Assembly: GCF_004331155.1 (NCBI RefSeq)
Contig: NZ_SJNZ01000017.1
Location: 1 to 64,000 of the forward strand
DNA from: Acinetobacter terrestris
GTDB taxonomy: Bacteria > Pseudomonadota > Gammaproteobacteria > Pseudomonadales > Moraxellaceae
Direction: 5' to 3'
DNA: 64,000 nt
The position numbers and the translations under genes were made by a program. The notes under the pieces were generated by a model, which was given only the letters and a program-made list of their open reading frames with translations, did no database searches and was not told the DNA's origin. Of the stretch, positions 1 through 64,000 are shown piece by piece (position 1 is the stretch's first letter; each line of letters starts with the position of its first letter).

Positions 1-129
1 CTGTCCAACATGGTGTACTTTAGCAAGTTGCTCAAAATCCTGTCGCACGACGGGTTTAATAAGCTGATGAAATACGGTATTCTGATGTGACAAAACCTGA
101 ATCCTGGTCGTTAAAGTGTTTGTTTGCAC
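1..129 (-). CDS. Unidentified protein, N-terminal part only
   Basis: An open frame of 43 codons runs from a GTG at 129 off the left edge on the minus strand. It begins VQTNTLTTRIQVLSHQNTVF and is immediately preceded in frame by TGA, so GTG is the first possible start. The ribosome binding site is poor. It lies downstream of, and in the same direction as, the MFS transporter gene that ends at 250. I do not recognise the family from this fragment. Confidence 0.45.
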   Translation of the reverse strand, partial: MQTNTLTTRIQVLSHQNTVFHQLIKPVVRQDFEQLAKVHHVGQ

Positions 130-249
130 TCATATTTTAACGATTTGGACTCAGGTTTTTTATTTAAATCAAACTATGGGACAGCAGTGACCTACAGATT
201 CCCTTTTTTAAATATATTTTTAAAGATTATATTTTTTCAGATCAGGATT

Positions 250-1455
250 TTACTTATGCGCAGATTTATACCGCGATAGTGCAGTCACAGCCACTGCCGA
301 AATGACGACAGCAGGCAAACTCGCCATTAAAATACCGGTGGTTCCCAACCCTAATGCCAAGATTTTCCCTGTAAGTAATGGTCCAGTCATGGCACCCAAA
401 CGACCCAAAGAAATTGCACTACCCACACCAGTCACCTTACCCGTACCCGAATAGAAGATTGGCGAAATACCGTAAAGAATCGATTGACCACCTGTGGAGA
501 ATATCCCGCCCATCACACCGGCTAAAACCAACATTGGAATAGAAGTTGTGGTGAACAACAGACTCAAGGCAACAAATAAACCACTATAGATAATCACAGC
601 CATCTGCCAGAGTTTTAAGCGATCAAGCAAGTAACCCAAAGCTAAAGTCCCAGTCACCGCGCCCACTTGGAATACCAGCATCACCATGAATGCTTGTTGT
701 TTTTGCAGACCTTGTTCCATCAACAAGTTTGGCAACCAGCTAATCAAAATATAATTGATCATTAAGGTAAAGAAGAAACCCACCCAAAGTGGCAAGGTAT
801 TTTTATATTGCTGGTTTTTAAACAATACTTGTGCCATGCCTGGTACAACTTCTGTCGACACTTGCGCGACAGCGACAGGTTTAGGCTTATCTTTAAGAAT
901 AAACGCCATAAACGGAATAAGCGCTAACGGCGTTAAACCTCCTATCAGGAACAAGGTTTGCCATTGGATTTCAGGTAATAAAATCGCAAGACCGGCAACA
1001 AAAATTGCGCCAACGGGCAAACCGCAATACATTAGGCTATTTAACTTGCCGCGATTGGCTTCCGTCGCTTCATCACCTACCACTGAAATCATGGTCGGCA
1101 TGGCTGCACCTAGGCCCAGTCCGGTAAAGAAACGTGCGGCATATAAAACTTCGACGCTTGGCGCAATTGCGGTCAGCGACATGAAAACACCAAAAATACC
1201 AATAGATAACATCAGGACTTTCTTTTGTCCCAAATAGTCAGCAATACGCCCACCAAAGAATGCTCCAAACAGCATTCCAAATACGCCTAAACTGAAGACA
1301 TACCCCATCTGAACCTGATCTAAACCGAATGTCGCGGCAATTCCTTTCGCTGCTATACCCGGTGCTTGAAGATCGAAGCCTTCAAAAAATGCGACCCAAA
1401 AACACAAAAATATCGTTAAGATTTTTTGTAGTTTCCCTGTGTGTGTTTGTGCCAT
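250..1455 (-). CDS. MFS transporter, aromatic acid:H+ symporter type (MhpT-like)
   Basis: This 401-residue inner-membrane protein has about twelve hydrophobic segments and is a typical major facilitator length. The N-terminal segment carries FEGFDLQAPG, the position of the DGYD-type motif of the aromatic acid/H+ symporter family. It is followed by GGRIADYLGQKK, the loop 2-3 signature of MFS proteins. Similarity by eye is greatest to 3-hydroxyphenylpropionate and benzoate-type carriers, so an aromatic acid substrate is inferred, not shown. No catabolic genes flank it, and no regulator is adjacent. The ATG at 1455 is preceded by GGAGATCAATC on the minus strand, an acceptable ribosome binding site. 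Confidence 0.82.
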   Translation of the reverse strand: MAQTHTGKLQKILTIFLCFWVAFFEGFDLQAPGIAAKGIAATFGLDQVQMGYVFSLGVFGMLFGAFFGGRIADYLGQKKVLMLSIGIFGVFMSLTAIAPSVEVLYAARFFTGLGLGAAMPTMISVVGDEATEANRGKLNSLMYCGLPVGAIFVAGLAILLPEIQWQTLFLIGGLTPLALIPFMAFILKDKPKPVAVAQVSTEVVPGMAQVLFKNQQYKNTLPLWVGFFFTLMINYILISWLPNLLMEQGLQKQQAFMVMLVFQVGAVTGTLALGYLLDRLKLWQMAVIIYSGLFVALSLLFTTTSIPMLVLAGVMGGIFSTGGQSILYGISPIFYSGTGKVTGVGSAISLGRLGAMTGPLLTGKILALGLGTTGILMASLPAVVISAVAVTALSRYKSAHK

Positions 1456-1769
1456 GATTGATCTCCATCAATAGTATACAAATCGTTTTTACAATGACGA
1501 TTCATCTCACTATTCTCTGTGCAATCGTTCGATAGAAATACCACGACAATAGTCGGATTTGATGGCTCAAAAAGAATAAAAGTCCATTAAATTAGACTTA
1601 AAAGATTAAACAAATAGACTTTTCAAATCTTAATTTTAATTAATAATCATTATTTTCAAAGACTTATATTTACGGTAGTTATTTATGATGAAGCCATACT
1701 CAAAATTGATTCATAAAAATTAGGCAATAAAAAAACCCGCATGATGCGGGTTTTTTTCACTTTAAAACC
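1456..1769. other. Intergenic region between the MFS gene and mnmG
   Basis: This 314-base spacer holds the upstream region of the MFS gene (minus strand) and the mnmG terminator at 1729-1757. Between them is AT-rich sequence in which I see no gene. No clear operator can be named. Confidence 0.5.
1729..1757 (-). terminator. Intrinsic terminator of mnmG
   Basis: A GC-rich hairpin (AACCCGCAT pairing with ATGCGGGTT) has runs of T on both sides. It lies 13 bases after the mnmG stop, so it terminates mnmG on the minus strand. It could also work in the other direction. Confidence 0.85.
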
Positions 1770-3653
1770 TTACGCTGATTTTTTAGCTTGTGCTGCATTC
1801 TTACGAATCGTAATCATCACCAATTGAACTGCCGCAGGTGTCACACCCGGAATACGGCTGGCTTGCGCCAAAGTTTCAGGACGGATGTCTTTTAGTTTCA
1901 ATGTGATTTCACGAGACAAACCAGAAACGATGTCATAGTCGAAGTCGCTTGGAATACGTGTTTCTTCCAGACGCTTCATTTGTGCAACATCTTCGTGCTG
2001 ACGGCTAATATAACCCGCATATTTCACCGCAATTTCAATTTGCTCGCCCACAAATGGCGTTACTTCAGAATTGGTTAATTCCGCAATTTGAGCAAAACTG
2101 ATATTTGGACGTTTCAGTAAATCAATCGCGCTACATTCTTTACTTAAATCTGCACCTGTCAACTCAACGAATTTTTTACCCATTGGATTGTTTGGTGCAG
2201 CCCATAAATGCTGTAGACGACCTGTTTCTTTCTCAACCGCTTCCATTTTCTCGCAGTAAGCTGCCCAACGCGTATCATCAACCAAGCCCATTTCACGGCC
2301 GATTGCAGTTAAACGTTGATCGGCATTGTCTTCACGCAGCATCAAACGATATTCGGCACGTGAAGTAAACATACGATACGGTTCTTTTGTACCCAGTGTA
2401 ATCAAATCATCAACCAACACGCCCATATACGCTTCATCACGTTTTGGTGTCCATTGTTCTTGATCCCAGGCACGGCGTGCAGCATTTAAGCCTGCAAGCA
2501 AACCTTGCGCACCCGCTTCTTCATAACCAGTCGTGCCGTTAATTTGGCCGGCAAAGTACAGATTATTGATCGCTTTGGTTTCAAGCGAGAATTTCAACGC
2601 TTGTGGATTGAAATAATCATATTCAATGGCATAACCCGGACGCAAGATGTGTGCGTTTTCCATACCCCGGATTGAACGTACCAATTCAAACTGCACGTCA
2701 AATGGTAAAGAAGTTGAAATACCATTTGGATAAAGCTCATGCGTATCCAGACCTTCTGGCTCCAGGAATACCTGGTGAGAATTTTTATCGGCAAATTTAT
2801 GAATTTTATCTTCAATCGATGGGCAGTAACGCGGCCCCACACCTTCAATTTTACCTGTATACATCGGTGAACGATCGAGTCCGCCACGAATGATTTCATG
2901 GGTACGTTCATTGGTATGCGTGATATAACAGTTCACCTGTTCCGGGTGCATAGATGCATCGCCCATGAATGACATGGTCGGAGACGGGAAATCACCTGGC
3001 TGTGGCGTCATTACCGAGAAATCCACTGAACGTGCATCAATACGTGGCGGTGTACCTGTTTTTAAGCGACCGACTGGTAAATTCAATTCACGTAAACGTG
3101 CAGCCAATGAAATTGATGGCGGATCACCCGCACGACCACCGCTAGATTTCTCAAGTCCGACATGGATGACACCACCCAGGAATGTACCTGTGGTCAATAC
3201 AACAGTTTTCGCATCGAAGCGAATCCCCATTTGAGTCACTACACCTTTAACAGTATCGCCTTCAACAATCAGGTCATCAGCGGCTTGCTGGAAAATATCC
3301 AAGTTTGCTTGGTTTTCTAATGTTTCACGAATCGCAGCTTTATAGCGAATACGGTCAGCCTGCGCACGTGTTGCACGTACTGCTGCACCTTTACGTGAAT
3401 TTAAAATACGGAATTGAATACCACCTTTATCGGCAGCAAGTGCCATTGCACCGCCTAAAGCATCAATTTCACGAACTAAATGTGATTTACCAATACCACC
3501 GATGGCAGGATTACAGCTCATCTGCCCTAAAGTCTCAATGTTATGAGTTAAGAGCAAAGTCTGGCGACCCATACGCGCTGCAGCAAGTGCTGCTTCGGTA
3601 CCTGCGTGACCGCCACCGATAACAATGACATCGTAAACTTTAGGATAATGCAT
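1770..3653 (-). CDS. mnmG: tRNA uridine-5-carboxymethylaminomethyl modification enzyme MnmG (GidA)
   Basis: MnmG works with MnmE (elsewhere) to add the carboxymethylaminomethyl group to U34 of certain tRNAs, using FAD, NADH and methylene-tetrahydrofolate. The 627 residues match the family length. The FAD-binding motif [19 protein letters not shown] lies at about residues 11-29. The family motif [10 protein letters not shown] follows near residue 47, with GTFLGG near 156. The C-terminal helical domain that contacts MnmE and tRNA is present ([10 protein letters not shown]). The gene stands alone with its own terminator. The start ATG at 3653 is the usual MnmG N-terminus ([15 protein letters not shown]). 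Confidence 0.97.
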
Positions 3654-3909
3654 AATGGTTTGAGAGATAAAAAAGAATGACGCAGTATTATATCAAAACT
3701 GAGAAAGATAAGTGGATAAAATCAGCTGTTTTTGAGAATCAGTCCAGGATTGTTTACTCACTCACAAAAACATTGAAATGTAATCACGCTTTGCAGAGTT
3801 ACTATAGAAATAAAACATTTAGTTTGAAAAGTTTACCTGATTGGTATTGTTTTATTGCGGCTATTTTTTAAGCTATAAGCTGGATACATTACGAACAAAG
3901 GTATAAAAG

Positions 3910-4434
3910 ATGAATAAGAATTTCCTGCTCTCATCCATTCTATGTGGTGTATGTCTAGCACCATTTGCAGCCTCAGCAAATGATAAAGTCGAAAAAGTAT
4001 ATGATGCTCAAAGATACCAAAAGGTCTGTAAAGGCAAAACTCAAGGCGCTCAAGTCAGCTTTGCTTACCGAGGTATTATCTGGAATGGTACGTGTGAACC
4101 TCAATTCTTCCCTTCCTCCAAAAATGCGTCCATCACTGGAGATGAAGCAGAGTTAAGCACAGCTTGCAGTGGAGATACCAGTGCAACTACAGCATCCATC
4201 AATGGTACTGAAGTTAAAGGTAAATGTGCTTTAGGTTTTATGCCACCTCGACCTAGCTCTCAATCTTCAATGCAATCTCAGCCATCGATGCAGTCTCCGT
4301 CAATGCAATCCCAGCCAGCGATGCAGTCTCCGTCTATGCAATCACAGCCATCGATGCAGTCTCCATCAATGCAATCTCAGCCACCAATGCAGTCCCCAGC
4401 TGAAATGCAAACTCAACCACAAATGCAACCTTAA
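3910..4434 (+). CDS. Secreted Cys-containing protein with Met/Gln/Ser/Pro repeat tail
   Basis: This 174-residue protein starts with a clear Sec signal peptide (MNKNFLLSSILCGVCLAPFAASA, cleavage after residue 23). The mature part of about 85 residues holds four cysteines (KVCKG, GTCEP, TACSG, GKCAL), probably two disulphides in the periplasm. From about residue 115 the chain becomes a low-complexity tail built from an 11-residue unit, MQSQPSMQSPS, repeated four times. I do not recognise the family. It stands alone between mnmG and the symporter genes, with its own terminator at 4490-4520. The function is unknown. Confidence 0.75.
   Translation: MNKNFLLSSILCGVCLAPFAASANDKVEKVYDAQRYQKVCKGKTQGAQVSFAYRGIIWNGTCEPQFFPSSKNASITGDEAELSTACSGDTSATTASINGTEVKGKCALGFMPPRPSSQSSMQSQPSMQSPSMQSQPAMQSPSMQSQPSMQSPSMQSQPPMQSPAEMQTQPQMQP
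4270..4401 (+). repeat. Four tandem 33-bp repeats inside the secreted protein gene
   Basis: Four in-frame 33-base units each begin with ATGCAATC and code for MQSQPxMQSPx. They differ at only a few, mainly third-position or Ser/Ala/Pro-changing, bases. A length that is a multiple of three means copy number can change without a frameshift. Confidence 0.85.
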
Positions 4435-4489
4435 ACTGGAACTTGATCTCAACAATGCATATAAAACACTAATTTTATTCAAATTTTCA

Positions 4490-4520
4490 ACGGGTAAAAG
4501 GATTACTTTTACCCGTTTTT
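4490..4520 (+). terminator. Intrinsic terminator
   Basis: A perfect 11-bp stem (ACGGGTAAAAG with CTTTTACCCGT) and a GATTA loop are followed by TTTTTAT. It lies 56 bases after the secreted protein gene. Confidence 0.85.
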
Positions 4521-4591
4521 ATATTGCTTATTTAAACAACTGGTTTAAACTCAAAACATATTAAGGATAAAAAATATAAAAAGGATATTCC

Positions 4592-5482
4592 ATGGATTCG
4601 GGGCTATTTACTTTTTTTTTACCCATCGCGCTTGCCATCATGATGACAGGCTTAGGGCTAGAACTTACCATTAAAGATTTTCTGCGAGTACAACGCCACC
4701 CTAAAGTTATTTTTTTAGCCTTGTTTACCCAATTGATCGTTCTGGTTTTTATCGCATTTTTAATCTGTACCTTATTAAAACTCCCTCCACTGTTAGCTGT
4801 AGGCCTGATGCTGCTTGCTGCTTCACCCGGTGGGCCAACTGCAAATTTAATCAGCTATATCTTCAAAGGTGATGTGGCACTCAATCTCACGCTCACCGCG
4901 ATAAACTCTCTGATTTGTACTTTCACCTTACCTTTTATCGTTAATCTGTCGATTCATTATTTTCTAGGCGATCATCCAAAAATTGGTATGCCGACTGAAA
5001 AAATCACCCAAGTATTTTTAATTGTTTTCATACCAGTTTGTTTGGGCGTGTTTATTCGTTCAATCGCACCTAACATCGCATTGAGACTAAATAGACCCAT
5101 GCGATTATTCTCCGTACTGTTTTTATTCCTGATTTTCTTTTATGCCTTATATAGAGAATGTTTTAACATTGTTGAATATTTTGCTGATATTGGGCCTGCA
5201 ACTGCACTTTTTTGTTTTATCAGTTTATCGGTTGGTTACCTGATTCCGCATCTGGCTGGGGTTTCTGACAAACAGGCACGTGCATGTACTTTTGAAATAG
5301 GCATCCACAACACCTCAGTTGCAATGACGATTGCACTGTCCGTGTTATCCAGTACCACGATTGCGCTACCTGCAGGCATTTATTCTATTTTCATGTATGT
5401 TTTTGCTTTTATATTTGGCTTTATTTTAACAAGACAGCCCCTTCCAATTAAAGATGCAAATTCAAAAGCATTCAGTGATTAA
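4592..5482 (+). CDS. Bile acid:sodium symporter family (BASS) transporter, copy 1
   Basis: This 296-residue inner-membrane protein has about nine or ten hydrophobic segments. It carries the BASS motifs LLAASPGGPTANLISYI (about residues 78-94) and ACTFEIGIHNTSVAMTIAL (about 233-251), the latter being the conserved E-x-G-x-x-N region that binds sodium in this family. The natural substrate of bacterial members is often pantoate, pyruvate or another organic anion and cannot be read from sequence. A second, clearly related copy follows at 5770. The start at 4592 has AAGGA about 8 bases upstream. Confidence 0.85.
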   Translation: MDSGLFTFFLPIALAIMMTGLGLELTIKDFLRVQRHPKVIFLALFTQLIVLVFIAFLICTLLKLPPLLAVGLMLLAASPGGPTANLISYIFKGDVALNLTLTAINSLICTFTLPFIVNLSIHYFLGDHPKIGMPTEKITQVFLIVFIPVCLGVFIRSIAPNIALRLNRPMRLFSVLFLFLIFFYALYRECFNIVEYFADIGPATALFCFISLSVGYLIPHLAGVSDKQARACTFEIGIHNTSVAMTIALSVLSSTTIALPAGIYSIFMYVFAFIFGFILTRQPLPIKDANSKAFSD

Positions 5483-5769
5483 TAAACCTCTGATTCATAG
5501 ATACAATAGGCAATCTTAAATGATAGATCTGTAAGATGAATCAGGTCTAAGTAAAATATAAGTACAAATAGTAATTATGCCGCTTTATGCCTTAATTCCA
5601 CTCAGCAAGATTAAAGCAATTCAGCTAATTAAAGTTGTACTGATCAACGGTCAGTTCTCGCTATTCCCTATCTCTGATTTATCGGCTATATATTCAATTT
5701 ACAAAAAATTAGTACAAGACAACTTCGCCCAAATCAAAACAAAACCTAACCCAAAAAAGGAGATTTCGA

Positions 5770-6645
5770 ATGGATTCAGAAATCATCACCATTTTATTAC
5801 CTTTAGCACTTGCCATCATTATGATCGGTTTAGGGCTGGAGCTTACTCTCAAAGACTTTACCCGCGTAGCACAGCAACCCAAGGTGGTTTTCATTGCCCT
5901 GTTTTGTCAGTTGGTGGTTTTAGTCAGCATTGCCTTTATCATTTGCAAAGTCTTGGCGCTTCCGCCTCTGCTTGCTGTGGGCTTAATGCTACTAGCAGCC
6001 TCACCCGGAGGAAGCACAGCCAACTTATTTAGCTATCTTTTTAAAGGGGACATTGCGCTAAACATCACTTTGACCGCGATCAATTCAGTCATGGCGGCGT
6101 TTACCTTGCCTTTTATAGTCAACTTTTCCATTCAGTACTTTATGAATGATGGGCAACAAATTAGCTTGCAGTTCGGCAAAATATTGCAAGTCTTTGCTAT
6201 TATCATTATTCCTGTAGGTATTGGTATGCTGATTCGACGCTATGCGCCACACTTCACTGCCAAACTAAACAAGCCGCTACGTATTTTTGCGGTGAGCTTT
6301 CTGGTGCTGATTATTATTGGTGCAGTTGTAAAAGAACGTCATCAAATTTTGGAATATTTAGCGCAAGTGGGCTTGGCAACTGTTTCATTCTGCCTGTGTA
6401 GTCTAATGATTGGTTATTTTGTACCGCGCTTGCTGGGCATTAATAGTGCTCAAGCACGGGCTTGCGCTTTTGAAATTGGCATTCATAACAGCACCCTTGC
6501 CATGACGATTGCGCTTACGATCATGGCAAGCTCCACCATTGCCATACCCGCTGCGGTGTATTCTATTTTCATGTATGTTTTTGCCGCTGTATTCGGCATG
6601 CTACTTAATAAATTTGCACCACAACCACATGCAGTAGTGAGTTAA
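5770..6645 (+). CDS. Bile acid:sodium symporter family (BASS) transporter, copy 2
   Basis: This 291-residue membrane protein is a paralogue of the gene at 4592 and shares its domain layout. It has LLAASPGGSTANLFSYL near residue 78 and ACAFEIGIHNSTLAMTIAL near 232, with the same sodium-site residues. Both proteins start MDSxxxTxxLPxALAIxMxGLGLEL, so a tandem duplication followed by divergence is the simplest origin. The spacer of 287 bases suggests separate transcription. A ribosome binding site AAAGGAG is placed 8 bases before the ATG. The substrate is not known. Confidence 0.85.
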   Translation: MDSEIITILLPLALAIIMIGLGLELTLKDFTRVAQQPKVVFIALFCQLVVLVSIAFIICKVLALPPLLAVGLMLLAASPGGSTANLFSYLFKGDIALNITLTAINSVMAAFTLPFIVNFSIQYFMNDGQQISLQFGKILQVFAIIIIPVGIGMLIRRYAPHFTAKLNKPLRIFAVSFLVLIIIGAVVKERHQILEYLAQVGLATVSFCLCSLMIGYFVPRLLGINSAQARACAFEIGIHNSTLAMTIALTIMASSTIAIPAAVYSIFMYVFAAVFGMLLNKFAPQPHAVVS

Positions 6646-6659
6646 TTCATAGGGCCTAA

Positions 6660-6690
6660 ATAAAAGGATAGTTGGTATACGTCCTTTTAT
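6660..6690 (+). terminator. Intrinsic terminator after BASS copy 2
   Basis: The arms ATAAAAGGA and TCCTTTTAT form a hairpin followed by TTTTC, directly after the second symporter gene. Confidence 0.65.
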
Positions 6691-6779
6691 TTTCAGGATA
6701 GTTTTTATCAATATATAGTTGTTTAAGCCTGAGTTCCGTTACAATGGCATTTTTAAAAACACAAATTTAGGTTATCTCC

Positions 6780-7685
6780 GTGAAGTGGTTACAAATTCAT
6801 ATTACCGTTGATCAAGCTCAAGTCGATTTTACTGAAACCCTCCTCAGTTCATTAGGCGCCGTTAGCGTAACTTTAGATGATGCTGAAAATCAGGACTTAC
6901 TTGAACCACTTCCAGGTGAAACTCCACTTTGGAATAAAGTCATTGTGACCGGCATCTACGCACAAGAAGAAGGCGAAGAAATTGATGTTGATGCTTTAAC
7001 AACATTTATTACAGCACAAATGCCTGAAGCGCCATTACGCCATGAATTTCTTGAAGACCAGGAATGGGAACGCACCTGGATGGATGCGTATGAACCGATT
7101 CAAATTGGTGAAAAATTCTGGATTGTTCCGGAATGGATGGAAGCACCAGATGCAGATGCTGTAAACATTAAGCTTGATCCAGGCCTGGCCTTCGGTACAG
7201 GTAACCATGCATCAACTTTCCTTTGCCTGCAATGGCTCGGTCAAACCGATGTTAAAGATAAAATTGTGATCGACTATGGTTGCGGTTCAGGCATTTTAGG
7301 CGTTGCTGCACTGTTATTAGGCGCCAAAAAAGTCTATGCCACCGATATTGACCCTCAAGCAGTTCTCGCGACTCAGCAAAATGCTGAATTGAATGGCGTA
7401 CTCGGAAACTTATTTGTGGGTTTGCCTGATGAATTCAATGAAGAGTTTAAAGCGCAAAAGGCCGATGTCTTTGTCGCAAACATTCTTGCCGGCCCACTGA
7501 TGGCACTTGCGCCTGAATTCGCAACTTTGGTCAAATCTGAGGGCGAGTTCGCACTTGCAGGTATATTAGAAGAGCAAGTAGCTGATGTTTCTAGTGTTTA
7601 TTCTGAGTTTTTTGATATACTCCAAGTCGAAAAACGCGAAGAACATTGGTGCCGAATTTCAGGAAAACGCCAAAATATCCATTAA
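6780..7685 (+). CDS. prmA: Ribosomal protein L11 methyltransferase PrmA
   Basis: PrmA trimethylates ribosomal protein L11 with S-adenosylmethionine in the cytoplasm. The 301 residues are standard. The N-terminal L11-binding domain ([11 protein letters not shown]) is followed by the Rossmann methyltransferase fold with motif [16 protein letters not shown] (about 162-176) and the post-I acidic residue in YATDID. The substrate-site motif [15 protein letters not shown] lies near residue 130, and [11 protein letters not shown] corresponds to motif IV. The start codon is GTG at 6780. No in-frame ATG gives a better N-terminus. The zinc-ribbon gene starts 15 bases later and is probably cotranscribed. 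Confidence 0.96.
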
Positions 7686-7700
7686 AATTTTGAATAGACT

Positions 7701-8576
7701 ATGAGCGAAAAACAAACCTACTGTCCTAACTGTTTTACCAAGTATAAAGTCTCCGTGGCTCAACTGACAGTTGCTCGAGGCATGGTTTGTTGCGCGAAAT
7801 GTTCGACCAATTTTAATGCGTTAACCCATCTTGTAGTAGAAAAAGAGCAATCTTCTTCTACTCCTTCGACTCCCCCTTCAAATCTTGACAATAAAAATTC
7901 TCAATCCAGCGAGATGACCGCTGAAACCTTTATGGCAGATCAGCAGCCAGAACAACATTTATTAAATATTTTTGATCGTAAAGTAGAAAACTCCAATATT
8001 GATTTAAAAACCTATCTCAATAATTTGAATTATTTTAGTACAGACCCGATTGGTACGTACCCGGCTCTGAACTGGTCTGAGAAATCAGAACAAGAGAAGA
8101 AAGAAAGAAGTGCCTTGAGTTATGTGTTATGGGGCGCTGTGAATTTATGTCTGGTGAGTTTGCTTATTTTTCAGTTTTTTTGGTTTAACCCGAAAATTTT
8201 AAACAATAGCCCGGTCTTTAGTGCTTTATTTAATAGCGCATGTCAGGCATTTAATTGTTCTGTTATGGAGCAAAATTACCATCTTATCTCCACTAATAAA
8301 GTGAAAGTAAAGCAAATTTCTAAGCAAAAAACTCAATTTACCGGTGAGCTGATTAACTATCATTCTAAAAGTTTAGCCCTGCCGATCATCAAGGTAAATC
8401 TAAAAGATAATGGAGAAATTATTTCTACTTATTCTTTCCGGTCTTCTGAATATCTGATTGACAGTCTTACAGGAATACAACGAATTCCACAAAACAGTCC
8501 TTTTAAATTCAAGTTTAGCCTTCCTGTAGAACGTAAAAGCTTTGATACCTACAGTTTGGAAATAATTCGCCCCTGA
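7701..8576 (+). CDS. Zinc-ribbon / DUF3426 membrane protein
   Basis: This 291-residue protein has the MJ0042-type zinc finger at its N-terminus (CPNC at residues 8-11, CAKC at about 32-35). A low-complexity linker follows, then one transmembrane segment near residues 135-157 (ALSYVLWGAVNLCLVSLLIF), then a DUF3426-type C-terminal domain outside the cytoplasm. Such proteins are common between prmA and fis in gammaproteobacteria, and their function is not established. The ATG at 7701 has no strong ribosome binding site, which fits translational coupling with prmA 15 bases upstream. Confidence 0.8.
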   Translation: MSEKQTYCPNCFTKYKVSVAQLTVARGMVCCAKCSTNFNALTHLVVEKEQSSSTPSTPPSNLDNKNSQSSEMTAETFMADQQPEQHLLNIFDRKVENSNIDLKTYLNNLNYFSTDPIGTYPALNWSEKSEQEKKERSALSYVLWGAVNLCLVSLLIFQFFWFNPKILNNSPVFSALFNSACQAFNCSVMEQNYHLISTNKVKVKQISKQKTQFTGELINYHSKSLALPIIKVNLKDNGEIISTYSFRSSEYLIDSLTGIQRIPQNSPFKFKFSLPVERKSFDTYSLEIIRP

Positions 8577-8961
8577 TATTGAAAAAAACTATTAAAAAAC
8601 ACAAAAAAAAGTAAAAAAAGTGCAGTTTTCTTGCTCACTTTTTCTTAGACAATGCTATCATACGCGCCACGAAAGCTTTGTGCTGCAAACTCCTCACTAT
8701 TTTCACAACAATTATAGTTTAGCTTATATGCGCTTTATCCTGATAATGCGTATTGAGTAGATTTTTTTGTTTTGATTTTGGTCTGTAACAAATATTAATC
8801 TATTGTTACGCTTAATTTTCGATCAAAAACGTCGAGTTGTGGCAAGCTAAATGTACAAGTTTTAGAACTTCCGTTTTAGGACCTAAAACGGAATTTAAAT
8901 TTTAGACCACTTTTATATATCCCTTTACCCAAGTGATATTTGATTTTTCGGATTAATTCGC
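8577..8961. other. Long leader region upstream of fis
   Basis: This 385-base stretch has no convincing gene. It holds an extended -10-like element (TGCTATCAT at 8653-8661) and a perfect palindrome at 8869-8893. A transcript starting near 8668 would give fis a leader of nearly 300 bases, or a small RNA ending at the palindrome. Both are inference. Confidence 0.4.
8869..8893. repeat. Perfect 12+1+12 palindrome before fis
   Basis: The arms TTCCGTTTTAGG and CCTAAAACGGAA flank a single A. In RNA this would be a 10-11 bp hairpin followed by TTTAAATTTT, weakly terminator-like. In DNA it could be an operator. It lies 69 bases before the fis start. Confidence 0.7.
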
Positions 8962-9231
8962 ATGAATAGCAAATCTCCTATTTTTACTGCACAATCTGAT
9001 GTCGCTCTTCGTATTCACGTAGATCGCGCAGTTCGCCATTATTTTGCACAATTGCAAGGCGAGCAACCTTCTCAGGTATATGACATGGTGCTGGCAGAAA
9101 TGGAGAAACCTCTTCTATCTGTAGTTCTAGAATATACGCGTGGGAATCAGACACGCGCTGCCGAGATTCTCGGACTCAACCGTGGTACTTTACGTAAAAA
9201 GTTGAAAGCTCACGGTTTAATGAGTGAATAA
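8962..9231 (+). CDS. fis: Fis-family nucleoid-associated DNA-binding protein
   Basis: This 89-residue protein ends in the Fis helix-turn-helix ([29 protein letters not shown]-type region, about residues 55-85; here [20 protein letters not shown]). The N-terminal beta-hairpin arm region is shorter than in the 98-residue E. coli Fis. Fis bends DNA and controls rRNA, tRNA and recombination functions. The position downstream of prmA matches the gammaproteobacterial neighbourhood, but dusB is replaced by the zinc-ribbon gene. A terminator follows directly. Confidence 0.92.
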
Positions 9232-9237
9232 ATGATA

Positions 9238-9268
9238 AAATGCTCACGGTTACCGTGGGCATTTTTTT
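9238..9268 (+). terminator. Intrinsic terminator of fis
   Basis: A hairpin with arms AAATGCTCACGG and CCGTGGGCATTT is followed by a run of eight T, seven bases after the fis stop. Confidence 0.9.
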
Positions 9269-9325
9269 TATCTTATATTTTGCCTGCTGTTTTAATCTAG
9301 ACCTTTAATATTGTTGACGAAAATC

Positions 9326-10900
9326 ATGACTATTAAACGCGCTTTAATCTCTGTATCTGATAAATCAGGGATCGTTGAATTTGCTAAAAACCTCGTGGCT
9401 CTTGGGGTAGAAATTTTATCTACTGGCGGTACATATAAGTTGCTTAAAGACAACAATATCGCAGTAGTGGAAGTTTCAGAGCACACTGGGTTCCCAGAAA
9501 TGATGGATGGTCGTGTTAAAACACTACATCCAAAAATTCATGGGGGTATCTTAGCTCGCCGTGGTCTAGACGAAGCTGTTATGCAAGAACACAACATCGA
9601 TGCCATCGATCTAGTGGTTGTGAACCTTTATCCGTTTGCTGCAACTGTTGCTAAACCGAACTGTTCATTGGCTGATGCCATTGAAAACATCGACATCGGT
9701 GGCCCAACAATGGTTCGTGCCGCTGCAAAAAACCATGCGTCTGTGGGTATTGTGGTTAATGCTTCTGACTACGACACTGTAATTGCTGAAATGAAAGCAA
9801 ACGGTGCGTTATCTCTTGAAACTCGTTTTGACTTGGCAGTGAAAGCGTTTGAACATACTGCACAATATGATGGCATGATCGCTTCTTACCTTGGCGCTCG
9901 CGTAGGCAAGATCGAGGGTCAAGCAGACAAATTTGCCCGCACTTTCAACACGCAATTAAACAAAGCACAAGACTTGCGTTACGGTGAAAACCCGCATCAA
10001 TCTGCTGCGTTCTATGTAGAAAGTACTGCGACTGAAGCTTCTGTTTCAACTGCGAAACAGCTTCAAGGTAAAGAACTTTCTTATAACAACATCGCAGATA
10101 CAGATGCAGCACTTGAATGTGTGAAATCTTTTGCGAAACCTGCTTGTGTGATTGTTAAACATGCAAACCCTTGTGGCGTTGCAGTTTCTTTAGACGGCAT
10201 TAAAGCTGCGTACGATCTTGCTTATGCAACAGATCCTGAATCTGCATTTGGTGGCATTATTGCATTTAACCGCGAGTTAGACGTTGCAACTGCACAAGCC
10301 ATTGTGGACCGTCAATTCGTTGAAGTGATTATTGCACCAAGCATTGCTGATGGCGTACTTGAAGTAACTGGCGCGAAGAAAAACGTACGCGTACTTGTAT
10401 GTGGCGAACTTCCAGCAATTGATGCACGTCATTCGCAACTTGATTACAAACGTGTAAATGGCGGTTTATTGGTTCAAGACCAAGACTTGGGCATGATCAC
10501 TAAAGACGATCTTAAAGTTGTGACCAAAGTTGCACCGACTGAAGCTGAAATCGACGACATGATTTTTGCCTGGAAAGTTGCGAAATATGTGAAATCAAAT
10601 GCGATTGTTTATGCCAAAGGTCGTCAAACCATTGGTGTAGGCGCAGGCCAAATGAGCCGTGTTAACTCTGCTCGTATTGCAGCGATTAAAGCTGAACATG
10701 CGGGTCTAGTGGTTGAAGGTGCAGTTATGGCGTCTGATGCATTCTTCCCATTCCGTGATGGTATTGATAACGCTGCAAAAGCTGGCATCAAATGCATTAT
10801 CCAACCGGGTGGTTCTATGCGTGATGAAGAAACGATTGCAGCGGCGGATGAAGCTGGTATCGCGATGGTCTTCACTGGCATGCGTCATTTCCGTCACTAA
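9326..10900 (+). CDS. purH: Bifunctional AICAR transformylase / IMP cyclohydrolase PurH
   Basis: PurH carries out the last two steps of IMP synthesis. The 524-residue protein (from the ATG at 9326) has the MGS-like cyclohydrolase domain at residues 1-145 ([36 protein letters not shown]). The transformylase domain follows, with the catalytic Lys-His pair in [13 protein letters not shown] near residue 266. The C-terminus ends in FTGMRHFRH, standard for the family. A TTG at 9311 would add five residues but does not match PurH N-termini, so ATG 9326 was chosen. purD follows after 131 bases. Confidence 0.97.
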
Positions 10901-10970
10901 GTTGGCGAATTGATGATGACTTATTTACAGTCATACGTGCTATATAAAATAGATTCTTAAATCTTTCATA

Positions 10971-11000
10971 GAGTCCTCTTCCCCTTTGGGTTGAGGACTT
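10971..11000 (+). terminator. Hairpin between purH and purD, possible attenuator
   Basis: The arms GAGTCCTC and GAGGACTT close a 14-base loop and are followed by TGTGTTATTT, a weak T tract. It may partly terminate purH transcripts before purD. The weak tract makes full termination doubtful. Confidence 0.45.
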
Positions 11001-11031
11001 TGTGTTATTTCGATTCATGGAGTATGAACCG

Positions 11032-12315
11032 ATGAATATTTTAGTTTTGGGTAATGGTGGTCGTGAACACGCACTTGCATGGAAAATCGCGCAAGACGAT
11101 AAAGTAGCGAAAGTCTTTGTTGCTCCGGGCAATGCCGGCACAGCAACAGAAAACAAATGCGAAAATGTTGCACTTAACATTTTAGATAATGCTGCGATTA
11201 TTGCTTTTGCTCAAGAAAATGCAGTTGATTTAGTCCTTGTTGGTCCAGAAGCACCGCTTGTAAATGGTGTTGTGGATGCTTGCCGTGCGGCTGATGTCAA
11301 AGTTTGGGGCCCAACTCAATTTGCAGCACAGCTTGAAGGTTCTAAAGCTTTCGCAAAACATTTCTTGAAACGCCATAACATTCCAACTGCATTCTATGAT
11401 GTGTTTACAGAAGTAGATGCAGCCAAAGCATTTGTTGAAAAAAATGGCGCGCCAATCGTGATCAAGGCTGATGGCCTTGCTGCGGGTAAAGGCGTTATTG
11501 TTGCCATGACCAATCAAGAAGCATTTGATGCGATTGATGACATGCTTGCAGGCAATAAATTTGGTGATGCCGGTTCTCGTGTAGTCATTGAAGAATTCCT
11601 TGCCGGTGAAGAAGCATCTTTCATTTGTATGATTGATGGCGACAACATCTTGCCAATGGCAACTTCACAAGATCACAAACGTATTTTTGAAGGCGACCAA
11701 GGTCCAAACACTGGCGGTATGGGTGCTTACTCTCCTGCTCCTGTTGTGACTTCAGATGTTTTTCAAAAAGCAATGAACGAAGTGATGCGCCCAACTGTTG
11801 AAGGTATGAAAGCAGATGGTCACGTGTATACAGGTTTCTTATACGCAGGCTTAATGATTGATGAACAGGGCCAGCCTAAAGTGATCGAGTTCAACTGCCG
11901 TTTTGGTGACCCTGAAACTCAGCCCATCATGATGCGTTTAAAATCATCTTTGGTTGATTTGGTTGAAGCTGGTATTGCCGGTAACTTGCCTGCTGAAGCA
12001 GAATGGGATGAGCGTAAAACTGTCGGGATCGTACTTGCGTCACGCGGCTACCCTGAAACCTCTAGCAAAGATGATGTGATTTCTGGTTTAGACACCGAAA
12101 TGACAGATGCGAAAGTGTTCCATGCAGGTACTGCAACCAATGCCAATGGCGAAGTTGTGACTGCTGGCGGTCGTGTTCTATGTGTAACTGCACTCGGCAA
12201 CACCATTGGTGAAGCGCAAGCAAAAGCATTAGAGCTTTGTGAAAAAGTGACTTTTGACGGCGTTCAATATCGTAAAGATATTGGTTACCGTGCCATTGCA
12301 CGTGAAAATGCTTAA
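11032..12315 (+). CDS. purD: Phosphoribosylamine-glycine ligase PurD (GARS)
   Basis: PurD joins glycine to phosphoribosylamine using ATP, the second step of purine synthesis. The protein has 427 residues from ATG 11032. The N-terminus MNILVLGNGGREHALAWK is diagnostic. The ATP-grasp domain contains PIVIKADGLAAGKGV (about 140-155) and the metal-binding FNCRFGDPETQP near residue 285. A GTG at 11002 would add ten residues but has no conservation. GGAG lies nine bases before the chosen ATG. Confidence 0.97.
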   Translation: MNILVLGNGGREHALAWKIAQDDKVAKVFVAPGNAGTATENKCENVALNILDNAAIIAFAQENAVDLVLVGPEAPLVNGVVDACRAADVKVWGPTQFAAQLEGSKAFAKHFLKRHNIPTAFYDVFTEVDAAKAFVEKNGAPIVIKADGLAAGKGVIVAMTNQEAFDAIDDMLAGNKFGDAGSRVVIEEFLAGEEASFICMIDGDNILPMATSQDHKRIFEGDQGPNTGGMGAYSPAPVVTSDVFQKAMNEVMRPTVEGMKADGHVYTGFLYAGLMIDEQGQPKVIEFNCRFGDPETQPIMMRLKSSLVDLVEAGIAGNLPAEAEWDERKTVGIVLASRGYPETSSKDDVISGLDTEMTDAKVFHAGTATNANGEVVTAGGRVLCVTALGNTIGEAQAKALELCEKVTFDGVQYRKDIGYRAIARENA

Positions 12316-12332
12316 TTTTAATTAAGTAAAAA

Positions 12333-12355
12333 GAACCCGCCTAGTGCGGGTTTTT
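12333..12355 (+). terminator. Intrinsic terminator of purD
   Basis: A hairpin ACCCGC/GCGGGT with a CTAGT loop is followed by TTTTTAT, 20 bases after purD. Confidence 0.88.
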
Positions 12356-12517
12356 ATATTTTCTTATAATAAATATAAAAATGATATTTCACTTAAAAAA
12401 TTATCAAACATAAAAAAAACCTGCTTTAAGCAATTGTTTTTAATTAAGTAAAAATATATTTTGCATAAAGTGTATTATGTTAACTTTAGGAAAACTTAAA
12501 CGAAATTACCAAAAATT

Positions 12518-13069
12518 ATGAAAAAAAAATCAGCTTTTTTATATTATTTAGATGTTACAGCACCATTTTATTATTTTTATCTTGTTCCCACTGCAATCGC
12601 ATTAGCCATAGTCAGTTTTGATTTCTCATTTCAGGGCTTATTCCCGGCCACAATTGACTCTTCGATTTCAAGCCAACATAAGTTTCTAAATGACTATTTT
12701 GCAATATGTAATTTTTTCGTGATTGGGCTTATTGTTATTAATTATTTAAGACACCCACTACCCGCCACATATGTAAGACAAATACGTCAGCATTATGCAA
12801 CATTAAATAAGAACCAGCAGTCTATTAATGGCTGGCTTGGCATTGTATTTTTCTGTTTTACTTTAGGCCTGATGAACCTGACTTGGTTTATTATTAATGA
12901 TGAGCCTCTCCCACCATATAAAGAATGGCGCAAAGGCGATACTCTTACCTACTTAAACAGTTTCGCACATCCTTATATTTCTGCTATTGCTTTTAGTTTG
13001 CAATATGCCCTCATTGTATTCTTTACATTAATATTTATGAACATATTTGATAATCGTAAATATAGATAA
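12518..13069 (+). CDS. Orphan four-helix inner-membrane protein
   Basis: This 183-residue protein begins MKKKSAFLYYLDVTAPFYYF and has four hydrophobic segments at about residues 18-36, 62-80, 105-127 and 152-175. I do not recognise a family or a catalytic motif. It lies between the purD terminator and a 770-base AT-rich region, so it is probably a monocistronic gene. Its composition is more AT-rich than the neighbouring housekeeping genes, which may indicate transfer or weak selection. The function is unknown. Confidence 0.6.
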   Translation: MKKKSAFLYYLDVTAPFYYFYLVPTAIALAIVSFDFSFQGLFPATIDSSISSQHKFLNDYFAICNFFVIGLIVINYLRHPLPATYVRQIRQHYATLNKNQQSINGWLGIVFFCFTLGLMNLTWFIINDEPLPPYKEWRKGDTLTYLNSFAHPYISAIAFSLQYALIVFFTLIFMNIFDNRKYR

Positions 13070-13838
13070 AATTTATATACTTAGCTCCATTTAACATAAT
13101 AGTACTTATACGAAATTCTTTTAATTTAAGCATTAAATTTCAGATACTTAAATAAAAGAAAAACTAAAAAAACACTAAAAAACCGATTTGGAAACAAGAC
13201 GATTTTTTTATGCTCGGTTCTGGAATCTTTTGCCAATCTATTTGTATAAAAAACGCTTTTATCTACTAAAATCTAGTTAAACATGATTTCTTAAAATTAT
13301 ATCCTTACCCTTTCACTACCTATATAGCTAGAATGTATTAATCTTTACTTAACTTCACTGCATATATCTATTTTTCAGCTTTAGACTTTAAAAAAAGTTA
13401 TAAAGAGTTATATAAAAAGACACTTTATAGATTGTTAATATAATTTTAAACAATATATTGTTTTTATTATTAAAATTTCAAATATCTTATTGTTACTATT
13501 CACTTAATAAGATAATTGTTAATTTTTTATTCACTATATTGCATATAGATTTATTGCTATGATGAGATAAATTTTGATTGAGTAGAAATCCAATCTCATT
13601 AATGAATACAATGATTTAAAAACTTTTTATAACTGCTTTTTAAATCACTATTCAACAGATTGCTCATTGCATCAGCATAATTTGTAAATTTTATAGTGCT
13701 GCAGATCTATCAAGCAAACGTATGGATATGATGACTGTAATCATGCCTTCGTTCTATACTGATTTCGATTTGACTTAATCTCTCTAATAAATGATTCGTA
13801 AATTTAAAGTCAAAATTAAATTTACTTGGGATGAATAC
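13070..13838. other. AT-rich intergenic region upstream of metQ
   Basis: About 770 bases of very AT-rich sequence contain no convincing open frame on either strand. It must hold the metQ promoter near its right end. I recognise no SAM riboswitch and cannot place a clear MetJ or MetR site. Confidence 0.5.
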
Positions 13839-14708
13839 ATGAAAAAGCTCCTTGGACTTGTTTTAGGTTTAACCGTTGGCTTAGCTGGCTGCTCTAAACC
13901 TGAAGCACCTGCAACTGATGCAGCAAAAAGTGATACAGCAAAAGAACAAACTGTGGTAATGGCATCGACTGGTTCAGATGCAGACATCTGGCGTTATATT
14001 GCAACCTTGCCTGAAACTAAAGAAGCAGGTATCAATCTTGAAGTGAAAAACTTCACTGACTATGTTGCCATGAATACTGCTGTAGCCAACAAAGAAGTCG
14101 ATATCAATGCATTCCAGTCTTATGCTTATTTAGTGGCGTTCAATGCTTCTAATAAAGACAAGATTGCACCTGTTTCGACGACTTATCTTGAGCCAATGGG
14201 TATTTACTCAAGCAAAGTAAAAAAAGTTGAAGAATTTGCCAACGGCGCAACTATTGCTATTCCAAACGATGCAGCCAATGAAGCACGTGCCCTTTTACTT
14301 CTTCAATCAGCTGGCTTATTAAAACTTAAAGCTAACTTTGACCCTGCAACTGGTACACCAAACGACATTACTGAAAACGCTAAAAAAATTGTGATCAAGC
14401 CAATTCAAATGGCGACCGCTGTTCGTGTTAAAGACGAAGTGGATGCGATTGTTTTAGGTAATACACTGGCGCTTGAAGGTGGTTTGAACGTACTGAAAGA
14501 TTCGATCTACTATGAGCCTGTGGATCAAAGCACCAAGTTAAATGTAAACATTTTAGCAACTGCTGAATCTCGTAAAGATGATCCTTTACTACAAAAAGTC
14601 GGTGCCTTGTATCACACTGAAGCGGTGAACAAATATGTGCAAGAAAAATTTGCGGGTACTAAGGTTGATGTAAATAAACCAATTAGTTATTTAACTGAAA
14701 CAAAATAG
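13839..14708 (+). CDS. metQ: Methionine ABC importer substrate-binding lipoprotein MetQ
   Basis: MetQ is the periplasmic methionine-binding component of the MetNIQ importer (NlpA family). From ATG 13839 it has 289 residues with a lipoprotein signal (MKKLLGLVLGLTVGLAGC, lipobox LAGC). The mature part has the NlpA features EVKNFTDYVAMNTAVANKEVDINAFQ-type binding region (about residues 65-90) and LGNTLALEGGL near 210. The upstream ATG at 13791 would place 16 charged residues before the signal and was rejected. Unusually, metQ precedes metN and is separated from it by a strong terminator, which should make MetQ more abundant than the transporter. Confidence 0.92.
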   Translation: MKKLLGLVLGLTVGLAGCSKPEAPATDAAKSDTAKEQTVVMASTGSDADIWRYIATLPETKEAGINLEVKNFTDYVAMNTAVANKEVDINAFQSYAYLVAFNASNKDKIAPVSTTYLEPMGIYSSKVKKVEEFANGATIAIPNDAANEARALLLLQSAGLLKLKANFDPATGTPNDITENAKKIVIKPIQMATAVRVKDEVDAIVLGNTLALEGGLNVLKDSIYYEPVDQSTKLNVNILATAESRKDDPLLQKVGALYHTEAVNKYVQEKFAGTKVDVNKPISYLTETK

Positions 14709-14728
14709 TAATATAATCATCCAAACCA

Positions 14729-14758
14729 AACAGGCAAAGTCATTTTGCCTGTTTTTTT
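14729..14758 (+). terminator. Intrinsic terminator between metQ and metN
   Basis: The hairpin AACAGGCAAA with TTTGCCTGTT is followed by seven T. It lies 20 bases after metQ and 25 bases before metN, so metNI must come from read-through or a weak internal promoter. Confidence 0.9.
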
Positions 14759-14782
14759 ATTTTCTGCTTAGTTTCTGACGAT

Positions 14783-15808
14783 ATGATTGAATTTAAAAAC
14801 ATTTCAAAGCACTATCAGCTCAAAGGTCAAACCATACGCGCCCTGGACCAAATTAATTTGGAAATTCCAGAAGGCAGTATTTTTGGCATTATTGGTTATA
14901 GTGGCGCAGGTAAAAGCACCTTAATCCGTTTGATTAATTTACTAGAACGACCAAATGAAGGTCAGGTAATTATTAATCAAAAAGATTTTACTGCTTTGGA
15001 TGCACGCTCATTACGTCAAGAACGTGCAAATATCGGTATGATCTTTCAGCACTTCAACTTGTTGCAAACCAAAACTGTGGCGGCAAATATTGAAATGCCA
15101 CTCAAGCTTTTAGGTGTAAGCAAGGCTGAACGTGAAAAACGCTTAAACGAATTACTTGAGTTTATTGACCTCAAACATAAAAAAGATGCTTTCCCCGATG
15201 AGCTTTCTGGCGGGCAGAAACAACGTGTCGGTATTGCCCGCGCGCTTGCCAATCATCCCAAGATTTTACTCTGTGATGAAGCGACTTCTGCGCTGGATCC
15301 GCAAACCACCAAATCTGTTTTAGCCTTACTCAAAAAAATCAATAAAGAACAGAACATCACCATTGTCATGGTGACCCATGAAATGGATGTGATTGAAACG
15401 GTTTGTGATTATGTCGCGGTGATGGAACAAGGCAAAGTCATTGAAACCGGTTCTACCCTTGAGATTTTCAGTCAGCCGCAACATCCGACCACGAAAAACT
15501 TTATTCAAACTGTGCTTCAGCAACAGTTGCCGGTCAACATATTAAAGAACCTCGAAAATCAGAATCACAACAGTATTTATTGCCTGCAGTTTTTAGGCAG
15601 GTCTGCTCAAGAAACTGTGGTACAGGCAGTAATTAAGAAATTTGATATCAGTTTAAATATCTTGTTTGCCAATATGACCGAAATTAATGGCACCGTAATT
15701 GGACAGATGTTTATCCAGTTGCTGGGTGATCCGGCAATTATTCAGCAGGCAATTGAATTTTTAGAACAAAATGGCGTAAAAGTTGAACATTCAGGAGATC
15801 AGGTATGA
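14783..15808 (+). CDS. metN: Methionine ABC importer ATP-binding protein MetN
   Basis: MetN powers methionine uptake. The 341 residues contain Walker A GYSGAGKST (about 38-46), the ABC signature LSGGQKQR (about 141-148) and Walker B ILLCDEATSALDP. The C-terminal 80 residues form the NIL regulatory domain, which binds methionine and inhibits transport when the internal pool is high. That domain distinguishes MetN from general amino acid ATPases. The stop overlaps the start of metI by four bases. Confidence 0.95.
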   Translation: MIEFKNISKHYQLKGQTIRALDQINLEIPEGSIFGIIGYSGAGKSTLIRLINLLERPNEGQVIINQKDFTALDARSLRQERANIGMIFQHFNLLQTKTVAANIEMPLKLLGVSKAEREKRLNELLEFIDLKHKKDAFPDELSGGQKQRVGIARALANHPKILLCDEATSALDPQTTKSVLALLKKINKEQNITIVMVTHEMDVIETVCDYVAVMEQGKVIETGSTLEIFSQPQHPTTKNFIQTVLQQQLPVNILKNLENQNHNSIYCLQFLGRSAQETVVQAVIKKFDISLNILFANMTEINGTVIGQMFIQLLGDPAIIQQAIEFLEQNGVKVEHSGDQV

Positions 15809-16500
15809 GAGATTTAATCGTACAATGGCTCACTGAACTCACCGCACCATTTTGGCAGAGTTCGCTGTCGATTGACCAGTTTGTCACTGCCTTACAAGAA
15901 ACCTTTCACATGGTGTTCTTTGCCATGCTATTCGGCGGAATTTGGGGATTTATTCAGGGGATTATCTTATTAGTTACTCGTCCTGAGGGTATTCTTCCCA
16001 ATCGTGCGGTTTATCATATTTTAAACCCGATTGTGAATGCCCTACGCTCGCTACCCTTCATCATTCTGCTGATTGCGGTTATTCCTTTAACCAAATTTTT
16101 AGTGGGTACGTCAATCGGGACTTGGGCAGCGATTGTTCCACTGACTATCTATATTGGCCCATATATGGGACGCCTGATTGAAACGTCATTATTAGAAGTG
16201 AATGAAGGTATCGTGGAATCTGCTCAGGCCATGGGTGCGACTCCATTACAGATTATTTTTAAGTTTATTTTGCCGGAATCACGCAGTTCACTAATTCTTA
16301 ATTTAACCACGGCCACCATCAGTTTAATTGGGGCAACCGCAATGGCGGGTGCTGTCGGTGCGGGTGGTATTGGTGATTTGGCGATCTCCTATGGCTATCA
16401 ACGCTTTGATACCAGCGTGGTCATTTTAACCGTGATTGTGCTGCTACTCTTGGTGCAAATTGTTCAGACTGTAGGTGAATGGCTGGCCAAATTAAGATAA
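15805..16500 (+). CDS. metI: Methionine ABC importer permease MetI
   Basis: This 231-residue permease has five or six transmembrane segments. The EAA-loop for contact with MetN is ESAQAMGATPLQIIFKFILPE at about residues 137-157, typical of MetI. It starts within the metN stop (ATGA overlap), so translation is coupled. A terminator follows at 16550. Confidence 0.95.
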   Translation: MRDLIVQWLTELTAPFWQSSLSIDQFVTALQETFHMVFFAMLFGGIWGFIQGIILLVTRPEGILPNRAVYHILNPIVNALRSLPFIILLIAVIPLTKFLVGTSIGTWAAIVPLTIYIGPYMGRLIETSLLEVNEGIVESAQAMGATPLQIIFKFILPESRSSLILNLTTATISLIGATAMAGAVGAGGIGDLAISYGYQRFDTSVVILTVIVLLLLVQIVQTVGEWLAKLR

Positions 16501-16549
16501 TTTAAGATAAATAATCATCCGGTCAAAGCTTTAAAACCCTCAGTTAGAA

Positions 16550-16587
16550 TAATGCCAGTCAGTTAAGAAATTGACTGGCATTTTTTA
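16550..16587 (+). terminator. Intrinsic terminator of metNI
   Basis: Perfect arms AATGCCAGTCA and TGACTGGCATT are followed by six T. Confidence 0.9.
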
Positions 16588-17092
16588 TTTCGAATTCATC
16601 ATGTTATTTGAGACGAGGAAACGTCATTCGCAACTGCTTGAGACAAGAATATATTTAACAAGTTACTGTTTCTGCGACAGATTTGCTACTTGGTGGTAAT
16701 GAACGAGCTTTGCGATGAAAGGACTTTAAATAAATTATTTAAAGTCTTTGTAAGATGCTTTTCTTGCGAAGCTTCGCTTCTCATTTGGCTAAACAAAAGA
16801 ACTGACGAAATCTGAATACTTGGGTTAAAAAGATAAGACTCCGTTGTGAATAAGCTAAAAGCTAAGGAGTTCATGATTCACTCTCATAACTGATCAGCAT
16901 TACTTACTTAGAGGGTTTTTATTTGGCAAAAATATTCTGGTTAAAAATAATTCAATTTCCGACTTTATCAATAAAAACATCAGTTCTAACCAATATTGCA
17001 ATTAAAAATCTGCTTCGATTTTGATAAATATTAAGCCATTCCTGTATTCAGAGCATGCTAAAATAGCCGTCAGTTTTTGCAGGGACTCATTT
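16588..17092. other. Noncoding block between metI and dnaE
   Basis: This 500-base stretch has no intact gene. It contains a plus-strand frame reading VTVSATDLLLGGNERALR followed by a stop (16662-16718), which looks like a peptide or gene remnant. A perfect 12+1+12 palindrome lies at 16722-16746. Then come short GC-balanced stretches unlike the AT-rich spacers elsewhere. The dnaE promoter presumably lies at the right end. Confidence 0.45.
16722..16746. repeat. Perfect 12+1+12 palindrome
   Basis: The arms GACTTTAAATAA and TTATTTAAAGTC flank a single A. There is no long T run after it, so a terminator is unlikely. Confidence 0.65.
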
Positions 17093-20000
17093 ATGCACTT
17101 TGTTCATCTTGGAATACATACAGAATTTTCAATTACGGAATCGATCGTACGTATACCTGATCTTATGAAAGCTGCAGAGAATGATGCAATGCCAGCTTTG
17201 GCATTAACAGATCTGTCCAATTTGCATGCCGCAGTTAAATTTTATAAAAAATGTCTGAATAACGGCATCAAACCGATTTTGGGCGGTGTCATTCGCCTGA
17301 ATGATGCAGAACATAAAGCAACCCTGCTTTCCATGACCAATAAAGGCTGGCGCAGTCTCACTGAAATTGTTTCGCGTGGCTTTATTGAAGGTCAGCAGCT
17401 TGATATTCCTTGCGTAAAAAAAGAATGGGTGCTTGAACAGAATCAAGACATCATCGTGCTTTTAGGCATGCATAGTGATGTCGGCAAAATGCTCAATTCC
17501 TCCAACCCGCAAAAAGCTGAAGCCCTGCTAGAAGAATGGATTGAAAAATTTGGTAATCGTGTTTATCTGGCTCTGACCCGTACTGACCGCCCCGATGAAG
17601 AGAGCTTTATTGCAGGCGCAGTTAAGCTGGCCCAGAAATACAATATTGGTGTTGTGGCACATAATGATGTGCATTTTATTGCACCAACCGACTTCGAAGC
17701 ACATGAAGCGCGCGTGTGTATTGCCGATGGTTATGTGCTTGGTGATAACCGTCGCCCACGTTCTTACACGCCTGAACAATATTTCAAAACTGCCGAGCAA
17801 ATGACTGAACTGTTTTCAGACATTCCAACAGCGATTGAAAATACCTACCACATTGCCAAGCGCTGTAATGTCAGCTTGCGTTTAGGCTTCAATGACCTTC
17901 CCGACTTCCCCATTCCAGAAGGTCATACCATTGATACCTTCTTTGAGCATATTTCTCAGGAAGGCCTGGAAGAACGTTTAAATTTCCTTTATCCCGTTGA
18001 AAAACGTGATGAAGACTGGCCTGAAATTCGTAAAGTTTATGATGAACGTCTAGCCTACGAGATTGGTACCATCCTGAACATGGGATTCCCCGGCTACTTC
18101 CTGATCGTGATGGACTTCATTCAGTGGTCCAAAAATAATGGCGTACCGGTCGGTCCGGGACGTGGTTCAGGTGCAGGCTCACTGGTGGCGTATAGCCTGA
18201 AAATTACCGATCTCGATCCGCTACGTTATGACCTGCTGTTCGAACGTTTCTTGAACCCTGAACGTGTTTCGATGCCCGACTTTGACATCGACTTCTGTAT
18301 TGCAGGTCGTGACCGGGTGATTGACTATGTGGCACGTCATTATGGCCGTGATGCGGTATCTCAGATTGCCACTTTCGGAACCATGGCCGCAAAAGGTGCC
18401 ATCCGAGATGTCGCACGTGTTCTGGGTAAATCTTATGGACTTGCTGACCGGATCTCCAAGCTGATCCCGACCAAGCCATTAGGTGTAGACCTTCGCGGCG
18501 CCATCGACATGGAACCGCAGCTTAAAGATATCGTCACCAATCCATCCAATCCAGACAATGACGACGCTGCTGAAATCTGGGAAATGGCACTCAAGCTTGA
18601 AGGCATTACCCGGAATACCGGTAAACATGCCGGTGGTGTGGTGATTGCACCGGGTAAAATTACCGACTATTCAGCCGTGATGTGTGATGCGGATGGGACC
18701 AATCGCGTTGCACAATTCGATAAAGATGATGTTGAATCTGCCGGTTTGGTGAAGTTCGACTTCTTGGGTCTACGTAACCTGACCGTAATTGAAGATGCGA
18801 TTCAAAATATTAATAAACGCATTGGGCCGGAAAAAACCGTTGATATTGCGCACATTCCGCTAGACGACGCCAAAGCCTATTCAATTTTCGCCGATGCCAA
18901 TACCACAGCGGTATTCCAGTTTGAATCCGTCGGCATGAAAAAAATGCTGAAAGAGGCACGTCCAAGCAAATTTGAAGAAATTATCGCTTTCGTATCGTTG
19001 TACCGTCCGGGTCCTATGGATCTTATTCCTGACTTTATCCACCGTATGCATGGTGGTGAGTTTGAATATCTGCATCCATTATTGGAAGGCGTACTTGAGC
19101 CGACTTACGGAATCATGGTGTATCAGGAACAGGTAATGCAGGCCGCACAGTACTGTGCCGGCTATACCCTCGGTGGCGCGGACATGTTGCGTCGCGCCAT
19201 GGGTAAAAAGAAACCTGAAGAAATGGTCAAGCAGCGTCAAATCTTTATTGAAGGTGCTGCAAAAAAAGACATTGATGAAGCGACAGCCAACCATATTTTT
19301 GACTATATGGAAAAGTTTGCAGGTTACGGTTTTAACAAATCGCATGCGGCAGCTTACGCCTTAATTGCCTACCAGACAGCATGGTTAAAAGCCTATTATC
19401 CATCTGAATTTATGGCAGCAGTACTCACCTCGGAAATGCAGAATACCGACAGCATTGTATTCTTGATTGATGACTGCCGGATTAATGGCTTAGAAGTATT
19501 TCCACCGTCCATTAACATGTCTTTTTACAAGTTTCATGCCAGCGATGAAAAAACTATTGTTTATGGTTTGGGTGCAATTAAAGGCGTAGGTGAAGCAGCC
19601 ATGCAATCGGTGATTGACTCACGTTTGCAGGATGGCCCTTATAAAGATTTATTCGATTTTTGCCACCGTATTGATTTGAAAAAGATCAATAAACGAACTT
19701 TAGAAGCGCTCATCCGTTCCGGTGCTCTGGATTGCCTGGGCATTGATCGTGCCAGCATCATGGCGCAATTGCCAGAAGCGGTTCAGGCGGCTGACCAAGC
19801 ACGCTCCAATCGCGAAACCGGAATTATGGATTTGTTTGGTGAAGTTGAAGAAGTTCAACGTAAACCGTCTAAACCGGTAAAACCGTGGTCAGATGAAGTT
19901 CGTTTAAAAGGCGAAAAAGACACCCTTGGCTTGTATCTCACCGGACATCCAATTGATGTTTATCGTCCAGAATTAAAGTCCTTTATTCCTGTACGGATTA

Positions 20001-20656
20001 ATGAACTCACCCCAACACGTCGCGGAGTCACCACGGTATTTGCAGGACTGGTGGTGGATGTTGCCAACTTCCCGAACCGGATGATGGTGACGCTGGATGA
20101 TGGTACAGCACGTATAGAAGTCTCTGCCAATCACGAACGTTTCCAGCGTTTTAAAGATGTCATTCAAGCCGACCGGGTGGTGGTGATTGAAGGCGAAATC
20201 TATGAGCGTGAAGGTTATGACCGTCCAATGGGGCGTTTAACCAAGGCATTCAGCCTGAATGAGATTCGTCAGAAACGTGCCAATAGCATCCAGATTAAAC
20301 TGAATAGTGAACATCTGACCAAAACCCTGAGTCAGGATTTACAAAAGATTCTGATTCCATATTGTAATGTCGATATGTGTAATCACATTCCAATGCAACT
20401 ACAAATTGATTATCCCTATGCTTCTGCGGAAGTTCACTTGGGATTGAATTGGAAAGTTGCGCCACAGGACGAACTGCTGGCGAAATTGCGTGATTATTTT
20501 GGTAAAGATGTGATTCACATTGAATATCAAGTGAAATCCAAAGCGGCCAAAGCCGCGCATCATACTAAGCCCGCATACATCGCACCACCTCCTGCAAATG
20601 TCAGCATGGATGATGCGATGGATCTGTATCAGGCTGAAGCCAACCAATATTCTTAA
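17093..20656 (+). CDS. dnaE: DNA polymerase III alpha subunit DnaE
   Basis: DnaE is the replicative polymerase catalytic subunit. From ATG 17093 it has 1187 residues, close to the 1160 of E. coli. An N-terminal PHP domain (MHFVHLGIHTEFSITES) is followed by the palm with catalytic aspartates in PDFDIDF (residues 395-401) and the third in KFDFLGLRNLT near 560. The finger motif GPGRGSGAGSLVAY lies near 358. The helix-hairpin-helix, beta-clamp-binding and OB-fold regions follow. An in-frame TTG at 17021 would add 24 residues. ATG 17093 has AGGGA eight bases upstream and the conserved N-terminus. Confidence 0.97.
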   Translation: MHFVHLGIHTEFSITESIVRIPDLMKAAENDAMPALALTDLSNLHAAVKFYKKCLNNGIKPILGGVIRLNDAEHKATLLSMTNKGWRSLTEIVSRGFIEGQQLDIPCVKKEWVLEQNQDIIVLLGMHSDVGKMLNSSNPQKAEALLEEWIEKFGNRVYLALTRTDRPDEESFIAGAVKLAQKYNIGVVAHNDVHFIAPTDFEAHEARVCIADGYVLGDNRRPRSYTPEQYFKTAEQMTELFSDIPTAIENTYHIAKRCNVSLRLGFNDLPDFPIPEGHTIDTFFEHISQEGLEERLNFLYPVEKRDEDWPEIRKVYDERLAYEIGTILNMGFPGYFLIVMDFIQWSKNNGVPVGPGRGSGAGSLVAYSLKITDLDPLRYDLLFERFLNPERVSMPDFDIDFCIAGRDRVIDYVARHYGRDAVSQIATFGTMAAKGAIRDVARVLGKSYGLADRISKLIPTKPLGVDLRGAIDMEPQLKDIVTNPSNPDNDDAAEIWEMALKLEGITRNTGKHAGGVVIAPGKITDYSAVMCDADGTNRVAQFDKDDVESAGLVKFDFLGLRNLTVIEDAIQNINKRIGPEKTVDIAHIPLDDAKAYSIFADANTTAVFQFESVGMKKMLKEARPSKFEEIIAFVSLYRPGPMDLIPDFIHRMHGGEFEYLHPLLEGVLEPTYGIMVYQEQVMQAAQYCAGYTLGGADMLRRAMGKKKPEEMVKQRQIFIEGAAKKDIDEATANHIFDYMEKFAGYGFNKSHAAAYALIAYQTAWLKAYYPSEFMAAVLTSEMQNTDSIVFLIDDCRINGLEVFPPSINMSFYKFHASDEKTIVYGLGAIKGVGEAAMQSVIDSRLQDGPYKDLFDFCHRIDLKKINKRTLEALIRSGALDCLGIDRASIMAQLPEAVQAADQARSNRETGIMDLFGEVEEVQRKPSKPVKPWSDEVRLKGEKDTLGLYLTGHPIDVYRPELKSFIPVRINELTPTRRGVTTVFAGLVVDVANFPNRMMVTLDDGTARIEVSANHERFQRFKDVIQADRVVVIEGEIYEREGYDRPMGRLTKAFSLNEIRQKRANSIQIKLNSEHLTKTLSQDLQKILIPYCNVDMCNHIPMQLQIDYPYASAEVHLGLNWKVAPQDELLAKLRDYFGKDVIHIEYQVKSKAAKAAHHTKPAYIAPPPANVSMDDAMDLYQAEANQYS

Positions 20657-20689
20657 TTTTTAAATATTTAAATTCAAATCGGACACATT

Positions 20690-21547
20690 ATGAGTCAAGT
20701 TGACAATGCTGTTGTTTCAGCACATCTCTCCCATGTGCGTATTGTCATGGTCAATACCACATTACCTGCAAATATCGGTAGTGCTTTACGCGCGATGAAA
20801 ACCATGGGCTTATCCAAGCTGGTACTGGTTGAACCTAAAACCTACCCGCACCCGGACATTAATGCCTTGGCTGCAGGCGCAGTCGATTTAATTGAACAGA
20901 TTGAAATTGTGCCTACATTAGAAGACGCAATTAAAGATTGCCATCTGGTTTTTGGTACCAGTGCCCGTAGCCGTACCATTCCGTGGCCGTTGCTGGACGC
21001 CCGCCCTGCTGCGGAAAAATCGCTAAATGCCGTGGTTAAAGATCAACAGGAAATTGCGATTGTATTTGGTCGTGAAGACCGTGGCCTGACCAATGAAGAA
21101 TTGGCGATGGCCAATTATCACGTCACCATTCCAGTCAATAACGATTACGGCGTATTGAACGTTGCCCAAGCCATTCAGGTGATTTGCTATGAAATGCGCA
21201 TGGCGGCAATGGCATTGACCGAACAGAAAGAAAATCCTGAAGCTACAATGCATGTGACCGATGAAATTGACATGCAGTGGGATGAGCCATTGGTGACGCA
21301 TGAACAAATGGAACAGTTCTATCCGCATATTGAGAAAATGCTGGCAGAAATTGAATTTATGGATCCAAAAAATCCACGTTTATTGCCTTTACGCTTGCGT
21401 CGTCTATTTGGACGTATACAATTAGACCGTATGGAATATCATTTACTTCGTGGAATATTCACGCGCGTACAAGCGATGAATAGTGGTAAATGGAAAAAAT
21501 CTACTGACAAAACAACAGATTCTTCAGAGGATCAACCTAATGCTTAA
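20690..21547 (+). CDS. trmJ: tRNA (cytidine/uridine-32-2'-O)-methyltransferase TrmJ
   Basis: TrmJ methylates the ribose at position 32 of several tRNAs with S-adenosylmethionine. The 285-residue SPOUT protein has the N-terminal motif [20 protein letters not shown] (about 22-41), the knot motifs [16 protein letters not shown] (about 122-137) and [16 protein letters not shown]-terminal dimer and tRNA-binding extension follows. Its last eight bases overlap the start of cysE, the common trmJ-cysE pairing. Confidence 0.92.
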
Positions 21548-22346
21548 ACAGCTCAGAGAAGACATAAAGGCTGTATTCGCGCGCGATCCTGCAGCTCGAA
21601 ACACCTTAGAAGTTCTAACCACTTATCCAGGCATTCATGCACTGATTATGCATCGTATTGCCCATGAACTTTGGCAAAAAGAGTGTAAAGGCTCTGCTCG
21701 CCTGCTGTCTTCTTTTAGCCGTTTTGCCACAGGTATTGAAATTCACCCGGGTGCAAAAATTGGTCGCCGTTTCTTTATCGACCATGGCATGGGTGTGGTG
21801 ATTGGTGAAACTGCTGAAATTGGTGATGATGTTACGCTTTATCACGGCGTGACCCTGGGCGGTACAACCTGGAATAAAGGCAAACGTCATCCCACCCTGG
21901 AAGATGGTGTGGTGGTGGGTGCCGGCGCAAAAATTCTTGGACCCTTTACCGTGGGTAAAAACTCCAAAGTCGGTTCCAATGCAGTCGTGACCAAAGAAGT
22001 TCCACCGGATACCACAGCCGTTGGCAATCCAGCGCGCTTTATCACCAAAGACAAGCCCAAAGATGATGAAGAAGCACGTCGCCGTGATTATGCAGAAAGC
22101 ATTGGCTTCCAACCTTATGCGGCAACACAGGATCAGTCAGATCCTATTCTAGACGGTATGCGGGTTTTGCTGGACCGAATTCAACATAATGAAAAACGCA
22201 TGAATACCTTGTGTCAGCGTTTATCTTTACTCGATCCTTCATTTAAAAAGCAGCACGACGAACAGCCTTTTAGTGTTGAAGAACTTAAAATTATTGAAGA
22301 TGTGCGCCGTGAATGTGAAGCGCAAAGCACTCAATCCAAAGCCTAA
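21540..22346 (+). CDS. cysE: Serine O-acetyltransferase CysE
   Basis: CysE transfers acetyl from acetyl-CoA to serine, the first step of cysteine synthesis. From ATG 21540 it has 268 residues. An N-terminal helical region is followed by hexapeptide repeats forming a left-handed beta-helix ([32 protein letters not shown], with HGVTLGG). The catalytic His is in FIDHGMG. A longer frame opens at 21483 but lies inside trmJ and lacks conservation. The chosen start has AGAGG upstream. The 80-residue C-terminal extension after the beta-helix resembles the Acinetobacter/Pseudomonas short-type CysE. Confidence 0.94.
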
Positions 22347-22528
22347 AGTGCTTATGTGAATCTTCACAATTGCTAACTTGCGTGTTTCTCAGAGTTTTCT
22401 TAGACTGACGAACATGCAAGTTGGATTTATTGATACTTCATCTGTTCAATTTTGGCCTACAGCGCAAGCCATTTATGAAATGTCAGCAAAACCTAATCAA
22501 TTTTAAAATTAAATAATGGATGATCCAT

Positions 22529-23482
22529 ATGACCCTTAAGCCTTTGGCATGTACATTAATAGCGGTTTCTTTACTTTCTGCGTGTAGCACCACTCCTAAA
22601 GAAGACCCAAAGCCGACTACTCCAATTATTTTTACCGAACCTGATGTGACTCCACCATTCTATGCGTTAAATCCATTTAACTACGATGCTCCACCTCCAT
22701 TTGAAATTGCATTAAAACAAGCTGCCGCACAGCCTGTGACTAAAATGGAAGTTAATCTTCAAAGTGATCCATCCAAGAAAGTCACTTTAGATGTGAACAA
22801 GCTGATTATTCCAACCGTAAACAGCAATGCACGTAATTTGAAATTTGCCGTACTTGCCGGTGAAAATGAAATTGATGTCACTGAAATTGATGACTTCTTG
22901 CAATTGGTTGAAGGTAAAGCGCGTCATTACCCGCCTCGTTTTACTGAACGTCAGGAACGTAAAGGTTTTGAAGCCAAGTTAAAAGAATTGACGCAACAGC
23001 TTGATACTTTGGCATCTCGAGATAATGCCTCTTTTGATGTACTGATCCGTGCATTTAAAGCCAGCGTGATGGCGCGTAACCTGGACTTGGGTTCGGTCTA
23101 TACCACTAAATCTTTAACCTATGCGCAGCGCATTTTAAAAATCAACAAAGAAGATGCTGAAGCAAACTTCTGGTTTGGTTTTGGTTTATCTGAAGGTGGC
23201 GGTCAGCGTGAAGCGATTCCTTATTTAGATAAGGCGATGCAAGCAGGTGTTCAGGAAGCGTATTTATCTGCGGCAAATAACTACATTGCCATGGAACAAA
23301 AGAAAAATGCGATTCAAACTTTAAAGAATTATAAAATCAAATATCCGCAAGAAGCTGAAGTGGCTGACCGTTTAATTGCTGAGATTGAAAAGCAAGGTCG
23401 CTGGAATGTATGGCAAATCATTGCTGCTCCTGCTCAGCCAACACCAGCAACACCAGCAACACCAGCAACACCAGCAACTTAA
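22529..23482 (+). CDS. TPR-containing lipoprotein
   Basis: The 317-residue protein starts with a lipoprotein signal (MTLKPLACTLIAVSLLSAC, lipidated Cys at residue 19). The middle holds helical repeats that look like two tetratricopeptide units near residues 195-290 (AEANFWFGFGLSEGGGQREA, then AYLSAANNYIAMEQKKNAIQ). Such repeats usually mediate protein contacts. The last residues are a PAT repeat. No enzyme motif is seen and the role is unknown. An in-frame ATG nine bases upstream at 22520 is possible. The chosen start has GGA at a better distance. Confidence 0.72.
   Translation: MTLKPLACTLIAVSLLSACSTTPKEDPKPTTPIIFTEPDVTPPFYALNPFNYDAPPPFEIALKQAAAQPVTKMEVNLQSDPSKKVTLDVNKLIIPTVNSNARNLKFAVLAGENEIDVTEIDDFLQLVEGKARHYPPRFTERQERKGFEAKLKELTQQLDTLASRDNASFDVLIRAFKASVMARNLDLGSVYTTKSLTYAQRILKINKEDAEANFWFGFGLSEGGGQREAIPYLDKAMQAGVQEAYLSAANNYIAMEQKKNAIQTLKNYKIKYPQEAEVADRLIAEIEKQGRWNVWQIIAAPAQPTPATPATPATPAT
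23441..23476 (+). repeat. Four 9-bp tandem repeats
   Basis: ACACCAGCA is repeated four times without change and codes for the Pro-Ala-Thr tail of the lipoprotein. Identical units suggest recent slippage. Confidence 0.85.
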
Positions 23483-23503
23483 TATTTAAACTCAGACTAA
23501 AGT

Positions 23504-23534
23504 AAAAATAGGCCGTCCAGTACGGTCTATTTTT
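23504..23534 (+). terminator. Intrinsic terminator
   Basis: The arms AAAATAGGCCGT and ACGGTCTATTTT carry one G:T pair and are followed by TTTAT. Confidence 0.8.
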
Positions 23535-23612
23535 ATGTGTATGGATTGATAATTAGAAGAATTATCGTATGATGAATCAAATTCAAATAAATACATACTG
23601 CAGACTATTATT

Positions 23613-25622
23613 ATGCCAAAACAGATCTACAAAGTTTTATTTGCAGCGCTATTCAGTAGTTATCTCCTCACTGGCTGTCAGGTGGTCAGTGTAAAAAGTC
23701 AGGGCATCAACGTCACCATCGCCAATGAACGAGAAAGTATTTTAACGCGCAATAAATTAAGTGAAGCCAGCTTGAATGTGCTTTCGATGACGGGGCGTGA
23801 AGCGAACATTTGCTCGGATCAACCTGAAGAGTGCATTCGGGAACTGCAGCAAATTCCCCAAATTCAAGATGAACAATTATTATCTACAGCAAGTGAAGTC
23901 TACCTGGCCAAAGCTTTAAATTTTGAAAATTCAAGTGATTGTAAAATTGGTATATTAACCAGCACCAAGTCAGAAGAAAAAAAACAGCTCCAGCAAGTCA
24001 ATTATGATAAATGTTTAGACCAACAACTTTATATGCTGGATAAAAGCATTCGCTACAGTTATGCCTACATGTTTAAAACAAAACGCGTCCCACAAGACCG
24101 AATTTTTGATAACCGACAGGTTCAAATACGTGACTTTTATAATTTAGCCTTGGCCAAACTGGTTTCGGCTTATGGCCTGCGTCACAAACCTACGCAAGTC
24201 GAAAAACGGATTAAAGTCGGTGACAGTATCTACAGCATTAACTTTGATCATTATCCGCAACTTAAAGAACAGAAAATTGAGCAGCTGCTCTCAAGTTATA
24301 ACCTGAATTTTTCAGGCTTACGTTCCATTAACCGCCGGGACGGTTTTGGTTCAGAATTTGTCGTCGTTTTACCGCAAGTGAAGGACGAGATCGGTGAAGG
24401 TAAAAATAAATACATCATCGACCCGATAAATTTTAGCTACAAAAATGGCGTCAATCCGAATATTCATCAAGCGCGTTATCTGGCAGCCACCATTACCGCC
24501 CAACCAAAATCTGCAACCAATATTGAAGATATTTTAAATAAGGCCGAGTTTGAATTGGAGGCTTTTGATCCATACAAATATGAGAAAGTTGATCTGGCAG
24601 GAAAAACCTATCCGCTTGCGGCCAACTTCTCAACCCCTTATGGGTTGTGGCTGGCACAAAATAATCTGGGGAAAGCGGCTTATTTAACCCTGATTGATCG
24701 TGATGACCATCTCACCATGCCGCATTTATATATGCTTGAACCGTATAACCCGAATAAAAAAGTCATTGTATTGGTGCATGGTTTGGCCAGTAGCCCAGAA
24801 GCATGGATCCGGCTGACCAATGACATTATGGGTGATGCGGTACTGCGTGAGAATTTCCAGGTCTGGCAAGTATTCTATTCAACCAATATGCCGATTATTG
24901 AAAGTCGCTTGCAGATTTATGCCCTGCTTACTCAGGCTTTTGCAAAGGTAGATGCCAAGGCACCCGCCAAAAAAGATGCCGTCCTGGTTGGACACAGTAT
25001 GGGAGGCATTATTGCCCGGCTTTTGGTGAGTGATGCAGATGTAACAAAAAAAGCGCTGGCCATGATGAACAATCGCCAGTTAAATAAATATCAAAAATTA
25101 CCAATCGTTTCACAGCGCTTGGTCACGAAGGATATTCCTAATTTTAATCGTGCGATATTTCTCGCAACTCCGCATACAGGAACCGATTATGCAGATCGCT
25201 GGTTTACCAAGGCAGCGCGTAAAATTATTCGTATACCGGGTGCATTCCTGTCTGCCGTCGGTGACAGCATACAAAATCAGGATCTGGACGTTAAAGATCT
25301 ATTAACCCAGATTGATCATGGCCTGATTCAAAATGGTCCAAGCGACTTAAGTCATCAATCAAAATTTATGGAACTCACCAAAAATATTAACCCGCGTAAA
25401 GGTCTCGCCTTCCATTCTATTATGGGCAATATCACGGATAGCGATGATCTGAATATGATTACCGATGATGTCGTTACCTATAAAAGTGCCCATTTAAATG
25501 GCGCCGTTTCTGAAAAAATCATCAAAGGTGGACATTCCATTCAGGAAACACCGGAAGCCATTTTAGAATTACGTCGCATATTACGCCTGCATTTGACCCA
25601 ATTAGGTTTGCATAAACCTTAA
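23613..25622 (+). CDS. Large alpha/beta-hydrolase lipoprotein (lipase/esterase-like)
   Basis: This 669-residue protein carries a lipoprotein signal with lipobox LLTGC (Cys22). The first 350 residues form a domain I do not recognise. The C-terminal part is an alpha/beta hydrolase: VLVHGLASSPEAW near residue 390 (oxyanion region), the nucleophile elbow GHSMGG with Ser462, and GGHSIQE with His641 as the likely catalytic His. The acid is probably in the segment before it, around TDDVV. It probably acts on lipids or esters at the inner face of the outer membrane. The substrate is unknown. It is monocistronic. Confidence 0.82.
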   Translation: MPKQIYKVLFAALFSSYLLTGCQVVSVKSQGINVTIANERESILTRNKLSEASLNVLSMTGREANICSDQPEECIRELQQIPQIQDEQLLSTASEVYLAKALNFENSSDCKIGILTSTKSEEKKQLQQVNYDKCLDQQLYMLDKSIRYSYAYMFKTKRVPQDRIFDNRQVQIRDFYNLALAKLVSAYGLRHKPTQVEKRIKVGDSIYSINFDHYPQLKEQKIEQLLSSYNLNFSGLRSINRRDGFGSEFVVVLPQVKDEIGEGKNKYIIDPINFSYKNGVNPNIHQARYLAATITAQPKSATNIEDILNKAEFELEAFDPYKYEKVDLAGKTYPLAANFSTPYGLWLAQNNLGKAAYLTLIDRDDHLTMPHLYMLEPYNPNKKVIVLVHGLASSPEAWIRLTNDIMGDAVLRENFQVWQVFYSTNMPIIESRLQIYALLTQAFAKVDAKAPAKKDAVLVGHSMGGIIARLLVSDADVTKKALAMMNNRQLNKYQKLPIVSQRLVTKDIPNFNRAIFLATPHTGTDYADRWFTKAARKIIRIPGAFLSAVGDSIQNQDLDVKDLLTQIDHGLIQNGPSDLSHQSKFMELTKNINPRKGLAFHSIMGNITDSDDLNMITDDVVTYKSAHLNGAVSEKIIKGGHSIQETPEAILELRRILRLHLTQLGLHKP

Positions 25623-26056
25623 GGCTTAAGCAATTTCAGTCGATCATGTGCATACAGCGTGATCGACTGAACCGCCATTAAATTTGGAATCAAGATATTT
25701 ACTTAGGCTATTGTTAGCCATGATTAGACATCACTAAAATACTCACATTTAGCCTATTGATCTTTATTTCAGCGCTATTCACTCATCCTGAACATTCTGA
25801 TAAAAAATAAAAAACTGTTTGCTCATTTTTACGTATTTATTGCAAAGCATTTTTCTCTACTCATGCAAATTTGATAAGATAAGCCACTCGAATGAAGTTA
25901 AGTTTTTTGATGGACATGACTTGGCAGAAAATTAAAAAATATAAGTTAAATGTCTGAGTCATCAATTGACTTATCTTCATGCAAAACATTGAAATTGGTG
26001 AGACAGCCAAGTTTTAGCGATCTAGATTTATTCAAATATTTAAGGATTTTACCTCA
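25623..26056. other. Intergenic region between the hydrolase gene and mutS
   Basis: The first 50 bases hold a hairpin at 25636-25670. The rest is AT-rich with a plausible -10 (GATAAGAT near 25874) for mutS. No gene is evident. Confidence 0.45.
25636..25670. repeat. Perfect 11-bp inverted repeat after the hydrolase gene
   Basis: The arms TCAGTCGATCA and TGATCGACTGA flank a 13-base loop. No T run follows, so it is either a Rho-dependent 3' stabilising hairpin or a protein site. Confidence 0.65.
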
Positions 26057-28708
26057 ATGAGTTACCCGGAAATCATGGCTGATCTTTCCACTTTAACGCC
26101 AATGATGCAGCAGTACATGAGCGTCAAGATGCAGCATCCTCACTCACTCATGTTTTACCGTATGGGTGATTTTTATGAGTTATTTTTTGATGATGCGCAT
26201 AAAGCTGCAAAATTACTCGGGATTACTTTAACCCATCGCGGCAAAGCCAATGGCGAACCGATCCCTATGGCGGGCGTACCCTATCATGCAGCTGAAGGTT
26301 ATCTAGCACGTCTGGTCAAGAAAGGCGAAACCGTGGTCATCTGTGAGCAGCTCGGTGAAGGCGAGAGCGCAGGCACTCGCGGAAAGGCACCTATGGAACG
26401 TGGTGTGGTCCGAATTATTACACCCGGTACTCTGACGGACGATGCGCTGCTGAATAGTCATCAATCTTCCAATCTGGTCGCGCTTTGCATTCGACAAAAT
26501 CAAATTGGTATTGCGCTGTTAGATTTAAGCGCAGGCATTTTCAAGGTTCAACAACAAGACTTCCAACACGAACAGCTCGCGATTGAGCTTTCCCGCTTAA
26601 TGCCAAGCGAAATTCTGGTGGATGAAGATATTGTTGATCCCAATATTATTGAGCAAATCAAAAAGCAACTTGAGTGCCCGGTTACCAAGCGTCCAAATGT
26701 CGATTTCAACGTCAATAATGCGCAAAAAACCTTGTGTGACCAGTTGGCCGTATCGACACTATCCGGTTTCGGGATTGATCATTTGCCACTGGCAAAAGCC
26801 TCTGCAGCCGCACTGATTCACTATGCCAAAGAAACCCAAAAAACAGCTTTACCGCATATCCGTTCCATTCAACTGGAACAAAGCAGTGACTTTATTGCCT
26901 TAGATCCAGTTACGCGTCGCAATCTAGAATTGGTTGAACCCTTATTTGATCATGGCACATCGCTGTTTCAGCTCATCAATGACTGTCAAACGGCTATGGG
27001 TGGGCGTTTACTCAGCCGTACCTTAATGCAGCCGCTGCGTGATACCAAATTACTCGACGCGCGTCTTGATGCAACCGCAGCGATGCTAAATGGTTACCAT
27101 GAATCACCAATTCGCTTGGTATTGAAAGACATTAGTGATATTGAACGTGTGCTGAGCCGTATTGCTTTAGGCAGCGCACGCCCACGTGATTTAGTCCAAC
27201 TGCGCCAAGCCTGTGCGCAAATACCTTTATTACGCCATGCCATTCAGCCCATTACTCAAGCCCAGCAATCCACCTTAATTCAGCAGTTAGATCATGAATT
27301 GGGTGATTTTAAGGGGTTATACCAACGCCTGATGTCTGCCATTGTCGAACATCCTCCGGTATTACTTCGTGATGGCAATGTCATTGCAGAAGGTTTTGAC
27401 AGTGAACTGGATGAACTGCGTAAAATTCGTGATCATGCCGGTCAGTTCCTGATCGATTTGGAAACTCAAGAGCGTGAAAACACCGGGGTTTCCACCCTTA
27501 AAATTGGTTACAACCGTGTCAGTGGCTACTACATTGAACTAACCCGCGCGCAAGCAGATCAGGCACCGGATCATTACATTCGTCGCCAGACCTTAAAAAA
27601 TGCAGAGCGCTATATCACGCCAGAGCTCAAGTCTTTTGAAGATAAAGTGCTCTCCAGTGAATCTCGTGCGCTGGCACGTGAAAAAATGCTGTTTGAAATG
27701 CTGCTGGATGAATTACGCCAGGACATCGGTAATTTACAAATGATGAGCAGCGCGATTGCACAAATTGACATGCTGGCCAATTTTGCCCATCAAGCACGTT
27801 TACGCAACTGGTCACGTCCGGAATTTAGCCCTGAAATTGGGGTGAAAATTGTAGCCGGTCGCCATCCTGTGGTTGAAGCCTTAAGTAAAACTGCCTTTAC
27901 CCCAAATGATACGACTTTAGATTTTAATCACCGTATGGCCATTGTGACGGGGCCAAATATGGGTGGTAAATCCACGTTTATGCGTCAAACCGCACTGATT
28001 AGTTTATTGGCTTATTGTGGATGCTATGTGCCTGCCAAATCCGCAGTATTAGGTCCAATTGATCGGGTCTTTACCCGTATTGGTTCAGCGGATGACTTAT
28101 CTACCGGTAAATCGACCTTTATGGTGGAAATGACTGAAACTTCACAAATCCTGCATCATGCTACTAATCAGTCTTTGGTACTGATGGATGAAGTCGGCCG
28201 TGGCACCAGTACCTATGATGGCTTGTCTTTGGCCTGGGCCTGTGTGATTGATTTAAGCAAACGCATAAAATGCCTGTGCTTATTTGCGACCCATTATTTT
28301 GAACTCACTGAACTGGGCAAAGAGCCTGGCATTGACAATTACCATGTCACTGCCAAGGAATTGAACGGTAATTTAATTTTGTTGCACAAAGTTCAGTATG
28401 GCCCTGCGAGTCAAAGTCATGGTCTTCAAGTTGCAAAATTGGCCGGTATTCCTGCCAGCGTGATTAAAGAAGCGCAAAATCGTTTAAAGATTTTGGAAAA
28501 ACAGCAACATCAGCAACTCAATAAAGCGGTACAAAACGATTTATTTAGTGTGGCAGATGAGCCGTCTATTGAAGTGATTGAACGGGTTGTTGAAGTGGAA
28601 AAAGATGTGCCAGCGCTGAATCTGTTAAGAGCTTTAGATGTCGACAGTCTTTCACCACGAGAAGCCCTGCAACAAATCTATGCTTTGAAAGATGCATTAG
28701 AAGTTTAA
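26057..28708 (+). CDS. mutS: DNA mismatch repair protein MutS
   Basis: MutS recognises mismatches and starts repair with MutL. The 883-residue protein has the mismatch-contacting Phe-x-Glu in [10 protein letters not shown] (about residues 34-43), the connector and lever domains, and the ATPase domain with Walker [11 protein letters not shown] near 633. [15 protein letters not shown] is the Walker B and D-loop region, and [11 protein letters not shown] the H-loop. A C-terminal dimerisation region is present. AAGGA lies ten bases before the ATG. A second ATG 18 bases inside is possible. Confidence 0.97.
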
Positions 28709-28731
28709 TTTAAAACTATCCTGAATAAGTC

Positions 28732-28755
28732 AAAGACTCCTAAATGGGAGTCTTT
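28732..28755 (+). terminator. Intrinsic terminator of mutS
   Basis: The hairpin AAGACTCC/GGGAGTCTT is followed by TTTT. Confidence 0.85.
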
Positions 28756-28913
28756 TTCATTTAGATGCCCTATTTAAGCCGATGTTCAGTTTTTATCAAA
28801 ATTAACAGCCCTATATATAACAAATATCAATAAAAGCAATTGTTAGTTACATGCGTTTTTGCCTAGAATACAGCAAGAGTAATTAGAACCATATTTTTTA
28901 GGTAGCTGTCGCC

Positions 28914-29237
28914 ATGACCTTTGTTGTCACTGAAAATTGTATTAAATGTAAATACCAAGACTGCGTAGAAGTTTGTCCAGTGGATTGTTTCTACGAAGGC
29001 CCAAATTTCCTCGTCATCAATCCTGATGAATGTATTGACTGTGCACTTTGCGAACCTGAATGTCCTGCAAATGCTATTTTCTCGGAAGATGAGTTACCAG
29101 AAGGTCAAGAAGTCTTTATTGAACTTAATACTGAACTTTCACAAAAATGGCCGAACATCACCCAGATTGGTGATCAGCCTGCTGACCGTGAAGAATGGAA
29201 TGGTAAAGCTGACAAGTTACAATACTTGGAAAAGTAA
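28914..29237 (+). CDS. fdxA: Seven-iron ferredoxin FdxA
   Basis: This 107-residue ferredoxin is of the Azotobacter FdI type. N-terminal cysteines in [17 protein letters not shown] and C-terminal [12 protein letters not shown] provide ligands for one 3Fe-4S and one 4Fe-4S cluster. The insertion of residues between the first cysteines is typical of the 3Fe-4S site. It carries low-potential electrons in the cytoplasm. The partner is not shown by context, but the location next to mutS is common in pseudomonads and Acinetobacter. Confidence 0.95.
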
Positions 29238-29256
29238 TACTGTCCTCAGACTTCAA

Positions 29257-29287
29257 AAAAAGATCAGCCGTTGCTGATCTTTTTTTA
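29257..29287 (+). terminator. Intrinsic terminator of fdxA
   Basis: The arms AAAGATCAGC and GCTGATCTTT are followed by TTTTT. Confidence 0.9.
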
Positions 29288-29381
29288 TACTTAAAAAAAC
29301 ATTTGATTGCAATTTTTCCAAATTTTATCCACAAAATTATATTAAAATAACGCACGTATTTATAAATATTTGATTTCTATA

Positions 29382-30104
29382 ATGAAGCATTTTCTCAAGG
29401 GATTAATCGGGTTCGGTTTAATCCCACTTGTCATGATTGGATGTACCACATCTCCTCAGAAACAAGGACGTACCACCACGACTCCCGACGGAAAACGGAT
29501 CTTCATTCCCCAAGAACGCATCATTATTGAACGCCCGATTCCACCTAAAACGGTTCCTTATGCTTATAGCGCTTGGGCTGCAATAGGCGATAATTTACGA
29601 CGCGTGCGCGAATATGAAGTGTTTCTTGAACAAAATGGCGTAGGCAATATTATTCCAAGTTTTGAACTCATGCGTACGGCACGGGACTGGCAAAAATGTT
29701 CTCGTTCACAATACATGATTCCAAATCGTGAATTGTGGAACAATCAGGTTTCGACCTTGCGTGTATTTAAATATTTGGTTGCAGCCAAAGTGCTCACCGA
29801 CTTTGAAGTCACTTCGGTTTATCGTGATTTACCGCTTAACCAGTGTGCTGGCGGGGCAAATTCATCACGTCACTTATTTAATTCGGCTATCGATTTCCGT
29901 ATTGGGCCTGCATATCCTCAACCTGAAGATTATGCTTTCATCGAAAATACCAAATTTAAATTATGCCAATTCTGGGCACAACACGGTCAAAGCCTGAATA
30001 TGGGACTTGGACTGTATGCTTCAGGTCAAATCCATATTGATACTCAAGGTTACCGTACCTGGGGACCTGACTTATCACGTCATTCCTCTATGTGTAATTA
30101 CTAA
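29382..30104 (+). CDS. M15-family peptidase lipoprotein (D-Ala-D-Ala carboxypeptidase-like)
   Basis: From ATG 29382 this 240-residue protein has a lipoprotein signal (MKHFLKGLIGFGLIPLVMIGC). The catalytic domain is of the peptidase M15 / hedgehog-like fold: TSVYRDLPLNQCAGGANSSRHLFNSAID holds the zinc-binding SxxHxxxxxxD pattern near residues 147-175, and GQIHIDT supplies the second His. It probably trims peptidoglycan peptides in the periplasm. An alternative TTG start at 29370 adds four residues and is not favoured. Confidence 0.82.
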   Translation: MKHFLKGLIGFGLIPLVMIGCTTSPQKQGRTTTTPDGKRIFIPQERIIIERPIPPKTVPYAYSAWAAIGDNLRRVREYEVFLEQNGVGNIIPSFELMRTARDWQKCSRSQYMIPNRELWNNQVSTLRVFKYLVAAKVLTDFEVTSVYRDLPLNQCAGGANSSRHLFNSAIDFRIGPAYPQPEDYAFIENTKFKLCQFWAQHGQSLNMGLGLYASGQIHIDTQGYRTWGPDLSRHSSMCNY

Positions 30105-30136
30105 TCTAGATACAATGACTCTAAAGTCAGTTCAGA

Positions 30137-30166
30137 TAAAAAAGAGATCTTGATGATCTCTTTTTT
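30137..30166 (+). terminator. Intrinsic terminator
   Basis: The arms AAAAAAGAGATC and GATCTCTTTTTT lie 32 bases after the M15 peptidase gene. Confidence 0.9.
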
Positions 30167-30256
30167 ATTGCCTTATTTTCAATAAATTTAAACGATAAAT
30201 TGCACTCTGAATGGAAAGGTTTAAAATGCTTGCATCGTAAAAAAGGTGACAAAACT

Positions 30257-30922
30257 ATGCAACAAATGTGGACAGAGATTGATGCTTACATCGATTCACA
30301 TTTAATTCCAGAAGACCCTATTCTTCTACAGACATTAAAAAATACTGAAGAAAGAGGTTTTCCAGATCACCTTGCAGTAGCTCCCAATCAGGGCATGCTA
30401 TTGCAAATGCTCATTCAGATGAATAAGTGTAAGCGTGTGCTGGAATTGGGTACTTTTGCCGCCTATAGCACCATGTGGCTGGCACGTGCGCTTCCTGAAG
30501 ATGGTTATATTTTAACGATTGAAGGTCGTGACACACACGCAGCATTGGGTCAAGAAAATATCGACAAGGCCAAGTTGCCGCAAACCATTGACCTGAAAGT
30601 TGGACGTGCAGCGGATGTATTAAAAGCATTGCCTGCTGATTTCGAAGCTTTCGATTTTATCTTTATTGATGCCGATAAACAGAGTTACCCTGAATATCTA
30701 GAATTAAGCTTGGACTTATCTCATTCAGGAACCATTATTGTGCTCGATAATGTGATTCGTGGAGGCGAAATCATCAATCCTGAAAATCATAAACCGAGCA
30801 TTGAAGGGATCCGAGAAATGTTTGTCGCTTTACAGAACCATCCTCGTATCTTGTCGTGTACAGCGTTACAAACTGTAGGCAGCAAGGGTCATGATGGCTT
30901 TGCATTGGCCATAGTGAAATAA
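30257..30922 (+). CDS. SAM-dependent O-methyltransferase, family 3 (caffeoyl-CoA/catechol type)
   Basis: The 221-residue protein has the family 3 methyltransferase layout. VLELGTFAAYSTMWLARAL is motif I (about residues 60-78), LTIEGRD follows motif II, FDFIFIDADKQSYPEY is the metal-binding motif IV, and IIVLDNVIRGGEI follows. Metal-dependent methylation of a catechol or similar hydroxyl is inferred from the family. A longer frame starts at 30200. ATG 30257 was chosen because AAGGTGA lies eight bases upstream and the extra residues are not family-like. Confidence 0.85.
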   Translation: MQQMWTEIDAYIDSHLIPEDPILLQTLKNTEERGFPDHLAVAPNQGMLLQMLIQMNKCKRVLELGTFAAYSTMWLARALPEDGYILTIEGRDTHAALGQENIDKAKLPQTIDLKVGRAADVLKALPADFEAFDFIFIDADKQSYPEYLELSLDLSHSGTIIVLDNVIRGGEIINPENHKPSIEGIREMFVALQNHPRILSCTALQTVGSKGHDGFALAIVK

Positions 30923-30937
30923 TTTGACACAAAGATC

Positions 30938-30962
30938 AAAAAACAATCGCACTGTTTTTTTA
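30938..30962 (+). terminator. Intrinsic terminator of the O-methyltransferase gene
   Basis: AAAAAACA pairs with TGTTTTTT around ATCGCAC. A second hairpin (ATAGTTATCC/GGATAACTAT, 30996-31026) follows in this convergent intergenic region and may serve both genes. Confidence 0.6.
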
Positions 30963-31065
30963 TTTGTTTATTAGCAATTTACACACACTGTCCATATAGT
31001 TATCCACAAGTTATGCGGATAACTATGACTATTTTTCAATCAACTACTCTATGCCAAGCTTGTGC

Positions 31066-31908
31066 TTATTTGACCACCAACAACGGTACCGTTGAATTTC
31101 GGAAAATAGTCGTTGCAACACTGCCTAAAAAGAACTGGTGAATTTTACTGTGACTAAATGCACCCAGTACAATCAGTTGTATCCCATGTTCACTCTGATA
31201 TTCAAGTATATTTTCAGAAACATCTCCATACCGATATTCCATCACCACATCGAGTCCTGCTTCGCGTAAATATTGTGCAGGTTCATTCAATATTTCTGGA
31301 TGATCCCCCACATAAAGCACATGGCACTGCAAAAGTCTTAATAAATCACTTTGTGCAATTCGTTTCATCAAGTTAACGCAGGTTGGCGAATATTCATAAG
31401 CAAAAATAAATCGTGTCGGTGGCTTAAAATTTTCGCCCACGGTCATAATGGTACAGTTAGCGCCACGAATAAAGTTTTCAACATTACTGCCGATGGGTTT
31501 ATTCCGTTCTGCAGAACGCTCCCCGACTCGACCAATAATGGTAATGTCGTCATCTCTAAGCACATTAAAACTTTGTTCTAAAAAATCGCCTTTTTCTTGT
31601 AGATGCGATGCAGTTAAACCGTACTTTTGCTGAATCATTTCACTAATATGATTGAGCAAGTTATTGCTATAATTGAGTGCCAGTTCACTTTGTTTTTGTT
31701 CAAGTTCAGCCAGTTCTTTGAGTAACATTGCATTACTTTCAAAACCAATTACCCCACTTATTTCCCCTAAGTGATAACTGGCAGGGTAATAATCTAAAAC
31801 CTGTAATAACACCAATTCACGTTGTGTCTGCTTTGCAACCCATGCGGCAGCTTCTGCAACTGCATTCACACACGGAGAAGAATCAATACAAGCGATTACA
31901 CGTTTCAT
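31066..31908 (-). CDS. Tandem UspA-domain universal stress protein
   Basis: This 280-residue cytoplasmic protein contains two universal stress domains. The first starts MKRVIACIDSSPCVNAVAEA and the second begins near residue 165 (TRFIFAYEYSPTCVN). The second ends with LIVLGAFSHSKIHQFFLGSVATTIFRNSTVPLLVV, close to the ATP-binding G-x2-G-x9-G(S/T) pattern, though the glycine spacing is altered. The role is stress survival by family, with no specific ligand evident. The start ATG at 31908 has GAGG five bases upstream. The gene stands alone. Confidence 0.88.
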   Translation of the reverse strand: MKRVIACIDSSPCVNAVAEAAAWVAKQTQRELVLLQVLDYYPASYHLGEISGVIGFESNAMLLKELAELEQKQSELALNYSNNLLNHISEMIQQKYGLTASHLQEKGDFLEQSFNVLRDDDITIIGRVGERSAERNKPIGSNVENFIRGANCTIMTVGENFKPPTRFIFAYEYSPTCVNLMKRIAQSDLLRLLQCHVLYVGDHPEILNEPAQYLREAGLDVVMEYRYGDVSENILEYQSEHGIQLIVLGAFSHSKIHQFFLGSVATTIFRNSTVPLLVVK

Positions 31909-32041
31909 TTTCGCCTCGCTTTTCGCCTTTGAAGGCTTTAAGTCTATTTGTTATTTTTAACTTAGCATATCTATTCCAGACTATGCATGCTTTTATGTAA
32001 TTAAACTTACTTGGCAATTCATCCTAATTTTATTGAACTTT

Positions 32042-32659
32042 TTAATCGCGATAACGGATAAATTTCGCAGGATTGCCCACAACGATAGCCGCTTTTTCAA
32101 CATTTTTTGTGACCATGCTATTCATTCCAACCACGGCATGCGATCCAATACTTATACCATCCTTTACGCCTACATGTGCGCCCAACCAGACATCCTGACC
32201 AATCTCGATTCCCTTCGAACGCACAGGTTGCTGGTAAATTGGCTGCTCTAGCTCCATGCCATGGTCAAAGGCATACAAATGACAATATGCAGCGATACGG
32301 ACCTGATCATGCAGCTTGATCCCCATACGTCCACCATCCAGAATGCAATGATGGTTAATCGCAACTTCATTGCCAATTTCCAAGGGTCCATGCAAGGTAC
32401 AATCTGCTGCAATAAAGGTATTATCGCCAATCACAATTTTCCGGCCCGGCTCGGCAAAAATATGCGCCAGCGGTGAAATAAAACAGTTTTCACCAATCTC
32501 GACCGTTTCCATTTGCATTAAATAAGCTTGATATTCTTTTTGCCATGCTTCAGCCCAAGCCCGGTTTTTCGGTTTTAATGACCAATATAACCACGGCATA
32601 TAGTTCAGACGATGCTTGTGCTGTTCACGATATTTTAACAGTGGATCTTGTTCAGTCAT
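32042..32659 (-). CDS. Hexapeptide-repeat acyltransferase
   Basis: The 205 residues contain a helical N-terminal segment (to about 48) and then a left-handed beta-helix of isoleucine/valine-led hexapeptides (VEIGENCFISPLAHIFAEPG to AIVVGNPAKFIRY). The C-terminal VVGNPAKFI signature is typical of galactoside/maltose-type O-acetyltransferases. The acceptor is unknown. It overlaps the yigZ-like gene by eight bases, so the two are cotranscribed. Confidence 0.85.
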   Translation of the reverse strand: MTEQDPLLKYREQHKHRLNYMPWLYWSLKPKNRAWAEAWQKEYQAYLMQMETVEIGENCFISPLAHIFAEPGRKIVIGDNTFIAADCTLHGPLEIGNEVAINHHCILDGGRMGIKLHDQVRIAAYCHLYAFDHGMELEQPIYQQPVRSKGIEIGQDVWLGAHVGVKDGISIGSHAVVGMNSMVTKNVEKAAIVVGNPAKFIRYRD

Positions 32660-33251
32660 TCTGTGGTTCTTCTACAATTTTGAGTTGTTCACGACCGCGA
32701 GTCACATCCTGAATTTTCAAGGACAAGGGTTCTATTTGATGAATTTGCAGTAAAGCTTCGACTTGTACGCCGGTCGCGGTATAGTCTTGTTTAAATTCGA
32801 TTTGCTGCTGATTGAGTTCATATTGAAAGATTGACCATTCATTAAACTGGCAGGCAAAATTGACTTTTTTCTTTTCAATCAGTTCAATTTTTTCAGCCAG
32901 TAATAGACCTTGTCCCGCGCAGCCACCATAAGCGCGAACCAGCCCACCTGTTCCGAGTTTAATTCCACCATACCAGCGATTCACCAACACCAGAATATTG
33001 GTCAACTCATTGCCTTCAATGGTTGCCAGAATCGGTCTCCCCGCAGTTCCAGAGGGTTCACCATCATCATTAAACCGGACATTATGTCCAATTTTCCATG
33101 CCCAACATTGATGCGTTGTGGTGAGATCTTTATGGGTTTCCAAAAAATCCTTGACCGCCTGTTCATTTCCCACTGGCACTGCAATGGCTTGAAAGCGACT
33201 TTTCTTGATGTCTTCTTCGAAACTAACTTGTGAGGCAATCGTAAATGGCAT
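32652..33251 (-). CDS. yigZ: YigZ/IMPACT family protein
   Basis: The 199-residue protein has the UPF0029/Impact N-terminal domain with FEEDIKKSRFQAIAVPV, HQCWAWKIG, NDDGEPSGTAGRPIL and the glycine-rich NRWYGGIKLGTGGLVRAYG (about residues 92-110). A C-terminal DUF1949 domain follows. The bacterial role is uncertain. The eukaryotic relative IMPACT regulates translation stress signalling. It is the first gene of a two-gene unit with the acyltransferase. Confidence 0.9.
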   Translation of the reverse strand: MPFTIASQVSFEEDIKKSRFQAIAVPVGNEQAVKDFLETHKDLTTTHQCWAWKIGHNVRFNDDGEPSGTAGRPILATIEGNELTNILVLVNRWYGGIKLGTGGLVRAYGGCAGQGLLLAEKIELIEKKKVNFACQFNEWSIFQYELNQQQIEFKQDYTATGVQVEALLQIHQIEPLSLKIQDVTRGREQLKIVEEPQND

Positions 33252-33325
33252 AAATCTGACAATAAAAAAAGCACTGTAAAATTATAACGTGTTTTCAAAC
33301 CTCTGTAGCTAACTTAGATCAGCAT

Positions 33326-33382
33326 TTAAAGTTCAACCTCATACTCTGGCAATAATCTATGCGCTAAGTTCCAGTCTAAGTG
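33326..33382 (-). pseudogene. Possible LysR-type regulator C-terminal remnant
   Basis: A minus-strand frame reads HLDWNLAHRLLPEYEVEL and then stops. RLLPEYEVE resembles the LysR effector-domain motif (GRLVRLLPEYEVE). Stops flank it on both sides. Support is weak on its own, but the adjacent dehydrogenase remnant is compatible with a decayed LysR-SDR pair. Confidence 0.25.
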
Positions 33383-33497
33383 TCATATATCGCTTAGCAA
33401 AACCTGTAGAAATAAAGCGTCAATCTGATCGCTTTATGATGGAGTGAAATAACTATGGTTCATGGTGCAACTTGGACTTTGTTTGAAAAGTGATGAG

Positions 33498-33600
33498 TTA
33501 AACTATAGAAATGGCTCCTCCATCGACAACAAATTCTGATCCGATAATAGCGGACGTATATAAGGAAATCAGGACAAGAATTGTTAGCCAACTCTTTAGA
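33498..33600 (-). pseudogene. Short-chain dehydrogenase (SDR) C-terminal remnant
   Basis: On the minus strand the frame reads YTSAIIGSEFVVDGGA, then ISIV and a stop. This is the highly conserved C-terminal SDR motif (S-x-x-x-T/I-G-x-x-x-x-V-D-G-G). Upstream in another frame SKELANNS and DFLIYVR match the preceding SDR segment (E-E-I-A-N-x-V-L-F-L), so a frameshift separates the pieces. No intact gene remains. Confidence 0.6.
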
Positions 33601-34258
33601 AAATTATGTGTATAGGGGATAAAAATTTAAATCCTGCTATATTCTTGGGATTAAAAAATAGATTTTTTAACATTAAAATCTAAGACTTACTTTAATAAAT
33701 GCGAATCATCATGTTCTATATTTTTAGTTTAGATCCTCTGTTCACACAGATGTGCCATTATTTTAAATAGAGTCTGCTAAAAGAATAATTTCTAATTTTT
33801 TATAAACTTAGACCTTCATACATAAGAAATTAAATCATTTAAGCTTTTATTAGCATTTATTAATACAATTAAACATCCATACAAAATAATAGATCTTTCT
33901 CTTAACCTCCTTAATGTTTCCATTAGTTAAAATAATTTAATATTTGTTGATTTGTGTAATAAATTGAAGCCAAGTTTACACACCTATAACACAGTTTATT
34001 ATGTGATATTTAACACATTATAATAATTTTATTGCGTTTTAAATCTCATAAAATTCCTTATTACAATTAAGGAATTAAAAAATTAATTCTTTTAAATTCA
34101 TTTAATTATAATTTTGAAGTTTTTAATTAATGATTTATCAAAAATTTAAAACGCTTTAAAAGTGATTTTTTCACGATTCTCAATTTTTAATTTTAATGTT
34201 ATTTAAATTTGGTTAATTTCCAGAAATAAATACATTATAAAAAGGTGGGAGAGTCGAT

Positions 34259-37200
34259 ATGGCTACGATTAAAATACTATCCGCGGAAAATGGAGAAGTC
34301 CTTCAGAATATTGATAATAATATTGTGAAACTAACACAAAATTCAGTCATTCAGGTAAATGCAGATATTGATGAAGTGGTGACTATTACTCGTCAAGGAA
34401 ATTCTGCAGTTATTCAGCTCAAAAATGGCGAAAGCATCATTATTGAAAACTATTTCGACTATCCGGTAGATGCCAATCGAATTGTTTTTGAGAATGAAGG
34501 AAAATTATATTGGGCAGAGTTTACTGATCAAAATGGCGAAATGCTGGACACTATCCTTTATCATCCCCTCACAGAAGGTACTGTCGAAAGCACAAATATG
34601 GCTGCCGGAATTTTACCTTGGCTGGGTGGCGCTCTAGCGATTGGGGCTATTGCCGCTGCTGCAGGTTCAGGAGGTTCTTCTGGTGGTGATTCTGATTCCG
34701 GAAGTCGAGACAATACCCCGCCTAAATTAACCGGCATCATTGTTAATGAAAATGGTCAGCTTGAATTAAGCTTTAATGAGAATGTAAATGGTTCAAATCC
34801 ACGTCCTGAGGATTTTACTGTAATCGTGGATGGCGAAGAAATTCCAGTCACCAATATCATCGTAGAAGGCGATAAGATTACATTGGTCACTGAGCCAGCA
34901 ATTCAGGATGGCCAAGACGTTACTGTTGATTATCAAGATAGTACGCCAAACAATGATCAAGGTATCAAAGACTCGGAAGGTAATGTATTAGACGGTCTCG
35001 ATTCTGATGCAGTGGGAGGAGTAAAAAACCCAGACACTACCGCCCCTACACTACTGAGTGCCGAAGTCAATGAGAACGGCAACATTGAGCTGAGCTTTAA
35101 TGAAGATGTATCTTCCTCTAATCCATTAAATGATGATTTTACCGTGACTGTGGATGGTACAGCAGTTCCGGTGATAGACCTTCTTATCAATGGCAGCATC
35201 ATTACCCTGATTACCGATCCTGAAATTACTCAAGGTCAAGTGGTTGAAGTGAGCTATAGCGACAGCACACCGGGAAATGCACAAGGAATTCAGGATTCGG
35301 ACGGCAACGTGCTGGAAGGATTTGATGCAGTCGATGTGGGCGGTGTTGAAAATAATTCGGAACAGCAAACTCCAGATGTAGATTCACCGGTACTCATCGA
35401 TGCAGAAGTGAATGAAAACGGCAATATTGAACTCAGCTTTAATGAAGATGTATCTTCCTCTAATCCATTAAACGATGATTTCACCGTGACTGTGGACGGT
35501 GCAGCCGTTCCGGTGATAGACCTTCTTATCAATGGCAGTATCATCACTCTGATCACCGATCCTGAAATTACTCAAGGTCAAGTGGTGGAAGTGAGCTATA
35601 GCGACAGCACGCCGGGAAATACACAAGGGATCCAGGATTCGGACGGCAATGTGCTGGAAGGATTTGATGCAGTCGATCTGGGCGGTGTCGAAAATAACTC
35701 GGAACAGCAAAATCCAGATGTGGATGCACCGGTACTCATCGATGCCGAAGTAAATGAAAATGGCAATATTGAACTCAGTTTTAATGAAGATGTATCTTCC
35801 TCAAATCCATTAAACGATGATTTCACTGTGACTGTGGATGGGACAGCAGTTCCGGTGATAGACCTTGTTATCAATGGCAGCATCATTACCCTGATCACCG
35901 ACCCTGAAATTACCCAAGGTCAAGTGGTTGAAGTGAGCTATAGCGACAGCACGCCGGGAAATACACAGGGGATTCAGGATTCGGACGGCAATGATGCAGC
36001 AGGCTTTAGCACAGCTGATCTGCCGAATGGGGTCGTGAATAATTCTGATCAGCCAACCCCGGATACTGTGGGCCCGACACTGCTAGCAGCCGAAGTCAAT
36101 GAAAACGGCAACATTGAACTCAGTTTTAATGAAGCCTTGGATGCAGACAATCTGCCACCTGCAGCGAGCCTTGTGGTTACTGTCGGCATAGCACCTGATC
36201 AGACTGTGGTCAATGTGACTGGTATAAGTGCAGATGGAAATACCCTAACTCTGATCACGGATCCGCTGATTAGCGCAGGCCAGAGCATTAATGTGGTCTA
36301 TACCGATCCAAGCGCTGGAAATGATCTCGACGCCATTCAGGATACTGCCGGTAATGATGCAGCAGGCTTTAATACAGCTGACTTACCGAATGGTGTAGTG
36401 AATAATGTGGAACTACCACTGAGTTTAGCCAATGATGAGATTTCTGCCTTACTCGTTAATAAGACTATTAATACAGCTACACCACTTGCGACAATAGACG
36501 AACAAGATTTGATTAGTGTTCTTCCTGGAGATTCAAGAATAGCAGTAATGAATTTCACTATTGATAGTGGTACAGAAGATGTTGTGATTATTGTACAGCA
36601 AGATAATTTAGTGGACTTAGCCGGCGCTTTCACTTTTGTAGTGCGAAATACAAGGACTGGTGAAGAATTTCAGGTGGCAGCCGCAGATACAAGTCAAGGA
36701 GGATTAATTGCTGGTGCACTAGGATTAGAATTATTAGGTGGAGTTGCAGATGCTCAAGGGCTGAGATTAGATATTAGTGACTTGCCTGCGGGTAATTATG
36801 AAGTTTCTATCTATGGTGACTCTTCACAGTTAGCAGATATTTTAGCTACTGTAGATTTAGCGAGCTTAGGTGATAACACTGTCAATGATCTGGTATCAGA
36901 TACCGTATTAGGTTTACTGGAAACAGCTTTAACAGGCCCAGATGCTGATCCTCGTGGACTATTAGAGCAATTGACACTCAGCCAGTTGTTAAGTTTAACC
37001 ACTGATGTACCAGCATTAGGCACCTTAACGGGAGCTATTGATACGATCCTGTCACTTGCCCTAGATAATGTATTGGTTCGTCCAATATTAGGCGATGTAT
37101 ATAACACACCTCTAAGTGAATTACTCGCAGGAAATTCAGGAGGTGCACTAGGATTCCTATTGACTACACTCGGTCTAGGTTCAGCTCTAAATAGCTTGGT

Positions 37201-38218
37201 AAATGGAATTCTAGATGGTGTAGATGGTGCGGGCCAAGCATTATTCGATAATTTAGTAGAACCGTTAGTTAACGATATCTTGTCAGATACGGTACTTGAA
37301 GGCACAGGTCTGACTACTGGATTAAATAGCTTATTAGGATCAGTGAATACTTTACTCACTAATCTGAGATTAGGTAACGTTTTACCCACTGTCGATGGAT
37401 TATTAGATCTTGTGGCTCAAGAAATTTTGAGTAATCCATTAACTATATTAGGTGGAACCACCGCCGAAGTATATGTTGTGAATGGAGAAACGTACCGTGC
37501 AACAGGAAATATTCAGGAAACTTCAGTCGATGGTACTCAAGCTGATAACTGGGGTGATGGAGTATTAACTGCAGTTAAGGGCGTGCCAGTAACTTTCGAT
37601 TCAACTGATGCAGATGGTAAGTTCACTCTTATTCAGGGAACCTATGGAGTCCTTAAACTCTATGATGATGGTAGCTTTATTTATAATTCGAATAGTTTAA
37701 ATGGACAAGGATCTCCGATCAGTGAGGTATTTAGCTATACAGTAACGCGTAATGCTGGACAGGCGAATGAGGAAACGGCTTCAGCAGATTTGACGATCAA
37801 TATTGATCCTGTAAATCAGATCATTAACTATGCCGATGACTCCGCAGATAACCTGTTACAAGGCGGTGCAGGCAATGATATTCTGACAGGTGGTGCTGGA
37901 GCAGATACGGCAATCTACTATTTACTGAATAATACTGATGCCACTGGCGGCAATGACACAGATATCTGGACTGACTTCAATGCTGCTGAAGGTGACATAA
38001 TTGATGTTTCGGCTTTGCTGAGTGATCAGACTGTAAATGCATCGAATCTTGGAAATTATATAACACTCGAACAGCGTGGAGACGATACGGTAGTAAAAAT
38101 CGATCGTGATGGTTTGGTAACAGACCCAAGCTATGCGCCAACAGAGCTGATTATTTTGCAAAATACAACCAGTACAAGTTTAGTTCTTGATGATTTAATT
38201 AAATATAATCAAATTTAA
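34259..38218 (+). CDS. Bap-like RTX adhesin secreted by type I system
   Basis: This 1319-residue surface protein begins with a BapA-prefix-like domain (residues 1-125: IQLKNGESIIIENYF, GKLYWAEFTDQNGE, then ILPWLGGALAIGAIAAAAGS). There is no Sec signal. Five Ig/SwmB-like repeats of about 114 residues follow (151-720). Next comes a domain typical of Acinetobacter Bap C-termini (about 725-860), a long leucine-rich region (860-1065), a VCBS-like domain (about 1080-1180) and one RTX calcium motif (GGAGNDILTGGAGADT near 1201). The type I secretion C-terminal target region (FNAAEGDIIDVSALL) ends the chain. Biofilm or surface adhesion is inferred. The secretion genes face it from 38562-43428. It is far shorter than the Bap of A. 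baumannii. Confidence 0.88.
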   Translation: MATIKILSAENGEVLQNIDNNIVKLTQNSVIQVNADIDEVVTITRQGNSAVIQLKNGESIIIENYFDYPVDANRIVFENEGKLYWAEFTDQNGEMLDTILYHPLTEGTVESTNMAAGILPWLGGALAIGAIAAAAGSGGSSGGDSDSGSRDNTPPKLTGIIVNENGQLELSFNENVNGSNPRPEDFTVIVDGEEIPVTNIIVEGDKITLVTEPAIQDGQDVTVDYQDSTPNNDQGIKDSEGNVLDGLDSDAVGGVKNPDTTAPTLLSAEVNENGNIELSFNEDVSSSNPLNDDFTVTVDGTAVPVIDLLINGSIITLITDPEITQGQVVEVSYSDSTPGNAQGIQDSDGNVLEGFDAVDVGGVENNSEQQTPDVDSPVLIDAEVNENGNIELSFNEDVSSSNPLNDDFTVTVDGAAVPVIDLLINGSIITLITDPEITQGQVVEVSYSDSTPGNTQGIQDSDGNVLEGFDAVDLGGVENNSEQQNPDVDAPVLIDAEVNENGNIELSFNEDVSSSNPLNDDFTVTVDGTAVPVIDLVINGSIITLITDPEITQGQVVEVSYSDSTPGNTQGIQDSDGNDAAGFSTADLPNGVVNNSDQPTPDTVGPTLLAAEVNENGNIELSFNEALDADNLPPAASLVVTVGIAPDQTVVNVTGISADGNTLTLITDPLISAGQSINVVYTDPSAGNDLDAIQDTAGNDAAGFNTADLPNGVVNNVELPLSLANDEISALLVNKTINTATPLATIDEQDLISVLPGDSRIAVMNFTIDSGTEDVVIIVQQDNLVDLAGAFTFVVRNTRTGEEFQVAAADTSQGGLIAGALGLELLGGVADAQGLRLDISDLPAGNYEVSIYGDSSQLADILATVDLASLGDNTVNDLVSDTVLGLLETALTGPDADPRGLLEQLTLSQLLSLTTDVPALGTLTGAIDTILSLALDNVLVRPILGDVYNTPLSELLAGNSGGALGFLLTTLGLGSALNSLVNGILDGVDGAGQALFDNLVEPLVNDILSDTVLEGTGLTTGLNSLLGSVNTLLTNLRLGNVLPTVDGLLDLVAQEILSNPLTILGGTTAEVYVVNGETYRATGNIQETSVDGTQADNWGDGVLTAVKGVPVTFDSTDADGKFTLIQGTYGVLKLYDDGSFIYNSNSLNGQGSPISEVFSYTVTRNAGQANEETASADLTINIDPVNQIINYADDSADNLLQGGAGNDILTGGAGADTAIYYLLNNTDATGGNDTDIWTDFNAAEGDIIDVSALLSDQTVNASNLGNYITLEQRGDDTVVKIDRDGLVTDPSYAPTELIILQNTTSTSLVLDDLIKYNQI
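35033..36061 (+). repeat. Three near-identical 342-345 bp tandem repeats in the adhesin gene
   Basis: The units start at 35033, 35375 and 35717 (each opening with GAT/GAC codons of DTTAPT, DVDSPV and DVDAPV). They are almost identical in DNA. Flanking units at 34709 and 36062 are related but diverged. The last part of the third unit changes to the type of linker found in the next unit (NDAAGFSTADLPNGVVNN). Confidence 0.9.
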
Positions 38219-38277
38219 TTAGCCAGATAAGAAAAAGTTTTTCGAAATCTTTTCTTGGAAAATCCAATACTAAAGAT

Positions 38278-38308
38278 AAAAAAATCCCGCTTCGGCGGGA
38301 TTTTTTTA
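38278..38308 (+). terminator. Intrinsic terminator of the adhesin gene
   Basis: The hairpin AAATCCCGC/GCGGGATTT with a TTCG-type loop is followed by seven T. Confidence 0.92.
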
Positions 38309-38507
38309 TCTTAGGCAAATATTTACAGCGTCAAAAACCAAGTCGATGCAATCACTACTATAATAATCATTATCAGTAAAACTTTGATGATCTTCGTTTG
38401 CTGTTCAAGTGGAAGTCAGCTTTGGCCAAGGTATTTGTAAGCAAAATCCTTTCTCAGATTCCAAGCCAGATTAATTTCTGTTGCACTTCATCTACGAATC
38501 TAGGCAA

Positions 38508-38540
38508 TAAAAAAACCTCCTGTAAAAAGGAGGTTTTTAA
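38508..38540 (-). terminator. Intrinsic terminator of the type I secretion operon
   Basis: The arms AAACCTCC and GGAGGTTT are followed on the minus strand by seven T, 22 bases after the membrane fusion gene. Confidence 0.85.
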
Positions 38541-38561
38541 ATTAAAATTCTTAAATTTTAA

Positions 38562-39752
38562 TTAGCGTTCACGCAGGGCTTCTTGCGCTTTATTGAACGG
38601 TTTAATCAGATAATCCAGCACTGATTTTTGTCCGGTTTTAATATCCACAGTGGCCACCATACCGGGGGTAATACTGAATTGCTTACCGGCTTTATTGGTT
38701 AATTTATCGGTATTGGTTCGAATATAAACCCGGTAATAAAACTGGTCCTGCTTCACTTCATCCCGGATGGTATCTGGCGAGATGGTCGTCACCTTGCCTT
38801 TTAATCCACCATAAATGGAATAATCATAAGCCGTGACTTTAACCAGGGCTTCCTGACCAGGATGAATAAATGCAATATCTCGGGGTGAAATTCGCGCTTC
38901 AATCAATAACTGTTCATCTAAAGGAACAATGGTCATGAGCTTGCCATTTTGTGGAATCACGCCACCAATGGTCATGACATCAATTTCCTTGACTATACCG
39001 CGCATGGGCGCCTTGAAAACCGTACGGCTTAAAGTATCTGACTTCCCTCTCACCACTTGTTGCTGTGTTTCTACATCTGTATTGGCTTTGGATAATTCTT
39101 CACGCGACTTCACATAATACTGATTGCGAATATCATTCATTTGATTACGAAGATTATTGGCTTCACGTTTTAGACGTAACACTTCCACTTCACTAGCAGC
39201 ACCTTTAGCCACAAGCGGTTCGGTCATGCTCAGTTCCTGCTCAATCAAACTTAAAGCCTGACGTAGACCTGCCATGGACTCATCCAGATTGGCACGGCGT
39301 GAATTATAAAGTGCGGTTTCTTCCTTCACCAGTTTAGTGTCTTTTAACACTTCTTGAGGAAAAGAAAGTGGTGTTCCGTTCACTTCAGCTCTTAGACGCG
39401 CTGAAGTTGCGCGTGAAGACATCAGCAATGAAGCCGATTCTCCAACATTGGATTCCAGCCGGGTCGGATCGAGCTGAGCCAGGATCTGACCCTGTTTAAC
39501 AATTTCACCTTCACGAACATTCAACTTGGTTAGAATGCCGCCTTCAAGCGACTGAATAGTCTGCTCTTTGGAGGAAGACACAACTTTACCCGTCCCGGTG
39601 GAGACTTCTTCAAGTTTAAAGAACCATGCCCATAGCAATAAGGTGACTAAACCCAAACAGATAATCCAGATGAACAAACTGGCTTTGGGTAAAGGTGGTT
39701 CAAGCTCAGTGACTTTGATGCTACTTTTTAGATTCTGTGATTTCGCTCTCAT
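38562..39752 (-). CDS. Type I secretion membrane fusion protein, HlyD/LapC family
   Basis: The 396-residue protein bridges the inner-membrane exporter and the outer-membrane channel. One transmembrane segment lies near residues 27-45 (SLFIWIICLGLVTLLLWAWF). A lipoyl-like half motif follows (GGILTKLNVREGEIVKQGQILAQLD, about 71-95), then a long coiled-coil hairpin (about 100-230), and a beta-barrel domain with the HlyD signature near the C-terminus (GMVATVDIKTGQKSVLDYLIKP). It overlaps the ABC exporter gene by four bases and is the last gene of the operon. Confidence 0.93.
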   Translation of the reverse strand: MRAKSQNLKSSIKVTELEPPLPKASLFIWIICLGLVTLLLWAWFFKLEEVSTGTGKVVSSSKEQTIQSLEGGILTKLNVREGEIVKQGQILAQLDPTRLESNVGESASLLMSSRATSARLRAEVNGTPLSFPQEVLKDTKLVKEETALYNSRRANLDESMAGLRQALSLIEQELSMTEPLVAKGAASEVEVLRLKREANNLRNQMNDIRNQYYVKSREELSKANTDVETQQQVVRGKSDTLSRTVFKAPMRGIVKEIDVMTIGGVIPQNGKLMTIVPLDEQLLIEARISPRDIAFIHPGQEALVKVTAYDYSIYGGLKGKVTTISPDTIRDEVKQDQFYYRVYIRTNTDKLTNKAGKQFSITPGMVATVDIKTGQKSVLDYLIKPFNKAQEALRER

Positions 39753-41887
39753 GAATTAGCTCCTGCAACCTGACGTTGCTGTGGCTGATTTTGATTGAGA
39801 ATCTGATCACGCGGTCCATCCATCACGATCTTGCCATCATTGACCACAATAATTCTGTCCACCAGCTCCAGTACTGCACGACGATGCGTCGCAACAATCA
39901 TGGTGCGTTGACCGAGCCATAATTTTAAATGATCAATCAGTTGTTTTTCCGATACATCATCAATCGATGCTGTCGGCTCATCCAGCAACAGAATATTGGG
40001 CTGGCGAATCAGTAAACGTGCCAGTAACAGGGCCTGTTTCTGACCACCAGAAAAACCAACGCCACCTTCAAGAATCATATGATCCAAGCCTTCTTTTTTC
40101 TCCTGCACAAAATGAATTGCACCGGTAATTTTTAAGGCATTCAATATTTCTTCATCACTGGCCAAAGGCGCACCAAGGGTCAAGTTTTCACGCACCGAAC
40201 CAAAGAACAGATGCGCATTCTGGTTCAGTAACCCCATATCACGGCGCACATCTGAAGGATCGATTAAACCCAGTTCAACACCATCCAGTTTGATTTTGCC
40301 CTGAACAGGCGTTTGCATGCCTGACAATAATTGCAGCAGTGTCGATTTACCTGCGCCATTACGCCCAAGAATGGCAATCTTTTCACCCGGTTTGATTTCC
40401 AGCTTTGGAATCATCAAACTTGGCTTTGGATCATCTTCGCCATACTTGAAAGTCACGCCAGTTAATTCATAATGACCATTCAGCGCCGGACGATGAATCA
40501 AATGGGCATGGTCCGGCTGATCCACCGGTTTTTTCATTAACTCATCCAGTCCATTTTTCGCCACTTTGGCTTGCTGCCAGCGGCCCAGCACACCGGTAAT
40601 TTGCGCAATCGGACCGAGCATGCGTGAAGACAACATCGAACAGGCCACCAGAGCACCCGTGGTCATGTCACCTTTCATCACCGCAAAACAACCCACTAGC
40701 ACCACAATTGCAAAGGTCAAACCCTGAATTTTCTGGGTCCAGGCATTCATCACGCCCACAATTTTACGTTGACGCATTGAAACATCCGCAGATGATTCAT
40801 TCATATGGTTCCACTGATTCTGGAATCTGGCTTCTGCACGCAATAGCTTGATATCCTCAATGCCTTGGACTGCTTCAACCAGCATGGCATTACGGACTGC
40901 ACCTTCGCGCATGCCTTCACTGGCCAGTTTCGCCAACGGTTTTTGTGCCAGAATTCCAGGTAGAATCATTAAAGGCACAACCAGAAGCATCACCCAGAAC
41001 AGGTCGCCACCAATCAGCCAGAAAATTCCCAAAAACAGCAGAAAGAAAGGTAAATCGGCAATGGCTGAAATTGTGGTGGAAGTCACCAGTTCACGCACCC
41101 CTTCAAGCTCACGAATCTGTGAAATAAACGTGCCTGTAGATTTGGAGCGTTCACTGTTTTTAATTCTTAACGCATGACCAAAAACCCGGTCCGATATTCT
41201 TAAATCTGCACGCTTGCCAATAATATCCGACAGGTAAATTCGTGCGACCCGCAAACTGAATTCAAAAATTGCAGCAATCAGTACACCACCGGCCAGTACC
41301 CATAAAGTGGGAATCGACTGTGCCGGAATTACCCGGTCATAGACATTCATGGAAAAAACCACAGTCGCCAAGGCCAGAATATTGGCAATCATGGAGCCAA
41401 ACATTACATCGACATAACGTTTCCAGTCACGTAATACAATGGTCCAGAACCAGCTGCTTTCATAAGGCTTGATGTATTCATCCACCCGCGCATCTGGCAC
41501 GGATTTCTCCGGTCGAAGAATATAGACATGACGAATATTGGATTGCAGCACATCCAGGGTTAAAGTCTGCGCCAGTCCCTGATCACCACTTAGCTGGATA
41601 TTGGCATTGCCTTCGGCATCGACCTTTTCAACCACCCCGACCTGACCATCATGAAATTCTACGACAACCGGGAGACGCCACGGATTGATTAAATCTTGAG
41701 TGAATGCAGACTTACGCATACTCATGCCGACCTGACGCGTAATCAGTGCCAGAATGTCATCAACATTCTGGTTGGGATTCCAGTCTAGCTGTAAACGGAT
41801 ACGTTCTTCAGAGGGTTCTATACGATAATGTTTGGCAATCGTGAGTACCGCTTGAAGCCACGGCTGATAATTATTTTTATTATTCAT
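39749..41887 (-). CDS. Type I secretion ABC exporter, LapB-like
   Basis: This 712-residue inner-membrane protein fuses an N-terminal C39-peptidase-like domain (1-140), a six-helix exporter domain (about 150-440) and an ATPase. Walker A is GRNGAGKST near 506, the signature FSGGQKQ and Walker B ILLLDEPTAS. The N-terminal domain lacks the catalytic cysteine, so it is a docking domain and not a protease, as in exporters of RTX proteins. The likely cargo is the adhesin at 34259. It overlaps both neighbours by four bases. Confidence 0.94.
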   Translation of the reverse strand: MNNKNNYQPWLQAVLTIAKHYRIEPSEERIRLQLDWNPNQNVDDILALITRQVGMSMRKSAFTQDLINPWRLPVVVEFHDGQVGVVEKVDAEGNANIQLSGDQGLAQTLTLDVLQSNIRHVYILRPEKSVPDARVDEYIKPYESSWFWTIVLRDWKRYVDVMFGSMIANILALATVVFSMNVYDRVIPAQSIPTLWVLAGGVLIAAIFEFSLRVARIYLSDIIGKRADLRISDRVFGHALRIKNSERSKSTGTFISQIRELEGVRELVTSTTISAIADLPFFLLFLGIFWLIGGDLFWVMLLVVPLMILPGILAQKPLAKLASEGMREGAVRNAMLVEAVQGIEDIKLLRAEARFQNQWNHMNESSADVSMRQRKIVGVMNAWTQKIQGLTFAIVVLVGCFAVMKGDMTTGALVACSMLSSRMLGPIAQITGVLGRWQQAKVAKNGLDELMKKPVDQPDHAHLIHRPALNGHYELTGVTFKYGEDDPKPSLMIPKLEIKPGEKIAILGRNGAGKSTLLQLLSGMQTPVQGKIKLDGVELGLIDPSDVRRDMGLLNQNAHLFFGSVRENLTLGAPLASDEEILNALKITGAIHFVQEKKEGLDHMILEGGVGFSGGQKQALLLARLLIRQPNILLLDEPTASIDDVSEKQLIDHLKLWLGQRTMIVATHRRAVLELVDRIIVVNDGKIVMDGPRDQILNQNQPQQRQVAGANS

Positions 41888-43428
41888 GGCTGAATCTCAA
41901 ACCCCTGGATTGGAATACTATTAAGATCATAGAGATCACGAGAACGTCCTGTAACCGTAATGTATCTCACAATTGCATCATAAATGTCGTAACGTGCATT
42001 TTCGATTTCCTGAGCTGCACTGTGAATAGACTGTTCTGCATTGAGCAAGTCAACTGCTGAACGCGTCCCCAGTTTATATTGCTCCTGATACAGCTCTCGG
42101 GTACGAATTGAGGTTTCCTTGCGCGCCATCAGAATAGTCATCAGATGCTGCTTATTTTCGATTTCTTCACGTAATACCCGGATTTCATCCAGCACATCCA
42201 GATAGACTGAATTAACCTTTGCTTTTGCAGCTTCCTCGGCATAACTGGCAGCGCGTGTCTGGGATGCTTTCGCTCCCCCCTGATATAAATTACTGCTCGC
42301 TTCCAGCATGATCGAGTTATACATCCCATCATCTTCATTATTATTGGGATTACGGCCATTTAATGCCTGACTGAGCGAACCTTTAACACTCAAGGTTGGA
42401 TAGTTAGTTAATTTTGATTGTTGCTTTTGAAATTTGGCAACTTCGACCTGTGCCTGTGCAGCAATCATGCTTGGAATTTTGTTAAATTCTGGATCACGGT
42501 ATAAATCGGAATCCCTCACCACACGCTCTGGAATAGCCCAATCCTGACCGGTCACATCTGCACCCAACAAGGTACGCAATTTCTGCTGAATTTTTTTCAG
42601 CTGCGTTTGCTGTACCACTAAATTGGCCTGTGCAGCTTCTAAATTTGCACGTGCCTGAACAGGGTCGGCCTGGGTACTAATCCCCGCCTGTGCTCTTAAA
42701 TTGGCAATTTCTGCAATGCGTGAAATGCCGTTAATCTGCTGCTGTGCAATTTGAGTGATTTCCTGATAGCGCTTAATATTCACAATCGCATTGGCAGTTT
42801 CATAGGCCACATTATCGATGCTCAGCAAAACATTGGCCTGTTCAGCCGCAAGCTTTGCCTGTTCAATATCCACCCCACTTTTAACCTTGCCAAAATCGTA
42901 GAGCATTTGTGTGGCATTCAGACTGATCAGCTGGCGTCCACGTTCACCGGAACTTAAGTCTCCCGTGGACAATCCGCCTGAAAGCTGGGGATAATACCCG
43001 GCTTTGGCAACATCAATATAAGCACCCTGTCCAGCTAAAACCGAGACACTCTGTGAAACATCCGGACTGCGCTGTAATGCCCGAAGGATGGTTTCATTGA
43101 AGCTTAATTGGCTAACAGGTTGATACGTCGGTTGATTTTTAGAAAAAGCCAGTGTTCGATCAGAGCCTTGTATTACAGGTAATTCCTGAACTTTTGAGGT
43201 GTCCAATTGAAAATTACTGAGGGTGTGAATATCGGCTTTATTATAGTTTTCATCAGGCTTAGGAACAAAAATTTGACTGATCCCAGACTTGACCGATTGC
43301 ATAAACTCTTTTGAACTATCTGCATGTGCATAGTTTATCTGTAAAGGCATTATACATATCAGACACTGCATGCTCCGCATACATAGATTTTGCCGCAAAA
43401 TTACTTTAGATTGATTTTTTAATATCAT
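41884..43428 (-). CDS. Type I secretion outer-membrane channel, TolC/LapE family
   Basis: The 514-residue protein is a TolC-family outer-membrane efflux protein. A hydrophobic N-terminus ends in a signal-like NYAHADS (cleavage after Ala36 if the first ATG is used; an internal ATG at 43380 would give a shorter signal). Two internally related coiled-coil halves follow, with QLSFNETILRALQRSPDV at the start of the first and YEEQYKLGTRSAVDLLNAEQ-type repeat in the second (YQEQYKLGTRSAVDLLNAEQ). It is the first gene of the three-gene secretion operon. Confidence 0.92.
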   Translation of the reverse strand: MILKNQSKVILRQNLCMRSMQCLICIMPLQINYAHADSSKEFMQSVKSGISQIFVPKPDENYNKADIHTLSNFQLDTSKVQELPVIQGSDRTLAFSKNQPTYQPVSQLSFNETILRALQRSPDVSQSVSVLAGQGAYIDVAKAGYYPQLSGGLSTGDLSSGERGRQLISLNATQMLYDFGKVKSGVDIEQAKLAAEQANVLLSIDNVAYETANAIVNIKRYQEITQIAQQQINGISRIAEIANLRAQAGISTQADPVQARANLEAAQANLVVQQTQLKKIQQKLRTLLGADVTGQDWAIPERVVRDSDLYRDPEFNKIPSMIAAQAQVEVAKFQKQQSKLTNYPTLSVKGSLSQALNGRNPNNNEDDGMYNSIMLEASSNLYQGGAKASQTRAASYAEEAAKAKVNSVYLDVLDEIRVLREEIENKQHLMTILMARKETSIRTRELYQEQYKLGTRSAVDLLNAEQSIHSAAQEIENARYDIYDAIVRYITVTGRSRDLYDLNSIPIQGFEIQP

Positions 43429-43526
43429 TTGAATGGCAGTTACATTTAATAAATATTTTAAGGTATTTGGTAGAGAATACGTTGTTTTTGTAAAATAATT
43501 GTTATTTTTTATAACTATAATATCTA

Positions 43527-43560
43527 GATGATCTTGTCATTGATTGATGACAAAATCATC
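43527..43560. repeat. Hairpin between lptB and the secretion operon
   Basis: GATGAT/ATCATC and TTGTCAT/ATGACAA form a 13-pair interrupted stem with loop TGATTG. The T-rich tract lies on the plus-strand side, facing lptB. It may end lptB transcripts imperfectly on the minus strand or stop antisense transcripts. Confidence 0.5.
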
Positions 43561-43586
43561 TTTTATTTTGATTATTTTTTAAACTT

Positions 43587-44333
43587 TTAAACCATAAAAT
43601 CTTCACCGAGATAAACCTGGCGCACTGTTTCATTTTCAAGCACTTCTTGCGGTGTTCCTTCCGCAATTACCGCACCTTCACTGACAATATACGCTCGTTC
43701 ACAAATCGCCAAAGTTTCGCGCACATTATGGTCGGTAATTAATACGCCAATTCCACGATCTTTTAAGGTGCGAATAATATCCTTAATATCGCCTACAGAA
43801 ATAGGATCGACCCCGGCAAAAGGCTCATCAAGTAACATAAACTTAGGATCAGCAGCCAAAGCACGGGCAATTTCGGCACGACGCCGTTCGCCACCTGAAA
43901 CACTCATACCTAAAGAATCTTTAATATGGGTGATTTTAAAATCAGCCAGCAATTCACTTAAACGCTGTTGGCGTTGCTGTTTGTTTAAATCCTTACGGGT
44001 CTCAAGAATGGCCATAATATTTTCAGAAATGGTCAGTTTTCTAAAAATAGACGCTTCTTGAGGTAAATAACCAATCCCTTTACGGGCACGTTCATGCATG
44101 GCCAAATCAGACAAATCCAGATCATCTAAATGAATCTCGCCTTTATCCATACGGACTAAACCAACCACCATGTAGAAACTTGTGGTTTTACCGGCACCAT
44201 TTGGACCAAGTAATCCAACAATCTGTCCACTTTGCATCTGGAAAGAAACGTCCTTAACCACCCATCTTTTACTATAGTTTTTGGCAAGATGTTTGATACA
44301 CAGGGTTTGTGGCTGATTTAGCGATTGATCCAT
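43587..44333 (-). CDS. lptB: Lipopolysaccharide/lipooligosaccharide export ATPase LptB
   Basis: LptB is the cytoplasmic ATPase of the LptB2FG extractor. The 248 residues contain Walker [17 protein letters not shown] (about 36-51), the signature [16 protein letters not shown], Walker [14 protein letters not shown] and the H-loop [13 protein letters not shown]. These are diagnostic of LptB as opposed to LivF-type ATPases. Its start overlaps the lptA stop, and it closes the kdsD-kdsC-lptC-lptA-lptB run. Confidence 0.96.
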
Positions 44334-44899
44334 TAATCACGTGCTCCCGGGAATGATTTTGAACTAGAAGGTGGAATCACAATTTGGACACGACCTGAAG
44401 ATGAACCGGTGTTATTTGGGGTACCTGTCGCTTCAATATCACCCTTATTCATACTATATTTCAAAGTATTACCACGAATACTTGCACCATCTTGCTGTAA
44501 CAATGCGCTGCCAGACAAGGTGATAATGCCGGTTTGGGCATTATAGAGAATCTTTTGTGCCTGCCCTTTGGCTAAACCTTTATTGACATCCACTTTTTGC
44601 TGAAAACGCGCGGGACCGCCAGTTGCAGTAATGGTGCTGATTTCTTTTTGACTGTTCAGATTGGCAATAATCGAATTGGCTTGCAATTTCATGGTGCCTT
44701 GCTCGATGATGACATTACCGGTATAAGTCGTCACACCGGTTTTTTCATTATAGGTTGCGCGGTCAGCCACTAGGGAGATGGGCTGATTTCGGTCCGCAGG
44801 AATTGCAAATGCCGTTGCCGATGAGAATACAACCAAACCGACTAAAGCTGCTTGCTGAAGCAAGGTTTTAGAAAATGTAAGCTTAAGATTTTGGTTCAT
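44333..44899 (-). CDS. lptA: Periplasmic lipopolysaccharide-transport protein LptA
   Basis: This 188-residue protein has a signal peptide (cleavage after SSATAFA, about residue 32) and the OstA/LptA beta-jellyroll ([38 protein letters not shown]). It bridges LptC and the outer-membrane LptDE and shields lipid A in transit. It overlaps lptC by 17 bases and lptB by one. Confidence 0.94.
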
Positions 44900-45431
44900 A
44901 TTTTCCTCGAATATTAAAAAATTCGTATTGACCGTTATTTAAATTGGCTTTCAGACCTTGGCTTACAAATTCAGCTTGCGGAGATTGCACAATTACTTGT
45001 TTATTGGTTTCAATTTCACGAGTTTTAGGATATCCCGTTAACTCTGTGGTACGAAACTGCATTTTGCCTTGTTGCATCAACTTAACCGCCAACACATCTC
45101 CAGACAAAACAACCCGCTCATTATCATCATAACTATTTGCGACTTTGGCATAAAAAGTGGCATCGACTGCGCCATTTGTATACATGGACGCATTCAGATT
45201 GGTGAGTTTTGCAGTTTGTTTTTGCATGTCCTGTTCAAGACGATCCAGCTGAGCGCGGACATACAAATTACCGCTATCATCGGTTTGGGTGAGATTAATT
45301 TTTTCAGCGGAATAGGTCATACTCCTTGCTGAATCAACCTCAAGTTTATTGCCCTTGCCGCTGTAATAGTAATAACCACCACTTATAGCTGCAATTGCTA
45401 TAGCAGTTAGGTATAAAACTTTTGTATCCAT
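44883..45431 (-). CDS. lptC: Lipopolysaccharide export protein LptC
   Basis: LptC is a bitopic inner-membrane protein handing lipid from LptBFG to LptA. The 182 residues have one transmembrane helix at about 5-24 (VLYLTAIAIAAISGGYYYYS) and a periplasmic OstA-like fold with VEVIAxxL-type strands ending in [14 protein letters not shown]. The C-terminal part overlaps the lptA start. Identification rests on both fold features and operon context. Confidence 0.9.
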   Translation of the reverse strand: MDTKVLYLTAIAIAAISGGYYYYSGKGNKLEVDSARSMTYSAEKINLTQTDDSGNLYVRAQLDRLEQDMQKQTAKLTNLNASMYTNGAVDATFYAKVANSYDDNERVVLSGDVLAVKLMQQGKMQFRTTELTGYPKTREIETNKQVIVQSPQAEFVSQGLKANLNNGQYEFFNIRGKYEPKS

Positions 45432-45472
45432 AAGTGTGGTACTTAACTCAAATTAAATGAATTATTTAACTA

Positions 45473-46012
45473 TTAATGTGGGACAGACGTATATTTTTCA
45501 AGAAGCGTTTCGTAAGCCCCTTTAGCCATCAAAATCATATCGCAGATTTCGCGTACCGCGCCGCGCCCACCCATTGCCTGAGTCACCAGGTCTGCACGGC
45601 GACGTACTTCAACATGACCATTCGGCACGGTAACTTTCATGCCTGCAATGGCAAAAGCAGAAAGATCCGGCCAATCATCGCCCATATATAAACAGTCTTC
45701 TGGTGCAACATTCAATTGTGCACAGGCTTCGCGTAATGCGATGCCTTTATCTTCACGGCCTTGAAAAACCAAGTCTACACCCAGGTCAGACATGCGCTTT
45801 TCAACAATATTGCTGGTACGTCCAGTAATGATAATGACTTTAACACCGGCTTTCTGTACAAGTTTCATACCCAAGCCATCACGAATATCAAAGGACTTGA
45901 TTTCATCCCCTGTATTGGTGAGTGTCACGAAACCATCACTTAAAATACCGTCGACATCAAGAACTAAAGCTTCAATATGACGCGCTTGTTCTAATAAAAT
46001 ATAAGATGCCAT
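45473..46012 (-). CDS. kdsC: 3-deoxy-D-manno-octulosonate 8-phosphate phosphatase KdsC
   Basis: KdsC removes phosphate from Kdo-8-phosphate. The 179-residue HAD-type C0 phosphatase has the nucleophile motif LVLDVDGILSDG (about 16-27, first Asp catalytic), motif II IIITGRTS, and motif III with MGDDWPDLSAF. The absence of a cap domain and the length match KdsC. It lies three bases from kdsD. Confidence 0.95.
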   Translation of the reverse strand: MASYILLEQARHIEALVLDVDGILSDGFVTLTNTGDEIKSFDIRDGLGMKLVQKAGVKVIIITGRTSNIVEKRMSDLGVDLVFQGREDKGIALREACAQLNVAPEDCLYMGDDWPDLSAFAIAGMKVTVPNGHVEVRRRADLVTQAMGGRGAVREICDMILMAKGAYETLLEKYTSVPH

Positions 46013-46015
46013 TTA

Positions 46016-46993
46016 TTAATTTACCCCAGCTTGAATCAAGTCATGCATGCTAATGACACCAATGACTTTATTTACATCATTTACCACAACAAATTGATTG
46101 ATTTTGTTTTCGTTCATGCGTTCCAAAGCTTCAACAGCACGCACTTCTTGCGAAATGGTTAAAGGGTTCTTGGTCATTACTTCCGACACGACCAGGTTCA
46201 CATCAAAACCTTGTTGCTTATCAATTAAACGACGTAAATCACCATCGGTAAAAATACCAAGCAGAACATTATTCTGGTCTACAATTGTGGTTAAACCTAG
46301 GCGTTTGTTTGAAATTTCGTATAAAACCTGATTCATTGGTGTATCTGGAGAGACTTTTGGTAATTCTGTCCCTTTATGCATGAGGTGTTTTACATGCAAC
46401 AATAAGCGCTTACCCAAAGCGCCCGCCGGATGCGACATGGCAAAATCATCTGCAGTAAAACCACGGGCATCCAGCAAAGCCACTGCCAGTGCATCACCTA
46501 AAGCCAAGGTTGCGGTCGTACTTGAAGTCGGTGCCAGACCCAGTGGACAGGCTTCCTGAATATTACCCAAGGTTAACGCCACGTCTGCATTTTGTGGCAT
46601 CGGACCTTTATCATCACCACTGATGGTAATAAGCGGAATTTCCAAACGCTTGATCAAGGGCATCAGCATCATAATTTCATCACTCTTGCCCGAGTTTGAA
46701 ATCGCAATCAGTACATCGCCCGGTACCAGCATACCTAGGTCACCATGTCCTGCTTCACCCGGATGCATAAAGAATGATGGCGTACCGGTAGAAGCAAAAG
46801 TTGCTGCCATTTTACGACCAATATGACCAGATTTCCCCATGCCGGTAATGACTAAGCGCCCTCGGCACTGCAGAATGATTTCACATGCATGGCTAAAACG
46901 TTCATCGATTTGCGTCGCCAATATTTCTAGCGCTTGTTCTTCTATACGCAAAGTTTCTAATGCAACTTTTTGGAAGTCTATTTGATTTGGCAT
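46016..46993 (-). CDS. kdsD: D-arabinose 5-phosphate isomerase KdsD
   Basis: KdsD turns ribulose 5-phosphate into arabinose 5-phosphate, the entry to Kdo. From ATG 46993 it has 325 residues. A SIS sugar isomerase domain (LVITGMGKSGHIGRKMAATFASTGTPSFF, about 49-77; ISNSGKSDE) is followed by two CBS domains. A TTG at 47008 lies ten bases after AAGG and would add five residues, so the start remains uncertain. The gene heads the Kdo/Lpt operon. Confidence 0.95.
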   Translation of the reverse strand: MPNQIDFQKVALETLRIEEQALEILATQIDERFSHACEIILQCRGRLVITGMGKSGHIGRKMAATFASTGTPSFFMHPGEAGHGDLGMLVPGDVLIAISNSGKSDEIMMLMPLIKRLEIPLITISGDDKGPMPQNADVALTLGNIQEACPLGLAPTSSTTATLALGDALAVALLDARGFTADDFAMSHPAGALGKRLLLHVKHLMHKGTELPKVSPDTPMNQVLYEISNKRLGLTTIVDQNNVLLGIFTDGDLRRLIDKQQGFDVNLVVSEVMTKNPLTISQEVRAVEALERMNENKINQFVVVNDVNKVIGVISMHDLIQAGVN

Positions 46994-47208
46994 ATTTGGT
47001 GGGTTCAAAGTAGGTTTACCTTAACGCTATAAAGCGTTGACTCTAATCAAGCAAAAATAATTTTCGCAATTTTATCATATCTATGCAAATCGCACGTTTC
47101 TAAATGTACAACTTTTCACAAGCATATAAAAAAAACGCTTAAAACTTTATGAATAATAATGCTTAGGTTAAGATGAGCCATCTTTTGTAAAAGCATTTTA
47201 GAAGACCT

Positions 47209-48630
47209 ATGCAACCATTTGTTCTATACAACTCAGAGCAACGTAAAAAAGTTGAATTTGTTCCGCGTGTCGAGGGACATATCGATATGTATGTTTGCGG
47301 TATGACAGTTTACGATTACTGTCATATTGGGCATGCTCGCGTCATGGTTGCATTTGATTACATTATCCGTTTCTTGCGTAGTCAAGGCTGGAAGGTAAAA
47401 TACGTTCGTAATATTACTGATATTGACGACAAAATTATTAAACGTGCCAATGAAAATGGCGAAAGCATTACCGCATTAACCGATCGTTTTATTCAAGCCA
47501 TGAATGACGATGCTGAAAATCTGGGTTGCTTACACCCTGATGAAGCACCGCGTGCAACTGACTATATTGACCAGATGCAAAATATGATCGGTAATCTGGT
47601 CAATAAAGGCACGGCTTATCCATCTTCAAATGGCGATGTGTATTTTCAAGTTGAAAAATTTGCTAAATATGGCCGTCTTTCAGGTCGTAAACTGGAAGAT
47701 ATGCAAGCTGGTGCATCAGATCGTGTCGATGTAGAAGTTGAGAAAAAACATCCATTCGATTTTGTGCTTTGGAAACATGCCAAAGAAAATGAACCATCAT
47801 GGGCTTCACCTTGGGGTAATGGTCGCCCGGGCTGGCATATTGAATGTTCAGCCATGTCGACTTGCTGCTTGGGCAACCACTTTGATATTCATGGTGGCGG
47901 TTCAGACCTCCTGTTCCCGCATCATGAAAATGAAATTGCACAAAGTGAAGCATCTACCGATGAACAATATGTAAATTACTGGATGCATGTTGGCTTTATT
48001 AATGTCGATGGCGAAAAAATGTCGAAATCTTTAGGCAACTTTTTCACCATTCGCGATGTGATGGATAAATTCCATCCTGAAGTGATTCGTTACTTTATTG
48101 TGTCCTCACACTACCGTAGCCCAGTGAATTTCTCTGACACTGCACTGAAAGAAGCAAAAAATACCCTTTCTCGTTTCTATCATTCGTTTAAAGCCTATCA
48201 AGCGGTGTATGGTGAAGAAACCGTTGAAAGCTTAGATGATGCTCTGGTTGAGCGTTTTAATGCAGCAATGCGTGATGACTTTAATACATCTGAAGCGATT
48301 GCGGTATTGTTCGAAATCAATAAAGAACTCAACCGCGCAGTTAAGGATGAAAACCAGGAACAGGCAACGCTTTACTATTCAACTTTACGTCATCTCACCA
48401 ACATTCTTGGTTTGGTTCAACACAATGTCGATGATTTCTTAAAGTCTGATATTGGTCAGGAAGCTTTAGGCTTAACCGCAGAACAAATTGAAGATTTGAT
48501 TCAACAACGTAAAGACGCGAAAAAAGCCAAAGAATTCGCCAAGGCAGATGAAATTCGTCAGTCATTGCTTGATCAGGGTGTTGTTCTGGAAGATACCCGT
48601 CAAGGTACCATTTGGCGTCGTGCTGATTAA
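47209..48630 (+). CDS. cysS: Cysteinyl-tRNA synthetase CysS
   Basis: CysS charges tRNA-Cys. The 473-residue class I enzyme has the zinc-binding [20 protein letters not shown] (residues 28-47) containing the HIGH box, and the KMSKS motif in EKMSKSLGN near 270. The zinc ligands in HIECSAMS and the His of FPHHENE are present, followed by the DALR anticodon domain. It is divergent from kdsD and is followed by tRNA-Gly. Confidence 0.97.
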
Positions 48631-48654
48631 TTGTTCACTTGTAACGAGAGAGAG

Positions 48655-48682
48655 TTGACAGTTCTATTAAATTCTCTATAAT
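48655..48682 (+). promoter_or_regulatory. Sigma-70 promoter of the tRNA-Gly gene
   Basis: TTGACA (48655-48660) and TATAAT (48677-48682) are both perfect consensus with a 16-base spacer. The tRNA begins 11 bases after the -10, so transcription starts only a few bases before the mature 5' end. Confidence 0.88.
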
Positions 48683-48692
48683 TCACCCCATT

Positions 48693-48768
48693 GCGGGAAT
48701 AGCTCAGTTGGTAGAGCATAACCTTGCCAAGGTTGGGGTCGGGAGTTCGAGTCTCCTTTCCCGCTCCA
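48693..48768 (+). tRNA. tRNA-Gly (anticodon GCC)
   Basis: The 76 bases fold into a full cloverleaf. The acceptor GCGGGAA pairs with TTCCCGC, the D arm is GCTC/GAGC, and the anticodon arm AACCT-TGCCAA-GGTT carries anticodon GCC. The T arm GGAG-TTCGAGT-CTCC follows, and a genomically encoded CCA ends the gene. Confidence 0.98.
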
Positions 48769-48773
48769 GAATA

Positions 48774-48810
48774 CGAAAAAGCCCTAGTCGAAAGACTGGG
48801 ACTTTTTTTA
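48774..48810 (+). terminator. Intrinsic terminator of the tRNA gene
   Basis: A stem around a GAAA tetraloop (AGCCCTAGTC with GACTGGGACT) is followed by seven T, just after the tRNA. Confidence 0.85.
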
Positions 48811-49152
48811 TATCACTATTTTATAATTTTAACCTCAATCCTTTATCTTTACTTTTTATCTCAAATCGCTTATCTGAACAAAATAATATCAAATAGTGAC
48901 CAGATAAAATTCCAAATTAAAATTTAGATTTCATTTTTTAAATCATCTTTCTTAAAAATGAGTAACTCACCAACAGCCATTTCCAAAAAATCACAAATTT
49001 TATTATAAACATTCAATTATTCATCACAGTATCCGCGTAGCATCGTTCCCCAAATTACAATCGTACTACGACCATAAACCAATACGCATAGAGGTCATTC
49101 AGGCTTAAACTTTGATCACTTCTTTTTTATAAACCTTGAAAGAGTAAAAAAT
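48811..49152. other. Intergenic region after tRNA-Gly
   Basis: About 340 bases with no intact gene. The minus strand at 48924-49018 holds a stop-bounded frame resembling the end of an XRE-type regulator. Short open stretches up to 49095 were not recognised. The promoter of the next gene should lie at 49080-49140. Confidence 0.45.
48924..49018 (-). pseudogene. Possible remnant of an XRE-family regulator C-terminus
   Basis: The frame reads VYNKICDFLEMAVGELLIFK, then KDDLKNEI and a stop. This resembles the C-terminal helix of small Cro/CI-type regulators (LDKICDFLxxxxGDLL). No N-terminal helix-turn-helix precedes it because a stop occurs two codons upstream. Confidence 0.3.
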
Positions 49153-49539
49153 ATGTCACAACAAGATTTTGAAAATGGTTTAAAAGTTCGCACCGAAGTG
49201 ATGGGCGAATCTTTTGTAAAACGCGCACAAGACAATACTGTGCCCTTTACTCAACCCTTGCAGGACTGGATTAATGAACATGCCTGGGGTTCAACCTGGC
49301 AGCGTGAAGGCGTATTGCCGCGTAAATACCGCTCGCTGATTACCATTGCATTTTTAACTGCGCAAAAAAGCCCAACTGAGCTCAAAGGCCATGTTCGTGG
49401 TGCACTTAATAACGGCGCGACGGTAGAAGAAATCCAGGAAGTGTTACTTCACAGCTTGCCCTACTGTGGCGCGCCCGCAACCCAAGAAGCCTTCCGTGCT
49501 GCACTTGAAGTGATTAATGAATATCAGAAAGCTGAATAG
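49153..49539 (+). CDS. Carboxymuconolactone decarboxylase (PcaC-like) family protein
   Basis: The 128-residue protein belongs to the carboxymuconolactone decarboxylase family. The core LPRKYRSLITIAFLTAQ and ELKGHVRGALNNGATVEEIQEVLLHSLPYCGAPATQEAF (about 55-115) match PcaC-type members: His in GHVRGALNNG is in the expected place and the peroxidase CxxC of AhpD is absent. Aromatic degradation genes are not adjacent, so 4-carboxymuconolactone as substrate is only possible. Confidence 0.82.
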   Translation: MSQQDFENGLKVRTEVMGESFVKRAQDNTVPFTQPLQDWINEHAWGSTWQREGVLPRKYRSLITIAFLTAQKSPTELKGHVRGALNNGATVEEIQEVLLHSLPYCGAPATQEAFRAALEVINEYQKAE

Positions 49540-49642
49540 TATCATTTGATGTTTATCGAAATAGCTTAGGTAGCTGATGATTTAAATGCTTAGGCTATTT
49601 TTTTTATTGAATGAAATAACATTAGCTCTTAGATATTTGGTT

Positions 49643-50284
49643 TTACTTATTCTGTAACTGTCCCTGGTTTAACTGCACAGTGTCTGCCTGCAAATATTCC
49701 AGCTCTTGCATATGATGAGTCACATAGATCATCGGCAAATTTAGCTCCTGTTTCATCCGTTTTAAAAACGGTAAAATTTGCTGTTTTAGATGGTTATCCA
49801 GACCCGTTAAAGGCTCATCCAGCAACAGTAAATTCGGTGAAGACAATAAGGCACGTCCAATCGATACACGCTGCGCTTCCCCGCCTGAAAGCTGATGTGC
49901 TTTACGCTGAATCAAGGGTTTTAATTCCAGTAAATCTACAATCTCATCAAACTGGAATTTTCGTTCAGACTTGACCACCCATTTTTCTGCATAACGTAAA
50001 TTCTGCTGCACATTCATATGTGGAAACAGCAATGCATTCTGGAAAATTAAAGCGATTCTGCGTTGATGCATCGGTACATGAATTTGCCGCGTAGTATCCA
50101 GCAAAATACGGTTGTTAAACTGGATCGAACCTTGCTGAGGTTGCAATAGCCCCACAATATTTTTTAGCAAGGTACTTTTACCGCAACCCGAAGCACCGAC
50201 AATGCCTAAAAGTTGCTGCTGCATCTGCAGTTCAACATTCAAGATAAAATCGGCATGTTGATATTGAAAATCACATTTCAACAT
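49643..50284 (-). CDS. modC: Molybdate ABC importer ATP-binding protein ModC, short form
   Basis: From ATG 50284 the protein has 213 residues. Walker A GASGCGKST lies near 31-39, the signature LSGGEAQRVSIGRAL near 122 and Walker B LLLLDEPLTGLD follow. The usual ModC (about 350 residues) has a C-terminal molybdate-binding TOBE/Mop domain. Here the chain ends straight after the ATPase. A longer start at 50335 would run into modB and is not supported. Energising molybdate uptake is inferred from the modA-modB neighbours. Confidence 0.88.
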   Translation of the reverse strand: MLKCDFQYQHADFILNVELQMQQQLLGIVGASGCGKSTLLKNIVGLLQPQQGSIQFNNRILLDTTRQIHVPMHQRRIALIFQNALLFPHMNVQQNLRYAEKWVVKSERKFQFDEIVDLLELKPLIQRKAHQLSGGEAQRVSIGRALLSSPNLLLLDEPLTGLDNHLKQQILPFLKRMKQELNLPMIYVTHHMQELEYLQADTVQLNQGQLQNK

Positions 50285-50285
50285 T

Positions 50286-50969
50286 TCAAGCTCCCAATTT
50301 CCGTTGATACTTTTGCAGAATAAAATAATTGGCAATTAAGGCGCTAAAAGCCAAAACCAGGGACAAGGCAACCAGTCGCATTGCCAGATCCTCACCATCG
50401 GGCTGTTGCAGAAATGAATAAATCGCAATGGGGATGGTTCGGGTTTCATCTGGAATATTCCCGACAAAGGTAATGGTTGCGCCAAACTCACCTAAACTGC
50501 GGCTAAAACATAAAATGCTGCCCATCACGATTCCAGGAACTGCCAAGGGTAAATTGATACTCCAGAACACTTTCCACGGCGCAGCTCCCAATGAACCTGC
50601 AATCTGGTCTAACTGTTGATTCATGAGCTGAAAAGACAAACGAACCGGTTGCACCATCAGTGGAAATGCCACAATCATCGAAGCCAAAACAGCCCCTTTC
50701 CAGTTAAAAGCCAGTTGTATTCCCAAGGCATTTAAATACTGCCCAATAAAACCCTGATTGCCGAACAAGACCAATAATAAATAACCTAAAACCACAGGCG
50801 GCAACACCATCGGAAGCTGTAATAAAGCCTCGACCAGAAACTTCAAGCGAAATTCATAACGCGCCAAATACCAGCCCAACGCCACAGCAAAAGGCAAACT
50901 AAAAACTGTTGCAAACAAGGCCACTTTGGCAGACAGATACAGCGCACTGAACTCTTCGGGACTTAACAT
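50286..50969 (-). CDS. modB: Molybdate ABC importer permease ModB
   Basis: The 227-residue permease has five or six transmembrane segments. The ModB/CysT motif VALGWYLARYEF follows the first, and the EAA loop QIAGSLGAAPWKVFWSINLPLAVPGIV (about 130-156) contacts ModC. SRSLGEFGATITFVGNIP (about 165-182) is a hallmark of molybdate permeases. It sits one base from modC and 27 bases from modA. Confidence 0.94.
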   Translation of the reverse strand: MLSPEEFSALYLSAKVALFATVFSLPFAVALGWYLARYEFRLKFLVEALLQLPMVLPPVVLGYLLLVLFGNQGFIGQYLNALGIQLAFNWKGAVLASMIVAFPLMVQPVRLSFQLMNQQLDQIAGSLGAAPWKVFWSINLPLAVPGIVMGSILCFSRSLGEFGATITFVGNIPDETRTIPIAIYSFLQQPDGEDLAMRLVALSLVLAFSALIANYFILQKYQRKLGA

Positions 50970-50996
50970 GGGGTCACTGTCTCCTGCTGTATCTGT

Positions 50997-51758
50997 TTAA
51001 GATTTCAGGCTAAAACCATATTTCTGGAAAATGGTTTTGGCTCGCTCACTGCTTTTTACGAACTGCTCAAATTGCACTGCCTCTTTATTTTTTGTACCTT
51101 GTCTGGTCAATGCCAGTGGATAAACAATCGGGCGGTGTGAATTACTCGGAAAGGTTCCAATGATTTTGACTTTTTGGCTGATGAGTGCGTCTGTTTTATA
51201 CACAATCCCGACTTCACATTCACCGCGTTCGACAAAAGCCAGCGCTGAACGTACATCATCTGTTCCGACGATACGTCCCTTCAAGTTATTAAACCACTTT
51301 AGCTTCATCAGGCTTTGTTTGGCATACTTTCCTGCAGGAACAGATTCCATTTGCCCGGTACACAGATGTCCTTTAAAAGACTGGGCAAAATTAAAATTAG
51401 GCTGCGCTTTAAATGCAATATTGAGATGTTTTGGACTGATGACGACAAGCTGATTAAATAGCAATGGTGTGACCAAGTTTGAACCGATTACATTTTTTTG
51501 CACTAAATAATTCATCCAGTCCTGATCTGCCGAGAGAAACAGGTCACTGCTGGCGCCTGCTTGTATCTGTTTTGCCAAAGCGGATGAAGCAGCAAATACA
51601 GGTACAATTTTAGTTTGTGGATGCTGGCCTTGGTAAATCTTGGCAATATCTGTCATGGCATTGCTTAGACTTGCGGCCGCATAGACTTTGACTGTCCCGG
51701 CATGGGCTGAGGAAAATGTCATGGCGAGGCACATGGATAAAAATAGGGATTTTTTCAT
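50997..51758 (-). CDS. modA: Molybdate-binding periplasmic protein ModA
   Basis: The 253-residue protein has a signal peptide (MKKSLFLSMCLAMTFSSAHA) and the ModA core: VYAAASLSNAMTDIAKIYQ, VFAASSALAKQIQAGASSDLFLSAD, GTDDVRSALAFVERGECEVGIVYKTDA. The serines in AAASLS and ASSALA correspond to the molybdate-oxygen contacts of the family. The start at 51758 has GAGGA eight bases upstream. ATG at 51764 has too short a spacing. moeA ends 14 bases upstream. Confidence 0.94.
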   Translation of the reverse strand: MKKSLFLSMCLAMTFSSAHAGTVKVYAAASLSNAMTDIAKIYQGQHPQTKIVPVFAASSALAKQIQAGASSDLFLSADQDWMNYLVQKNVIGSNLVTPLLFNQLVVISPKHLNIAFKAQPNFNFAQSFKGHLCTGQMESVPAGKYAKQSLMKLKWFNNLKGRIVGTDDVRSALAFVERGECEVGIVYKTDALISQKVKIIGTFPSNSHRPIVYPLALTRQGTKNKEAVQFEQFVKSSERAKTIFQKYGFSLKS

Positions 51759-51772
51759 GTGCATTTTCCTCA

Positions 51773-53002
51773 TCAGCGAATAAATAAACCGTGAACAATC
51801 TCGCCTTCACTCAAGCTTTGCCCTGCCGGAATACGTACCAGACAATTCGCCTGCATCAAATTACTCAGCATATGCGATTGCTGTTTGGACAGACTTTTCA
51901 CTTTTAAAACCGATTGATCAATACTGGCGGACATTCTTAAAAAACGTTCTCTGGCATCCATTTTCAGATCATGGCTCAGTACTGCACTAAACCAGTTCGG
52001 TTGCTGTCTCTGTCCTTGTAAGGCGTTTAATAAAGTTGAGGTGTAGATTTGCATGCCCACATACACGGCCGCAGGATTGCCCGGTAAACCCAACAAATAA
52101 CAATGTGAATCATCCGCTCGTTTTAATCGCGCAAAGAACATCGGCTTGCCTGGCTTCTGTTTGACTTTCCAAAAAATCTGCTCAAAGCCCAAATCCAAAG
52201 TCACGGGTCGAATAAAGTCATAATCCCCGACCGATACCCCACCCGTGGTTAAAATCAGATCATAGCTTTCTGATAATTTTTGAATTAAACCTTTAACCGC
52301 CTTTTCAGTATCTACCACATGGAAAATTTCAACCTGCTGTGCCTGATTTCGAAACCATGCTTCAATCAAAGGCCCATTGGCATCGAAAATTTTACCTGTT
52401 GCAAAGTCTTCTACACTTTCCGCGACCTCATCACCCGTGATCACCACCGCAACTTTAGGATATTGAAACACTTCAACCGCTTGAATGCCGGCCATGCTTA
52501 AAGATGCAATGGCACCCACGGACAGTTGTTGTCCTTTATTGGCCAGTAATTGTCCCACTGAAACTTCTTCACCGACATCGCGAATATCGGCATGGGCTTT
52601 TAGGTTTTCGGTTATTTTAATTCTGGATGCATCGATGACCTGTACAATTTCCTGCCGCGCCACCGTTGTGGTTGCAAATGGAATTTTGGCACCGGTAAAA
52701 ATCCGGACCGCTTGCCCTGCTTGGAGTTGTAACTCGGAAGAATGCCCTGCCTGAATTTCACCGATCAGTTCAAATTCTGTATCCGGCTCAATCGCTGATT
52801 GGGCGCAAATCGCATAACCATCTACCGCACTTTGCGAAAATAAGGGAAGATTGATATTCGAGTAAACATCTTCAGCTAAATAACGGTTTAAAGCCTGACT
52901 TAATGTAAGTTTTTCAGTCGCTAAAACTTTGGTGTGCTGCAAGATTAAATCCAGCGCCTGATCTACCGTAATCAGGCCGTGTTCAGCGCCACATCCTGAC
53001 AT
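51773..53002 (-). CDS. moeA: Molybdopterin molybdenumtransferase MoeA
   Basis: MoeA inserts molybdate into adenylylated molybdopterin. The 409 residues contain LPLFSQSAVDGYAI (about 54-67), ARQEIV, the MoCF-binding domain VAVVITGDEVAE and LILTTGGVSVGDYDFIRPV (about 251-269), and LPGNPAAVYVG. The C-terminal domain IV completes it. The start touches the moaCB stop. Confidence 0.95.
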   Translation of the reverse strand: MSGCGAEHGLITVDQALDLILQHTKVLATEKLTLSQALNRYLAEDVYSNINLPLFSQSAVDGYAICAQSAIEPDTEFELIGEIQAGHSSELQLQAGQAVRIFTGAKIPFATTTVARQEIVQVIDASRIKITENLKAHADIRDVGEEVSVGQLLANKGQQLSVGAIASLSMAGIQAVEVFQYPKVAVVITGDEVAESVEDFATGKIFDANGPLIEAWFRNQAQQVEIFHVVDTEKAVKGLIQKLSESYDLILTTGGVSVGDYDFIRPVTLDLGFEQIFWKVKQKPGKPMFFARLKRADDSHCYLLGLPGNPAAVYVGMQIYTSTLLNALQGQRQQPNWFSAVLSHDLKMDARERFLRMSASIDQSVLKVKSLSKQQSHMLSNLMQANCLVRIPAGQSLSEGEIVHGLFIR

Positions 53003-53925
53003 TATTCATACCCTCCTGAATGGGGAATATTTTTTTGCACATCAAATAAATGCACCAATGCCGGCAACACGGCAATCAAGGATTCTTTGGCGCCTTGACG
53101 ACTGCCCGGCAAGGTCATCACCAGACTGTTATCGATATAACCTGCCACACCACGACTTAAAGCCGCATATGGGGTACGTTTTTGACCAAAGCTACGCGAG
53201 GCTTCCATCAACCCGGGAATTTCACGTTTCAATAAGGGCTGGATGGTTTCCACGGTTAAATCTTTCGGTCCCAACCCTGTACCGCCTACGGTTAGAATGA
53301 GCGGATAATCATTTTTTTGCTGTTCAATCAGTGCCAGTAACTGCTCAGGACTGTCTGGAATCACCTGATATGAAATATTGCTGAAATTGGCTTCCTGCAA
53401 AATTTCCAGAACATTTTGGCCGGCTGTATCCAGTTTTTTTCCTGAAGCCACGGTATCTGAAAGTACAATGATAGAAGCAGGCAGCGCTTCTTTTAAGGCA
53501 CGGGTAAAATGGGATTTACCGCCTTTTTTATTTTGTAATTTAACCTGATCCAGACATAGGTCTTCAGGTTCACAATGCGGTTTTAGCATGTCATATAAGG
53601 TTAAACCGGCAAGACTGACTGCAGTTAATGCTTCCATTTCGACCCCTGTTGGACCAATGGTTTCTACAGTGGCAATAATTTCCACATGCGCATCAAACAG
53701 TTCATATTCAACGTCGGCACGGTAAATCGGCAATGGATGACATAGTGGAATCAGCTCATCGGTACGTTTTGCCGCCAAAATACCCGCAATGCGTGCCGTC
53801 TTTAGCGCATCACCTTTTTCAGTATTGCCGTTACGGAGCAACTCAATGCAATGTGGCGGTGCATGCAGAATTCCTGTTGCCACTGCAGTACGATAACTCT
53901 CCGCTTTCATCCCGACATTTTTCAT
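53002..53925 (-). CDS. moaCB: MoaC-MoaB fusion protein (bifunctional molybdenum cofactor synthesis)
   Basis: The 307-residue protein joins two enzymes. Residues 1-145 are MoaC, cyclic pyranopterin monophosphate synthase (LIPLCHPLPIYRADVEYE, VEMEALTAVSLAGLTLYDMLK, KKGGKSHF). Residues 148-307 are MoaB/MogA, the molybdopterin adenylyltransferase-type domain (SIIVLSDTVASGKKLDTAG, LILTVGGTGLGPKDLT, LPGSRQGAKESL). The frame extends upstream to 54042 but ATG 53925 has AAAGGA seven bases before it and starts at the MoaC N-terminus. The fusion covers steps two and four of the pathway. Confidence 0.92.
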   Translation of the reverse strand: MKNVGMKAESYRTAVATGILHAPPHCIELLRNGNTEKGDALKTARIAGILAAKRTDELIPLCHPLPIYRADVEYELFDAHVEIIATVETIGPTGVEMEALTAVSLAGLTLYDMLKPHCEPEDLCLDQVKLQNKKGGKSHFTRALKEALPASIIVLSDTVASGKKLDTAGQNVLEILQEANFSNISYQVIPDSPEQLLALIEQQKNDYPLILTVGGTGLGPKDLTVETIQPLLKREIPGLMEASRSFGQKRTPYAALSRGVAGYIDNSLVMTLPGSRQGAKESLIAVLPALVHLFDVQKNIPHSGGYE

Positions 53926-53974
53926 TGCATGTTCCTTTGATTCATTTTTGCTATACAGGTATTTTGTTCTTAAC

Positions 53975-54544
53975 TTAAAGCGGCCATTGGTAGATCGGTG
54001 GATCATTCTCTTTGCTATGATGGCAATGTTGATGTTGGTCATGTTCAGCCTTCACAGGATGGCGATGAACAAAATGGTGATGAACATGTTGCTCTTTCAG
54101 GTCATCCTTACGGATACAGCAGCCTTCCACATATTGGCTACTGCCATCCATGTAAAATTCTTCTTTCCAGACCGGAACTTCATGCTTGACCCGTTCTACC
54201 GCTTCTTCACAGGCGGCAAAGGCTTCACGGCGATGGGCTGCATAGGCAATCGCGATAATGGCTTTTTCACCAATATCTAAGGCACCCACACGGTGAATCA
54301 CCCGCACATAGGACACGGCATATTTGGCTTGAATTTCCTGCTCAATCTGGCGAATCATTTTTTCTGCCACTGGTGCATAGGCGGTATATTTCAGCGCTTT
54401 AACCGCTTTGCCTTCATGATGATTACGCACCGTGCCGACAAAAATACCAGTACCACCACATTCTGGAAAAGTTTGAATCTGATCAAAACTCTCTAGGCTT
54501 AAGGCTATGTCCTGAATCCGTGAAAATTGTTTCAATACATCCAT
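53975..54544 (-). CDS. moaE: Molybdopterin synthase catalytic subunit MoaE with histidine-rich tail
   Basis: MoaE with MoaD adds dithiolene sulphur to precursor Z. The core (residues 1-150) has GTGIFVGTVRNHHEGKAVKALKY, IHRVGALDIGEKAIIAIAYAAHRREAF, VPVWKEEFYMDGSSQYV, with the catalytic Lys in WKEE. The usual protein ends near 150. Here residues 151-176 add eleven histidines and a cysteine (EQHVHHHFVHRHPVKAEHDQ, then HQHCHH), which could bind metal. The tail is encoded in frame with an ordinary stop at 53975. Confidence 0.94.
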   Translation of the reverse strand: MDVLKQFSRIQDIALSLESFDQIQTFPECGGTGIFVGTVRNHHEGKAVKALKYTAYAPVAEKMIRQIEQEIQAKYAVSYVRVIHRVGALDIGEKAIIAIAYAAHRREAFAACEEAVERVKHEVPVWKEEFYMDGSSQYVEGCCIRKDDLKEQHVHHHFVHRHPVKAEHDQHQHCHHSKENDPPIYQWPL

Positions 54545-54545
54545 T

Positions 54546-54797
54546 TCAGCCTCCTGCCACGGGTGACAGCAACACTAAGGTACTGTCCGAATTAAGCTTA
54601 CTTTGACGTGAAATAATGTCCTCACCGATGGTACAGGCACATCGCTCAATCATGGCTGAAGCGGCAGGATATTGTTGTGTAACTCGATCCAAAACCTCGG
54701 AAACAGTGCTATTTGGGCTGCAAATGATTTCCAGGTTTTGGGGCAACTGCCGTTCTACCGCACCGAAGGCTTCAATTTTGATTTTGATCTGTTGCAT
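54546..54797 (-). CDS. moaD: Molybdopterin synthase sulphur carrier MoaD
   Basis: The 83-residue ubiquitin-like protein ends in Gly-Gly (VLLSPVAGG), the site of adenylation and thiocarboxylation. Two beta-grasp segments (IKIKIEAFGAVER, TVSEVLDRVTQQY) match MoaD. The start at 54797 is one base from the moaA stop. A start at 54809 would overlap moaA. moaE follows after one base. Confidence 0.9.
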   Translation of the reverse strand: MQQIKIKIEAFGAVERQLPQNLEIICSPNSTVSEVLDRVTQQYPAASAMIERCACTIGEDIISRQSKLNSDSTLVLLSPVAGG

Positions 54798-54798
54798 C

Positions 54799-55860
54799 TT
54801 AACCTCCAAGCATGTGCATACTAATTTTGCGACTATTTTGATTCATACTTTGATTTTTTAAACGTTGTTCAATCGCATGAAAGCCCTGTTCTTTGTTCCA
54901 GATATAATTTGATAAAGCACTGTATAAGCTCACCTCACTCAAAGGTTCAAATGAAGCCAGGGCCTTAATTTCAGCCTTAAGATTTAAACCCTTTGGGGCA
55001 AACAGGCAGTTATAAAACTCACCTTGCGCGGTTAAACGTATGCGATCACAGCTTCCACAAAATGAATGGGTAATAGTGGATATCATTCCGATCGGATGAG
55101 CATCAATAAAATATTGCCGTGCCGGATCTGAATTTGACTGAGCTGAATCATTGGCTTGGCTGGTCACTGTAAATTCAGTGGCTAGAGTGTTTAAAATTAG
55201 CTGTTCACTGACCACATGTGCTGATGACCATTTCCGGTCACCATCCAGCGGCATGAATTCGATAAAGCGTAAGTGGATTTTTTCCTGAACCGACCAGCGT
55301 GCCAAAGGCAAAATCTGGTTGTCATTGATGCCGTTCATTAATACGCTATTGATTTTAATTGGTAATCCAACGGCTTGAGCTGCACGAATTCCGTCGAGTA
55401 CCGGTGCCAACTCTTTTTGAGTCAGCTGTTTAAATTGGTCAGCATCCAGACTGTCCAGACTGATGTTTAAATCATCCAGTCCAGCCTGTTTTAAGGCTTG
55501 GGCATATTGCTTGAGATAATGTGCATTCGTAGTCATGGAAATGCGTTTAAGCCCGAGCTTTTTTAGGTCTTGCAGCTGCGCGACAAAATGCACCACGCCC
55601 TGACGCATTAACGGTTCTCCACCGGTGATCCGAATAGATTCAATACCACGACGCACCATAAAATCACAAAACTGGTAGAGTTCTTCAAAACTGAGCAAGT
55701 CGTGTTTTTTCATCCATTGCGGATGTTCAGGCATGCAATAGACACACTTAAAATTACAGCGATCGGTCACTGAAATCCGCAGTTTGCGCTTGCCACGACC
55801 AAACTGATCGACAAATTGCGCTTCGGTTTTAAGCTCTGTCATCATATTCATCTTGAACAT
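54799..55860 (-). CDS. moaA: GTP 3',8-cyclase MoaA
   Basis: MoaA is a radical SAM enzyme that starts cofactor synthesis from GTP. The 353 residues contain the N-terminal cluster motif CNFKCVYCMP (about 33-42), GGEPLMRQGV and the C-terminal cluster CGSCDRIRLTAQGEFYNC (about 270-287). The chain ends in Gly-Gly, as in active MoaA. Several ATG codons lie within the first seven residues, so the start could be up to 18 bases later. A sigma-54-type promoter lies 80 bases upstream. Confidence 0.95.
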   Translation of the reverse strand: MFKMNMMTELKTEAQFVDQFGRGKRKLRISVTDRCNFKCVYCMPEHPQWMKKHDLLSFEELYQFCDFMVRRGIESIRITGGEPLMRQGVVHFVAQLQDLKKLGLKRISMTTNAHYLKQYAQALKQAGLDDLNISLDSLDADQFKQLTQKELAPVLDGIRAAQAVGLPIKINSVLMNGINDNQILPLARWSVQEKIHLRFIEFMPLDGDRKWSSAHVVSEQLILNTLATEFTVTSQANDSAQSNSDPARQYFIDAHPIGMISTITHSFCGSCDRIRLTAQGEFYNCLFAPKGLNLKAEIKALASFEPLSEVSLYSALSNYIWNKEQGFHAIEQRLKNQSMNQNSRKISMHMLGG

Positions 55861-55939
55861 CCATCTTCAGGCATTTTGTGGTGACTGCACACCTATTGTG
55901 CGCAAATGTTGAATCGCCCCATCTTGTTATGATTAGATT

Positions 55940-55956
55940 TGCAATAAGTGTTCCAA
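55940..55956 (-). promoter_or_regulatory. Sigma-54-type promoter upstream of moaA
   Basis: On the minus strand TTGGAACACTTATTGCA has GG and GC exactly ten bases apart and matches TGGcAc-N5-TTGCA at all but one consensus position. A start near 55929 would give a leader of about 70-85 bases. It would drive moaA-moaD-moaE-moaCB-moeA-modABC. This is a prediction from pattern only. Confidence 0.6.
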
Positions 55957-56005
55957 CTTTGTGCCAAAAGGCGAAGTATTTAGATTTAACGAAAAATATT
56001 CAGTT

Positions 56006-56644
56006 TTAATGCAGAAATTTGAGTTGTTGATGCTGTTGCAGCTCATCCATTGAATTAATACTGTGAAAAAACAGTGCGTGATTTTTAAAACGTGCCACTT
56101 GTGCGTGCAAATCAGAAAAACAATGCTTTAAACTGCGCTGTTTTTGTTCAAGATGCATCATAAAGGTGGCTAAGCTGCTGCGTTTAACCAGGCAAAATGG
56201 ATACAGTGCTTCACCATTTATTTCCACATAGGCGACTTCCGCCAAGCTATTTTTGGCTAAAGCCTGATGCAATTTTAAAATCACCTTTGGAGGAATGTAG
56301 GTCACATCACAGGGTACAAACAGCACATGGTCTGCCTGTACATGTGACCAGGCACTTTTCATGCCCATGAGTGGACCTAAAAAACCACTTTCATCATCCT
56401 GATAGCAATGAATGCTGGGAATCATTTTTTGATAGATTGAATCGTCACGATGACTATTGATCCAAACTTGTGCAACATGTGATTTAAGCTGTTGATGAAT
56501 CTTGATCAGTTGAATCTGATCATCAAATTTCTGCAACAGCTTATTGATGCCATTCATGCGCCGTGCCTGTCCACCGGCCAAAATCACCAGATCGGTGTCT
56601 GGATAAACTGACTTATTTATTCCTTTCTTCATTTTTATCTTCAT
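56006..56644 (-). CDS. mobA: Molybdenum cofactor guanylyltransferase MobA
   Basis: MobA attaches GMP to the molybdenum cofactor for enzymes such as nitrate reductase. The 212-residue nucleotidyltransferase has VILAGGQARRMNGINKLL (about 20-37), a variant of LAGGxxxRMGGxDK with Asn for the third Gly and Asn for Asp. The next conserved parts are GFLGPLMGMKSA and FVPCDVTYIP. It overlaps the nitrate reductase stop by four bases, so it is translated together with its client enzyme. Confidence 0.9.
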   Translation of the reverse strand: MKIKMKKGINKSVYPDTDLVILAGGQARRMNGINKLLQKFDDQIQLIKIHQQLKSHVAQVWINSHRDDSIYQKMIPSIHCYQDDESGFLGPLMGMKSAWSHVQADHVLFVPCDVTYIPPKVILKLHQALAKNSLAEVAYVEINGEALYPFCLVKRSSLATFMMHLEQKQRSLKHCFSDLHAQVARFKNHALFFHSINSMDELQQHQQLKFLH

Positions 56645-59421
56645 TCTACTGCCTCCGCTTGACAGGCTTTAATCAGGCCTCGAATTTCAGGTAAGCATGA
56701 ACCGCAATTACCCCCTGCTTTCAGGCATGCCGTGACTTGTTTTTCATCGGTGATATTTTGGCTTTTAATGGTTTCAATAATGCGGTTTTTACCGACCTTA
56801 AAGCAGCTACACACCAACGGCCCTTCATTATTGGCCATCGACATCGGTTGTCCGGCAAGTAGCGCCTTACGGTGCATGGCACTTAAGCGCTCACGCTTAA
56901 ACAGGCTCGCCACCCAATCCCGATCTGGCAAGAGTGCATAAGGCGTGATATATAAACTCGCAATCAAATGCCCATCTTTCAGCACGACACTATGGCTGAT
57001 ATGCGCGGTCTGATCTTCAATATTCAGCCATTCAAAGCTTTCATCCTGAAACGGTAACAGCTCTTTTAAATGCTCGGTGGTCTGGGTGAATTTTCTGCGG
57101 TCTGCCAGTTCATAGCGCACAGCTTTGGCCGTGGTAATTTTCGTCCACCACACCGTATTTTCAATGGAGGATTGCACAACTTTTTCAAAGCCCTGACGCA
57201 CATAAAACACGCCTTGCCACTGGCTATAAAATGGATGAATGATCACAGGCGTATGTTTAAACTCAGGTTCACCTGAAATGGCATCCACCACAGGATTGAC
57301 CACTTTACCAATACGGGCATCGGATGCGACCTGATCGTTCCAGTGAATCGGCGCAAAAACCTGTCCACGGCGAATATCGTCACTGACCGTGGCACGTAAA
57401 ACGCAGTTGCCCCACTTGGATTTGACTTCCACCAACTCCTTATCTTTGATCCCATATTTCAAGGCATCATGCGGATGGATTTCACAATACGGTTCTGCCC
57501 GATGGCTACTTAAATTTGCAGATAAACTAGTACGGCTCATGGTGTGCCATTGGTCACGGATACGCCCGGTATTTAAAACTAAAGGGAATTCTTTACAAGT
57601 TTGATTGACCGGATTAATTGCAGTAATGGCAATAAATTTAGCCTTGCGATCTGCATGGCTAAACTGCCCTTGGGCATACAACCGAGCGACTACACCCTCT
57701 TGTTGATCTTTTGTCCAAACTGGCCACTGCACCGGTTTCAGTTCGTCATATTCAACTTCTGTTAAATCTGTTAAGCCATTTAAATTAAAATAACGGAAAT
57801 TGGGCGTTTCACTTCGGTGATCGAGATCTGAATTTTGTTCAGCGGATAATCGTGCATGTTCCAAAAAGATTTCATGGCTATTGTTAAAATCAAAACCATG
57901 AAATCCCATTTTTTTTGCGATCTGACTGATCGCCCACCAATCTGCTTTTGCCTCCACTGGCTCAGCTAAAAAAGCACGCTGTCTGGAAATACGGCGTTCT
58001 GAATTGGTGACCGTGCCGTCTTTTTCGCCCCATCCTAAAGCCGGTAAAAGAACATCGGCATATTGGGTCGTGTCAGTGTCTTGGCAAATATCGGACACCA
58101 CCACAAATTCACATTTTTCTAAGGCGCGTTTCACTTGATCTGCATCGGGCAGACTCACTACTGGATTGGTGGCCATAATCCAGATGGCTTTAATCTTGCC
58201 ACTTTCCACCGCATGAAATAAATCGACTGCCTTGAAACCCGCTTGCTTGGCGATATAGGGACTTTGCCAAAAGTTTTGCCCCAGTTGCTGATGGCTCGCA
58301 TTTTCCAGTTCTAAATGCGCTGCCAACATATTGGCGAGTCCTCCTACTTCACGGCCACCCATGGCATTCGGCTGTCCAGTCATGGAAAATGGTGCAGCAC
58401 CAAGCTTGCCAATTTTCCCCGTAAATAAATGACAATTGCTAATGCTGTTGGCTTTGTTCACGCCTTGGGAAGATTGATTCACCCCCATTGAAAACAGGGT
58501 CATGACTTTTTCTGTTTGGGCAAATTTTTCATAAAATTGTTGCAGTTTTTCGAGAGAAATCCCTGTGCGATGAGCAACATCTTCAATAGATGATTCGCTT
58601 TGACTTTGTGCTAAAGCCTGTTCCAAACCTTGGGTATGTGCAGCAATAAAACTTTGATCAGCATGACAATTTTTCGATAGATACTGCAATAAGCCGTTAA
58701 ATAATGCGACATCTTGACCCGGTAAAATCGGCAAATGCAAGTCTGCTGCCTCGCAGGTACTGGTAAAACGTGGATCAATCACCACCACAAACAGGTCACG
58801 TTGCTCTTTGGCTTTCATGATGCGCTGGTACAACACCGGATGACACCATGCCGTATTTGAACCGACCAGCACCACCATCTCGGTATGTTCAAAATCTTCA
58901 TAACTTGCCGGGACAATATCTTCGCCAAAAGCACGTTTGTGTGCCGCAACCGCAGATGACATACAGAGTCTTGAATTGGTATCGATATTGGCTGTACCTA
59001 GGTAACCTTTAACGAATTTATTCACTACATAATAGTCTTCAGTCAGCAATTGCCCAGAGACGTAAAAAGCAATACTGTCACGGCCATATTGATCAATACA
59101 TTGCTGGAATTTATCGGCAATTAAATCGGTTGCTGTATTCCAGTCCGTGATTTTACGCTGGTTCTTTCGACCGAACATTGGACGGAGGACACGCGTTTCC
59201 AGCCCCAATGTATCAGCCAGATTGCTGCCTTTAATGCAGAGCTTGCCATAATTGGATGGATGCTGAATATCGCCTTCAACAGTGACTTTTTGCCCTAAAG
59301 CTGTGTCCTGTACAGTCGCAGTCACGCCACAACCCACACCACAATAGGGACAGGTGGTATTGGTGATTTTAGTCTTTATTTCTGTGGAGCTATGCAGTTC
59401 CATTACCGGGATACTAGGCAT
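56641..59421 (-). CDS. nasA: Assimilatory nitrate reductase catalytic subunit NasA
   Basis: NasA reduces nitrate to nitrite in the cytoplasm. The 926-residue protein has an N-terminal 4Fe-4S motif (CPYCGVGCGVTATV at residues 24-37, last Cys in KLCIKGS). The molybdopterin oxidoreductase domain follows (LCMSSAVAAHKRAFG, MGVNQSSQGVNK, MTGQPNAMGGREVGG). The dinucleotide-binding domain holds LNTGRIRDQWHTMSRT near 625. A C-terminal BFD-like 2Fe-2S domain (CSCFKVGKNR, GGNCGSCLPEIR, about 870-915) is typical of Klebsiella/Azotobacter NasA. No electron-donating flavoprotein or nitrite reductase is next to it. Confidence 0.95.
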   Translation of the reverse strand: MPSIPVMELHSSTEIKTKITNTTCPYCGVGCGVTATVQDTALGQKVTVEGDIQHPSNYGKLCIKGSNLADTLGLETRVLRPMFGRKNQRKITDWNTATDLIADKFQQCIDQYGRDSIAFYVSGQLLTEDYYVVNKFVKGYLGTANIDTNSRLCMSSAVAAHKRAFGEDIVPASYEDFEHTEMVVLVGSNTAWCHPVLYQRIMKAKEQRDLFVVVIDPRFTSTCEAADLHLPILPGQDVALFNGLLQYLSKNCHADQSFIAAHTQGLEQALAQSQSESSIEDVAHRTGISLEKLQQFYEKFAQTEKVMTLFSMGVNQSSQGVNKANSISNCHLFTGKIGKLGAAPFSMTGQPNAMGGREVGGLANMLAAHLELENASHQQLGQNFWQSPYIAKQAGFKAVDLFHAVESGKIKAIWIMATNPVVSLPDADQVKRALEKCEFVVVSDICQDTDTTQYADVLLPALGWGEKDGTVTNSERRISRQRAFLAEPVEAKADWWAISQIAKKMGFHGFDFNNSHEIFLEHARLSAEQNSDLDHRSETPNFRYFNLNGLTDLTEVEYDELKPVQWPVWTKDQQEGVVARLYAQGQFSHADRKAKFIAITAINPVNQTCKEFPLVLNTGRIRDQWHTMSRTSLSANLSSHRAEPYCEIHPHDALKYGIKDKELVEVKSKWGNCVLRATVSDDIRRGQVFAPIHWNDQVASDARIGKVVNPVVDAISGEPEFKHTPVIIHPFYSQWQGVFYVRQGFEKVVQSSIENTVWWTKITTAKAVRYELADRRKFTQTTEHLKELLPFQDESFEWLNIEDQTAHISHSVVLKDGHLIASLYITPYALLPDRDWVASLFKRERLSAMHRKALLAGQPMSMANNEGPLVCSCFKVGKNRIIETIKSQNITDEKQVTACLKAGGNCGSCLPEIRGLIKACQAEAVE

Positions 59422-59707
59422 ATAAATGCTCCTTTGGCTGATTCAGAAAAATGATGTATTGGAAGATGTACCCTGTGAAGATATCGTGCAATGTCATTGC
59501 ATCATGGTCGGGTTGTATTTGAGTCTGGCCACGAGAATAAATAGAATTAAAGTGCTTTTTTCCAAGGCAACATAATTGTTTTTGTTGAAGCCTGAGCCAG
59601 AAACCCATCACAAAAATCATCATAAAAATCAGGAATGCCATCTTAATGGCAACAGTAGTGCCAGAACGAAAACAACCCGTTTTATTCTGCTTAATAGGGA
59701 CAAACAC
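59414..59707 (-). CDS. Possible small membrane protein in the nasA leader
   Basis: A 97-codon frame starts at GTG 59707, five bases after AAGGAGA, and ends overlapping the nasA start by eight bases (ATGCCTAG), which would give coupled translation. One hydrophobic segment (MAFLIFMMIFVMGFWL, residues 23-38) follows a basic stretch. I know no family for it, and codon quality is mediocre. It could be a leader peptide, a real small protein or a chance frame. Confidence 0.35.
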   Translation of the reverse strand: MFVPIKQNKTGCFRSGTTVAIKMAFLIFMMIFVMGFWLRLQQKQLCCLGKKHFNSIYSRGQTQIQPDHDAMTLHDIFTGYIFQYIIFLNQPKEHLYA

Positions 59708-59766
59708 GGCCTTCTCCTTGATGAACTGAACATATGGTCTTTACTGTTATCTGCCTTAAGCAATAA

Positions 59767-59791
59767 CAACCGATCAGAACGGACATCGTTG
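59767..59791 (-). terminator. Candidate attenuator terminator in the nasA leader
   Basis: On the minus strand CAACGAT pairs with ATCGGTTG (one bulged G) around a ten-base loop and is followed by TTATTGCTT. Its 5' arm uses the loop and 3' side of the second ANTAR-type hairpin, so the two folds exclude each other. The T tract is weak. Confidence 0.4.
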
Positions 59792-59825
59792 GCCGTCTTA
59801 TAATTGAATGAGCTGTCTTTAGCTC
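59779..59825 (-). promoter_or_regulatory. Two-hairpin ANTAR-target motif in the nasA leader
   Basis: First hairpin (59810-59825): stem GAGCT/AGCTC with hexaloop AAAGAC. Second hairpin (59779-59796): stem ACGGCC/GTCCGT (one C-U mismatch) with hexaloop AACGAT. Both loops have A at position 1 and G at position 4, the rule for ANTAR protein targets. They are 13 bases apart. The first begins at about +2 of the predicted transcript. Confidence 0.65.
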
Positions 59826-59836
59826 AAATTAAATAT

Positions 59837-59853
59837 TGCAATGATTGTGCCAA
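59837..59853 (-). promoter_or_regulatory. Sigma-54-type promoter of nasA
   Basis: The minus strand reads TTGGCACAATCATTGCA, a full match to TTGGCAC-N5-TTGCA. Twelve bases after the GC puts the start at 59826, one base before the first leader hairpin. Confidence 0.8.
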
Positions 59854-60067
59854 AGTTTTTCAAAATTATATTTAGTGATTGAAAATCAAAAATAAAATAT
59901 TTATCTATCGCTTAGAGATAAAGATCAAAGTTAATCTCTTGTGTAGTTGTGGCGCCATCAGCCTTAAACTGGTGCAACTGTGCAGTTCATTTTTGATGGG
60001 TTTAAATTTTCTAAAGCGCTTAAGCGATTGTGCAAATTGTGTGATCGCCAACTTTCAGCTTTACAAG

Positions 60068-61798
60068 TTAAAAGTATCGTAACAATAAATGCCCCATGAT
60101 CAGCAGAATTAAGATCAGGGATAAATTTCGCCAAAACAGCACCGGATTTCTTTCAATCAAGGCGATTTTTTGCTGCTTGAGAAAGCGCGGATTGGGATGT
60201 TTTAAGTCATAAATAAATTCTGACAAAGCCGAATACCGCTGCGCTGCTTCAGAATGTAAAGCTTTTTGCACTGCGGCCTCAAACCAGGCAGGAATATCCG
60301 CTCTATATTGGCTCATAGGATAATAGTGCAATTTTTTTAACTGCTTTTTTGTGGTGCATTTGGCGACTTCAGTCCCATAAGGTAGTTGTTGAGTCAGCAG
60401 ATAATAGGTCAGCACCGCCAGTGAATACTGATCAGAACGGCTACCTGCCGGTTTAGCTAAAAAATATTCAGGTGCCATATAGGCGAGCGTACCTAAAGCT
60501 AAATCTGCATGCTCAGGCTGAAATTCAGCAATCCCTTTGACCGATGTTGAACCGAAATCAATGAGTTTAATTTGAGATGCAGCATTGATCATAATATTTT
60601 CAGGGCGGATATCTTGATGCAGCATTTCCAACCGATGAAATGCGTTCAGCGCTTTGGCAACCTGTTCAACAATATCTATTATTTTAGACACTTCGACTGT
60701 CTGGTTTTGCTGTTTTAACCATGCCTTAAGGCTCTGGCCTTCTATGTATTCAAAGGTTTGATAGAGATAATGCTTAGCACTGCGTTGCGGATAGGCACGC
60801 ATGACATAATCATTCTGAATACGTTTTGCCACCCACTCTTCCAAATAAAACTGCTCCATGGCATTTGGCTGTTGCTGTAAATCGGTTGCCGGGACTTTAA
60901 TGACCAAGGGCTGCTGCGAGTGTGCATCCTGAGCCAAATATAAACAGCTGCGATGATTCTGATGCAGTACCTTTTTTACCACATAATCTTCAAATAGATC
61001 GCCGGACTGCAAAGCCGGTGCCATCGGCAAATCCTTATATTGCGGATCGAAATATTCACCTGCTTGTGACGGCAATGCATCGACCTGTAAAATCTGCAGG
61101 GTTAAATTATCGGTACTGCCATTCGCCAGCGCCTTCTGTAACAGGCATTTCGCTACCTGGTTCAAGTCTTGATCTGCGGATAAAGCAGCAAGAATCTCGC
61201 TTTGATTGAGGTATTCATATACCCCATCGGTCATCAGCAGAAAAATATCTTCGGGATAAAGCTGAAGTTTCAAATAATCCACTTCTACTTTTTGCCCGAC
61301 ACCCAAGGCACGACTTAAATAACTTTCTTGAGAAGACAGCGAGATACGATGATCAGTGGTTAAATGCTCTATTTTCTGTCCCTGAATGCGATAAATGCGC
61401 GCATCACCTATATGGAATAGATGCGCTTGATCATGTTTGAGCACCAATGCACTCAAGGTGCATACATAACCGCGGTCTTTATCGAAGCGGCCCTGACTCT
61501 GCTGGGTTTGTGCAAATAGCCAGGAATTAGTGGCAGTAATGACCCGCTCGGCAGAGGTTTTTACACTCCATGATTCAGGTGTAGAAAAATAATCGTTAAT
61601 AAAACTGGATACTGCCGTTTCACTGGCGATATGACTGACATTACTGCTGCTGATGCCATCGGCAATGGCACAGACTATGCCCTTTTGTTGTAATAGGTAA
61701 TTTTCTGGCAATCCTGCGCCATGAAAATCCTGATTCATGCTTTTTTGACCTGAGTCGGTGCATTGTCCAATACGGACAGCCAGTTGTTTTTGCATCAT
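60068..61798 (-). CDS. Bifunctional PP2C phosphatase-serine/threonine kinase, membrane anchored
   Basis: This 576-residue fusion has a PP2C-type phosphatase domain at 1-250 (CAIADGISSS with a metal-binding Asp, HIGDARIYRI, LMTDGVYEY, STDNLTLQIL). A protein kinase domain follows at about 270-540 (VIKVP lysine, HQDIRPENIMI catalytic loop with Gln in place of the HRD Arg, LIDFGS, APEYF). No glycine-rich loop is recognisable, which is odd. A transmembrane helix (about 553-572) ends the chain, leaving the domains cytosolic. It lies 58 bases after the nitrite-channel gene and before nasA. A signalling role in nitrate assimilation is inferred from position only. Confidence 0.88.
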   Translation of the reverse strand: MMQKQLAVRIGQCTDSGQKSMNQDFHGAGLPENYLLQQKGIVCAIADGISSSNVSHIASETAVSSFINDYFSTPESWSVKTSAERVITATNSWLFAQTQQSQGRFDKDRGYVCTLSALVLKHDQAHLFHIGDARIYRIQGQKIEHLTTDHRISLSSQESYLSRALGVGQKVEVDYLKLQLYPEDIFLLMTDGVYEYLNQSEILAALSADQDLNQVAKCLLQKALANGSTDNLTLQILQVDALPSQAGEYFDPQYKDLPMAPALQSGDLFEDYVVKKVLHQNHRSCLYLAQDAHSQQPLVIKVPATDLQQQPNAMEQFYLEEWVAKRIQNDYVMRAYPQRSAKHYLYQTFEYIEGQSLKAWLKQQNQTVEVSKIIDIVEQVAKALNAFHRLEMLHQDIRPENIMINAASQIKLIDFGSTSVKGIAEFQPEHADLALGTLAYMAPEYFLAKPAGSRSDQYSLAVLTYYLLTQQLPYGTEVAKCTTKKQLKKLHYYPMSQYRADIPAWFEAAVQKALHSEAAQRYSALSEFIYDLKHPNPRFLKQQKIALIERNPVLFWRNLSLILILLIMGHLLLRYF

Positions 61799-61856
61799 AT
61801 GAGGCTCAATTGCATGAGATCATCCTTGATCCCGAGATGAGTAAGAATATTTCAGA

Positions 61857-62675
61857 TTAAAAAACTTTTTTCGGTGCAGTACGCACATGAGTGGTATACA
61901 AGGCCAGTCCGGTTAATGATAGACCACCGACCAAATTACCTAACGCCACAGGTAATTCATTCCAAATGAAATAATCCATGATTGAAAAGTCGCCGCCCAT
62001 CATCATGGCAAACGGGAACAGGAACATATTGACCACAGAATGTTCAAAACCCATGGCAAAAAACAGCATGACCGGCATCCACATCGCAATAAATTTACCA
62101 CTGACGGTGGTCGACATCATGGCCCCAATTACCCCCAGCGACACCATCCAGTTACATAGCATGCCTCGGATAAAAATCGTCATCCAACCGGCAAAACCGT
62201 ATTCGGCATAGCCTAAAGTCCGTGCTTCCCCGATATGCGCAATGGCCAAACCGACATTATTTGGCTCGGCAGCAAAGCCGTAGGTATAAACAATCGCCAT
62301 GAGAAAAGCCACCACCAGACAGCCTGAAAAGTTACCCAGAAAAACCAAGCCCCAGTTTTTCAAAATACGGTTCCAGGTCACGCCTGGACGTTTATCTAGC
62401 CATGCCAAAGGAGTGAGCACAAAAACTCCGGTCAATAAGTCATATCCCAGCAAATACAACATACAAAAACCCACTGGGAACAGTAGCGCACCAATCAGTG
62501 GCACGCCAGTTTGCACGGCGATGGTGACTGCAAATACTGCGGCAAGTGCCAAAATCGCACCGGCCATAAATGAGCGAATTAAAACATCGCGGGTGGCCAT
62601 ATGAAGTTTTGCTTCACCAGCATCTACCACTTTTTGTGCAAACTCTGCAGGAGCGAGATAAGACATCGCATTCAC
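61857..62675 (-). CDS. Formate/nitrite transporter (FNT) family channel
   Basis: The 272-residue protein has the six-helix FNT fold. LIRSFMAGAILALAAVFAV, LGYDLLTGVFVLTPLAWLDKR, LGNFSGCLVVAF, RGMLCNWMVSLGVIGAM and FEHSVVNMFLFPFAMM are FNT motifs. It probably conducts nitrite or nitrate-related anions, supported by its place in the nitrate cluster. The formate alternative cannot be excluded. It starts the operon with the phosphatase-kinase, behind a sigma-54-type promoter and an attenuator. Confidence 0.88.
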   Translation of the reverse strand: MNAMSYLAPAEFAQKVVDAGEAKLHMATRDVLIRSFMAGAILALAAVFAVTIAVQTGVPLIGALLFPVGFCMLYLLGYDLLTGVFVLTPLAWLDKRPGVTWNRILKNWGLVFLGNFSGCLVVAFLMAIVYTYGFAAEPNNVGLAIAHIGEARTLGYAEYGFAGWMTIFIRGMLCNWMVSLGVIGAMMSTTVSGKFIAMWMPVMLFFAMGFEHSVVNMFLFPFAMMMGGDFSIMDYFIWNELPVALGNLVGGLSLTGLALYTTHVRTAPKKVF

Positions 62676-62719
62676 CTCTTAATATATGGGTTAAAGCAAT
62701 CATTTCTTTTTCAGTAAAT

Positions 62720-62756
62720 AAAAAAGCGCCCAAGACCTATTTTAAGTCTTAGGCGC
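62720..62756 (-). terminator. Strong attenuator terminator upstream of the FNT gene
   Basis: On the minus strand GCGCCTAAGAC pairs with GTCTTGGGCGC (11 pairs, one G:U) around a nine-base loop, then six T. It ends about 45 bases before the FNT start, on the same strand, where no upstream gene needs termination. Its 5' arm overlaps the second leader hairpin. Confidence 0.85.
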
Positions 62757-62815
62757 CATTGCCCGAAATGAAATACAGCTATAATCATGTTAAATGAAAT
62801 GGCGTCGTTGCCATT
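62751..62815 (-). promoter_or_regulatory. Two-hairpin ANTAR-target motif in the FNT leader
   Basis: First hairpin (62798-62815): perfect stem AATGGC/GCCATT with hexaloop AACGAC. Second hairpin (62751-62764): stem GGGC/GCCT with hexaloop AATGGC. Both loops have A1 and G4. The linker is 33 bases, longer than in the nasA leader. Forming the second hairpin would occupy the 5' arm of the terminator. Confidence 0.65.
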
Positions 62816-62834
62816 CTTTAATGATTAACTAAAA

Positions 62835-62851
62835 AGCAAAGATCATACCAA
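62835..62851 (-). promoter_or_regulatory. Sigma-54-type promoter of the FNT-kinase operon
   Basis: The minus strand reads TTGGTATGATCTTTGCT: TGG and TTGC with the correct eight-base gap, but TAT where CAC is consensus. The predicted start is 62824, about nine bases before the first leader hairpin. Confidence 0.6.
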
Positions 62852-62927
62852 CTTTCAAAATATAATAATTTCTATTTATCTTTTCAGGTTTAAGCACTAT
62901 GAAAATATCAACTTTCAGCAAAATATA

Positions 62928-62944
62928 TTGGCACAAATAATGCA
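62928..62944 (+). promoter_or_regulatory. Sigma-54-type promoter of cynS
   Basis: TTGGCACAAATAATGCA matches TTGGCAC-N5-TTGCA at all but one position, with GG and GC ten bases apart. The predicted start near 62954 gives a leader of about 53 bases without leader hairpins. Confidence 0.65.
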
Positions 62945-63006
62945 ACTAACAATACCCATATAAGTACTTCTATATTATTTCAAATCATGCTTTAAGGAGA
63001 AAATAA

Positions 63007-63456
63007 ATGATTAGCCATCGTCAGCAAGTCACCGACATGATTATATCTGCCAAAGTTTTAAAATCGATTAAATGGTCAGATGTTGCTAAAGAAATTGGCC
63101 TGTCTAAAGAGTGGGTAACCTCGGCTTGTCTGGGACAAATGGCTTTTAATAAACAGCAGGCAGAAAAAATTGGTGAAATTTTTGACTTGAGTGATGAGGC
63201 CGTAGCATGGCTACAAATCGTACCTTATAAGGGTTCACTGCCGACAAGTGTTCCCACAGATCCATTAATTTATCGCTGGTACGAAGTGGTAAGTGTGTAT
63301 GGAACCACCATCAAAGAGCTGATTCATGAAGAGTTTGGCGATGGAATTATGAGTGCAATTGATTTTAGTATGGATATTCAGCGCGAAAACAATCCGAATG
63401 GTGATCGGGTTAATGTGGTGCTTTCCGGAAAATTCCTGCCCTATAAAAGTTATTGA
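63007..63456 (+). CDS. cynS: Cyanate hydratase (cyanase) CynS
   Basis: Cyanase turns cyanate and bicarbonate into carbon dioxide and carbamate, releasing ammonium as a nitrogen source. The 149 residues start with a helix-turn-helix-like domain (WSDVAKEIGLSKEWVTSACLG). The catalytic domain ends in YRWYEVVSVYGTTIKELIHEEF and GDGIMSAIDF. Arg90, Glu93 and Ser116 occupy the positions of the E. coli catalytic Arg96, Glu99 and Ser122. AAGGAG lies upstream of the ATG. It is divergent from the FNT operon. Confidence 0.97.
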   Translation: MISHRQQVTDMIISAKVLKSIKWSDVAKEIGLSKEWVTSACLGQMAFNKQQAEKIGEIFDLSDEAVAWLQIVPYKGSLPTSVPTDPLIYRWYEVVSVYGTTIKELIHEEFGDGIMSAIDFSMDIQRENNPNGDRVNVVLSGKFLPYKSY

Positions 63457-63470
63457 TTAAAGAACTCGAC

Positions 63471-63502
63471 TGAAAAGCTATTTTAAAATGGCTTTTTTTG
63501 AC
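63471..63502 (+). terminator. Intrinsic terminator of cynS
   Basis: AAAAGCTA pairs with TGGCTTTT and is followed by further T residues, 15 bases after the stop. Confidence 0.7.
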
Positions 63503-63893
63503 TGATTCTTTCAATTCGACAAAATAAAATCATTAAACAATTTAATTCATCATATAGCCAGATAATTATTAAAATATTAGTGCTCGTTCGTTAAAAGAAC
63601 TTAAGTATATTTTCTATTTATCTCACTTAACTCTTTATTCAAAATAAAAAATAGACCCAGTTTATTTAATAACTAATCAGACACTGATTATGATTTAGAT
63701 CAAATCCAGTATAAAAATAAAGCTATTAAAAAATATAAAAATTAAATCTCATTTAAAAATGTAGAAATAAATATCAGCATGGCTCATTTGAAATTTCTGA
63801 TGTGAATAAAAAAACTACAGTATTTATATAAATGCTGTAGTTTTAATGAATAGCGCGATGGGCTTAACCCGCATCATAATGATGCCAATTGAA
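63503..63893. other. Convergent intergenic region at the right end
   Basis: About 390 AT-rich bases with no open frame of note. The right side holds the terminator of the edge gene at 63807-63844. I see nothing else. Confidence 0.5.
63807..63844 (-). terminator. Intrinsic terminator of the right-edge gene
   Basis: Arms AAAACTACAG and CTGTAGTTTT surround an AT-rich centre. On the minus strand seven T follow. Confidence 0.8.
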
Positions 63894-64000
63894 TCAACCT
63901 GCTTTCTTTAATGCAAAATCGCGACCGAACAGCAATTTATTACGAATATTCGAAATTGGCGTCTGATCAGAAATCAGTTCTGCATACCAGGCACCATCTT
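63894..64000 (-). CDS. C-terminal end of a protein cut by the window edge
   Basis: A minus-strand frame enters from the right edge, reads DGAWYAELISDQTPISNIRN, continues with KLLFGRDFALKKAG and stops at 63894. A terminator follows. The SxIRxxLLFG ending resembles some FAD-dependent nitrite/nitrate reductase flavoproteins, which would suit the neighbourhood, but 35 residues are too few to be sure. Confidence 0.5.
   Translation of the reverse strand, partial: DGAWYAELISDQTPISNIRNKLLFGRDFALKKAG

Follow-up and report, generated by a model that had tools for sequence, protein, structure and literature searches.

The locus examined here raises the question of what controls a gene for a formate/nitrite-family (FNT) channel and the adjoining gene for a fused PP2C phosphatase and Ser/Thr kinase in Acinetobacter terrestris. 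Both lie in the 64,000-nucleotide stretch of DNA analysed as a whole (the window), in which a sequence-only reading had proposed an ANTAR-type leader ahead of the channel gene. The answer favoured by the analyses below, to which a probability of about 0.86 is given, is a NasT-type ANTAR antiterminator leader, at which nitrate or nitrite would allow transcription to pass on into the genes for the FNT channel and the PP2C-kinase. The ligand, the RNA binding, the read-through, the use of sigma-54 and NtrC and the co-transcription of the kinase gene with the FNT gene are assigned by analogy with characterised relatives, and the best reading of the locus is that of a known mechanism with a new target, the FNT and PP2C-kinase operon.

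The channel and kinase genes

The two genes follow one another on the same strand:

61857-62666, minus strand: FNT channel gene, 269 aa (Pfam PF01226, E 5e-67)
60068-61798, minus strand: gene for a PP2C phosphatase-Ser/Thr kinase fusion, 576 aa (Pfam PF13672 and PF00069)

Homologues place the start of the FNT gene at the ATG at 62666 and not at the GTG at 62675. The solved relatives of the channel are LCIA, FocA and NirC, and its scores stay below the curated cut-offs for FNT, FocA and NirC; the kinase has its solved relatives among the PknB-like kinases. The residues which we take to be catalytic in the kinase domain (K301, HQD 394-396 and DFG 414-416) and in the PP2C domain (D24, D47-G48, D191-G192 and D230-N231) are invariant in all 13 homologues compared. 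A hydrophobic stretch recognised by eye makes it probable that the fusion protein is anchored in the membrane by a C-terminal helix. No described role was found in the literature for a kinase paired with an FNT channel.

The gap between the two genes measures 47-148 nt across the operons of the genus, and the kinase gene is presumably transcribed together with the FNT gene. In six of the 34 species (L003, L014, L022, L024, L025 and L026) the gap contains a terminator-like hairpin which could lower the kinase relative to the channel; the source genome is without it.

Architecture of the leader

Upstream of the FNT gene the following elements are found:

62836-62851, minus strand: putative sigma-54-type promoter, TTGGTATGATCTTTGC, of the form GG-N10-GC (sequence)
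62798-62815, minus strand: hairpin P1, AATGGC-AACGAC-GCCATT, with an A1/G4 hexaloop (sequence and conservation)
62765-62797, minus strand: linker joining P1 to P2 (23-34 nt in the 34 leaders)
62751-62764, minus strand: hairpin P2, GGGC-AATGGC-GCCT, with an A1/G4 hexaloop (sequence and conservation)
62720-62757, minus strand: intrinsic terminator of 15 pairs and six T (fold; hairpin 62757-62725, T run 62725-62720)

The GG-N10-GC site with its TTGC block is presumed to be a sigma-54 promoter from its fit to the consensus, and from its position transcription would start at about 62824, so placed that P1 begins some 9 nt past the expected start. Both the promoter and the spacing to the first hairpin had been foreseen by the sequence-only reading and are borne out (62851-62836 and 62815-62798), as is a short hairpin with loop AATGGC ahead of the terminator (62764-62751). 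The terminator had been described as 11 pairs plus six T; the six T stand, whereas the stem amounts to 15 pairs when folded with G-U pairs counted. The 3' part of P2 (62764-62751) is shared with the 5' arm of the terminator hairpin (62757-62725), and the two structures are mutually exclusive.

Folding of the leader region gave a z score of -5.28, with none of 200 shuffled sequences equally stable. When the 260 nt ahead of the FNT gene were shuffled 3000 times, the complete arrangement never appeared, and at 11 other loci of the genus it was present in 11 of 11 real sequences and in none of 3300 shuffles of the corresponding region. These tests demanded two A1/G4 hexaloops, each on a stem of four or more base pairs of which two or more were G-C, the second overlapping a T-tailed terminator, and thus covered the hairpins and the terminator, the promoter being left out of the criterion. 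Scans of the window and the locus with Rfam gave no family at the gathering score, and the sub-threshold matches were of unrelated types. A third helix, pairing the linker with the stretch that follows the terminator, was dropped as a candidate since 15 of 17 leaders gave p values of at least 0.078; the leaders that came nearest were L003 (p 0.008 and 0.044) and L022 (0.066 and 0.044).

In the window the terminator has a folding energy of -23.4 kcal/mol and P2 one of -4.4 kcal/mol, and among 12 leaders folded the values are -19.4 to -27.2 and -4.3 to -4.4 kcal/mol, respectively. As the terminator is so much more stable than P2, read-through probably depends on a bound protein. In the terminated fold P1 is still paired, with its loop open.

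A sigma-54-like site, TTGGCACAAATAATGCAA, is also seen at 62928-62945 on the plus strand, before the divergent cyanate lyase gene, which suggests that the region between the FNT gene and cynS may be under shared nitrogen control.

Conservation within Acinetobacter

Of 175 genomes of the genus, 37 carry an FNT homologue (E <= 1e-60). The DNA upstream of all 37 genes was compared: 34 have the leader and an adjoining kinase gene, and three (G047, G017 and G076) are without a kinase neighbour and also without a leader. The sequence-only reading had staked itself on the hairpins being conserved among those Acinetobacter relatives that keep the operon, and so they are, the two hexaloops, the overlapping terminator and the GG-N10-GC site all being retained in 34 of 34 intact FNT-kinase operons, each with exactly two A1/G4 hexaloop hairpins in the region searched. 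The overlap of P2 and the terminator was recorded for 33 of the 34 in one scan and for the last (L029) in a separate fold, the scan having printed another hairpin. The promoter site, as TGG-N10-GC, ends 12-19 nt upstream of P1 in every leader, and the TTGC block is likewise present in all 34 at a near-constant distance.

Neither loop varies at A1, A2 or G4 in any of the 34 leaders, A1 and G4 having been search criteria and A2 not; positions 3, 5 and 6 do vary. The distance from loop to loop is 39-50 nt. Covariation was analysed in an alignment of 26 of the 34 rows, identical P1-P2 stretches having been removed beforehand (of the eight rows dropped, four have differences in other parts of the leader). 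P1 and the terminator covary: both sides have changed in 4 of 6 pairs of P1 and in 8 of 15 pairs of the terminator, with 92.2% and 90.6% of the cells paired, respectively. P2, with 100% of its cells paired, is almost invariant, and its covariation is therefore uninformative either way. None of 500 shuffles reached the overall covariation score; when P1 and P2 were scored by themselves, two of the five measures, namely pairs changed on both sides and further pair types, were not clearly above the shuffles, 81 and 70 of 500 being as high. Related sequences inflate such shuffle tests, so a control in which the structures were slid along the alignment is safer, and here the slid structures were 25-50% paired against 95% and 91% for the real ones.

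The kinase gene occurs in 36 of the 175 genomes, that is, in the 34 leader genomes and in G132 and G136. In G132 (L122) what appears by eye to be a 3' remnant of the FNT gene precedes an intact kinase gene, and in G136 (L123) the kinase match is in two pieces and contains stops. Neither of these genomes with damaged operons has an ANTAR or a nasA match, a pattern consistent with a joint loss of the operon, the ANTAR protein and nasA.

The regulator pair and its probable signal

The source genome encodes one ANTAR protein, which has a receiver domain (PF00072 and PF03861), and an NMT1-type protein resembling NasS (PF13379) follows directly after it (C33). Since no NCBIfam model names either member of the pair NasT or NasS above its cut-off, their NasT/NasS-like identity is drawn from domain make-up and adjacency. 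An ANTAR protein is present in 144 of the 175 genomes of the genus and, matched by eye, in 34 of 34 leader genomes. The presence of this pair in the genome and the conservation of the leader in 34 of 34 operons together lend support to the ANTAR-type reading of the leader.

These results bear on whether the hexaloops matter at all. A constitutive or ligand-independent attenuator, holding FNT and kinase expression at a fixed low level, would fit a terminator about 19 kcal/mol stabler than P2, which should win almost always unless a protein is bound. If the loops were incidental to such an attenuator, however, there would be no reason to expect A1, A2 and G4 to be retained in 34 of 34 leaders while other positions vary, or an ANTAR protein to accompany them in 34 of 34 genomes, and this explanation is very unlikely.

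Three genomes (G075, G078 and G103) retain the leader and the ANTAR protein, yet gave no nasA-type match at E <= 1e-60 when searched with a query made of the first 300 residues. The nasT-nasS-like pair of G078 has nirB as a neighbour, and G103 appears, judging by its open reading frames, to be arranged alike. Gene content in these three genomes fits a role for nitrite, as signal and as substrate, that is as plausible as one for nitrate.

Comparison with characterised systems and proposed mechanism

In the available parts of the papers cited here, NasT of Paracoccus binds leader RNA and the NasS-NasT pair senses nitrate and nitrite, which in characterised systems cause NasS to release NasT (PMC3795266). 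The hairpins of Paracoccus nasA are located 137 and 91 bp ahead of the gene, at a spacing of 46 bp; mutation of HI severely lowered expression on nitrate and mutation of HII left nitrate-grown expression nearly unchanged (PMC5424462). ANTAR proteins are described there as requiring A1 and G4 of the hexaloop, with the second hairpin excluding the terminator (PMC3369931), and in the leaders bound by EutV the linker is 5-12 nt long, 20 nt extra at this place having abolished antitermination (PMC3369931, PMC8934654).

Set against the NasS-NasT systems (nasA of P. denitrificans and the NasT targets of Bradyrhizobium), as portrayed in the same parts, the Acinetobacter leaders are alike in having an ANTAR regulator with a NasS-like partner (PMC3795266, PMC6759348), in loops 39-50 nt apart where HI and HII of Paracoccus are 46 bp apart (PMC5424462), and in having nitrogen-oxyanion genes as targets (PMC3795266, PMC6759348, PMC5424462). 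They differ in that the target is an FNT and PP2C-kinase operon and not a reductase operon, and their sigma-54-type promoter is known from sequence alone. With the EutV system (eut of E. faecalis) and the NasR system (nasF of Klebsiella), again as far as the available text goes, they share two A1/G4 hexaloop hairpins of which the second overlaps a terminator (PMC3369931, PMC7496416). Unlike in these systems the regulator is NasT-like, and the linker of 23-34 nt contrasts with the 5-12 nt of the eut leaders, so that the short-linker feature is absent; the general ANTAR motif has been described with a variable linker. The conserved longer linker bears on the loop spacing that is allowed, a 20-nt extension having disabled the EutV system. 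Among the titles and abstract openings surveyed, none dealt with a leader before an FNT-kinase operon or with ANTAR leaders in Acinetobacter, although the hit tables of PMC3369931 may hold such cases; the available parts of PMC7261876, PMC8014003 and PMC8264665 make no mention of such a leader.

Under antitermination by NasT, RNA polymerase with sigma-54 would start at about 62824, probably with NtrC under nitrogen limitation. As long as nitrate and nitrite are absent, NasS would hold NasT and the terminator would capture the P2 region, giving a terminated transcript of about 105 nt with its 3' end near 62720. Upon arrival of nitrate or nitrite, NasS would release NasT, which would bind the A1/G4 loops of P1 and then of P2 and thereby block the terminator, allowing transcription to continue into the FNT gene and then into the PP2C-kinase gene.

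The terminated RNA could also be an end in itself, the leader serving mainly as the source of a small RNA of about 105 nt whose free P1 loop titrates NasT, in the manner of EutX/Rli55 for EutV. The open loop of the paired P1 in the terminated fold speaks for this, as does the sequestration of EutV by EutX/rli55 RNA reported in the available part of PMC8934654. Against it, P2 is tied up in the terminator hairpin, and in 34 operons of the genus the element is found immediately before the FNT start, as for control in cis, which leaves the small RNA a slim chance. That the structure is an ordinary terminator or processed structure of the cynS region or of a missed upstream gene, with no bearing on FNT regulation, can be practically dismissed, since cynS, although it is the upstream neighbour, lies divergently on the plus strand, the list of open reading frames has none of at least 90 aa on the minus strand from the leader to the end of the window, which upholds the earlier remark that there is no same-strand gene upstream to terminate, and the arrangement is kept in 34 operons of the genus.

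If the NasT antitermination reading holds, the set of genes with predicted nitrate/nitrite antitermination grows by a Ser/Thr kinase-phosphatase and the adjoining channel, and 34 natural leader variants are available for testing. The role of a eukaryote-like kinase beside a channel of the nitrite family also becomes a testable question.

Leaders before other nitrogen-assimilation genes

The sequence-only reading had placed a further leader of the same kind about 3 kb away. It is present (P1 at 59826-59809), with a terminator that is weak. This ANTAR-like leader of nasA covers 59779-59854 on the minus strand, has its own sigma-54-type site and comprises:

59809-59826, minus strand: P1 of the nasA leader, TGAGCT-AAAGAC-AGCTCA (sequence; two compensatory pair changes in G073, by eye)
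59779-59796, minus strand: P2-like hairpin with loop AACGAT and an imperfect stem (by eye; not flagged by the script)

While nasA is present in 140 genomes of the genus, this leader was seen only in the source genome and in G073 among 30 nasA upstream regions examined, and the scan of the 28 others did not show it. In some other Acinetobacter nasA is preceded by lone hexaloop hairpins; these lack the two-loop arrangement and were not used.

A covariance model (R1) built only from FNT leaders scored the FNT leader of its own genome at 50.6 bits; the next match there (24.2 bits, on C49) is inside an ABC permease gene and is not a leader. Across the genus, 48 of 175 genomes match at E <= 0.01. 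Matches above 35 bits comprise the 34 FNT leaders and one sequence immediately before nasA in G022, built in the same way and likewise with a GG-N10-GC site. In thirteen genomes all matches score below 35 bits, and the two of these that were fetched (G013 and G114) failed the leader criterion.

The model is close to genus-specific, as only 14 of 390 genomes of the order match at E <= 0.005. Seven of the 15 matches (L254-L260) were inspected: L254 and L257 are leaders, and the other five are not (L255 and L260 fall within open reading frames; in L256, L258 and L259 inspection by eye revealed no leader). The leader of L254 precedes a gene for an NMT1-family ABC-binding protein, probably nrtA, and in G444 the matching leader precedes nirB, followed by nirD, FNT and kinase genes. 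With leaders found before nasA, an nrtA-like gene and nirB, the best cross-gene matches of a model trained on FNT leaders are thus nitrate-assimilation genes. The nirB leader of Stutzerimonas/Pseudomonas resembles that of Acinetobacter in its two A1/G4 hexaloops and overlapping terminator; there, however, one leader stands some 4 kb ahead of the kinase gene, whereas the Acinetobacter FNT-kinase operon has a leader of its own.

Distribution beyond the genus

A match to the PP2C-kinase, probably with paralogues included, was obtained in 196 of 390 genomes of the order. At 18 of 20 order loci fetched, the FNT gene is directly upstream of the kinase gene on the same strand, and of these 18 operons four have the leader directly before FNT (L107, L110, L111 and L113) and two have it about 4 kb upstream (L104 and L115). 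Partial leaders were recognised by eye in L102, L108, L118 and L121.

A wider sample consisted of the best 80 of 580 relatives, from which four loci with less than 800 nt upstream were left out, giving 76. Of these 76 loci (from L174-L253, the best 80 of 580), mostly alpha-, beta- and gammaproteobacterial by label, with two metagenome-assembled genomes (MAGs; L204 and L238) bearing non-proteobacterial or campylobacterial labels, 73 have the FNT gene upstream of the kinase gene and in the same orientation. The leader criterion picked out 22 of the 76 sense regions in this sample of the best 80 of 580, against one antisense and no shuffled region. These 22 include all 10 loci of Acinetobacter, several of them from the same genomes as the genus set, nine of Stutzerimonas/Pseudomonas with the leader about 4 kb upstream, two directly upstream of FNT (Methylomonas and a gammaproteobacterial MAG) and one about 5.4 kb upstream. 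As 54 of the 76 loci from the best 80 of 580 fail the criterion, the kinase gene is not always under such a leader; in this Acinetobacter, analogy with the characterised leaders suggests that nitrate or nitrite may switch the kinase on.

The pairing of channel and kinase is the deeper surprise, more than the leader itself. A tentative view, which we hold to be somewhat less probable than its opposite, is that channel and fusion protein belong to a single conserved module, where the kinase-phosphatase, anchored in the membrane, would reversibly phosphorylate the FNT channel or another protein of nitrate assimilation, NasT antitermination being one of several proteobacterial ways to deploy the module only when nitrate or nitrite is present. 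If true, nitrite uptake would gain a layer of phosphorylation, of which no description was found in the literature.

In two of the order loci the first loop position is G and not A, namely in both hexaloops of L113 and in the P2-like hairpin of L118, and it is possible that these G1 loops have changed together with the local ANTAR protein.
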